Source: Gemmatimonadaceae bacterium
GTDB taxonomy: Bacteria > Gemmatimonadota > Gemmatimonadetes > Gemmatimonadales > Gemmatimonadaceae
Reading direction: 5' to 3'
Length of the DNA stretch: 35,892 bases
Assembly: GCA_014379205.1 (NCBI GenBank)
Contig: JACMME010000094.1
Span: forward strand, 1-35,892
A model generated the notes under the pieces. That model had not been told where the DNA came from. It saw nothing but the letters and a program-made list of their open reading frames with translations, and made no database searches. The translations under genes and the position numbers were made by a program. The first letter of the stretch is position 1. Each line of letters begins with the position of its first letter. Positions 1 to 35,892 of the stretch are shown one piece after another.

Positions 1-756
1 CCGAATTGCCTGCTTGCCCCGGTGCAGGTTGTACAGAAGATGCGTTTTGGAGAACGCGGGCGTATCGGATGAGTTCAGATATTTTGGCTCACCCGGCTCA
101 ATAAGGCGACCTCCAAAGCCGGCGTGGCGGCCGCTCGAGTCATGGATTGGAAAAATGACCCGGCCACGAAACCTGGGATGCAGCGTTCCGCTGTCTTCCC
201 GCCGCGCCAGCAGGCCTGCGGCCAGCTGCCTGTCGTCGTCATAGCCCAGCGCGCGCAGGTGTGAGCGTAGCGAATCCGCGTTACGGGACGCGAATCCAAG
301 CTCAAACTCATCAGCATCCTCTCGAGTCAGAGAGCGGGAAGCCAGATAGTCACGTGCGGGCTGACCCTCGCCCTCCTCCCACAAAGTACGGCGGAAAAAT
401 TCGGCAGCCGCCGAGTTCACTTCCCAGAGTGGATCACGCTCGTCCGGCGCACTTGCGCGAGCATCCGTTTCCCGCACCTCGATTCCGGCTCGTTCGGCCA
501 CGTATCGCACTGAGGAAGGCCAATCGAGGCCAAGATGCTTTTGGAGGAAGTTGAATACGTCGCCTCCGGCCTGACACACAAAACAGTAGTAAATCCCTCT
601 TTTCGCGGAAACCGAGAAGTTGCGGTGCTTCCCCTGGTGAAAGGGGCATGGCCCACGGAAATCAGCGCCCATGCGCTTGAGATTCACGTGTTCGCCGATA
701 ATCTGAACAACGTCGGCCGCCTCTCGTACCCTATCGATCGTTTCGGGAGTGATCAT
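1..756 (-). CDS. dnaG: DNA primase DnaG, N-terminal part (runs off left edge)
   Basis: DnaG synthesises the RNA primers for DNA replication at the fork. The frame is open from ATG at 756 to base 1, giving 252 residues and no stop. The N-terminal zinc-binding domain shows CPFH (C37, H40) and CFVC (C58, C61), the CHC2 ribbon that recognises template. The start of the catalytic core follows, with FRGRVIFPI at about 183-191, GFGGR at about 201-205 and PKYLNS, all typical of DnaG. The TOPRIM and helicase-binding parts lie beyond the window. The ATG overlaps the mutS2 stop as ATGA (753-756), so the two are probably translationally coupled. The family assignment is secure. Confidence 0.96.
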   Translation of the reverse strand, partial: MITPETIDRVREAADVVQIIGEHVNLKRMGADFRGPCPFHQGKHRNFSVSAKRGIYYCFVCQAGGDVFNFLQKHLGLDWPSSVRYVAERAGIEVRETDARASAPDERDPLWEVNSAAAEFFRRTLWEEGEGQPARDYLASRSLTREDADEFELGFASRNADSLRSHLRALGYDDDRQLAAGLLARREDSGTLHPRFRGRVIFPIHDSSGRHAGFGGRLIEPGEPKYLNSSDTPAFSKTHLLYNLHRGKQAIR

Positions 757-3140
757 GTTAATTCGGCGACGGTAACGCCGGTTCCTCCCTCGTTCCACGC
801 TCCAAGTCGAAAAGCCCTCACGCGAGAGTCGGACCGTAACATCTCCGCCACGCGGACGCGCAAGGCGCCGGTGCCCTTGCCATGAATTATGCGCAACACC
901 TTGAGATCCGCACGAACGGCGTTGTCGAGTGCCGGCAGGATGACGCTGTCGATCTCGTCCACGCGCAGCCCGCGCAAATCAACGTCGCTCGGCGCGGCAA
1001 CTTCCGGAATGTCTCCGAAAGCGGCGCTAGAGAGCACCTCGACGCGGTGGTCGGCTACTGAAACGAGCGATGATCGCGGCACGGTGAGTTTGAGGCCGCC
1101 AATCGCCACCGTAGCATCGGCTCCCCGAAACTCGATAATTCGCCCATGCCGGCCACCCAGAGTTGCCAGTGCGACAGCCCCGCCTACCGCGAGCTGCGGC
1201 TGAGCCGCATTAACTTCGCCCTGCGGCAAAGGAGTTCCCTGGTTCAGAGCATCAAGGCGCTCGGCTTGCTCTCCGGCTAGTGCCTCTACGTGCCGGCGTG
1301 CTTCCCGCACGGCATCTTCGCGGCCACCTCCAGGCGTTTCGCGCCGAAGCGAGCGCACCACCTGCTCTACTTCTGCACGGGCCTCCAGAAGATAAGACCG
1401 CGCGTCTTCGCGGCCGCGTTTTTCCAGAACGCGCGCCTCTTCCCGAGCGTGACGCTCACGTTCCGCTACAGCGTCCTCGCGCGAGGCGAGGCTTGACGAA
1501 AGGTCCGCGACAGCAGCCTCGCGTTCAGCAAGCTCGGCATCGCGCAACTCCAAACTTGCGAGAAAGGCTCCGATGTCACGTTCGCCTTTCGGCAGGCGCT
1601 CTTCCGCTCGCAACAAGGTCGCGTCCGGCAGACGCAACCGGCGCGCAATGCTCAAGCCGTACGAGCGCCCCGGAATTCCCTTTATTAGCCGATAAGTGGG
1701 CGCCAGAAGCTGTTCGTCAAACTGCAACGAGGCATTCACGACACCCGGAATCTCCGTGGCCAGAAGCTTTAGAGCGCCAAGATGCGTGGTCGCAATGGTG
1801 AGGCTATTGCGACACGTGAGCTCTTCGATTATCGCACCGCCGAGAGCGGCTCCCTCCGTGGGATCGGTACCGGAACCCAGTTCATCAACCAGCACGAGCG
1901 ACTCGGAGGAAGCGCGCTCGAGTATCTCGCCGAGGTTCTTGAGGTGCGCGCTGAAAGTCGACAAGCTCGCCTGGATTGATTGCTCATCTCCGATGTCCGC
2001 GAATACGTCGTCGAACACCGCGACGCCGCTCTCGACCGCGACCGGGGCCGGGATGCCGGCCTGTGTCATGGCCGACAAGAGCCCAATGGCCTTCAGCAGG
2101 ACTGTCTTTCCTCCCGTATTCGGACCGGACAGCAATAACGTTCGCTGTGACGGCTCCATACTCAAGTCGAACGGCACTACGACTCCGCCGCGCGCAAGCA
2201 ACAATGGATGCCGCGCATTCCTGACGGAGAATCCGTCGGATGGGTCGTTCAGAGAGGGGGAGGCACAGTCGAATTCCTGAGCGAAACGTGCGCGGGCATA
2301 CATGCAATCCAGCTCGATGAGCGCTTCCAGTGCATCGGTTAGCGCCAGGTGATGCGGTCGGAGCTGATCGGTAAGGGCACTCAGGATACGCTGTACTTCT
2401 CTCGCCTCGTCAGACTCCAGCTCGCGAATACGGTTCCCAAACTCCACCGCGGCGGGCGGCTCGATGAACAGGGTGCCTCGTGTGGCGGATTCGTCGTGAA
2501 CGATGCCGCCTACGGCGCCGCGGCCTTCGCGGCGGACCGGGATGACGTAACGCCCGTTTCGCACGGTCACCGACATGTCCGCTACCCGCTGGTGTGGCTC
2601 GAGGCGCGCCATGGCTCGTTCGAGGAGCTGGACCAGCTCACCTTGTGCTCCTCGCAACTCCCTTCGGATTCGCCGCAAGTCTGGCGATGCAGTATCCCGA
2701 ACGATTCCGTCAGCATCGATCGCGCGCTCGATCGCTGTTTCTATCACGCGCTCGGTAACCAGACGCCCGGAGTGGTAGGCGAGGACGGCAGTCGCTGCGG
2801 CCGGCCGGCGAGGATCACCGAGTATGTCCTTCGTCAGACGAGACGAACGCAACAGCATTGCTCCCGCTAACAGCTCTATAGGAGACCAGACGCTTCCAGC
2901 CGCTCGAAGACGCTTGAGGGGAGCAGAGATGTCGGGTACGGGCTCCATGCGCCATGGTACGTCCGAGGAAGTCAGGGCGCGCGCCGCCGTCACTAGCTGG
3001 TGCTCCGCGGTAATCCAGGAGCGATCGGAACGCGGAGCGAGCTCCCGAACGCGAGCGGCGCCAAGATCGGACGACGCGCGCTCAGCGACGAGCGCCAGCA
3101 CGCGTGAAAACTCCAGAACGCCGAGTGCGTGCTCGTTCAT
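753..3140 (-). CDS. mutS2: Endonuclease MutS2 (MutS family ATPase with Smr domain)
   Basis: MutS2 proteins bind branched DNA or stalled, collided ribosomes and either suppress recombination or split ribosomes; they do not act in mismatch repair. The 795-residue product has the MutS lever/clamp region, Walker A GPNTGGKT at 339-346, a Walker B region (LVLVDELGSGTDP), a long charged coiled coil, and a C-terminal Smr domain beginning VDLRG with the HGKGTGALR loop near the end. Usual family length is about 780. I chose ATG at 3140, because the 16 extra residues from a TTG at 3188 are unlike the family and MNEHALGVLEF matches a normal start. No strong ribosome binding site is visible. It lies 164 nt downstream of the YqeY gene. 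Confidence 0.96.
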   Translation of the reverse strand: MNEHALGVLEFSRVLALVAERASSDLGAARVRELAPRSDRSWITAEHQLVTAARALTSSDVPWRMEPVPDISAPLKRLRAAGSVWSPIELLAGAMLLRSSRLTKDILGDPRRPAAATAVLAYHSGRLVTERVIETAIERAIDADGIVRDTASPDLRRIRRELRGAQGELVQLLERAMARLEPHQRVADMSVTVRNGRYVIPVRREGRGAVGGIVHDESATRGTLFIEPPAAVEFGNRIRELESDEAREVQRILSALTDQLRPHHLALTDALEALIELDCMYARARFAQEFDCASPSLNDPSDGFSVRNARHPLLLARGGVVVPFDLSMEPSQRTLLLSGPNTGGKTVLLKAIGLLSAMTQAGIPAPVAVESGVAVFDDVFADIGDEQSIQASLSTFSAHLKNLGEILERASSESLVLVDELGSGTDPTEGAALGGAIIEELTCRNSLTIATTHLGALKLLATEIPGVVNASLQFDEQLLAPTYRLIKGIPGRSYGLSIARRLRLPDATLLRAEERLPKGERDIGAFLASLELRDAELAEREAAVADLSSSLASREDAVAERERHAREEARVLEKRGREDARSYLLEARAEVEQVVRSLRRETPGGGREDAVREARRHVEALAGEQAERLDALNQGTPLPQGEVNAAQPQLAVGGAVALATLGGRHGRIIEFRGADATVAIGGLKLTVPRSSLVSVADHRVEVLSSAAFGDIPEVAAPSDVDLRGLRVDEIDSVILPALDNAVRADLKVLRIIHGKGTGALRVRVAEMLRSDSRVRAFRLGAWNEGGTGVTVAELT

Positions 3141-3304
3141 GTGGCCTGCGGAACGCTGGAAAGGTCGGAGCGGCAGCTGCGCCCGCAATGCCGGTGCCTG
3201 CTGTGCGATGCGAGATTCCCGATTGATACTGAGGGATTGCCGGGAGCCGGGCGCCGGTCACTGCGCCTCGATTGAACGGAACTGTGAGAACGGCGATGCA
3301 CGCG

Positions 3305-3745
3305 TCAGCTCCGTTTTCCCAACTCCTCGCGCGCAATGGCGTTAATTCTCGAGCCCTCGGCGCGCGCTCTGAACGAGGCCATTGCTTTCATGACCGCGCC
3401 GATGTTGGAAGCACCATCGGCCATGGCGGCCTGCACGCCGGCGCGCACTTCGTCATCGCTTGCGGAAGCCGGCAGATAGTGCTCGAGTAGCACCGCCTCG
3501 GCGCGCTCCTTATCCGCCAGATCAACGCGTTTGCCCGCCTCGAACATCTCAATTGATTCGCGTCTGCGCTTGATGGATTTGCGCAATACGTCGAATACAT
3601 CTTCGTCAACAGGTTCGCGGCGAAGCTCTATCTTCTTGTTCTTGATGTCTGCGAGAATAGTTCCCAGAACAAGAGTCGCGGATTTGTCACGCGCTTTGCG
3701 CGCGACGTTGAGATCGGATTGGAGGCGCGCCAGAAGCTCGGACAC
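3305..3745 (-). CDS. GatB/YqeY domain protein
   Basis: A 146-residue protein made entirely of the GatB/YqeY domain, the tRNA-binding tail found on the GatB subunit of the amidotransferase that makes Gln-tRNA(Gln). Free-standing YqeY proteins are widespread and their role is poorly defined, probably tRNA related. Characteristic features are the basic start (ARLQSDLNVARKARDK), IKRRRESIEMF at about 77-87 and GASNIGAVMKAM near residue 120. The start is GTG, immediately preceded by an in-frame TAA, so no longer form is possible; only a weak GAG lies upstream. It is first in a run with mutS2 and dnaG. In many bacteria rpsU sits beside this gene; here it does not. Confidence 0.9.
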   Translation of the reverse strand: MSELLARLQSDLNVARKARDKSATLVLGTILADIKNKKIELRREPVDEDVFDVLRKSIKRRRESIEMFEAGKRVDLADKERAEAVLLEHYLPASASDDEVRAGVQAAMADGASNIGAVMKAMASFRARAEGSRINAIAREELGKRS

Positions 3746-3815
3746 TTAGTAGCTCATTCTACAAGTACGGCAACGTTCGTCCAGGAGGTTCCCAGATTCC
3801 AACCGCCACGAGTGT

Positions 3816-3871
3816 GGTGCCAGGTGCCCGGTGCGCGGTGCCCGGTCGTCACTGCGCGGTGTCCGGTTACC
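3816..3871 (+). repeat. Heptad repeat array A (8 units, GGTGYNC type)
   Basis: Eight consecutive 7-nt units lie in the gap between the HIT and YqeY genes. Units 1-4 and 7 read GGTG plus three variable bases (GGTGCCA, GGTGCCC, GGTGCGC and so on); units 5, 6 and 8 are degenerate (GGTCGTC, ACTGCGC, GGTTACC). A perfect 8-nt inverted repeat, TGCCCGGT at 3839-3846 and ACCGGGCA at 3869-3876, could form a hairpin in the YqeY leader transcript. The unit order resembles array B near 13.1 kb. No coding function is apparent. The rest of the 290-nt gap (3746-4035) holds only the candidate promoter at its HIT end and no recognisable small gene. Confidence 0.7.
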
Positions 3872-4004
3872 GGGCAGGAAGCAGCGCCGAGCCACGAGAA
3901 ATCCGCAATACTCCTTCGCACTCCGATGTTCCGCGATTGGCGCTGCAGGTTCGGTACGATGTTATTGGAATCGACCAACTAGCTCACTGTGAAGAAGCGA
4001 AGAA

Positions 4005-4034
4005 AACTTAGTAAGTGCTCAACGAGGGTGTCAA
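4005..4034 (-). promoter_or_regulatory. Candidate promoter for yqeY-mutS2-dnaG
   Basis: On the minus strand a perfect -35 hexamer TTGACA (4034-4029) is followed after 18 nt by TAAGTT (4010-4005), a weak -10. It begins directly after the HIT stop codon and precedes a leader of about 250 nt that contains heptad array A. The placement fits a separate promoter for the downstream YqeY-MutS2-DnaG run. The -10 match is only partial, so this remains a candidate. Confidence 0.4.
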
Positions 4035-4035
4035 C

Positions 4036-4380
4036 TTACCCCGGCGGCCAGTGGAGCGTTCGACCGCCGAGCAAGTGAAGGTGAACATGGAAAACGGTCT
4101 GACCTGCCGCCGCGTTGGTGTTTATCACAGTGCGGTAGCCGGATTCCGCTATGCCTTCCTTGCGCGCGATCTCCACAGCCAGCAGCGACAATCTACCTAT
4201 CGTCATCGCGTCCGTCGCGTCATTGAGCGAACCGATATGCTCGCGAGGGATGATCAACACGTGCACTGGCGCCTGAGGATTTATATCGCGAAAGGCAATG
4301 CACTCCGGTGTCTCTGCGACGATTGTCGCGGAAATCTCACCACGAACAACGCTGCAGAACAGGCACGGCGATTCACTCAT
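4036..4380 (-). CDS. HIT family nucleotide-binding protein
   Basis: A 114-residue histidine-triad protein of the HINT type, likely a purine nucleoside phosphoramidase or related nucleotide hydrolase in the cytoplasm. The catalytic motif HVHLHLLGGR lies near the C-terminus (about 98-107). CLFCSVVRGEI near the N-terminus provides the CxxC often seen in this subfamily, and PREHIGSLND in the middle is also typical. Two adjacent ATG codons occur at 4383 and 4380. The upstream GGGGAG is 2 nt from the first and 5 nt from the second, so I chose 4380. The start overlaps the end of rsmE by 8 nt, so it is the last gene of the hemW-to-HIT run. Confidence 0.93.
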   Translation of the reverse strand: MSESPCLFCSVVRGEISATIVAETPECIAFRDINPQAPVHVLIIPREHIGSLNDATDAMTIGRLSLLAVEIARKEGIAESGYRTVINTNAAAGQTVFHVHLHLLGGRTLHWPPG

Positions 4381-5119
4381 CATGGCTCCCCGAAACAGTA
4401 AGTGCCGCTCGAATTATCGCCAGGGCGGCGATTCCGGCGGTTTCAAAACGGAGCGTGTGGTCGGCGAGCGACACCGGCTCGAACCCGGCGTCCACAAAAG
4501 CAGAACGCTCGTCCATGTCCATTCCTCCCTCAGGGCCGAGCGCCACTACGGTGGGGGCCTTGAATGTCCGCGAAAGTATTGGTGGCCCACCAGCATCCAG
4601 CAGATAGCGGCGTGATGTAGCGGCCGCAGCGATGGCACGCTCGACAGATGCATCGGGATGCAACGCCGGCAACCAGCTTCCCCCGCACTGCTTCAGCGCG
4701 CCCACCATGCGCGCTCGAATTTTCAACTGGAAGCCTGTTCCCTCACCTCTCGGCGATACGCTGCGAGAGCGACGCCAGATTACCGGACGCCAGCTGGAAG
4801 TTCCCAATTCAACTGCCTTTTCCGCGAGCCAAAGCATCCGGTCGCGGTCAGCAACGGGCACGAGAAAGTGTATCGCCGCGGGCGGCTCGAACAAGGATAC
4901 CTCATCGATGCTTGCCGTTGCCTGTCCCTTTGCAAGTTTCACAAGGTCACCCAGCGCGACGGCGCCCGCACCATCGACGATCCGCACGCGCGCTCCGACA
5001 TCCACGCGGCGAACGCGCGCATGGTGCGCTTCCTCTGCCCCAAGGGTGACGCTCCGGCCGGCTGTAAGCGGCTCGGCGGAAAAAAGAGTTGCTACCGCGG
5101 AGCGATCGATGCGCTCCAC
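4373..5119 (-). CDS. rsmE: 16S rRNA (uracil1498-N3)-methyltransferase RsmE
   Basis: RsmE methylates N3 of U1498 in 16S rRNA of the 30S subunit, using S-adenosylmethionine. The protein has the N-terminal PUA-like domain (HHARVRRVDVGARV) and a C-terminal SPOUT/trefoil-knot domain with KAVELGTSSWRPV, KIRARMVGALKQCGGSWLP, ALGPEGGMDMDE and LRFETAGIAAL, in the order expected for the family. I chose GTG at 5119 because a strong GGAGGGAG lies 4 nt before it. A longer frame to 5155 would overlap prmA by 64 nt and adds non-conserved arginine/glycine-rich sequence. With the chosen start the gene is 248 residues and overlaps the prmA end by 28 nt. Confidence 0.92.
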   Translation of the reverse strand: MERIDRSAVATLFSAEPLTAGRSVTLGAEEAHHARVRRVDVGARVRIVDGAGAVALGDLVKLAKGQATASIDEVSLFEPPAAIHFLVPVADRDRMLWLAEKAVELGTSSWRPVIWRRSRSVSPRGEGTGFQLKIRARMVGALKQCGGSWLPALHPDASVERAIAAAATSRRYLLDAGGPPILSRTFKAPTVVALGPEGGMDMDERSAFVDAGFEPVSLADHTLRFETAGIAALAIIRAALTVSGSHDE

Positions 5120-5919
5120 CAGTCTCCCTCCGTATCCTCGGACTCGAGCACCCACCCTCCGCTCGCCAGCGAATCCACAATGGAAGCCCGCTCTTCCACA
5201 AGCATGCCACTGAGAATAACCTGTCCTCCTTCACTGAGCGCCACGCGCATCACCGGAAGCAGAAGCAGAACCACCGAAGAGATAATGTTCGCCACTATCA
5301 CGCGAACCGGGGCTACGAGCGGGAGCAGCGCGGCCGCGTCGCCCTCCAGCACGGCCACACACTTACTGACGCCGTTCCGCGCTACGTTGTCTTCCGCATT
5401 GCCGATGGCGTCATGGTCGGCTTCGATGGCAAACGCCCGGGAGGCGCCCAGCTTGATCGCCGCGATGGCCAGCACGGCGCTTCCGGCGCCAAGATCCGCC
5501 ACTGCGTCTCCCGGCTTGATTACCCCCTGCATCAGTCGCAGCACCCCGCGCGTCGTTGGATGCTCTCCTGTTCCAAACGCCATCGCAGGATCGATGATAA
5601 TCGTGGAGCGCGTTTCATACCCCTCTCTCACCAACCAGGGGGGTGCGATCACTAGCGAGCCCACGCGCTGAACTCCAACCTGTGTCGTCCACGCGTGATC
5701 CCAGTTGACCTCGCCAAGATCATCGCATACGAGCTCGGCTTCGCAAATGCGCTCGACAGCGCGTCGGACGGCCGCTAGATCGCAGGCTTCGTCCAGAGTG
5801 CTGACGAGGGTGTCTCCATCTTCCTGTACCGCACCCGCGCCGGCGCCGATGATGGCCGCTACGATGGAGTTGCGACCTTCACCAGAAACGCCCGTGACGC
5901 GGATTGCCGTCCACTTCAT
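5092..5919 (-). CDS. prmA: Ribosomal protein L11 methyltransferase PrmA
   Basis: PrmA trimethylates amino groups of ribosomal protein L11. The 275-residue product has an N-terminal substrate-recognition domain (about 1-95), a linker, and a class I SAM-dependent methyltransferase domain. The near-diagnostic motif DPAMAFGTGEHPTT is at 110-123 and the SAM-binding loop DLGAGSAVL at 142-150, followed by the acidic residue of strand 2 (AIEAD) and ANI at motif IV. Length is normal. Its ATG overlaps the dnaJ stop as ATGA (5916-5919), indicating coupling. dnaJ-prmA-rsmE is a common neighbourhood in diverse bacteria. Confidence 0.95.
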   Translation of the reverse strand: MKWTAIRVTGVSGEGRNSIVAAIIGAGAGAVQEDGDTLVSTLDEACDLAAVRRAVERICEAELVCDDLGEVNWDHAWTTQVGVQRVGSLVIAPPWLVREGYETRSTIIIDPAMAFGTGEHPTTRGVLRLMQGVIKPGDAVADLGAGSAVLAIAAIKLGASRAFAIEADHDAIGNAEDNVARNGVSKCVAVLEGDAAALLPLVAPVRVIVANIISSVVLLLLPVMRVALSEGGQVILSGMLVEERASIVDSLASGGWVLESEDTEGDWWSASIAPR

Positions 5920-7052
5920 GCACCCAGCGCATCCTTGACCTTGGACCAGAACCCCTTTGGTTGCGCTGCCAGGGGGCCGTTGGATAACGCACCGAGCTGT
6001 TTGACGAGCTGTGCCTCCGGCTCAGTAATTGATTGCGGTGTCCAGAGCTGCACACGCACGCTCAAATTGCCGGAGCCTTTCGCATTTACCCGTGGAAGGC
6101 CTCGTCCGCGAATCAGGAATACCTGACCACTTTGTGTGCCCGGGGGCACCCGAAGTGAGAAGGGCGAACCCGCCGGCATAGCTACTTCTACATCGGCACC
6201 AAAAACCAGTTGCGGGTAGGTTGCGAGAACTTCGCAATACAGATCTTCACCGTCGCGTTCGAAGCGCTCGTCCTCCGCGACATCAAAAACGACAAGAATA
6301 TCTCCGCGAGTACCCCCCTGAGGACCAACACTGCCTTCGCCGCGCAACGTCATGTACTGTCCGGTCGACACACCGGCGGGGATGGATACCGGTATGGTCC
6401 GCTCCCCTCGTACGCGTCCCTCACCCTTGCATTTCTTGCATGGTGTTTCGAGGACTTTACCCTGGCCGGAACACGTAGGACACGGCGCCACGCTGACGAA
6501 CTGGCCGAAGAAGGAGCGTTGAGCCCGGCGAACTTCGCCACTTCCACTGCAAGTCGTACAGCGCACGGTTTTCGAGCCCGCCTCCGCTCCCGAGCCGGCG
6601 CAACGCTCGCAGGAATCCAGCACCTTGATGGTAAAGGATTTCTGTACCCCGGTGGCGACTTCTGCGAGCGTCAACGGGATGGTGGCCTTGATATCCGCGC
6701 CCGCACGCGGACCGCTCTGGCTGCGCTGTCCACCGAACATGCCTTCGAGGTTACCAAAGCCCCCGAAATCCCGCATGAATATCCCGAGCGCTTCAGACAG
6801 GTCAACGTGATGGAACCCTCCGGCTCCTCCTCCCCGCAGGCCAGCCTCGCCGTACCGGTCGTACGTTGCGCGCTTTCGCGGATCCCGCAGCACGTCGTAC
6901 GCTTCCGTGATCGTCTTGAACTTTTCCTCGGCGTCCTTAGCCCCGTTGTTACGATCGGGGTGGTACTGCATCGCAAGCTTCCGATAGGCTCGCTTTATCG
7001 TGTCGTCCTCCGCATCGCGGGGAACTCCCAGAATTGTATAGAAATCAGACAT
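5916..7052 (-). CDS. dnaJ: Chaperone protein DnaJ
   Basis: DnaJ is the Hsp40 co-chaperone that delivers unfolded proteins to DnaK and stimulates its ATPase. The 378-residue product has a J domain (1-70) with HPD at 31-33, a Gly/Phe-rich linker, four CxxCxGxG zinc repeats (CERCAGSG, CTTCSGSG, CPTCSGQG, CKKCKGEG) and the two C-terminal substrate-binding barrels. It is a type I DnaJ of usual length. It lies 39 nt downstream of hrcA, and the start ATG has no strong Shine-Dalgarno. dnaK and grpE are not in the window. Confidence 0.97.
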   Translation of the reverse strand: MSDFYTILGVPRDAEDDTIKRAYRKLAMQYHPDRNNGAKDAEEKFKTITEAYDVLRDPRKRATYDRYGEAGLRGGGAGGFHHVDLSEALGIFMRDFGGFGNLEGMFGGQRSQSGPRAGADIKATIPLTLAEVATGVQKSFTIKVLDSCERCAGSGAEAGSKTVRCTTCSGSGEVRRAQRSFFGQFVSVAPCPTCSGQGKVLETPCKKCKGEGRVRGERTIPVSIPAGVSTGQYMTLRGEGSVGPQGGTRGDILVVFDVAEDERFERDGEDLYCEVLATYPQLVFGADVEVAMPAGSPFSLRVPPGTQSGQVFLIRGRGLPRVNAKGSGNLSVRVQLWTPQSITEPEAQLVKQLGALSNGPLAAQPKGFWSKVKDALGA

Positions 7053-7091
7053 TTATGTGATCAGGTCGTAGGCGGTCAGTCTTTGAAGTAC

Positions 7092-8129
7092 TCACTCCAA
7101 TAAATCCGTTATGAGCCGAGAGGTGTGAGTGACGAGGGAAATTACTTTTTCGTACGGCATGCGAGTGGGGCCTATAACTCCGATGACGCCAGTAAGCGTT
7201 CCGACATGGTATTCGGATGTCACTATTGTGAGGTTGGCCAGGGACTCTTCATCGTGCTCGCTGCCAATCGTGATCGTGATGCCGGGATGGGCTTCACGCT
7301 TCCGGAGCAGCTCGCCAAGCGCCTGGGGCTGATCCGTCAGCGCCAGCAGTTTTCTGATTTGCTGGCTGCTGGAGAACTCCGGTTGCTCAGCCAGGTGGGA
7401 CGTCTTTCCAAGAAGAATGTCTTGTGTCAAAGGCGTCGGGACGTCGAAGAGCTGATCGCCTTCCTGGATGAAGATGTTTAGCAGCTCGCGTGCGTCCGAA
7501 GATGCTTCCGTGTCACGCAGACGTTCTCCCAATGTCGCCCTGATATCTCGAAGGCTGTGGCCATTGAGCCGTTCGTTCAGTACCAGAGAAACCGCCGCCA
7601 ACGCCGATTCGGCAACGTCGCCAGGCGCTTCAACGAAGATTGTCCGCGCTGGTCCTCCATTCAACCTAAGAACCAGAAGAAGGCGCTCCGCTGACAGCCG
7701 GATAAGCTCCAGCTTCTCCAGAATCAACTCTTCGAATCTGGGGCCCGTCGCAACACCCAATTCCTGCGTCAGCACCCCCAGCATCTGCGCGGCGCGCCGC
7801 AGGATGGTCTCGATCGCAGTTCCTCCCGCCGAAATTTCGCCGCGAAGCCGGTCCGTAGCGAGCACATCCGGCGGGAAGACCCGCATGAGGGAATCCACGT
7901 AAACGCGGTACGCCATGTCGGTTGGAATCCGACCGGCGGAGGTATGAGGATGGAAGAGGTAGCCCTTGTCTTCCAGGTCGCTCATGGTGTTCCGGATCGT
8001 CGCTGGTGAGACGCCCAGGCCGAATCTGCGCGCTATGGTCCGGGAGCCCGCTGGCTCGGCGGATTCCACGTAGGATTGAATTACCGCCTCCAAAACACGG
8101 CGCTCGCGTTCGTTGAGATTGTCCACCAT
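7092..8129 (-). CDS. hrcA: Heat-inducible transcription repressor HrcA
   Basis: HrcA represses heat-shock operons by binding the CIRCE inverted repeat and needs GroEL for activity. The 345-residue product has the N-terminal winged-helix domain (LNERERRVLEAVIQSYVESAEPAGSR, then the recognition region SPATIRNTMSDLE), the conserved GYLFHPHTSAGRIPTD segment, and a GAF-like core ending in VIGPTRMPYEKVISLV. All are typical. It starts 13 nt after hemW, so it is probably cotranscribed. No CIRCE sequence (TTAGCACTC-N9-GAGTGCTAA) is visible before hrcA, dnaJ or hemW, so its targets must lie elsewhere. Confidence 0.96.
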   Translation of the reverse strand: MVDNLNERERRVLEAVIQSYVESAEPAGSRTIARRFGLGVSPATIRNTMSDLEDKGYLFHPHTSAGRIPTDMAYRVYVDSLMRVFPPDVLATDRLRGEISAGGTAIETILRRAAQMLGVLTQELGVATGPRFEELILEKLELIRLSAERLLLVLRLNGGPARTIFVEAPGDVAESALAAVSLVLNERLNGHSLRDIRATLGERLRDTEASSDARELLNIFIQEGDQLFDVPTPLTQDILLGKTSHLAEQPEFSSSQQIRKLLALTDQPQALGELLRKREAHPGITITIGSEHDEESLANLTIVTSEYHVGTLTGVIGVIGPTRMPYEKVISLVTHTSRLITDLLE

Positions 8130-8142
8130 AAGTCTAAAAGTA

Positions 8143-9279
8143 TCAAGGACTTCCGACGAGTGTCAAGTCGGCGGCAAAGGTATCCAAGCGCAGCCAGCCG
8201 AGTGGCGTCAGATGAATTCGCTTGCCTGCGATCACTGCCCAACCGGCTTCCACCCAGCTTCGAGAGCGGTCGATAATTGCAGGAGTGGCTAGTAACCCTG
8301 AGGCAGTACGCAGACCGAGGTACACTTGTTCCGCGACCGTTTCCTCGGCGCCGAGTACCTCAGTACCCGCTTTGACGTCTACACCCTTGCCAAGACGGCT
8401 GAACCATTCGGTGTATTGAGCGACGTTCCACGAGCGGACGATACCATCGAACGAATGGGCCGACGGACCAACTCCAACGTAGGGGCTTCGCTGCCAGTAA
8501 GCAGAATTGTGCCGACTCCGATAACCCGGTTGTGCGTAATTCGACACTTCATAGTGTTCGTAACCGGCCGCGGTAAAGTCGGCGTGCGCGGTCAGAAAAT
8601 CCGACTCGTATCGCTCCTCCGGCGCCTCGAGGAGAGCTCCACGGTCACGCCAATGGCCTGCGGGCGTGTGCGGTTCGATAGTAAGTCCATACAGCGACAC
8701 ATGTCTAGGAGCGAGCCGGATAAGGCGCTCCATATCATCGTCCCAGTTCCGGCCTAGTGCTTCGGGTAATGCGAAGATAAGGTCGAGAGAAACGTTGTCG
8801 ATTCCCGCCGCTCGCGCGGTGGCAACGGCGTCTTCAATCTGCGCGGAGTCGTGCGTCCGGTGCATCCAATCGAGCACACGATTGTCGAATGACTGGCTTC
8901 CAATGGAGAGGCGATTTACCCCGCTATCGTGCCAACGCAGCGCGGCATGCGCTGAAACGTCATCGGGGTTTGCCTCGAGGGTGACCTCGCAATCGCCTTC
9001 CAGGCTGGCGTACTCCCTTACCAGATCCATTGCGCGCTGGACGCCCACGCCACCGAGCCGACTCGGCGTGCCGCCGCCGAAATACAGGGTATCCAGCCGC
9101 CATTCGTCGCCTGCGCGGTTGCACAATGCCAGTTCGGCGCGTAGCGCTTCCAAGTATTCACCGACCGGCACCTCGCGCCTGACCGCAATGCTGAAATCGC
9201 AGTATGAGCAGCGCCGCGCGCAAAACGGGACGTGAATGTACAGATGGCGGGGGTTTCCACCGCTGCCACTTTCAAGCAT
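8143..9279 (-). CDS. hemW: Heme chaperone HemW (radical SAM, formerly coproporphyrinogen III oxidase-like)
   Basis: HemW is a radical-SAM protein thought to bind heme and insert it into target proteins. The 378-residue product has YIHVPFCARRCSYCDF with the [4Fe-4S] cysteines C20, C24 and C27, GGGTPSRL, LEANPDD, RLSIGSQSFDNRVL and the C-terminal HemW-type domain (VGVGPSAHSF, EQVYLGLRTASG). HemW lacks the extra cysteine of true HemN; here CARRCSYCDF carries only the three cluster cysteines, in line with HemW. The genomic position beside hrcA is common for hemW. The start ATG has a GGGAG about 11 nt upstream. Confidence 0.94.
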   Translation of the reverse strand: MLESGSGGNPRHLYIHVPFCARRCSYCDFSIAVRREVPVGEYLEALRAELALCNRAGDEWRLDTLYFGGGTPSRLGGVGVQRAMDLVREYASLEGDCEVTLEANPDDVSAHAALRWHDSGVNRLSIGSQSFDNRVLDWMHRTHDSAQIEDAVATARAAGIDNVSLDLIFALPEALGRNWDDDMERLIRLAPRHVSLYGLTIEPHTPAGHWRDRGALLEAPEERYESDFLTAHADFTAAGYEHYEVSNYAQPGYRSRHNSAYWQRSPYVGVGPSAHSFDGIVRSWNVAQYTEWFSRLGKGVDVKAGTEVLGAEETVAEQVYLGLRTASGLLATPAIIDRSRSWVEAGWAVIAGKRIHLTPLGWLRLDTFAADLTLVGSP

Positions 9280-9314
9280 GGCAGGCCAATCTCCCGGCGC
9301 ACCAGATCATGAGG

Positions 9315-10049
9315 CTAACGCACCGCCACTATCAGCAAATTCTGGGTAAATATCGCGCCGCGTGACTGACCGGTTTCAGCCGCCAGGTAGACACGAAGCA
9401 GGCCCCGAAGCACGGTCCAGATTACGTAACGAAACGCGCTCATCAAACCGTGAACGACGGGCGTGTCCTCATAGCAATTCAGCGATATGAACCCAGACGA
9501 AAGTAGCAGTTGTCCCATTGATGTGGCGGTAAAAGCCTGCTCGTGCGTGAAATCCCCGTATCGGATGCGGCCGAAAAAGGGGGACTCTCCATTTGGCGTG
9601 TGGATAAGCCACTTGCCACCGGATTTCAAGACACGCCTGACTTCATCCACAAACGGCAGCAACTCCTCGCGAGTGAAATGTTCGATCACGTCAAATGCTA
9701 TAACCACGTCCTGCGACTCGTCCGGCAGTTCGGCAAGCACCGCCATGAGATCGCCCTCGCGCACCCCTTCGATTCCCAGCCGGTTAGCTTCCGCGACTTG
9801 TTCAGGTGATCGGTCGACGCCAACGATGCTCGAGTATCCGGCACGCCGCGCGAAGTGGATGAGCGTGCCATGTCCACAGCCAAGATCGAGGATTGTCGCA
9901 TCGCGATGGCGCGGGAAGTGTGCCCGGATAACCCTGGTGAGATAGGGCTCTTGCGACGCAAACCCGCTGAGCGTGGTAGGCGCAAGCGAACTGGTGCGCG
10001 CATGAACGTAGTGTTCGTAGATACGATCGCGATAATCGAGACTCACCAT
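9315..10049 (-). CDS. Class I SAM-dependent methyltransferase, substrate unknown
   Basis: The 244-residue product carries a Rossmann-type methyltransferase domain: LDLGCGHGTLIHFARRAG (motif I), VGVDRSPEQ (strand 2 acidic residue), DVVIAFDVIEHFTREELLPFVDEVRRVLKSGGKWLIHTPN (motifs IV to VI). The C-terminal third (SRGAIFTQNLLIVAVR) resembles enzymes that methylate sugars or lipids, but the substrate cannot be read from sequence. I chose ATG at 10049 because MVSLDYRDRIYEHYV looks like a natural start; upstream codons would overlap dprA. It lies 38 nt after dprA and 35 nt before hemW, all in one direction. Confidence 0.8.
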   Translation of the reverse strand: MVSLDYRDRIYEHYVHARTSSLAPTTLSGFASQEPYLTRVIRAHFPRHRDATILDLGCGHGTLIHFARRAGYSSIVGVDRSPEQVAEANRLGIEGVREGDLMAVLAELPDESQDVVIAFDVIEHFTREELLPFVDEVRRVLKSGGKWLIHTPNGESPFFGRIRYGDFTHEQAFTATSMGQLLLSSGFISLNCYEDTPVVHGLMSAFRYVIWTVLRGLLRVYLAAETGQSRGAIFTQNLLIVAVR

Positions 10050-10087
10050 GTCAGCTAATCTACCCTCGGAAACATTCCGCTCTGTTC

Positions 10088-11116
10088 CTACCGACGCCTG
10101 ATCTCGCCGGTGAGCGCGCATTCGATCGCTCCAGCAAGCTCGAGTGCGGTGACTGCCGCCATACACTCGCGAGCAGGAAGTGCGGAACGGCACGTCAGCG
10201 ATTCTATGTCAGTGGTTCCATGGGAAAGCGCATCCCATATGGCGCGCTCTGCTTCCGACCCGAAATGAGGCTGTCGCCGTATCGGGGGCGTAAGTCCAAC
10301 AAGTGCTACCGCGTCCTCAACACTCGCGATAACCATCGCTCCATCCCGCAGGAGCTCGTTCGATCCGGTACTGTGCGGTGAGTCTATCGGACCCGGCACC
10401 GCGGCAACCGTGCGCCCAAGCTCCAGAGCATGGTTCGCCGTTATCAGAGCGCCGCTCCTGGCTGGCGCCTCTACAACGATCGTAACCAGAGAAAGTGCGG
10501 CAATGATGCGATTTCGCTTGGGAAACGATCCCGAGCTCGCGCGGTCGCCAGGGAGCTCTTCCGAGAGCAGGAGACCGTGGGAAGCAATTTGCTGGCGCAG
10601 CTCTCGATGCGCGGTCGGGTAGGCGAGGTCCACTCCGGTTCCGAGAACAGCAATGGTTTTCCCGCCCGCATCGAGCGCGGCGAGGTGCGCCGCCGCGTCG
10701 ATTCCGCGAGCCATGCCGCTCACTATGGTTGCTCCAGCTCTTGCAAGCGAGCTCGCCAGCTCGCGAGTTACACGCTCACCATAGGCTGTAGCCGAACGCG
10801 TACCGACGATCGCCACGCAGGGCGACCCCAGCGCCGCCATGTCGCCGATCGCGAATAACACGGGAGGAGCATTCCCGAGGTCCAGGAGCTGCGCGGGATA
10901 CAGGCTGTCTTCCTGAGCGATGGTTATGGCACCGCACGCTGCTGCGCGCATCCCGACCTCATCCGCGCTCAGGCGCGCAGCTCTTTCAGCCGACCCAATC
11001 GGGCGCGCAGACCATGCAGCCCCCGCTGACCCATGCCGTTCCACCAACTCTCTGTACCCTGCCGGACCCACGCCGGGCACGAGCGAGAGTGCGAGCGCCG
11101 CCCGGGCGGAGTCCAT
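10088..11116 (-). CDS. dprA: DNA-processing protein DprA/Smf
   Basis: DprA binds incoming single-stranded DNA during natural transformation and loads RecA. The 342-residue protein has an N-terminal helix-hairpin-helix region (LSLVPGVGPAGYRELVE), the Rossmann-like DprA domain with VAIVGTRSATAYG, IVSGMARGIDAAAH, GSFPKRNRIIAALS, ARSGALITANHALELGRTVAAVPGP, and a C-terminal winged-helix-like tail. Start: the obg stop and the dprA ATG share one base (TGATG, 11114-11118); a TTG one codon earlier is less likely. The gene makes DNA uptake or recombination of foreign DNA plausible but does not prove competence. Confidence 0.95.
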   Translation of the reverse strand: MDSARAALALSLVPGVGPAGYRELVERHGSAGAAWSARPIGSAERAARLSADEVGMRAAACGAITIAQEDSLYPAQLLDLGNAPPVLFAIGDMAALGSPCVAIVGTRSATAYGERVTRELASSLARAGATIVSGMARGIDAAAHLAALDAGGKTIAVLGTGVDLAYPTAHRELRQQIASHGLLLSEELPGDRASSGSFPKRNRIIAALSLVTIVVEAPARSGALITANHALELGRTVAAVPGPIDSPHSTGSNELLRDGAMVIASVEDAVALVGLTPPIRRQPHFGSEAERAIWDALSHGTTDIESLTCRSALPARECMAAVTALELAGAIECALTGEIRRR

Positions 11117-12135
11117 CAAGGAAGCATGGCGTCAGCTTCGCTTCGCTCGGCACTCTTCCTAAGCGCAAGCAAGCGACGCCAGAGTCCGTCCAGGAGCTCG
11201 CCAAGACCCGTGCGCGCCGCGCCACTCACAGCGAACATCGCAAAGGCCTGAGGCACCTCGACGTGCGGAAGCTCGTCATCTCCCCACAAATCCAACTTTG
11301 TGAAAACGAGACAGTGTGGCTTTCCCGCCAGCTCCTCGGAGTAACTCCGCACTTCAGCGCGCAGCGTGTCGTACTCCGCCTGGCAATCCATCGAGTCGAT
11401 AGGGACGAGAAACGCGAGGATCCGCGTTCGCTCAATGTGCCTGAGAAACTGCAATCCCAGTCCGCGCCCTTCGTGCGCTCCCTCAATGATGCCGGGAATG
11501 TCTGCGACGACGAAGCTCCGATGGTCGGACATCGGCACCACGCCAAGATTGGGAGACAGCGTGGTGAACGGATAGGCACCAATCTTCGGCCTTGCGGCTG
11601 AAATCACCGAAAGAAGCGTCGACTTGCCGGCATTTGGTTGTCCAACGAGACCGACATCCGCGATCAGCTTGAGCTCGAGGACGAGACGCTTGACCTCCCC
11701 CTCTTCACCTGGTTGCCACTCGCGCGGGGCCTGGTGCGTGGCGGTCGCGAAAAAGGAGTTTCCCTTGCCTCCCCTCCCACCCCGCGCAATCACGATCTCA
11801 TCTCCGCCTTCAAGAACATCCGCGATCAGCTCGCCCGTATTCTCGTCACGCACCAGTGTGCCGGGCGGTACAGGAAGAATGACATCATCCCCCGATCGTC
11901 CGGTCTTGTTGGCTCCCATTCCATGCTCGCCGCGCTCGGCCACCCACATATCACGGTAGGTGTAGTCGAGCAGGGTTGCGAGATTTGCGTCTCCGCGGAC
12001 GATTATGTCGCCTCCACGGCCACCTTCGCCGCCATCCGGTCCCCCCATCGGGACGCGGTGTTCACGCCTGAAGGACATGCAACCCGATCCGCCCGTTCCA
12101 GCTTCTACGCGGATTACCGCGCGATCAACGAACAT
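11116..12135 (-). CDS. obg: GTPase Obg/CgtA
   Basis: Obg is an essential GTPase that assists 50S ribosome assembly and links to stress signalling. The 339-residue product has the glycine-rich Obg fold (1-158, MFVDRAVIRVEAGTGGSGC, GGPDGGEGGRGGD) and a G domain with G1 GQPNAGKST (165-173), switch I YPFTTLSPNLG, G3 DIPG (212-215) and G4 TKLD (279-282). No long C-terminal OCT domain is present. I chose ATG at 12135, the usual family start. A TTG two codons upstream is better spaced (8 nt) from the only GAGG, so the true start may be 12141. The leader contains heptad hairpin C. Confidence 0.95.
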   Translation of the reverse strand: MFVDRAVIRVEAGTGGSGCMSFRREHRVPMGGPDGGEGGRGGDIIVRGDANLATLLDYTYRDMWVAERGEHGMGANKTGRSGDDVILPVPPGTLVRDENTGELIADVLEGGDEIVIARGGRGGKGNSFFATATHQAPREWQPGEEGEVKRLVLELKLIADVGLVGQPNAGKSTLLSVISAARPKIGAYPFTTLSPNLGVVPMSDHRSFVVADIPGIIEGAHEGRGLGLQFLRHIERTRILAFLVPIDSMDCQAEYDTLRAEVRSYSEELAGKPHCLVFTKLDLWGDDELPHVEVPQAFAMFAVSGAARTGLGELLDGLWRRLLALRKSAERSEADAMLP

Positions 12136-12183
12136 CGTCAAATTGCAAACCTCATATCGGGAAACCCGTATGCCGTGGCTCTT

Positions 12184-12260
12184 GGCAGATAGCCGATGGC
12201 AGATGGCTCGCTGACGGCTCATACTCGCGAGCAGCCATCCGCCATCAGCTATCTGCCATC
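12184..12260. repeat. Heptad repeat array C, inverted (11 units, long hairpin)
   Basis: Eleven 7-nt units fill the spacer between obg and the upstream CMD-like gene. The left side reads GGCAGAT, AGCCGAT, GGCAGAT and the right side carries the same unit inverted (AGCCATC, CGCCATC, AGCTATC, TGCCATC). Arms 12184-12208 and 12233-12257 pair over 25 positions with only two mismatches, around a 24-nt loop, so the element can form a very stable cruciform or RNA hairpin in the obg leader. No T-tract follows closely, so a simple intrinsic terminator is unlikely. It shares unit type with array D in the mla operon. Confidence 0.8.
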
Positions 12261-12266
12261 AGCCCC

Positions 12267-12911
12267 TTATTTCTTCTGAACGCGCTTCCAGAGTTTTCTG
12301 ATTCGCGCCATGCCGTCGGCCGGGCACATTGCCTCAATGACATCCAGGGTCGCGTCAATCGCTTCCGGTGAAGCACCAACGTTCAGGGCACCCAGCAAAT
12401 GCGAATGCAACTGGCGCTCCTGTCCCGAAACCGCACAGACTGCAACTATGCAGAGCTCCCTTCTCTGCAGATCCAGCGCCGGTCGCGACAACACCTTGCC
12501 GTATCCCTCTACGACCATCCAGGAATCGAGTACCGGGTGCAACGCACGTATGTTCACGCGCAGGCGTGCGTACAGCGGGCCGTACACCTCGGCGCACGTC
12601 TCCTCACCACGGGCGCGCAGCTCATCAGGGGTAATCGAGAGATCCCCATTTGTGGCAGGCGCAGGCAATCCAGATGCCTTTCGCCATTCACGAGCAGCAT
12701 TGAGCGCGCGGGGAAATCCCGCGAAAAGGTACGATTGAAGAAGGATCTCCTCGACCCACATCGGTTCTACACGAGTTTCCGCCGCACGCTTTACGGAAGA
12801 GCGTAACTGTGCCTCGGTTCCAACAGCGATCCAGGCGGCCAGGCGAATCAGCTCCCGGGTTGGCTCGTCTAGCGCGACCAAGGTGGGTGCGCTTCCGTTT
12901 CCCTTTGTCAT
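12267..12911 (-). CDS. Carboxymuconolactone decarboxylase-like (AhpD-fold) protein
   Basis: A 214-residue all-helical protein with two CMD-type segments: an N-terminal one (VEEILLQSYLFAGFPRALNAAREW, about 53-76) and a C-terminal one (RELCIVAVCAVSGQERQLHSHLLGALNVGASPEAIDATLDV, about 151-191). The AhpD CxxC redox pair is not seen; instead E165 and H169 occupy the region that in gamma-carboxymuconolactone decarboxylases bears the conserved Glu and His. Substrate unknown; it could be a decarboxylase, a peroxidase-type enzyme or a structural relative. I chose ATG at 12911 because residues before it look random. It is upstream of obg with the heptad hairpin C between them. Confidence 0.75.
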   Translation of the reverse strand: MTKGNGSAPTLVALDEPTRELIRLAAWIAVGTEAQLRSSVKRAAETRVEPMWVEEILLQSYLFAGFPRALNAAREWRKASGLPAPATNGDLSITPDELRARGEETCAEVYGPLYARLRVNIRALHPVLDSWMVVEGYGKVLSRPALDLQRRELCIVAVCAVSGQERQLHSHLLGALNVGASPEAIDATLDVIEAMCPADGMARIRKLWKRVQKK

Positions 12912-13075
12912 CGGACTACTGCTTCTCGCATCGTTTGAGCGCGGACAAATGGTCGAGTGAAAAGACACGGGAACGGATTAAAACTAGACTGTGAACCAGA
13001 AGAACGACTGGAGGGGCGTGCCCACCCAATACAGCGACGTTGATAACCGCGCCCCGCCCACCGGGGTTCTCAGCC

Positions 13076-13131
13076 GGGCCCCGAGCACCGCGCCGTACCA
13101 ACCGTGCACCGAACACCGAGCACCGAACACC
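13076..13131 (-). repeat. Heptad repeat array B (8 units, GGTGYNC type)
   Basis: Read on the minus strand, eight 7-nt units occur: GGTGTTC, GGTGCTC, GGTGTTC, GGTGCAC, then degenerate GGTTGGT and ACGGCGC, then GGTGCTC and GGGGCCC. Unit by unit, without gaps, it matches array A at 40 of 56 bases and keeps the same order of good and degenerate units. It lies in the 259-nt gap (12912-13170) between the CMD-like gene and the asparaginase; apart from GC-rich sequence I see no gene or clear promoter in the rest of that gap. Confidence 0.7.
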
Positions 13132-13170
13132 GAGACGTAACGCACCAAGCCGTAAGGATCCGGGCAATGT

Positions 13171-14160
13171 TCATTTTGCCGGCGCAACGGTGCCGACTTC
13201 CTCACCTCGCGTGTTGAGCACCGGTGCGCGAAGGAATGCGGCGAGTTTGGACCCAAGTTCGTTCGGTAAATGGCCGAGATGCTGCAGCAGACGAAGCACG
13301 GCAGCATGCTGGGCGCGAGTAGCTCCATCCTCCGCTTTGACGGCAAGACCGATTGATTCATCGGGGATTGACACGCAGTGTACGCCCTCCGCGCCGACCT
13401 TGGCTATTATTGATCCCCTGCTTTCCTCCATAAGCACCGAGTCGAACCTGTCAGTTCCTCCCACAAGAAACGGGCGAGCCTGCATCGCTGCGACGATGCG
13501 GGTGGGAATCTCATCTCCGTTCCTGGAGGAGTGCCCCAAACGCGCGAAGGCGAGCGCCATGGCGTCGAGCGGTAGTGCGAAGGTGACTACCGCGCAGCCG
13601 TCAACACCCTGTGGTATCCGTTCCGGATCCACACCCGTCCACTCGGCAACCGATTCGAGCGCCGCGCGCTGGACTGGATGGCCGCGTTTTTCGTAACCTA
13701 GCAGCGACCACTTGCTGTGCCGAGCGAATGCCAGCATTGCAGCGTGCTTGCCTGAGCAGTTGTTATGCAACCGGCTGAGGGCCGCTCCGGATTTTTCCGC
13801 CATGCGTACACCGCGTCGCGACAGCGGCTCGTGAACACCGCAAGCAAGATCCCCTTCGTCGAGGTCCGCATCAGCCAGCATCTTCCTTGCTATCGCAATG
13901 TGCTCCGGCTCCCCCCCGTGAGACGCACAAGCCAGCGCAAGCTCATCGTGACTCCACCCGAGAGCGTCTGAGCCTCCGCTCGCGATCCACGGCATTAGCT
14001 GGAAGGGCTTAGCACATGATCGCCAAAAGGTGACAATGTTCGGATCGCCTGCCGACGCTCGCATCGTTGCCGAATGGTCAACCACGGCGGCGTGGACACG
14101 GTGCCGCGATTCAACGGTGTCGCCCCGCACGGCAATTACGTCCAGATCAACAGTCTTCAT
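13171..14160 (-). CDS. L-asparaginase, class 3 (Rhizobium etli / ReAV type, PF06089)
   Basis: Hydrolyses L-asparagine to aspartate and ammonia. The protein (329 residues) belongs to the Rhizobial-type asparaginases, unrelated to the E. coli enzymes. Visible motifs are SCAKPFQ (S48, K51), ASHGGEPEH (S80), HNNCSGKHAAML (C135, K138) and GVDGCAVVTFALP (C189), numbered from the second ATG. As I recall the R. etli ReAV structure, S48/K51/S80 are active-site residues and C135, K138 and C189 hold zinc, so the positions coincide exactly. That coincidence is part of why I chose ATG at 14160 over the ATG at 14172; neither has a good ribosome binding site. No signal peptide, so cytoplasmic. Confidence 0.9.
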   Translation of the reverse strand: MKTVDLDVIAVRGDTVESRHRVHAAVVDHSATMRASAGDPNIVTFWRSCAKPFQLMPWIASGGSDALGWSHDELALACASHGGEPEHIAIARKMLADADLDEGDLACGVHEPLSRRGVRMAEKSGAALSRLHNNCSGKHAAMLAFARHSKWSLLGYEKRGHPVQRAALESVAEWTGVDPERIPQGVDGCAVVTFALPLDAMALAFARLGHSSRNGDEIPTRIVAAMQARPFLVGGTDRFDSVLMEESRGSIIAKVGAEGVHCVSIPDESIGLAVKAEDGATRAQHAAVLRLLQHLGHLPNELGSKLAAFLRAPVLNTRGEEVGTVAPAK

Positions 14161-14189
14161 CGATAGATGCATCCAACATATCGCTGATT

Positions 14190-15155
14190 TCAGGTCCCCG
14201 TTTCACCGCTTCCACCGCGCCCTCGCGGTAGCGCGACAGCTATACCGGAGAGAACGATCAAGCCACCAACGACCGTAATTGTTGGCGGTACTTCGCGAAT
14301 ACCCGGCAATACAGCGGCCAGAACGGTCGCGCCGATGGGCTCTCCAAGGGTTGTGAGATTCACAACGTATGCCGGAAGGTATTTGAGCGCCCAGTTCATG
14401 CCGGTATGCCCAAGCATCATGGGTCCGATTGCGAGGGCCACGAAAATAGCGATCTCCCTGGGCGGCTGTGGTGTTAGCGGCACGCGCAAGACACCAGCAA
14501 TCAGCAGGAGCGTCACCAGGCACGCGCCATAAACGAGAGCGACATAGGGCCAGAGATCGATCGTTTGCCTGAGGCGACGGCCCGAAAGGTAGTAGAACGC
14601 CGCTGTTACGGCTCCAACAAATGCCAGGAGGTCGCCTATTAACGCGCGGTTATCCAGCCCCATGTGACCGCCGAAATCCGGAGACACAACCACAAGCGCA
14701 CCAATCATCGCAAGCCCAATCCCGGCCCACTGCCGATTGCTTGGCGCTTCCTTGAGCCATGCTGCCGAAAACACACCCAGAATCACGGGCTGCAGGTTGA
14801 CCAGAACGACAGCTGTGGCGACACTGGTCATGCCGACCGATGTGTTCCACGACCAGAAGTGGAGGGCAAGCAACACACCGGCGCCACAGGCTAGCGCGAT
14901 CTCTCGCGCACCGAGCAGCCTCCACTGTCGCCAGCCGCGCGTAGCGATGAGAGGCACGCTGACGAGCAAAAGCGAAAAGGCAAGACGCCAGGCGGCAATG
15001 GAGACAGGATGCGCGGCCGAAAGCCTGACGAGCGGTGCTGCGAAGGAGATTCCGAGGAGGGATAAACCGAGAACAGCATAAACAGGGAATGAGGAGTGCT
15101 GAGCCGTGAGTGTGCTACTGCGAGCACTCACATGGTTTCCCGATTTACCGTCCAT
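14190..15155 (-). CDS. EamA/DMT family transporter
   Basis: A 321-residue inner-membrane protein with about ten hydrophobic segments arranged as two EamA repeats of five helices (first about 25-155, second about 170-310). Family members export amino acids, metabolites or nucleotide sugars; the substrate cannot be told here. The stretch AAPLVRLSAAHPVSIAAWRLAFS in repeat 1 and LGEPIGATVLAAVLPGI in repeat 2 are typical. ATG at 15155 has AGGA 8 nt upstream. The first 22 residues (rich in Ser, Thr, His, Ala) are encoded partly by heptad array E, so the hydrophilic N-terminus is probably a repeat-derived addition. It follows mlaD and precedes the asparaginase. Confidence 0.88.
   Translation of the reverse strand: MDGKSGNHVSARSSTLTAQHSSFPVYAVLGLSLLGISFAAPLVRLSAAHPVSIAAWRLAFSLLLVSVPLIATRGWRQWRLLGAREIALACGAGVLLALHFWSWNTSVGMTSVATAVVLVNLQPVILGVFSAAWLKEAPSNRQWAGIGLAMIGALVVVSPDFGGHMGLDNRALIGDLLAFVGAVTAAFYYLSGRRLRQTIDLWPYVALVYGACLVTLLLIAGVLRVPLTPQPPREIAIFVALAIGPMMLGHTGMNWALKYLPAYVVNLTTLGEPIGATVLAAVLPGIREVPPTITVVGGLIVLSGIAVALPRGRGGSGETGT
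15094..15128 (-). repeat. Heptad repeat array E inside the transporter 5' end
   Basis: On the plus strand the units GAGTGCT, GAGCCGT, GAGTGTG, CTACTGC and GAGCACT run in 7-nt phase. The first and last are near inverses: GAGTGCT (15094-15100) pairs with AGCACTC (15123-15129), and GTGAGTG (15106-15112) with CACTCAC (15125-15131). The array falls inside codons of the EamA transporter N-terminus. It is short and degenerate, so the assignment to the same class as arrays A-D is tentative. Confidence 0.45.
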
Positions 15156-15184
15156 CCCCTTGTTCCTGCTCCCAACCCCTCCGT

Positions 15185-16162
15185 TTAGAACACCTTTATC
15201 ATTCCCTTCGTGTACTTCGACGGATTGCGCCGGACATCCTCCAGGATCGCGCCAAGATCGCTGACCGTCTTCAGCAGCTTGTCGTACATCTCCTGATCGT
15301 TGAGCATGCGCGCAGCCAGGCCCTTCCCCGTAGTAAGGGTTTTCAGAAGGCTATCGGCCCCAGAAGTGATGCCCACCAGTCTTTTGTAGAGAGTCGTATC
15401 AGCCAGCAACATTCCCACAGTTCCCTGACTCGAGTTCACGGATTTGAGAAGCGAGTCCATTGACCCAATGACCGTGGTCATCTTGTTGTAAAGTTCAGGA
15501 TCATCGATCAGGCGCCCAAATGTGCCGTTGGGTCTCTCGAAGCGGCGAAGCAGCGTCTGAAACTGCACCAGTGTGCCGTCAAGCTCGTCGTATAGCGATC
15601 GATTCGTCAGGAGTTGGCCCATCGTACCATCGCCACGAACGAGGCCGCCGGTAATCTGCCGGAGATCAGCGCTAAGCTGCACGACGTCTCCTACCGCCCC
15701 TGATGCTTGAGCAATCACCTGCTCGTAATCGAGGGAGGGCGCAACCATTAGCGTATCACGCTCCCCGAGCATGGCGAATTGTGGCGTGCCGGGGGAAATG
15801 TCGAGTGTCTTGTCGCCGAGGAGACCCATGGTGCGCACCTTCGCGCGGGAATCTTCCCGAACATGCTGTTGCAGCGACTGGTTGATCTCTATGGTAATTT
15901 TGAGATTTTGCGTCGTGTCGGCGTCAACCGGCATGAACTCGATCTTCTTCACAATACCGGAGAGCTGCCCCGCGACCGTGACTGAGCCACCCTCCCCCAG
16001 CCCATTGGCATTTGGCAGGAAGGTCACGAGCTCATAGCGCTTTTCGAAAAGATTGGCCGCCTCGCCAAGCTGGAAGATCGCGACGGTGAGAACGCCAAGC
16101 GCGATAACAATCAAAGCGCCAACCTTGAGCTGATCCCACGTGATGAACGTAGCACGTTTCAT
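15185..16162 (-). CDS. mlaD: MlaD-like MCE domain protein
   Basis: Periplasmic substrate-binding component of an Mla-type phospholipid transporter, anchored in the inner membrane. The 325-residue product has one N-terminal transmembrane helix (about 13-32), an MCE domain (about 42-140, with GLGEGGSVTVAGQLSGIVKKI and GLLGDKTLDISPG), and a C-terminal tail of four imperfect repeats of about 35 residues (about 177-212, 213-246, 247-280, 281-318), each with a Gly-rich start and a D/N-x-x-x-Y-x-x-L/M pattern, ending in NPSKYTKGMIKVF. ATG at 16162 has GAGG 7 nt upstream. It follows mlaF after a 106-nt spacer that contains heptad array D. Confidence 0.92.
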   Translation of the reverse strand: MKRATFITWDQLKVGALIVIALGVLTVAIFQLGEAANLFEKRYELVTFLPNANGLGEGGSVTVAGQLSGIVKKIEFMPVDADTTQNLKITIEINQSLQQHVREDSRAKVRTMGLLGDKTLDISPGTPQFAMLGERDTLMVAPSLDYEQVIAQASGAVGDVVQLSADLRQITGGLVRGDGTMGQLLTNRSLYDELDGTLVQFQTLLRRFERPNGTFGRLIDDPELYNKMTTVIGSMDSLLKSVNSSQGTVGMLLADTTLYKRLVGITSGADSLLKTLTTGKGLAARMLNDQEMYDKLLKTVSDLGAILEDVRRNPSKYTKGMIKVF

Positions 16163-16188
16163 AGTCGAGCCTCACTTCGTATGAGGGC

Positions 16189-16258
16189 GGATGGCTGATA
16201 GCCGGTAGCAGATGGCTGATGGCTGGTGCTATCCGCTCTCTGCCGCATGCTATCCGCC
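16189..16258. repeat. Heptad repeat array D, inverted (10 units) in the mla operon
   Basis: The spacer between mlaF and mlaD holds five direct units (GGATGGC, TGATAGC, CGGTAGC, AGATGGC, TGATGGC) followed by degenerate units including ATCCGCT, CTCTGCC, GCATGCT and ATCCGCC, which are largely inverted versions. Outer arms GGCGGAT and ATCCGCC pair perfectly, and the inner part pairs loosely (19 of 31 positions by my alignment). Unit type is the same as array C. A hairpin here would sit in the mRNA between mlaF and mlaD and could influence relative expression or mRNA decay. Confidence 0.7.
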
Positions 16259-16268
16259 ATACACCACA

Positions 16269-17174
16269 CTAGGTCCCACCGAGAAAATCCCGGATATAGG
16301 TATTGTCGCTGCCGGTCATCTCTTCCGGCGTGCCGAAAAACGCAATGTGTCGCTCGGATAGCAGGGCCACTTTGGTCGCCATGCGGAACGCAGATCGAAT
16401 GTCGTGCGATACCACTACGGACGTTACGCCCAGCTCGCGCTGAAGCTTCATGATAAGCCGGGTGATCGTACCCGTGGTGAGCGGGTCGAGCCCGGAAGTG
16501 GGCTCGTCGTACAACATGATTTCAGGATTGTTTGCCATTCCACGGGCGACGCCGACGCGCTTCCTCATGCCTCCCGAGAGCTCCGATGGGAACTGCTGCA
16601 TGACCTTGTCGGGTTCCAGGTCCACGAACTCCAGCTTCTCGCGAACGCGGGCTTCAACTTCGTCCTCTCCAAGATTGGTATGCTCGCGCACCGGGTAGGC
16701 GATGTTCTCAAATACCGTCATTGAATCAAAGAGGGCGGCGCCCTGAAAGACCATGCCCATCTTCTGCCGCACCTTGAGCGCCTCCTCGAAGCTGAGGTGC
16801 GAGATGTCCTCGCCGTCGATGGATACTCGTCCCTGATCGGGAACAAGGAGACGGAGAATCAGTTTCAGAATCGTCGACTTCCCAGTTCCCGACTCACCAA
16901 CCACCACTATTGTTTCGCCCTCGCGGGCTACGAAGGAGACCTCCTTCAGGATCGGCTCGTCAAACGCGAGTGAGATGTTGTCCAGTTCGATAACTGGCTC
17001 GCGTACTGGCTCGGCATCATCATCGTCTTCCGGATCCAGCTCATACCGAATGGCTCGGCGAACGGAGGCAACCTCTTCACTACGCCGCGCATCGTCGTAG
17101 CGCCTCTTGGGACGCCGCTTGGACCCTTCTTGTAATGGCGCCGGCACACCGTCTTTGGTCTCGTCGTCGATCAT
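16269..17174 (-). CDS. mlaF: MlaF-like ABC transporter ATPase with N-terminal extension
   Basis: ATPase of the Mla-type lipid transporter, powering transfer between inner and outer membrane on the cytoplasmic side of MlaE. Walker A GESGTGKST (93-101), Q-loop region GMVFQGAALFDS, signature LSGGMRKRVGVARG, Walker B IMLYDEPTSGLDP and the switch His (VVSHD) are present. About 60 residues precede the ABC domain; this extension is basic then acidic (KRRPKRRYDD, DPEDDDDAEP), unlike usual MlaF, which starts within a few residues of the domain. The ATG overlaps the mlaE stop as ATGA (17171-17174), so the extended start is well supported. Confidence 0.93.
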   Translation of the reverse strand: MIDDETKDGVPAPLQEGSKRRPKRRYDDARRSEEVASVRRAIRYELDPEDDDDAEPVREPVIELDNISLAFDEPILKEVSFVAREGETIVVVGESGTGKSTILKLILRLLVPDQGRVSIDGEDISHLSFEEALKVRQKMGMVFQGAALFDSMTVFENIAYPVREHTNLGEDEVEARVREKLEFVDLEPDKVMQQFPSELSGGMRKRVGVARGMANNPEIMLYDEPTSGLDPLTTGTITRLIMKLQRELGVTSVVVSHDIRSAFRMATKVALLSERHIAFFGTPEEMTGSDNTYIRDFLGGT

Positions 17175-17980
17175 GAAAAGAAAGCCAGAAGGACCTGAGT
17201 CATGAAGTAGTCAACGACGAGAATGAGAATGCTCGACGTCACCACCGTGCGTGTCGTGCTGATGCCAACGCCTTCGGTACCGCCCGTCGTCGAGAGGCCG
17301 AAATAGCAGCCGGTGACGGCAATGAGCCCGCCGAAGACGAAGGGCTTCGTCAATCCCTGGATGAAATCGTTGGGGATGTACCGCATCGTGAAACCGCCCG
17401 AAGCGATCTGCTCCCAAACGGTGCGCCAATACAGTGACGACGGGAGGCCCAGATAAATATTGGCGATGATACTGCCGCCGAGGATGCCTACGAAATCGTT
17501 AATAATGGTGAGCATCGGCAACATCAGCAGCGCCGCGAGAACCCGCGGAGTTACAAGCTTCTTTATCGGATCGGTGCCGAGCGTGTTGAGCGCATCGATC
17601 TGCTCGGTCACCTTCATGGAACCAAGCTGTGCTGCGATTCCAGAGCCAACTCGGCCTGCCACCATGAGCCCAGCGAGAACGGGCCCGAGCTCGCGAATCA
17701 TCGAACCCGCGACAAGTCGGCCGATGTAGATGGTGGCGCCGAAGGTTTTCAGCTGCACGGACGATTGGAGCGCGAGCACCATGCCGGTGAAAAACCCGGT
17801 GAGAAGTACGATGCCGAGTGACTGGACGCCGATGACATCCATCTGCTGCACAAGATCGCTGCCATAGAACGGTCGGGAAAAAGTAAAGCGCAGCGCTTTC
17901 CAGGCTAACGTAAAGTAGTCCTGAATTGCGAGCACCTTCCCTTTTGCCGCAGCGTTAAGCCGCTTTAGAAACGGTGTCAA
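17171..17980 (-). CDS. mlaE: MlaE-like ABC transporter permease
   Basis: Membrane permease of the Mla-type phospholipid transport system. About 269 residues, with five or six hydrophobic segments and the MlaE-family motifs: VIGVQSLGIVLLTGFFTGMVLALQ, RELGPVLAGLMVAGRVGSGIAAQLGSMKVTEQIDAL and the C-terminal TGGTEGVGISTTRTVVTSS. First gene of mlaEFD. The likely start is TTG at 17980; an in-frame stop lies about 30 nt upstream, no ATG precedes the conserved region, and no ribosome binding site is evident, so the start is the weak part of this call. It is divergent from the heptose kinase gene across 111 nt. Confidence 0.93.
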   Translation of the reverse strand: MTPFLKRLNAAAKGKVLAIQDYFTLAWKALRFTFSRPFYGSDLVQQMDVIGVQSLGIVLLTGFFTGMVLALQSSVQLKTFGATIYIGRLVAGSMIRELGPVLAGLMVAGRVGSGIAAQLGSMKVTEQIDALNTLGTDPIKKLVTPRVLAALLMLPMLTIINDFVGILGGSIIANIYLGLPSSLYWRTVWEQIASGGFTMRYIPNDFIQGLTKPFVFGGLIAVTGCYFGLSTTGGTEGVGISTTRTVVTSSILILVVDYFMTQVLLAFFS

Positions 17981-18053
17981 TCGTGGCGAGCTGTGGGGAA
18001 ATGAGAATCCGTGTTACTCACTGCAAGCGGGCAAACCACGTGCCGAGCACTCG

Positions 18054-18082
18054 TTGACCCCCCTGCGCGGCTCGGATAGCTT
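18054..18082 (+). promoter_or_regulatory. Candidate promoter of the heptose kinase gene
   Basis: TTGACC (18054-18059) and TAGCTT (18077-18082) are separated by exactly 17 nt. A transcript starting about seven bases after the -10 would begin within a few bases of the ATG at 18092, which lacks a Shine-Dalgarno. The -10 match is partial. Confidence 0.4.
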
Positions 18083-18091
18083 CCCTCGCCG

Positions 18092-19096
18092 ATGCCAAAC
18101 TCACTATCTCGCAGCGATATGGCAAGTCTCCTCGCGGCGGCGGCCGAGCGCCGAATCGCCGTTATCGGAGACGCCATGGTCGACATTTACCTGCTCGGAG
18201 AGGTGGAGAGAATCTCTCCCGAAGCTCCCGTTCCTGTTGTTCGCATCCGCGAGCGCCGCGTGGCCATAGGCGGCGCGGCAAACGTCGCGCAGAACGTCGC
18301 GGCGTTGGGTGCTCACCCCTCACTACTGGCGACGATCGGTCGCGACGAGAACGGTCGCCTGTTGCGCGAGATGCTCAATTCCATCGCCGGCGACGGAACC
18401 GCACTGGTGGAAATCAACCGTCCCACAACTACGAAAACACGTGTCCTGGCGCGTTTGCAGCAGGTGGTTCGCTTCGATGAGGAAGAGGATTCCGAAATCG
18501 CGAAGGAAGAGTTGGAACGCGTGCTCGAGGCTGTTGAGAATGTCATATCGACTGCCGACGCGCTGATTCTGGAGGATTACAACAAGGGAATGTTGGCACC
18601 GGCGGTGATTCAGCGCGCTATCGCTCTGGCCAAGTCCAAAAACATTCCGATAGTGGTCGATCCAAAGTACCGCAACTTCTTCGCATTCAAGGGCACAACC
18701 GTGTTCAAGCCAAACCGGCGCGAGCTGGAAGCGGCTCTTGGCGCGGCGGTGGATCTGGACCATCCAGAGGCCCTGCCGGCCGCACTAGAGCGACTGGGCG
18801 TCGAGCACCTTCTGTTGACATTGGGTGAACGCGGCATGGTGCTCGTCGCGCGGAGCGGGTCGGTGCAGCGCATACCGACTACTGCGCGGGAGGTGTACGA
18901 CGTAGTTGGTGCGGGCGACACTGTTACCGCTTATCTGGCGGCTATGCTTGCCGCCGGTGCGACGCCTGCACAGGCCGCGGCGATCGCCAACTTCGCCGCG
19001 GGAGTAGAAGTCGGTAAGCTCGGCGCCGCGACTGTCAGTGCAGTTGAAGTGCTTGCTGCATACGACGATTTTGCCGAGCGCACAGAGCAGAAGTAA
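18092..19096 (+). CDS. hldA: D-glycero-beta-D-manno-heptose-7-phosphate kinase (PfkB family)
   Basis: Phosphorylates heptose 7-phosphate at C1 in the synthesis of ADP-heptose for LPS inner core or similar glycans. The 334-residue product is like the N-terminal half of HldE (RfaE1): VIGDAMVDIYLLGEVERISPEAPVPV, GGAANVAQNVAALGA (60-74), ILEDYNKGML, VFKPNRRE (204-211) and VVGAGDTVTA (271-280) with the catalytic Asp276. The C-terminal cytidylyl-like half of HldE is missing, so the adenylyltransferase would have to be encoded separately; it is not in the window. Divergent from mlaE. Could be another sugar kinase of this subfamily. Confidence 0.88.
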   Translation: MPNSLSRSDMASLLAAAAERRIAVIGDAMVDIYLLGEVERISPEAPVPVVRIRERRVAIGGAANVAQNVAALGAHPSLLATIGRDENGRLLREMLNSIAGDGTALVEINRPTTTKTRVLARLQQVVRFDEEEDSEIAKEELERVLEAVENVISTADALILEDYNKGMLAPAVIQRAIALAKSKNIPIVVDPKYRNFFAFKGTTVFKPNRRELEAALGAAVDLDHPEALPAALERLGVEHLLLTLGERGMVLVARSGSVQRIPTTAREVYDVVGAGDTVTAYLAAMLAAGATPAQAAAIANFAAGVEVGKLGAATVSAVEVLAAYDDFAERTEQK

Positions 19097-19112
19097 GCTG
19101 CGTTGTAGTGGC

Positions 19113-20729
19113 TTATTTTTCCGGTTGGATGAGCTCTGACTGTCTAACCCGGTAAATCTCGCCATCTTGCAGGACCGCGAGACGTTCTAATTGAAGTGCC
19201 GACAGAAGATCGGCAGCGCTGTAACTGTAGCTTGCTAGGCTAGGCCCGAGCGCGGAAAAACGAACAATCACCTCAGCGTGCAACTTCCTGACAGAATCAC
19301 GCAGTTGCTCGAGCGCTTCATCGCTGCTTATTGGTGATTCCGGCGTGTTATGCGGCGGAATCCAGCGCGGCGAGGCTACGCCGCCCAGGAAATAGATCGC
19401 GTTGGGTTCGTTCGCGAATACTACACCACGCGGAGATTGGGCTCGCAGGTGGCGGAGAACCTCTGAGGTTTGCCATTTTGTTGAAGCGTAGCCTCCGGCG
19501 CCTTCCCTCACAGCATAAGCGACGCGCCCTGCAAGAAAACGCGTTGGCCAGACAACCATGACAGCGGCGGCAATGTAACCGGCCGCCGGCCACCACCGAG
19601 TGCGGCGCTGCGATTTGATGGCGAAGAGGCTCCGCATCATCCCTACAAGAGCAACTACCACTGGGATGAACGCAGGCGCTGTGTAGCGAGCAGCGGTGGA
19701 GGAGAAAAAGCTTCTGCTTCCCAACACCACAAGAAGGCCGAGGTACAAAACCGCGAACGATGCGGCGACAAGAATAGCGATGCTCTCGGGGGAAGAATCC
19801 CCCTGCGTCCGGCGTTTCATCATTACGTTGCGTGCGGCTAGCACGAGGCCGAAACACAAGGACAGAAGTATTACCGCTCCCAGCAGCAACCGACCGGAGC
19901 GAGGTATCCAGGCTGGCAGGAACCAAAGACCAACCACATCAATAGCTGAGGATGCGAAATCGGCGAATGTGTGAAACGGCGGGAATCTCTGCCCGGTCGT
20001 TGTTGAGGACAACAGATAATTCCGAAACACCCAGACGGCCGTTGGAAGCGACGCTATCGTCGCGAAGATGCCGGCCTCCTTGATCCGAAGACGCCAGCTC
20101 TTCGATGCGCGTCCCACCAGAAGCAGTGCAACCCCCGTGACCAATACAGCGATACCTATATAGCGAGTCAGACATGCTAATGAGGCGGCGGTGGACGCCA
20201 GGAGCAACGACCGGGTACTCGAATCGCGGAGAAATGAGTCCAGGCGCGATAGCGAGTACACTATACACGCGGCAAACAACATGTCTGTCAGCGCGGTAGT
20301 CGCCAGATCCATCAACTCGGCTGATGTAATCATTAGAACCAAGCCCAGCAGCCAGAGCGCGGGAAGCGGACGGAATCGGGAAAGCCAGGCGCCCCCAATC
20401 ATGATCGTGGCGGCGAAGAGTCCCGCGTGAAGAAACCTTGCGGTGGTAAGTGGCGCCATTTTGAAGACGCTACCGGCGGCAAGAATCGCAGGGTAGAGAG
20501 GCCCGCCCGCGACGTACCACTCGCCGGTATACTCCATGAATCCGTTTCCCGCCAACAGGTTCTTACTTACCGACACGTACCTGGCAGAGTCGCTATGGTA
20601 TGCAATTCCGTACTTCGAGGTGGCCAGCAATACCAGAAGAGCGGAGGCAATGCCTACTATTGCCAGTACGAAACCGCGCGGGTTGCTCGCCACGCGATTA
20701 TACGCGCCGGAAAAAGGTGCATCCCGCAT
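19113..20729 (-). CDS. GT-C type membrane glycosyltransferase (ArnT/PMT-like)
   Basis: A 538-residue multi-pass membrane protein with about ten hydrophobic segments and a soluble C-terminal tail (about 400-538). The first periplasmic loop contains YHSDSARYVSVSKNLLAGNGF with D47, in the place of the catalytic acidic residue of lipid-linked-sugar-dependent GT-C enzymes (ArnT, PMT, PglX families). It likely transfers a sugar from a polyprenyl phosphate donor, which fits the upstream GT2 protein that resembles polyprenyl-phosphate sugar synthases. ATG at 20729 has AGGGA 4 nt upstream. It is the last gene of the glycan operon and converges on the heptose kinase gene with a 16-nt gap. Confidence 0.8.
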   Translation of the reverse strand: MRDAPFSGAYNRVASNPRGFVLAIVGIASALLVLLATSKYGIAYHSDSARYVSVSKNLLAGNGFMEYTGEWYVAGGPLYPAILAAGSVFKMAPLTTARFLHAGLFAATIMIGGAWLSRFRPLPALWLLGLVLMITSAELMDLATTALTDMLFAACIVYSLSRLDSFLRDSSTRSLLLASTAASLACLTRYIGIAVLVTGVALLLVGRASKSWRLRIKEAGIFATIASLPTAVWVFRNYLLSSTTTGQRFPPFHTFADFASSAIDVVGLWFLPAWIPRSGRLLLGAVILLSLCFGLVLAARNVMMKRRTQGDSSPESIAILVAASFAVLYLGLLVVLGSRSFFSSTAARYTAPAFIPVVVALVGMMRSLFAIKSQRRTRWWPAAGYIAAAVMVVWPTRFLAGRVAYAVREGAGGYASTKWQTSEVLRHLRAQSPRGVVFANEPNAIYFLGGVASPRWIPPHNTPESPISSDEALEQLRDSVRKLHAEVIVRFSALGPSLASYSYSAADLLSALQLERLAVLQDGEIYRVRQSELIQPEK

Positions 20730-20753
20730 GGTTGTCCCTATTTCGAGCAGAAT

Positions 20754-21734
20754 TCAGCGCGCAGAGTGTGAATGTGCAGGAGGATCAATCGGATAAAGCG
20801 TGGACAGGTCTGGCTCGGCCAGGAACCAGTCCCTCATCTTTCGCAGCCCGCAAGCCAGGTCCGTATGCGGCGACCAGGCCAGATCCGCGCCAATTGCCTG
20901 GATATCACCCACCCACGCCGTGGTGTCCCACTGTCTGGCTTTCATGGTTCCCCAGTCGGGAGGTGAGCTGACATCAAAAACGCTTCTTGTGATCTCAACC
21001 AGCTCCCGAATTGTTGTCTGGCGTCCTGAGCCCACATTATACACTACGCCTGGTTCCGGGAGCGGCATACTGGCGGCCCGAATGTAGGCGTCGGTGACAT
21101 CGTCCACATATATGAAGTCACGTGCGATGTCCGGGTGAACCAGCGGTGGCAGCATGCCGAGCATCGCGTGCCGTATTAGAGTCGGCATTAGTCTTCCCGC
21201 TGCTTCAAGGGGCCCGTATACGGAATACAGCCGGAGAGTGGGTATCCGCATGCCGGTTTCCTTCGCCGTATAGCGGCAGAACAGCGTGGCACCTGCTTTT
21301 GTAGCGGCGTAGTAGCTGTTCGGATCGAGCCACTCGCGCTCCGACGCGGGATGATCCTTGAGCCCGTACTCGGAGGAGGATCCCGTATTGACGAAAGACT
21401 CGAAGCCCGCGTCCAGCGCCGCGCTTATCAGATTGCAAGTGCCAACATAGTTGGTCTGCACCATCTCGGCTCGGTCGCGCTGATCTGAATACGCACCGTA
21501 TACCGCGAGATGAAAAATCCAGTGTGGCGAGATCTCCTTGAGTTGGCGAGTCAGGTCAGCCCCGCTGCATAGATCGGCGGAATGCATGTGCAATCGATCC
21601 TTGATGGGATCCAGTCGCCATTGTGTCCGGCCAGGCCTGACCAATACATGCACTTCATGCTGATCAGCCAGAAGACGTTTGGCCAAATTCGCCCCAACAA
21701 ACCCCGTCGCGCCCGTAACGACTACGCGCTTCAC
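20754..21734 (-). CDS. NAD-dependent sugar-nucleotide epimerase/dehydratase (extended SDR)
   Basis: A 326-residue extended short-chain dehydrogenase: nucleotide-binding TGATGFVG (7-14), the active site triad with NTGSSSEYG (about 116-124) and YYAATKAG (Y142, K146), then LRLYSVYGP and RDFIYVDDVTDAYIRA, all typical of enzymes acting on nucleotide sugars. It might be a 4-ketoreductase or an epimerase working on the dTDP-4-keto-6-deoxyglucose made by RmlB; the exact reaction cannot be set. It starts with GTG overlapping the upstream methyltransferase stop (GTGA, 21731-21734) and is followed 24 nt later by the GT-C gene. Confidence 0.87.
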   Translation of the reverse strand: MKRVVVTGATGFVGANLAKRLLADQHEVHVLVRPGRTQWRLDPIKDRLHMHSADLCSGADLTRQLKEISPHWIFHLAVYGAYSDQRDRAEMVQTNYVGTCNLISAALDAGFESFVNTGSSSEYGLKDHPASEREWLDPNSYYAATKAGATLFCRYTAKETGMRIPTLRLYSVYGPLEAAGRLMPTLIRHAMLGMLPPLVHPDIARDFIYVDDVTDAYIRAASMPLPEPGVVYNVGSGRQTTIRELVEITRSVFDVSSPPDWGTMKARQWDTTAWVGDIQAIGADLAWSPHTDLACGLRKMRDWFLAEPDLSTLYPIDPPAHSHSAR

Positions 21735-22453
21735 GTCTGGCGTGTCGCGACAAGCACGCAGACCGCGCAGGCCAGCGCATTTACGACTGGAAGACGCTCG
21801 ACAACCGGCTCAAGGACCTTCATTACCTTCGCCAACGAATCTGGGGAAAACATCGGGACGAACCCGGCGTAGCGCTTCAGAGAGACGAATCCTCCAGCAT
21901 TCTCAATCCACTGGCTCAGCTGTCGCGCGCTGTACGACTTCTCATTGTGCTCACGGTGGTAGGGGGAGAGCTTCTCGATAAGCTTCAGGCCGAAGTTGTT
22001 GCCATTCGGCTCATGGATAACGATGGTCGGTGCAAGTCTGAATGCCTCGCGAATCATCGCGCCAGGATCGTCGTCGTGGTGCAGTATGCTTTGAACGAGA
22101 ACCACATCAAAGGAATCGTCCGGAAACGGCATTCTGTGAGCATCGGCTACCACGAAGCGCACCGGTCTGGCATCGGCCCTGGAAGCAGCCGCAGCGATAG
22201 CCTGATTTGCGGCATCAGCACCAACTAGCGCGCGAGGCGCGCCCCGATCGAAGAACCGCACCGTGTAAAACCCATCTCCACAGCCCATGTCCAGCACCAG
22301 ACGATCCTTGAACACCGCGGTTTCGAGTATGGCATCTGTGGAGCGGTCGGTGGCCATTCGGCTGCTGAGCCGCGTGTTGGTTGTATACAGATATCCCGCG
22401 TTGGCCTCCACATCGCGATTGAAAACTTCAACGTTCGGATTGAGCGAGCTCAT
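21731..22453 (-). CDS. Class I SAM-dependent methyltransferase in glycan operon
   Basis: A 240-residue Methyltransf_11/25-type protein: LDMGCGDGFYTVRFF (SAM loop, about 54-68), GADAANQ, DAHRMPFPDDSFDVVLVQSILHHDDDP and VIHEPNGNNFGLKL. Likely methylates a sugar or lipid intermediate of the surface glycan made by its neighbours; the site is unknown. Its ATG overlaps the previous gene stop as ATGA (22450-22453) and its own stop overlaps the epimerase start, so production is tightly coupled. Confidence 0.82.
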   Translation of the reverse strand: MSSLNPNVEVFNRDVEANAGYLYTTNTRLSSRMATDRSTDAILETAVFKDRLVLDMGCGDGFYTVRFFDRGAPRALVGADAANQAIAAAASRADARPVRFVVADAHRMPFPDDSFDVVLVQSILHHDDDPGAMIREAFRLAPTIVIHEPNGNNFGLKLIEKLSPYHREHNEKSYSARQLSQWIENAGGFVSLKRYAGFVPMFSPDSLAKVMKVLEPVVERLPVVNALACAVCVLVATRQT

Positions 22454-23409
22454 TCTTCCACGACCTGCCGTACCCGACCGGTTTTTCGCGCAACGAGGTA
22501 CAGATTGCCCAACGGCACCGACAAGCTCACACGGCCCAAAGCGGATCGCCGCATAGCATCGAGAATCATTCCCTTAATCTGTTTGGGAGCTGGAAGAAGT
22601 TGTGACAGGTACCGGAGGCTATAACTGTTGAGGACCGTGCCGTCTTCACACGCGGTAAAGCCATGACGACCCAGTAAATCGGTGAGCGTCCTGGGGCTGT
22701 ACAGATACGTGTGCTCAATATCGACAATGGGACTTCTGCTGCCCAATAGCCGGAACGAGAGCGAGTCGACATTGTGGTTGAGAAACAGCATCAGCCCATG
22801 CGGTTTCAGTAATCTTCGGCAGCTGTCGAGCAGTGCTACCGGATCCGGAATGTGATCGAAAACCTGGAAAAGACATATAACATCGAAGAACTCGGGCTCG
22901 AAAAGACCGGCATGCATTACATCGCAAACGATCCGATCACGAATCTCGGGCCTTGCCAATTTCACGGCGGCGGCGCTTGGCTCTACGCCCCACACCTCCT
23001 TGTATCCTCGTGAAACGGCCTCTTCCAGAAAAAAGCCGTTGCCGCATCCGATCTCCAGCAGCGATCGTTTACTCGACTGAAGGTGTGGTGTGACCCTGGA
23101 GAGATACCGACCGTAAGTGCGCTTGAGGTTGGAGACTTCGGAGTCGTAGTCAAAACTGCTCTGCGCGTACAGCTGAGCGAGCATTTGCGCATCCGCGACC
23201 GGATCCGAACGTATGAGTGAGCAGGTGTCGCACCGCACCATTCGATAATGAACACGATCGGGAATTCTGCGGGCCGAGAACACCTCTGGAGTAAACGCAT
23301 TAAGCGTGAAGTTGGCTTGATAAAGCTCGGTCGCTCCCCCCTCTATTCCGCAGATGGCACACCTGGTGGGGCGTAGTTGCAGGTCGCTCTCCAAAATCGC
23401 GCCAGTCAC
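22450..23409 (-). CDS. SAM-dependent methyltransferase with N-terminal CxxC zinc-like motif
   Basis: A 319-residue protein with two CxxC pairs at the N-terminus (CAIC 17-20 and CDTC 60-63), probably binding zinc, then a Methyltransf_23-like domain with LLEIGCGNGFFLEE (117-130), VEPSAAAV and DVICLFQVFDHIPDPVALLDSCRRLLKPHGLML. The combination recalls sugar C-methyltransferases (TylC3/NovU type), but those have an additional C-terminal domain and are about 90 residues longer, so an O- or lipid methyltransferase is also possible. GTG start overlaps the GT2 stop (GTGA, 23406-23409). Confidence 0.8.
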   Translation of the reverse strand: MTGAILESDLQLRPTRCAICGIEGGATELYQANFTLNAFTPEVFSARRIPDRVHYRMVRCDTCSLIRSDPVADAQMLAQLYAQSSFDYDSEVSNLKRTYGRYLSRVTPHLQSSKRSLLEIGCGNGFFLEEAVSRGYKEVWGVEPSAAAVKLARPEIRDRIVCDVMHAGLFEPEFFDVICLFQVFDHIPDPVALLDSCRRLLKPHGLMLFLNHNVDSLSFRLLGSRSPIVDIEHTYLYSPRTLTDLLGRHGFTACEDGTVLNSYSLRYLSQLLPAPKQIKGMILDAMRRSALGRVSLSVPLGNLYLVARKTGRVRQVVEE

Positions 23410-24410
23410 AGATCCGCTGATTCGGAGTCGCCTTCACTCGACGCATGACTACGGCCCATGCGCGGTGGAGCATTTAGTATGCTTTCGACAATGTAGGGCG
23501 GGCGCCGCTTCACTTCGTCATAGATGTGCGCCTGATAAGAGCCAATGATGCTCAAGCAAAGCAGCTGAATACCTCCCATGAACAAGATCAGAACGATCAG
23601 TGTGGTCGAGCCACTGGGAGCGAGGTGGGGGTACAGCAGCCTGAGCGTCACCTGTACGACAATCCCAACTATCGCGATGGTAACGGTCGCGAGAGCCAGC
23701 CAGGTGATGAGCTCGAGTGGTATGTAGGAAAACGACACGATTGCTTTCCGCGCCCAACCCAGGTTCTTGAGCAGCGAATTGGTGGTTCGGCCGAACGGGC
23801 GCTCGGGCCGCAAGTACGGCACCCCTGTTTGCTTGAATCCCACCCAGGCGCGCAGCCCACGGAGCAGGCGATTGTTCTCGGGTAAACTGTTCAGCGCTTC
23901 AACGACCCGTCGATCCATCAGCGAGAAATCACCAGCGTCGAGTGGCATCGGGATGTAAGACGTTGCTCGAAAGACGCGGTAGAACAGCTTGTATGCGACC
24001 TTGAGAAAGCGGGTTGCGTCTCTCTTCACCCTCACTCCGTAGACCACGTCGAATCCTTTGCGCCATTCCAGCACAAACGGTTCGATCAGCTCGGGCGGGT
24101 CCTGCAAATCACCATCCAGCAAAACCACTGCATCTCCGGTTGCGACGCGCATACCGCTGCTGAAGGCGCTCTGTGAACCAAAGTTTCGCGAATGAGTGAT
24201 CACAACCACCCGGTGATCGGCCGAGGCGAGATTGGACAGTATGATACCAGCGTCGTCGGGGCTGGCGTCATTTACGAATATGATTTCGTAGTCGACCCCG
24301 AGCTTGGTGAAGACCGTGGAAAGTCGCTCGTACATGCTTGGAACGGCGGGAGCGTCTCGGTAGCACGCTATGACCGCGGAAATTTTTTGATGCGAAGCGT
24401 CCGATTTCAT
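23406..24410 (-). CDS. GT2 glycosyltransferase, polyprenyl-phosphate sugar synthase type
   Basis: A 334-residue GT-A fold enzyme with two C-terminal membrane helices (about 230-258 and 268-292), the architecture of ArnC/DPM-like enzymes that attach a sugar to undecaprenyl or dolichyl phosphate. Motifs: VIACYRDAPAVPSMYERL, FVNDASPDD, HSRNFGSQSAFSSGM, DGDLQDPP (99-106; metal-binding DGD) and GDFSLMDRRVVEALNSLPE. It would make the lipid donor for the GT-C transferase in this operon. ATG at 24410 overlaps the transketolase C stop as ATGA. Confidence 0.87.
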   Translation of the reverse strand: MKSDASHQKISAVIACYRDAPAVPSMYERLSTVFTKLGVDYEIIFVNDASPDDAGIILSNLASADHRVVVITHSRNFGSQSAFSSGMRVATGDAVVLLDGDLQDPPELIEPFVLEWRKGFDVVYGVRVKRDATRFLKVAYKLFYRVFRATSYIPMPLDAGDFSLMDRRVVEALNSLPENNRLLRGLRAWVGFKQTGVPYLRPERPFGRTTNSLLKNLGWARKAIVSFSYIPLELITWLALATVTIAIVGIVVQVTLRLLYPHLAPSGSTTLIVLILFMGGIQLLCLSIIGSYQAHIYDEVKRRPPYIVESILNAPPRMGRSHASSEGDSESADL

Positions 24411-25339
24411 ATCGAGGCAGTTTGGAGCACCGCCAGTCGGGCGGCCTCCCTCAGCTTACCGCGCGAAAGTCCGTGATGGTCCAGAAGATACGCTTCGCTT
24501 CCACCAGGAGCGCCCAGCGGGACTTTTACCCCATTTCGAACAACTCGGCAGCCGAGCCCATTGTCCGCGGCGACTTCTGCAACCAACGAACCCACACCTC
24601 CGGTAACAAAATGCGCCTCAACAGTCAGAACGGTGCGGAAGCGCGAAAGCTGTTCGATCAAATCTTCTTCCGGCACGGGGCTCACGCTGGCAACGACCAA
24701 CACCGCACACTCAATTCCATCGACCGACAGCTCCTCCGCCGCAGCGACGGCTTCGGGCGCCACACTTCCCATCACGACAATCAGAAGCGCGTCTCCGTCT
24801 CTTACCAGTTGCGCTCTGCCGAGCGAGAAGGCACCGTCGAGCCCGGGTACCAGCCTCTGTTCATCCTTGCCGAGGCGATAGTAAACCGGACCATCTAGCT
24901 CCCAGGTCGTCTCGAGAGCAGTGCGAGCCTGGTTGTAGTCCGCTGGAGCAATTACAGTGATCCCGGGCTGCAAACGGAGTACTCCCACGTCCTCCACTGC
25001 ATGATGCGTTGGACCGGCCGTACCGTATTCGAACCCACCTCCGACGCCGACGATGCGCACAGGTAGCTGATGCAGTATCGGACCATTTCGAATGAACTCG
25101 TACGGGCGCAACGTGGCAAAAGTAGCTATCGAGTACACGAAGGGAATGAACCCGGACTCCGCCAATCCCGTTGCAACACCCAACATGTTCTGTTCAGCGA
25201 CACCGACATTGAAGAATCGCGAAGGAAAGCGGCCGGCGAATTCCTCCAGGACAGTGTAACCCAAATCGGCGGTAAGCAGCATGACGCGCTCGTCACGCTC
25301 GGCAATCTCCGCCAACGCCTTGATGAAAGTTGCTCTCAA
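24407..25339 (-). CDS. Transketolase-like protein, C-terminal subunit
   Basis: A 310-residue protein matching the pyrimidine-binding and C-terminal domains of transketolase. VGVAEQNMLGVATGLAESGFIPF carries the catalytic Glu49 that activates the thiamine diphosphate cofactor; GTAGPTHHAVEDVGVLRLQPGITVIAP and VLTVEAHFVTGGVGSLVAEV are typical. It forms a heteromer with the preceding gene product. Start is TTG right after the upstream TAA, with GGAG about 8 nt before it. Within a deoxysugar operon it probably transfers a two-carbon unit onto a sugar or sugar precursor, not serving central metabolism; this is inference. Confidence 0.88.
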   Translation of the reverse strand: MRATFIKALAEIAERDERVMLLTADLGYTVLEEFAGRFPSRFFNVGVAEQNMLGVATGLAESGFIPFVYSIATFATLRPYEFIRNGPILHQLPVRIVGVGGGFEYGTAGPTHHAVEDVGVLRLQPGITVIAPADYNQARTALETTWELDGPVYYRLGKDEQRLVPGLDGAFSLGRAQLVRDGDALLIVVMGSVAPEAVAAAEELSVDGIECAVLVVASVSPVPEEDLIEQLSRFRTVLTVEAHFVTGGVGSLVAEVAADNGLGCRVVRNGVKVPLGAPGGSEAYLLDHHGLSRGKLREAARLAVLQTASI

Positions 25340-26140
25340 TTACGCCCGCTCCACTTCGGCCCTTGCGTTGTCATATTCAATGTCGGACATGGGCCAGTAA
25401 TGCCACTTGAGTTGCCGTTCCATGTACGATACTCCTTTGCCGAATGTGGTTCGCGCGATTAACACATGCGGTGGGCCGGAGCTCATGTCGAGCGACTCGA
25501 TAGCTTCGAGCAGCGCCTCTCCATCATGACCATCCACTTCATGTACGTCCCACTTGAAAGCGCGCCAACGTTCAGCCATTGGGCTCATCGATAGAACGTC
25601 CTGGGTGTCGCCAAACGCCTGCTGCCCGTTCAGGTCCACGATCGCCACCAGATTCGAAAGTGCATGGTGGGCGGCGAACGTTATCGCCTCCCAGCAGGAC
25701 CCTTCATTGCATTCGGCATCGCTCAATAGAACGAATGTGCGCCGCGACGACGACCGAAGTTTGGATGCCAGGGCTACACCTGCGCCGATTGACAGACCCT
25801 GGCCGAGTGAGCCAGTGGAGAAATCAATTCCCGCAAGTGTATGTTCCGGATGAACCCCCAGGAAACTCGCATTGCCGCAGAAAGTGTCCAAGTCCCCCTT
25901 TGAAAGCCACCCGCGCAAATGAAGTGCGGCGTAAAGCGACAGTGCTGCGTGACCTTTGGACAAGATAAAGCGATCACGATCCTTTTCCTGGGGAGAGTCG
26001 ATTCGCATCGCCCCGCCGTAAAGCACGGCGACGATGTCCGCGATGGAAAGTGCCGAGCCAATGTGGCCTACATTGGCTCGCTTTGACTGCTCGAGAACGA
26101 TCCGCCTGACCTCTTTTGCGAGTATAGATCCTGATGCCAT
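25340..26140 (-). CDS. Transketolase-like protein, N-terminal subunit
   Basis: A 266-residue protein matching the pyrophosphate-binding domain of transketolase: VGHIGSALSIADIVAVLY (H26), DRFILSKGHAALSLYAAL, GSLGQGLSIGAGVALASK, then the ThDP-binding segment SDAECNEGSCWEAITFAAHHALSNLVAIVDLNGQQ (140 onwards). The usual GDG start of this motif is SDA here; the Asp and the later NG (171-172) are kept, so cofactor binding seems possible. First gene of the seven-gene minus-strand operon. ATG at 26140 has AGGA 5 nt upstream. Partners: the C-terminal subunit directly after it. Confidence 0.88.
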   Translation of the reverse strand: MASGSILAKEVRRIVLEQSKRANVGHIGSALSIADIVAVLYGGAMRIDSPQEKDRDRFILSKGHAALSLYAALHLRGWLSKGDLDTFCGNASFLGVHPEHTLAGIDFSTGSLGQGLSIGAGVALASKLRSSSRRTFVLLSDAECNEGSCWEAITFAAHHALSNLVAIVDLNGQQAFGDTQDVLSMSPMAERWRAFKWDVHEVDGHDGEALLEAIESLDMSSGPPHVLIARTTFGKGVSYMERQLKWHYWPMSDIEYDNARAEVERA

Positions 26141-26164
26141 AAGTTTCCTGTCCCGGTCTTACCG

Positions 26165-26190
26165 ATTGTGGTGCAACATCCTCCCACAAT
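26165..26190. promoter_or_regulatory. Inverted repeat in the divergent glycan promoter region
   Basis: ATTGTGG (26165-26171) and CCACAAT (26184-26190) form a perfect 7-nt inverted repeat with a 12-nt spacer, in the 120-nt region between the transketolase operon and rmlB. It could be an operator for a regulator shared by both operons, or a weak hairpin. I see no convincing -35/-10 pair in the region. Confidence 0.3.
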
Positions 26191-26260
26191 TTTCAATTAC
26201 GGCGCTAGTGTGCAGGCGCGATGACGGTAGCGAAGCGCTCAATTTAATCGTGAGGAGCAA

Positions 26261-27325
26261 GTGAATGTTCTCGTTACGGGCGGCCTTGGCTTCATCGGGA
26301 GTAATCTTATCCGGCTCCTCCTGGCCGAGCGTCCTGCATGGCGCGTCGTAAATCTCGACCTCGTCACGTATGCTGCCAACCCCCACAATCTCAAGGACCT
26401 GGAGAGCTCGACCCGCTATCGCTTTGTCAGGGGCGACATAGCTGATCGTCAGTTGATCGCCGCTCTATTCCGCGAAGAGAATTTCGGTGCTGTCATCAAC
26501 TGCGCCGCCGAATCGCACGTTGATCGGTCGCTCAGCGACAGCGCCCGATTTCTCCGGACGAACGTTGAAGGCACGTTGATTCTTCTCGAGGCGGCGCTTG
26601 AAACAGCAAGTTTGCGGTATCTCCAAATGAGCACGGACGAAGTGTACGGCAGCCTCAGCCCCTCCGAACCGCCGTTTACCGAGGAAACCAGCATCGCTCC
26701 CAGATCTCCGTACAGCGCGAGCAAGGCGGCTGGTGACCAGATGGCGCTTGCATTTCACCACTCGCACGGACTGGATGTAATAGTGACGCGGTGCTCTAAC
26801 AACTACGGCCCATACCAGCATCCCGAGAAGTTGATTCCGCTCATGATCACTTCAGCTTTGCGAGGGCGACGTCTACCCGTCTACGGTGACGGCCGGCAAC
26901 GCCGGGACTGGATCCACGTAGAGGATCACTGCCGAGCCGTGCTCGCGGCCCTGGAGAAAGGCCTTCCGGGTGAGGTGTTCAATTTCGGCGGCGGTGCGGA
27001 GCGGGAAAATCTGGATGTAGTCAAACAGGTGTTAAGAAAAACAGGATCGGACGACGATCTGATTCAGTTCGTGACCGACAGGCCAGGCCACGACAGGAGG
27101 TACAGCGTTGATTTCGCCAAGGCAGAACGTGCGCTGGGATGGCGCCCGGCAAGATCATTTGAATTGGGTCTCGAGGAGACTATTGAGTGGTACAGCCGGC
27201 ATGAGGAATGGTGGTTTTCAAGTGCTGCAAGCGCTTATGAAGAGAGCTCTAAACGGATAGAGACATGGGAGCAGCGCGCAAGAATGAAATCCTCGACTTC
27301 GAACGTCAAAAGTGAGCTCATATAG
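26261..27325 (+). CDS. rmlB: dTDP-glucose 4,6-dehydratase
   Basis: Converts dTDP-glucose to dTDP-4-keto-6-deoxyglucose, the branch point of most deoxysugars. The 354-residue product has GGLGFIGSNL (7-16), TDEVYGSL (125-132; catalytic D126 and E127), YSASKAAGD (Y151, K155), NYGPYQHPEKLIPLMI and GDGRQRRDWIHVEDHCRAV, all diagnostic for RmlB. GTG start preceded by GAGGAG 3 nt upstream. It is followed directly by rmlA (TAG then ATG, no gap). rmlC and rmlD do not follow, so L-rhamnose is not the evident product. Confidence 0.95.
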   Translation: MNVLVTGGLGFIGSNLIRLLLAERPAWRVVNLDLVTYAANPHNLKDLESSTRYRFVRGDIADRQLIAALFREENFGAVINCAAESHVDRSLSDSARFLRTNVEGTLILLEAALETASLRYLQMSTDEVYGSLSPSEPPFTEETSIAPRSPYSASKAAGDQMALAFHHSHGLDVIVTRCSNNYGPYQHPEKLIPLMITSALRGRRLPVYGDGRQRRDWIHVEDHCRAVLAALEKGLPGEVFNFGGGAERENLDVVKQVLRKTGSDDDLIQFVTDRPGHDRRYSVDFAKAERALGWRPARSFELGLEETIEWYSRHEEWWFSSAASAYEESSKRIETWEQRARMKSSTSNVKSELI

Positions 27326-28216
27326 ATGCGCGGAATAATCCTCGCGGGAGGATCCGGCACTCGCCTATACCCGCTCACTCAAGTCGTGACGAAGCAGTTG
27401 TTACCCGTGTACGACAAACCGATGATCTATTATCCTCTGACGTCTCTCATGCTCGGAGGAATCAGGGACATCCTGGTCATCAGTACCCCGCGTGATATTC
27501 CCCTCTACGAGCGCTTGCTCCGCGATGGCAGTCAATGGGGAATCGACATCCAGTACGCTCAACAGGCAGAACCACGCGGTCTTGCTGAAGCGTTCATCAT
27601 CGGGTCGAAGTTCATTCGGGATGAGCCGGTTTGCCTCACACTGGGTGACAACATCCTCTACGCGACCGGGCTTACGGATCTGATGCATGACGCGGCCTCA
27701 TTGCAGCATGGAGCGCTGATATTTGCCTATTACGTTACGGACCCGGAACGGTATGGCGTGGTGGAGTTCGACAGCAAACTCACTGTGCTAAGTCTCGAAG
27801 AGAAGCCGCTCGTGCCAAAGTCGAGCTATGCCGTACCCGGATTGTATTTCTACGACCGGCAGGTGGTTGATTTCGCCAAAGCCCTGCAACCTTCATCGCG
27901 CGGGGAGCTCGAGATCACGGACCTCAACCGCAAATACATGGAGCGCGGCGAGCTGAAGGTTCGAGTTTTCGGCAGAGGGACCGCTTGGCTCGACGCCGGC
28001 ACGCAGGAGTCGCTGCTCGAAGCCGGTGAATTCGTCAAGACGTTGGAGAAGCGGCAGGGTTTGAAGATTGGATGCCCTGAGGAAGTTGCTTTCCGCAGGG
28101 GCTTCATTGACTTGAGTCAACTCGAGGCGCTCGCGGGAACGGGCGCATCGTCCGAATACCATCGTTATCTCGGACGTCTGGCGGAGGAAGTCAGACAGGA
28201 AAGATTTTCTGCCTAG
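27326..28216 (+). CDS. rmlA: Glucose-1-phosphate thymidylyltransferase
   Basis: Makes dTDP-glucose from glucose 1-phosphate and dTTP. The 296-residue product has the nucleotide-binding start [16 protein letters not shown] (3-18), [75 protein letters not shown] and GTAWLDAGT, the complete RmlA/RffH set. Length is typical. The ATG begins the base after the rmlB stop; both form a two-gene operon divergent from the transketolase operon. Confidence 0.95.
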
Positions 28217-28301
28217 TTTCGTAATTGCCGAGTCATAATTCCTCGCACGTTTCGACGGACAAAAACCGGGATTCGCAAAGGGAACAGCGCCCTATTTCAG
28301 C

Positions 28302-28330
28302 TTGATTTAGAGATGTGGCAGGAATAGGTT
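28302..28330 (+). promoter_or_regulatory. Candidate promoter of the tRNA pair
   Basis: TTGATT (28302-28307) and TAGGTT (28325-28330) are spaced by 17 nt, 12 nt upstream of the first tRNA. The -35 matches five of six consensus bases up to TTGA-T; the -10 matches three. The placement supports it. Confidence 0.4.
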
Positions 28331-28342
28331 TCGTCCTTCTCG

Positions 28343-28419
28343 GGGCCCTTAGCTCAGCCGGTTAGAGCAGCGGACTCATAATCCGACGGTCGCAGGTTCG
28401 AACCCTGCAGGGCCCACCA
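28343..28419 (+). tRNA. tRNA with CAU anticodon, probably tRNA-Ile2 (lysidine-modified)
   Basis: A complete 77-nt cloverleaf: acceptor GGGCCCT pairing with AGGGCCC, D arm GCTC/GAGC, anticodon loop CTCATAA (anticodon CAT), T arm GCAGG/CCTGC around TTCGAAC, discriminator A and an encoded CCA. The CAU anticodon could be Met or the minor Ile that becomes AUA-reading after TilS converts C34 to lysidine. Acceptor bases C4 and C5, as I recall, favour TilS recognition, and the sequence resembles E. coli ileX, so I prefer Ile2. Confidence 0.9.
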
Positions 28420-28431
28420 AACCGCGGTACG

Positions 28432-28505
28432 GGGCGCGTAGCTCAGCTGGTTAGAGCGCTGCTTTCACACAGCAGAGGTCCGGGGTTCGAGTCCCTGCGC
28501 GCCCA
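28432..28505 (+). tRNA. tRNA-Val (CAC)
   Basis: A 74-nt cloverleaf, 12 nt after the first tRNA: acceptor GGGCGCG pairing with CGCGCCC, D arm GCTC/GAGC, anticodon stem CTGCT/AGCAG with loop TTCACAC (anticodon CAC, reading GUG), T arm with TTCGAGT, discriminator A. CCA is not encoded (TGC follows), unlike the neighbour, so it must be added by the CCA-adding enzyme. Confidence 0.9.
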
Positions 28506-28511
28506 TGCAAA

Positions 28512-28540
28512 GCGCCGCCGCACAATTTGTGCGGCGGCGC
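28512..28540 (+). terminator. Strong hairpin terminator after the tRNA pair
   Basis: A near perfect 29-nt palindrome with up to 14 pairs (GCGCCGCCGCAC and its inverse GTGCGGCGGCGC) begins 6 nt after tRNA-Val. It is followed by CTGTTTCATT, a weak T-tract, so termination in the plus direction is likely; the symmetric hairpin could also act on wecB transcripts coming from the other side. Confidence 0.7.
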
Positions 28541-28604
28541 CTGTTTCATTGCTCTCCCGAAGCGTAATGCGTTGCGCACAACGCTCACCGCCGCGCTGAG
28601 CACT

Positions 28605-29681
28605 TCACTGCACAGTACCATTCATTAGCGCCGCCGCCACGCGCTCACCTGCTCGACCATCCCAACCTTTCGGGCGGGATAACGCGCCAGTCCGTCCGCT
28701 CGTGAGCGCCAGCTCGGTCAGTTTCGAAAGATCCAGCACGAGCTGATTCGTCCCTTCCGTGACGGTGATGGGCCGTTCGGTGTTATCGCGCAAAGTGAAA
28801 CAGGGGACGCCTAGAGCGGTTGTCTCCTCCTGCAGACCACCGGAATCGGTGATGACTACGCGAGCGGAGGCGGTGAGATCGAGCGTTCCGTGATACGGCG
28901 TGGGCTCGAGTACCGTCACTTTCCCCAGCGATGACCGATCCATGTTCGTCAGGCGCGAGCGTGTGCGCGGATGCATGGGAAAAATTACCGGCATGTGCTC
29001 CGCGATCTCACCAAGTGACTGGCAGATTCGGTTGAGACGCTCTGGAATGTCGACGTTCGACGGGCGATGCAACGTGACAAGCGCGTAACTCTCCTCCATC
29101 ACACCCAGCCGTTCGCGGAATCCCGAGGCGCGCGCCGCGGGCAGGCCGTGCAACAGACTATCTACCATGACATTTCCCACGAATTGAATTCTGGAAGGCT
29201 CGACTCCCTCGCGCAGCAGATTCTCGCCGCCGTCGGGTGACGGTGTCAGCAGGAGATCCGCCAGCCGGTCGGTGACGAGGCGATTGATCTCTTCCGGCAT
29301 GCTTCGGTCTCCACTTCGAAGGCCGGCTTCCACGTGACATAGCCGCACACCAAGCTTCGAGCACACGAGCGCCGCCGCCGCTGTCGAGTTCACATCACCA
29401 TACACCACGACCCAATCAGGCTTCTCCTGGAGGACCACAGGCTCGAAACGTTCCATGATGCGGGCTGTCTGCACTGCATGTGAAGCCGAGCCAACTTCGA
29501 GATTCAGGTCCGGCTTCGCTATTTCCAGATCGCGGAAGAACGACTCCGACATCGCTTCGTCGTAATGCTGCCCCGTGTGGACTATGAGCTGCGTAACGCC
29601 TGCATGCTTTGAAAGCGCGCGCGCGACTGGTGCAAGCTTCATGAAGTTCGGGCGTGCTCCAACCACATGCACGATCTTCAT
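28605..29681 (-). CDS. wecB: UDP-N-acetylglucosamine 2-epimerase (non-hydrolysing)
   Basis: Interconverts UDP-GlcNAc and UDP-ManNAc for polysaccharide synthesis. The 358-residue product has GARPNFMKLAPV (8-19), HTGQHYD (35-41), YGDVNSTAAAALV, HVEAGLRSGDRSMPEEINR (116-134), TLHRPSNVD, HPRTR and DSGGLQEE, all typical of WecB. ATG at 29681 overlaps the stop of the preceding two-domain oxidoreductase as ATGA (29678-29681); 16 additional in-frame residues upstream are not conserved. Last gene of a two-gene run; a small hairpin (28569-28584) beyond the stop is a weak terminator candidate. Confidence 0.94.
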   Translation of the reverse strand: MKIVHVVGARPNFMKLAPVARALSKHAGVTQLIVHTGQHYDEAMSESFFRDLEIAKPDLNLEVGSASHAVQTARIMERFEPVVLQEKPDWVVVYGDVNSTAAAALVCSKLGVRLCHVEAGLRSGDRSMPEEINRLVTDRLADLLLTPSPDGGENLLREGVEPSRIQFVGNVMVDSLLHGLPAARASGFRERLGVMEESYALVTLHRPSNVDIPERLNRICQSLGEIAEHMPVIFPMHPRTRSRLTNMDRSSLGKVTVLEPTPYHGTLDLTASARVVITDSGGLQEETTALGVPCFTLRDNTERPITVTEGTNQLVLDLSKLTELALTSGRTGALSRPKGWDGRAGERVAAALMNGTVQ

Positions 29682-31810
29682 GCTGTTCCTCCGCCACTGA
29701 CGGCGAGCTCGGCAGCCCGAATGGACCACTCACTTACCTCGAGAAGCTCGGCAAGCGGAATTGGAGCTTTACCGCCGCTTCGGACGGCGTTCACGAACGC
29801 TGCCGCAAGCGCCGCGTGGCCCTTGTCCTGCGCCCTTGGCCAGCGTGTCGCAAGCCCGCCAATTCCCCATGCCGACAACTTCCTGTAGTTGTCGATGCGA
29901 ATTGTCTTCCGCTCGAAAAACAGCTCGATGCGCTCCTTGGGAAAAGACCGGCTTCCGTTCGCGAGGTATTGCACCGTGGCAAGCGAGCCATCTTCGAAGC
30001 CGATCTGAAGAAGCGCGATGTCCTCCAGTGGGTGTCCGTCACGTCTGGCCGTTCGCACGTCAAGGGAAGCGATCGAAGAACCCACCAGATAACGAGCGAG
30101 ATCGATGAAGTGGCAAGCTTCGCCGACAATGCGTCCACCGCCAACGTTTCGATCCTGAGTCCAATGGTCCTGGGGAATCTCACCGGCGTTCACCAAAATG
30201 CTCACTGCGAGCGGTTCCCGGCGCGCGACGATGGCGCGTTTCGCCTCCAGCACCATGGGCGCGAATCGCCTGTTGAATCCGACGCATAGAATGCGCGCAG
30301 CGTCGTCGCTCGAGCTTCGAACGCGATCGAGATCAGGCATTGTTACCGCGAGCGGCTTCTCCACAAATACATGCTTTCCGGCGCCGAGAGCAGCGGTAAC
30401 CCAGTCTGCGTGGCTATCGTGGCGCGTCGTGATCACGATCGTGTCTATCGCGGGCTCGGTCAGCATAGCGGCCGTGTCGGTTGTAGCGTGGCGAAAGCCA
30501 CCCTTTGCGCCTACCGTCGACGCCGAAACGCCCCCCGCGGACGCAATCGTCTCGAGGTGCGCCCCTGCTTTCACGAAGGCTGGAATCAGCATTCGAGACG
30601 CAAAATTTCCCGCGCCAATCCATCCAACTACGCCCCGCCCCTGCGCCCTTTCCCCCGCGCGAAGAGCAACGGTTCGCGCCCTGGCGGGATGGCCATTCTC
30701 CTTCGGAGGATATGTAAGGACGATACCCAGACTCGGCTCGCGTCCGGAGACCAACTCGTACGCTTGGGCCGCGTCCGCAATTGCGAAGCGATGGCTGATG
30801 AGAGGCATTGGATCGACCCCGCCTTCCGCCATGAGCTGGAGCACCGCCTCGAAATTCCGTCCTTCCGTCCAGCGAACGAAGGCTGCGGGATAATCCACCC
30901 CCTTCTCTTCGTGCGTCGGATCATACCTCCCCGGCCCGTAGCTGCAGGACACCTGGAAGGAGAGCTCCTTCCTGTAAAAATCGTCGCGACGAAGCGCCAG
31001 GCCAGCCACGCCGACGAGGACGATTCGGCCGCGCTTTCGCGCCATCGTAGCCGCGGCGTGGATCGGATCGCTGGATTCCGTCGCGAGTGTGAGCAGCACT
31101 ATGTCAACGCCATCACCGCCCGTGACGCCAGATACGGCCTCCGCCACATCCACTCCCTCCGAGGCTAGTACGCCTTTCGCTCCCCATTGCTCGGCGAAGG
31201 AGACACGACTTGCGTCCCGGTCTATCCCGATCACCCGGCAGCCAGCGGCACGCGCAAGCTGCACCGTGAGCAGGCCAATTACTCCAAGGCCATAAACCAC
31301 CACCGTCTCGCCAAGAGTCGGATTCGCGAGGCGAAGCCCCTGCAACCCGATGGCCGCCAGTGGTGTGAACGCCGCCGACTCGAATGGTACCGAAGCAGGG
31401 ATTCTCGCCGCCAAGGTATGTACGACGCGGACATATTCCGCGTGCGGCCCGTTGGTAACTACACGGTCGCCCACAGTAAACGCGTCCACGCGCGATCCCT
31501 TTTCCATCACTACACCCGCATGGCAGTATCCGAGCGGAATGAGGGAGTCGAGCTTGGATCGCACTGCGCTGAGCGTCGGTAGGAGCCCATCCGTCCCGAT
31601 TTTGTCCACGACCTGCCGCACCTTCTCGGGCTGCCTGCGCGCCTTCTCGAGCAGATTGGCCTTCCCGAAGTCCACCAGCATCCGCTCGGTACCCGCGGAG
31701 ATGACGCTTGCGCGCGTTTCGACGACAAGCGTCGGGGCTGAAGCGGCTGGTACAGGCGCATCGATGAGATGCGTAGTGCCATCGCCCAGTGATTGGAGCA
31801 GTTGGATCAT
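29678..31810 (-). CDS. Two-domain oxidoreductase: zinc-type alcohol dehydrogenase fused to Gfo/Idh/MocA dehydrogenase
   Basis: A 710-residue natural fusion. Residues 1-366 form an MDR/alcohol-dehydrogenase-like domain with the nucleotide motif VYGLGVIGLLTVQLA (about 173-187); residues from about 394 form a Gfo/Idh/MocA domain with GWIGAGNFASRMLIPAF (397-412) and EKPLAVT (484-490), whose Lys is catalytic in that family. Such two-domain enzymes are often found in exopolysaccharide and O-antigen loci together with heparinase-like proteins, as here, but their reaction is not established; oxidation or epimerisation of a sugar or sugar nucleotide is likely. The first domain lacks an obvious zinc-ligand Cys/His pattern, so it may be non-catalytic or zinc-free. 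ATG at 31810. Confidence 0.87.
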   Translation of the reverse strand: MIQLLQSLGDGTTHLIDAPVPAASAPTLVVETRASVISAGTERMLVDFGKANLLEKARRQPEKVRQVVDKIGTDGLLPTLSAVRSKLDSLIPLGYCHAGVVMEKGSRVDAFTVGDRVVTNGPHAEYVRVVHTLAARIPASVPFESAAFTPLAAIGLQGLRLANPTLGETVVVYGLGVIGLLTVQLARAAGCRVIGIDRDASRVSFAEQWGAKGVLASEGVDVAEAVSGVTGGDGVDIVLLTLATESSDPIHAAATMARKRGRIVLVGVAGLALRRDDFYRKELSFQVSCSYGPGRYDPTHEEKGVDYPAAFVRWTEGRNFEAVLQLMAEGGVDPMPLISHRFAIADAAQAYELVSGREPSLGIVLTYPPKENGHPARARTVALRAGERAQGRGVVGWIGAGNFASRMLIPAFVKAGAHLETIASAGGVSASTVGAKGGFRHATTDTAAMLTEPAIDTIVITTRHDSHADWVTAALGAGKHVFVEKPLAVTMPDLDRVRSSSDDAARILCVGFNRRFAPMVLEAKRAIVARREPLAVSILVNAGEIPQDHWTQDRNVGGGRIVGEACHFIDLARYLVGSSIASLDVRTARRDGHPLEDIALLQIGFEDGSLATVQYLANGSRSFPKERIELFFERKTIRIDNYRKLSAWGIGGLATRWPRAQDKGHAALAAAFVNAVRSGGKAPIPLAELLEVSEWSIRAAELAVSGGGTA

Positions 31811-31876
31811 GTACGGGGATTGACGCGCGGCGACACTGAGTTCGATTTACTCACCGTCACTGATTGGACACACATT

Positions 31877-32488
31877 GTGGTTGGATACCCTGGTAAGCGT
31901 CTCTTCGATCTCGTTCTGGTATGCGCCGCTGCGCCTATCTGGCTTCCAGCGCTTGCTATCGTTGCGCTGCTGGTGCGCCATCGGCTCGGTGCGAAGGTAT
32001 TCTTTCGACAGGTGCGTCCGGGACTTGCTGGCCGTCCCTTTGAGATGATCAAGTTTCGTTCGATGACCGATGCGGTGGGACTGGACGGAACGCCACTCAG
32101 CGATGCGGAGCGCCTTACGCCCTTTGGAAGAAAGCTTCGTGCCACCTCGCTCGACGAGCTGCCGGAGCTCTTTTCGGTGCTAAAAGGTGACATGAGCCTC
32201 GTGGGGCCTCGTCCCTTGCTGATGCGCTATCTGCCACTCTTCTCCGAGCGCCATCTGCGGCGGCACGCTGTTCGCCCCGGAATTACCGGGCTCGCGCAGG
32301 TATCGGGTAGGAACGCGCTGAGCTGGACGGAGAAGTTCGAGCTTGATGTGGAGTATGTCCAGCGGTGCTCGCCAGGTCTCGACATCGCGGTGTTGTGGAA
32401 GACTCTCCGCTCCGTTTTCGCGTCTCACGGCATTAGCGCCGAAGGAGACGCAACGATGCCAGCATTTACTGGTTATGACGAGAAGTAA
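31877..32488 (+). CDS. Initiating phosphoglycosyl transferase (PglC/WcaJ-type sugar transferase)
   Basis: Transfers a sugar 1-phosphate to undecaprenyl phosphate, the first step of a repeat unit. The product (203 residues from the chosen start) has an N-terminal hydrophobic re-entrant segment (KRLFDLVLVCAAAPIWLPALAIVALLV), FFRQVRPGLAGRPFEMIKFRSM, TSLDELPELFSVLKGDMSLVGPRPLL with the Asp-Glu dyad, and RPGITGLAQVSGRN. A small monotopic PglC-like size. I chose GTG at 31877 because family members start just before KR(L/F)FD; earlier TTG codons (31793, 31820) would overlap or crowd the divergent gene starting at 31810. No strong ribosome binding site; the start is uncertain. Confidence 0.9.
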   Translation: MVGYPGKRLFDLVLVCAAAPIWLPALAIVALLVRHRLGAKVFFRQVRPGLAGRPFEMIKFRSMTDAVGLDGTPLSDAERLTPFGRKLRATSLDELPELFSVLKGDMSLVGPRPLLMRYLPLFSERHLRRHAVRPGITGLAQVSGRNALSWTEKFELDVEYVQRCSPGLDIAVLWKTLRSVFASHGISAEGDATMPAFTGYDEK

Positions 32489-32504
32489 GTCCGTGAAATG
32501 CAAT

Positions 32505-33656
32505 TCACCGAGGCACTGCCAACGTCATGAACGAAGTCCGAAGGATTCCGATGACCCGCGTCTGGTCGTCCTCGGTAAGGCTCGAGGACGATGGCAGGCA
32601 CAGCCCGCACTCGTAGAACCGTTCCGCGACGGATCCACCAACGCTCTGCGCATCTGAAAAGAGTGGTTGGGTATGCATGGGACGCCAGACTGGGCGACTC
32701 TCGATGTTGTCGCGCTCCAGATCGCGGATCAGCTCGCGCGGGCCGACGGCCAGCTCCGAGGGGTCCAGCATCAGGACGCTCAACCAGCGGGAGTGCGTCC
32801 CCCAAGGTGCTTCGTCCTGGAGCCGGACCCCTGGTATGTCAGCCAATGCCTCCGCATACCGCGTGGCAACGGCGCGCCGTGCGGTCACCCGGTCATCCAG
32901 CACTCGCAGCTGACCGCGCCCAATTCCTGCGAGCACGTTGCTCAAGCGGTAATTGTAGCCTACCTCGTTGTGCAGATACTCCACAGAGGGCTCGCGCGAC
33001 TGATTGGCCCACTTGCGCATCCGGGCGATCAATTCCGCATCCTTCGCGATCACCATGCCGCCGCCCGTCGTGGTGATCATCTTGTTGCCGTTGAAGCTCA
33101 GGATGGACATCTGTGCAGTGGTCGCCGTTTCGCGTCCCTTGTAAGTCGCACCCAGCGACTCTGCGGCGTCTTCCACGAGCGCTACGCCGTAATCCTCGCA
33201 CAGTGCGGCGACGGCGTCGATGTCGGCATGCTGGCCGTACAGGTGCACGGCGATCAATGCTCGTGGGAGAGCATTTCGCTTGGCAGCGTCACGAAAGTAC
33301 TCGGCAACGAGCGCCGGATCGATGTTCGCCGAGGCCTTATCGCTGTCGATAAAAACGGGCACCGCTCCGAGATAGAGAATCGGATACACTGAGCCGGCGA
33401 ACGTCAGTGTCGACACCGCCACGCGGTCACCGGCAGAGACACCGAGCGATCGCAGAACCAGATGTAGCGCCGCGGTTCCGCTAGAGACCGCGAGGGCATG
33501 CACGCCGTGGCCGAGCCGCTCGGACATCTCGCGCTCGAATCCGTCGAGGTTCGGACCTACGGTCGATAACCAATTCGAGCTAAACGCTTCAGCAACGTAG
33601 TCGTCCTCGAGACCGCTCATATGCGGCACGGAGAGATACAGCCTTCTTCTCGTCAT
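32505..33656 (-). CDS. DegT/DnrJ/EryC1 sugar aminotransferase (PglE-like)
   Basis: PLP-dependent aminotransferase adding an amino group to a keto sugar nucleotide. The 383-residue product has LSVPHMSGLEDDYVAEAF, SSGTAALHLVLRSLG, LYGQHADIDAVAALCEDYGVALVEDAAESLGATYKG and SFNGNKMITTTGGGMV with the PLP lysine K192, plus GYNYRLSNVLAGIG. With the neighbouring PglD-like acetyltransferase and PglC-like transferase it would give a 4-acetamido sugar of the bacillosamine type; the needed 4,6-dehydratase (PglF) is not in the window. ATG overlaps the acetyltransferase stop as ATGA (33653-33656). Converges on the sugar transferase gene. Confidence 0.93.
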   Translation of the reverse strand: MTRRRLYLSVPHMSGLEDDYVAEAFSSNWLSTVGPNLDGFEREMSERLGHGVHALAVSSGTAALHLVLRSLGVSAGDRVAVSTLTFAGSVYPILYLGAVPVFIDSDKASANIDPALVAEYFRDAAKRNALPRALIAVHLYGQHADIDAVAALCEDYGVALVEDAAESLGATYKGRETATTAQMSILSFNGNKMITTTGGGMVIAKDAELIARMRKWANQSREPSVEYLHNEVGYNYRLSNVLAGIGRGQLRVLDDRVTARRAVATRYAEALADIPGVRLQDEAPWGTHSRWLSVLMLDPSELAVGPRELIRDLERDNIESRPVWRPMHTQPLFSDAQSVGGSVAERFYECGLCLPSSSSLTEDDQTRVIGILRTSFMTLAVPR

Positions 33657-34249
33657 CGTTCAAGTGGCTTTGCGGGTACACCAGCGACGGTTGTGCGGGC
33701 CGGAACATTTCGAATAACCACGGCGCCGGCGCCCACAACGGCGCCGTCTCCAATTGCCACGCCCGGCAGCACGATAGCGCCTGCGCCAAGATGCGCGTCG
33801 TCGCCAACGATCGCCGCACCCGCGAGCCGGACGCCCGGAGACAGGTGCGTATTGCGCCCTATCAGGCAGTCGTGTTCCACGATCACTCCGGTGTTGAGGA
33901 TTGCGTCAGCTCCAATGCGCGCGTTTGCGTTTACCACGCACATCGGCATGATGACCGTACCTTCCCCAATGAGAACACCGTGTCCAACGACCGCGCTTGG
34001 ATCGATAACTGGTATTGGTTTCGTGGGATATCTCGCGCGAGCAGTGCGGCGCGCCGCTAGGTCACCGAAGGCGAGAAGCACGGGTAGTGCGGGATCGAGC
34101 TCACGTTGCACGCCGAACTGTGTGCCCCTCGGGAATCTTTCGGGATCGGATGCTACATCGCTCCATACCTTCACTTCGAGGATCCCCGCACGTCTAGCGA
34201 TGTCCGCCACCACGGCCGCATGGCCGCCGTTGCCCATCATGTGGAGCAT
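33653..34249 (-). CDS. PglD-like sugar-nucleotide N-acetyltransferase
   Basis: A 198-residue left-handed beta-helix acyltransferase. The N-terminal Rossmann-like part (MLHMMGNGGHAAVVADIARRAG) binds the nucleotide sugar; hexapeptide repeats run from about 82 to 190, with VNANARIGADAILNTGVIVEHDC where H126 matches the catalytic base of PglD. It would acetylate the amino group made by the aminotransferase gene. ATG at 34249 gives a full first strand; ATG at 34240 overlaps the upstream stop and is an alternative. Confidence 0.9.
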   Translation of the reverse strand: MLHMMGNGGHAAVVADIARRAGILEVKVWSDVASDPERFPRGTQFGVQRELDPALPVLLAFGDLAARRTARARYPTKPIPVIDPSAVVGHGVLIGEGTVIMPMCVVNANARIGADAILNTGVIVEHDCLIGRNTHLSPGVRLAGAAIVGDDAHLGAGAIVLPGVAIGDGAVVGAGAVVIRNVPARTTVAGVPAKPLER

Positions 34250-35892
34250 GCGGCCGCCTGTATGGAACTATCGTCGAGCATCGCCTGAAGACGATCGGCC
34301 GTGCGTTGCTCGCCAAAAACCGTGACGATGCGAAGCCGCCCGCCTTCCAGATTACCGCTGACGCGCACCGACGTCCCCCGCCGCTTGTCACCGTATCCCT
34401 CGGAGATCCACCCGTCAACCGAATGCTCCTCACCACGTGTCTCCACGGTCGTCACCGGGGCGCTGGCGCCGATGATCAGCTCCGTTGCGGAACCATCGAT
34501 GAGCCACTGCAGAGAGACCGAAATCGATTCATCCACGGGTCCGCTTACCTCATCAATCACCGTTACGCCGACCCGGTGAATCTCGCACGTTCTCCTGTGC
34601 AGAATGCCATCGCCTGACCATGACGCGTTTACCATGACCACGCGAATCAGCTCATCGCGGATTACTGTCGCCTCTACGATTCGAGCCGAAGGCCACGTGA
34701 GCCAAAGAAACCTTGGACCCCGCCGAGCTGGCGGACGTCCCGAAATGGTAAGCGTATTATGTACGCCGATGTCTGCCAGCCCGTTCGCCCAGGGTGGTGG
34801 AGCGGCATACCGGAAGGTTCCCGCATCGGTAGCCACTTGTCGTCCTGCCACCGAGATATCGAGATGCAGCGGATCGATGTGGCCGGGACGCGACCGGTAC
34901 TCGCCGGCGCGGCCGAAGACGCGCGTGCCCGGTGTCACGGCGTTGAACCATCCTGAAGACCCGACTTGAAGATCGGGAAGCTGCCTGTCCGCTCTGCGCT
35001 CTGGTGACTCACAGTCGAGCCACGCCAGAGTCTCTCCGTCGAGGGAAAGCTCGTTCGGCATCGGTACCCCGAAAGTCGCAGCGGCCGCCGTTAGTGAAGG
35101 CAGGAAATTGCGATACGGACGCGTCGATAGCGGAAGCACGTAAGCTCCGTCATTCGCGCCGTGCAGCGGGGGAGCGCCGGTCAATGGATTGGTAACGCGG
35201 CACAGCAGCTGGATGGCGGAATGCAGCCGTTCGATCGCGGTCTGTGATAAGCTCTCCCCATGCGCATTGAGGGATCGCTGCGCGAGCACGAGTTGATCGA
35301 GCGCTACTCGAAGGTAGTTGAAGGAATGCTGGATGTACCACCCATCGCTCGCGAACTGATCGCGTACGAGCATCTCGAGCCAACGTTTGCCGCTCCGCAG
35401 CCAACGGTCTGCGCGCGGATGCGCGCCGCGAAACCGAGCGCCGATCACCACGAGGCCAGTGGCTTCCGATATACCGTGGTTGTTGCGTTGCGAGATGGCA
35501 TATCCAATCGCGTCCGCGATCCGCTCCCCTGACCAGGCGAGCGCATTCCGTAGCCTAGCCAGCCGAGCCGGTGAGGACGCTGGTGTACCGAGCAGCGCCG
35601 CTTCGGCCCAGAGCCAGGCCGTGACACGAATCGCTGTCTCCTGACCGCACGACCACTGAACTCCGTGGAAAGGTGGACAGCCATCCAGGAACGTCTCGAA
35701 GCCCTGCCAGAAGCACTCGGCGTACCGATCATCGCCGGTGAATAAGTAACCGCGCACCAGATCATAAGACCACGCGAAGCGCGCGGGCTCCCAGACATCC
35801 TTGATATCGCCCGCGCGCGCGTCGAAGTGCGCTATTCTAAACCATGGTGAGTGCGCGTCATACTCGATGCCGCTCACCGGGTGAGTTCGCCA
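34237..35892 (-). CDS. Heparinase II/III family protein (5' end cut by window edge)
   Basis: The visible 551 residues extend in an open frame to the edge, so the start is missing. The N-terminal part is an alpha-helical toroid (WEPARFAWSYDLVRGYLFTGD, RNNHGISEATGLVVIGARF, DGWYIQHSFNYLRVALDQLVLAQR) and the C-terminal part (from about residue 305) a beta-sandwich with HIDPLHLDISVAGRQVATDAGTFRY and the substrate-binding-type GVHNTLTISGR. These are features of polysaccharide lyases of the heparinase II/III group. In glycan-synthesis loci such proteins are thought to trim or edit the growing or exported polymer. Overlaps the acetyltransferase start by 13 nt. Confidence 0.85.
   Translation of the reverse strand, partial: WRTHPVSGIEYDAHSPWFRIAHFDARAGDIKDVWEPARFAWSYDLVRGYLFTGDDRYAECFWQGFETFLDGCPPFHGVQWSCGQETAIRVTAWLWAEAALLGTPASSPARLARLRNALAWSGERIADAIGYAISQRNNHGISEATGLVVIGARFRGAHPRADRWLRSGKRWLEMLVRDQFASDGWYIQHSFNYLRVALDQLVLAQRSLNAHGESLSQTAIERLHSAIQLLCRVTNPLTGAPPLHGANDGAYVLPLSTRPYRNFLPSLTAAAATFGVPMPNELSLDGETLAWLDCESPERRADRQLPDLQVGSSGWFNAVTPGTRVFGRAGEYRSRPGHIDPLHLDISVAGRQVATDAGTFRYAAPPPWANGLADIGVHNTLTISGRPPARRGPRFLWLTWPSARIVEATVIRDELIRVVMVNASWSGDGILHRRTCEIHRVGVTVIDEVSGPVDESISVSLQWLIDGSATELIIGASAPVTTVETRGEEHSVDGWISEGYGDKRRGTSVRVSGNLEGGRLRIVTVFGEQRTADRLQAMLDDSSIQAAACST

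Follow-up and report, generated by a model that had tools for sequence, protein, structure and literature searches.

Ordered heptad arrays in a Gemmatimonadaceae genome are probably the left arms of a dispersed intergenic repeat

Heptad repeats described in other bacteria

The closest precedent for the arrays described here is the GGGAATC/GGGNATC heptads of Xanthomonas, which are mostly intergenic, are rare between divergent genes and form 70-75 convergent inverted pairs in each genome (Rehm et al. 2015, PMC4692102). The repeats of our genome are likewise intergenic heptad arrays that face inward at a short distance, and GGGAATC is shared as one of their dialects. In contrast to the Xanthomonas repeats, they come in at least six dialects, one of these has an ordered 28-nt super-unit with a leader, and the two arms can be of mixed dialect. 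Moreover, most of the dialects lack G3 tracts: GGTGYYC has no GGG, and the GGGAATC dialect is the only one that does.

Heptanucleotide repeats known as STRR were reportedly described by Mazel and colleagues in 1990 in the cyanobacterium Calothrix. To our knowledge, neither the STRR nor the heptameric SSRs have a fixed unit order or a plan of left and right arms. As presented in the papers that cite them, the STRR of Calothrix (Mazel et al. 1990, cited in PMC4692102) and the long heptameric SSRs (Mrazek et al. 2007, cited in PMC4692102 and PMC4679880) resemble our arrays in being tandem 7-nt arrays, dispersed and mainly intergenic, with several heptads per genome. The comparison with cyanobacterial STRR made in an earlier sequence-only reading of this DNA was judged apt, although the GGTG family departs from such simple repetition by its fixed unit order. 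The repeats of Nostoc include few inverted pairs (PMC4692102). The TAACTGA heptads of Beggiatoaceae, described together with a summary of the proposal of polymerase slippage with a period of seven (MacGregor 2015, PMC4679880), are also abundant intergenic direct repeats of patchy distribution, but they consist of a single heptad placed mostly just 5' of start codons, while here no such placement was seen and the pairs are inverted. MITEs and REP/BIME elements are similarly short, dispersed, intergenic and non-coding and have inverted ends; unlike them, the repeats analyzed here have heptad arrays as arms rather than a fixed palindrome, and no Y1/RAYT gene was found. Set against the open-access literature, the 28-nt super-unit with its leader, the mixed arms and the many dialects are new, and an earlier description in a subscription paper is possible.

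Arrays A and B and their copies in the genome

The window, i.e., the whole stretch of 35,892 nucleotides that was analyzed (contig JACMME010000094.1), contains two look-alike arrays, A and B, both located where the sequence-only reading had placed them (Table 1). Array A reads GGTGCCA GGTGCCC GGTGCGC GGTGCCC GGTCGTC ACTGCGC GGTGTCC GGTTACC and array B reads GGTGTTC GGTGCTC GGTGTTC GGTGCAC GGTTGGT ACGGCGC GGTGCTC GGGGCCC; their ungapped identity is exactly 40 of 56 bases, as had been counted. The search for a right arm of A failed at 3 mismatches, the best match having 4 mismatches to TTCGCAGTTCGCAG. The candidate right arm of B is comparable to TCGTTCTTCGCAGTTCGCAGTC in locus L041; it was missed by the automatic 4-mismatch search, and the match needs an indel. 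With Rfam 15 at the gathering score, nothing was found over A or B, and the window gave only two tRNAs.

Table 1. Positions in the window of arrays A and B and of the parts assigned to them
Feature	Positions	Strand	Sequence or units	Basis
Array A, left-arm heptads	3816..3871	+	4 GGTG units, GGTCGTC, ACTGCGC, GGTG unit, degenerate unit	
Leader of array A	3804..3815	+	CGCCACGAGTGT (consensus CGCAACGAGTGC)	42-copy ungapped alignment, upstream conservation
Divergent heptad pair of A	3844..3857	+	family consensus GGTTGGY ACWGCGC	
Possible decayed right arm of A, weak candidate	3900..3924	+	AATCCGCAATACTCCTTCGCACTCC	by eye, usual spacing
Array B, left-arm heptads	13076..13131	-	architecture as in A	
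Leader position of array B, diverged	13132..13143	-	GCGTTACGTCTC	42-copy alignment
Divergent heptad pair of B	13090..13103	-	GGTTGGT ACGGCGC	
Probable decayed right arm of B	12985..13011	-	TCGTTCTTCTGGTTCACAGTCTAG	by-eye comparison with intact copies

Copies were then counted by pattern searches in the window's own genome (4.11 Mb in 339 contigs). The consensus GGTGNNCGGTGNNCGGTNNNNACNGCGCGGTGNNCGG, with up to 3 mismatches, gave 90 matches, and the reversed control gave 0. When a 28-nt weight matrix was applied to the fetched regions, 116 units in 67 arrays were detected, and again none in the reversed sequence. At least 67 dispersed copies are present, A and B included, and 61 of the 67 are intergenic. 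The core consists of four GGTGYYC heptads, GGTTGGY, ACWGCGC and GGTGYYC, usually with the leader CGCAACGAGTGC ahead, and its 28-nt consensus is GGTGCTC GGTGCCC GGTTGGY ACWGCGC. Counted up to the divergent pair, GGTG units numbered four in 42 of the 65 scored copies, three in 14, two in 6 and five in 3; after the pair there are usually two GGTG-type units, and about one-quarter to one-third of the copies have a second 28-nt round with the divergent pair repeated. At one locus (L050, minus strand), a long C-rich tract lies directly 3' of the GGTG array and is followed by an inverted GGTG-like stretch; this tract could be spacer DNA or reflect a fault in the assembly.

To compare the order of units, 42 sequences hand-picked as four-unit copies were aligned over 70 columns with zero gaps and a mean column identity of 85%. 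The variable letters depended on the position of the unit (chi2 p 2.6e-7). When the units of each array were shuffled, the observed similarity between copies was never reached in 500 trials. This ungapped alignment, along with the position-specific units, shows that the copies are diverged from one master and that the unit order is inherited from it. The copies compared were about 75-90% alike and near-identical copies were absent, a level of identity which suggests that they are old. Chance or low-complexity drift was ruled out by the reversed-pattern controls and the fixed order, and a coding repeat was rejected because a period of 28 is not divisible by three and because most arrays are intergenic. 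The sequence-only reading had supposed copying with the order of units kept, and the position-specific consensus of the 42 aligned copies bears this out; the counts against the reversed pattern are not those of unphased GGTG-rich noise, and the order of units is retained in the other copies. Its defined structure of 56 nt and eight units has to be given up, since a 12-nt leader precedes the heptads, the GGTG count varies and a second round occurs in some copies.

Inward-facing arms and heptad dialects

An inward-facing (right-type) array was found within 180 nt downstream of 32 of the 67 GGTG arrays, and a left-type array in 3. Upstream, there were 2 right-type arrays and 1 left-type array, and random places gave 8 and 6 of 400. 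Among the 32 right arms, 21 were TTCGCAG and 8 were inverted GGTG; about half of the GGTG arrays had no recognisable right arm. The GGTG array behaves like the left half of an element with two arms, so that the 56-nt block regarded earlier as a whole unit is one arm of a larger repeat.

The same plan of inverted pairs was seen in at least six dialects, i.e., GGGAATC, GGATTGC, GAACTGC, GGTGYYC, GGAACCA and GATGGCT. In an unbiased census of 428 kb, a sample chosen regardless of arrays, neighbor arrays up to 250 bp apart formed 17 convergent pairs (14 within a single dialect), 3 same-direction pairs and no divergent pair. All of the 29 neighbor pairs classified in our own and related genomes were inverted rather than direct, and in 27 of them the first arm was the richer in purines; the stretches from relatives were mostly selected because arrays were present. 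The fixed leader, the divergent pair and the position-specific units are established for the GGTG family alone. The GGGAATC dialect gave 100 exact 21-mer matches in the genome. The window holds other arrays too: an inverted pair of GATGGC-type arrays in the gap ahead of the gene for Obg (12166-12264, fold z -6.8), another GATGGC-type array between two minus-strand genes (16182-16225) and degenerate GGGAATC/GCCGGGA-type heptads in the MutS2-YqeY gap (3202-3257). Elsewhere (L171:1486-1760, the same as L099:3091-3365), nested palindromic dialects surround about 115 nt of unique sequence, with GGATTGC then GAACTGC units forming the left side and TTCGCAG then AATCCGC units the right side.

Paired arms could be REP/BIME-like hairpins at gene 3' ends, kept by selection because they terminate transcription or protect mRNA. 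Four inverted GGTG pairs folded strongly (z -6 to -17). By approximate gene calls from a simple custom model, arrays occupied 9 of 29 convergent gaps vs 3 of 36 divergent gaps (p 0.026) and lay nearer to stops than to starts; when limited to gaps of 150-600 bp, the contrast was not significant (p 0.09). However, A and B singly folded no better than shuffles (z about 0), A lies between co-directional genes of the opposite strand, and promoter avoidance alone would yield the same bias of context. Terminal inverted repeats, a MITE trait, are present in the inverted GGTG pairs, whereas the arms of the GGTG...TTCGCAG hybrids differ and a hairpin along the full arm is impossible for them. Arm similarity within loci beyond that expected from dialect was significant only for GATGGCT (p 0.0135) among five dialects tested, which hints weakly at co-variation of the arms. 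This weak co-variation, along with hybrids that cannot pair fully, indicates that the hairpin is not the whole explanation, and as an account of the arrays we regard it as rather unlikely. Single arrays were also rejected as structured RNA, given the same folding scores and an alignment without compensatory pairs.

Slippage could have produced the arrays as simple repeats like STRR or long SSRs, by local 7-nt expansion at each site, the likeness of A and B then being convergent or due to sequence bias. Heptamers dominate the long simple repeats of many bacteria, for which a 7-nt polymerase contact has been proposed (summarized in PMC4679880). Array lengths here vary, and period 7 stood far above other periods: autocorrelation of intergenic DNA in the 428 kb peaked at lags 7, 21 and 14, with 68 period-7 arrays, and no other period from 5 to 11 had more than 10; under a stricter cut, there were 35 vs at most 3 for periods 5-6 and 8-13. 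In coding DNA, lag 7 was not raised and the lag-21 value reflected the codon period only. Nevertheless, slippage alone cannot give a shared leader, a fixed divergent pair and position-specific units at unrelated intergenic sites, and it leaves the inward-facing pairs unexplained. The shared leader and the fixed order refute it as the sole cause, and we consider this explanation improbable, even if slippage is probably behind the changes in unit number. Least credible, and in our judgment very improbable, are G-quadruplex regulatory repeats as proposed for the Xanthomonas GGGAATC. That heptad, which forms G4 in vitro (PMC4692102), is one dialect here, but GGTGYYC, GATGGCT, GAACTGC and GGATTGC units share the architecture without a GGG run, and with most dialects devoid of G3 tracts, G4 cannot be the general principle.

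Distribution and possible origin

The core was absent from 58 related genomes except for one weak match. A search of GTDB genomes, which may omit near relatives, gave a single core match (L101), in a Kiritimatiellaeota MAG; it was rejected as a true copy, as it looks like chance and lies inside a long repetitive, apparently coding stretch. The core was not found in viral contigs and B had no match in plasmids, and a viral or plasmid origin was rejected on these results. A model of the 70-nt element gave 68.9-74.2 bits for the listed top matches in its own genome; across 394 genomes of the class, nothing else scored above 30.6 bits. Within the genomes searched, the core seems to be confined to the source species. 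Other dialects recur patchily: GATGGCN was found in 16 of 151 genomes of the order, CGGTGAA in two genomes (G154 and G142), and GGGAATC was abundant only here and in one genome of the same family (G004). The latter had 31 exact GGGAATC 21-mer matches, and such matches were almost lacking in the remaining 149 genomes of the order.

At the site of A, none of 18 orthologous HIT-YqeY gaps of relatives contained a heptad array (best lag-7 score of 14/28 vs 22 here). In several relatives this gap spans 40-52 nt, and in others rpsU lies inside it. The array at this site is lineage-specific; as the relatives belong to other genera, their gaps do not amount to a clean empty site. The gene rpsU, for ribosomal protein S21, is missing from this gap in the window (3746-4035) and was located on another contig (C256:5714-5869), while it lies between HIT and YqeY in the relatives L223, L224, L226, L231, L233, L238 and L240.

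Our reading is that A and B are probably copies, now diverged, of a non-coding repeat dispersed between genes and left arms of a two-armed element; that the element is dispersed and copied is very likely. It would consist of the leader, about four GGTGYYC units, GGTTGGY, ACWGCGC and GGTGYYC, followed by a non-conserved short spacer and an inward-facing right arm. New copies would be placed in intergenic DNA by a copying process, most simply in trans by analogy with MITE/REP-type elements, and the heptad number would drift via 7-nt slippage. Mobilization in trans is, on its own, a tentative proposition. The element had earlier been called mobile or copied: copying stands, and mobility can be put only as a possibility, given how far the copies compared have diverged and that no Y1 gene was found. 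The REP-type Y1 transposase (PF01797) had 0 matches in this 91.8% complete genome, and 5 of 14 control genomes were positive, which makes a REP/RAYT route unlikely; a RAYT-driven REP was rejected on this basis. The boundaries of the element are too diverged to define a target duplication. The places where elements are tolerated, and possibly put to use, would mostly be close to the 3' ends of genes; there, two arms of one dialect would fold into a long hairpin in the transcript from either side, although usefulness as a 3'-end hairpin seems doubtful to us. A broader proposal, and one with little chance of being right, is a class of mobile, non-coding elements not described before, with two arms read in 7-base steps, in which a dialect would be an arm lineage recognized by a trans-acting factor, left and right arms from different dialects could be joined (GGTG...TTCGCAG), and the ordered 28-nt core would mark one dominant left arm of the species.

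It has been noted for years that bacterial intergenic tandem repeats favor period seven, with no established mechanism. One two-armed plan over several dialects, together with a copied unit order, makes slippage debris, mobile elements and 3'-end hairpins distinguishable, and the repeat could serve as a high-copy marker of the species.
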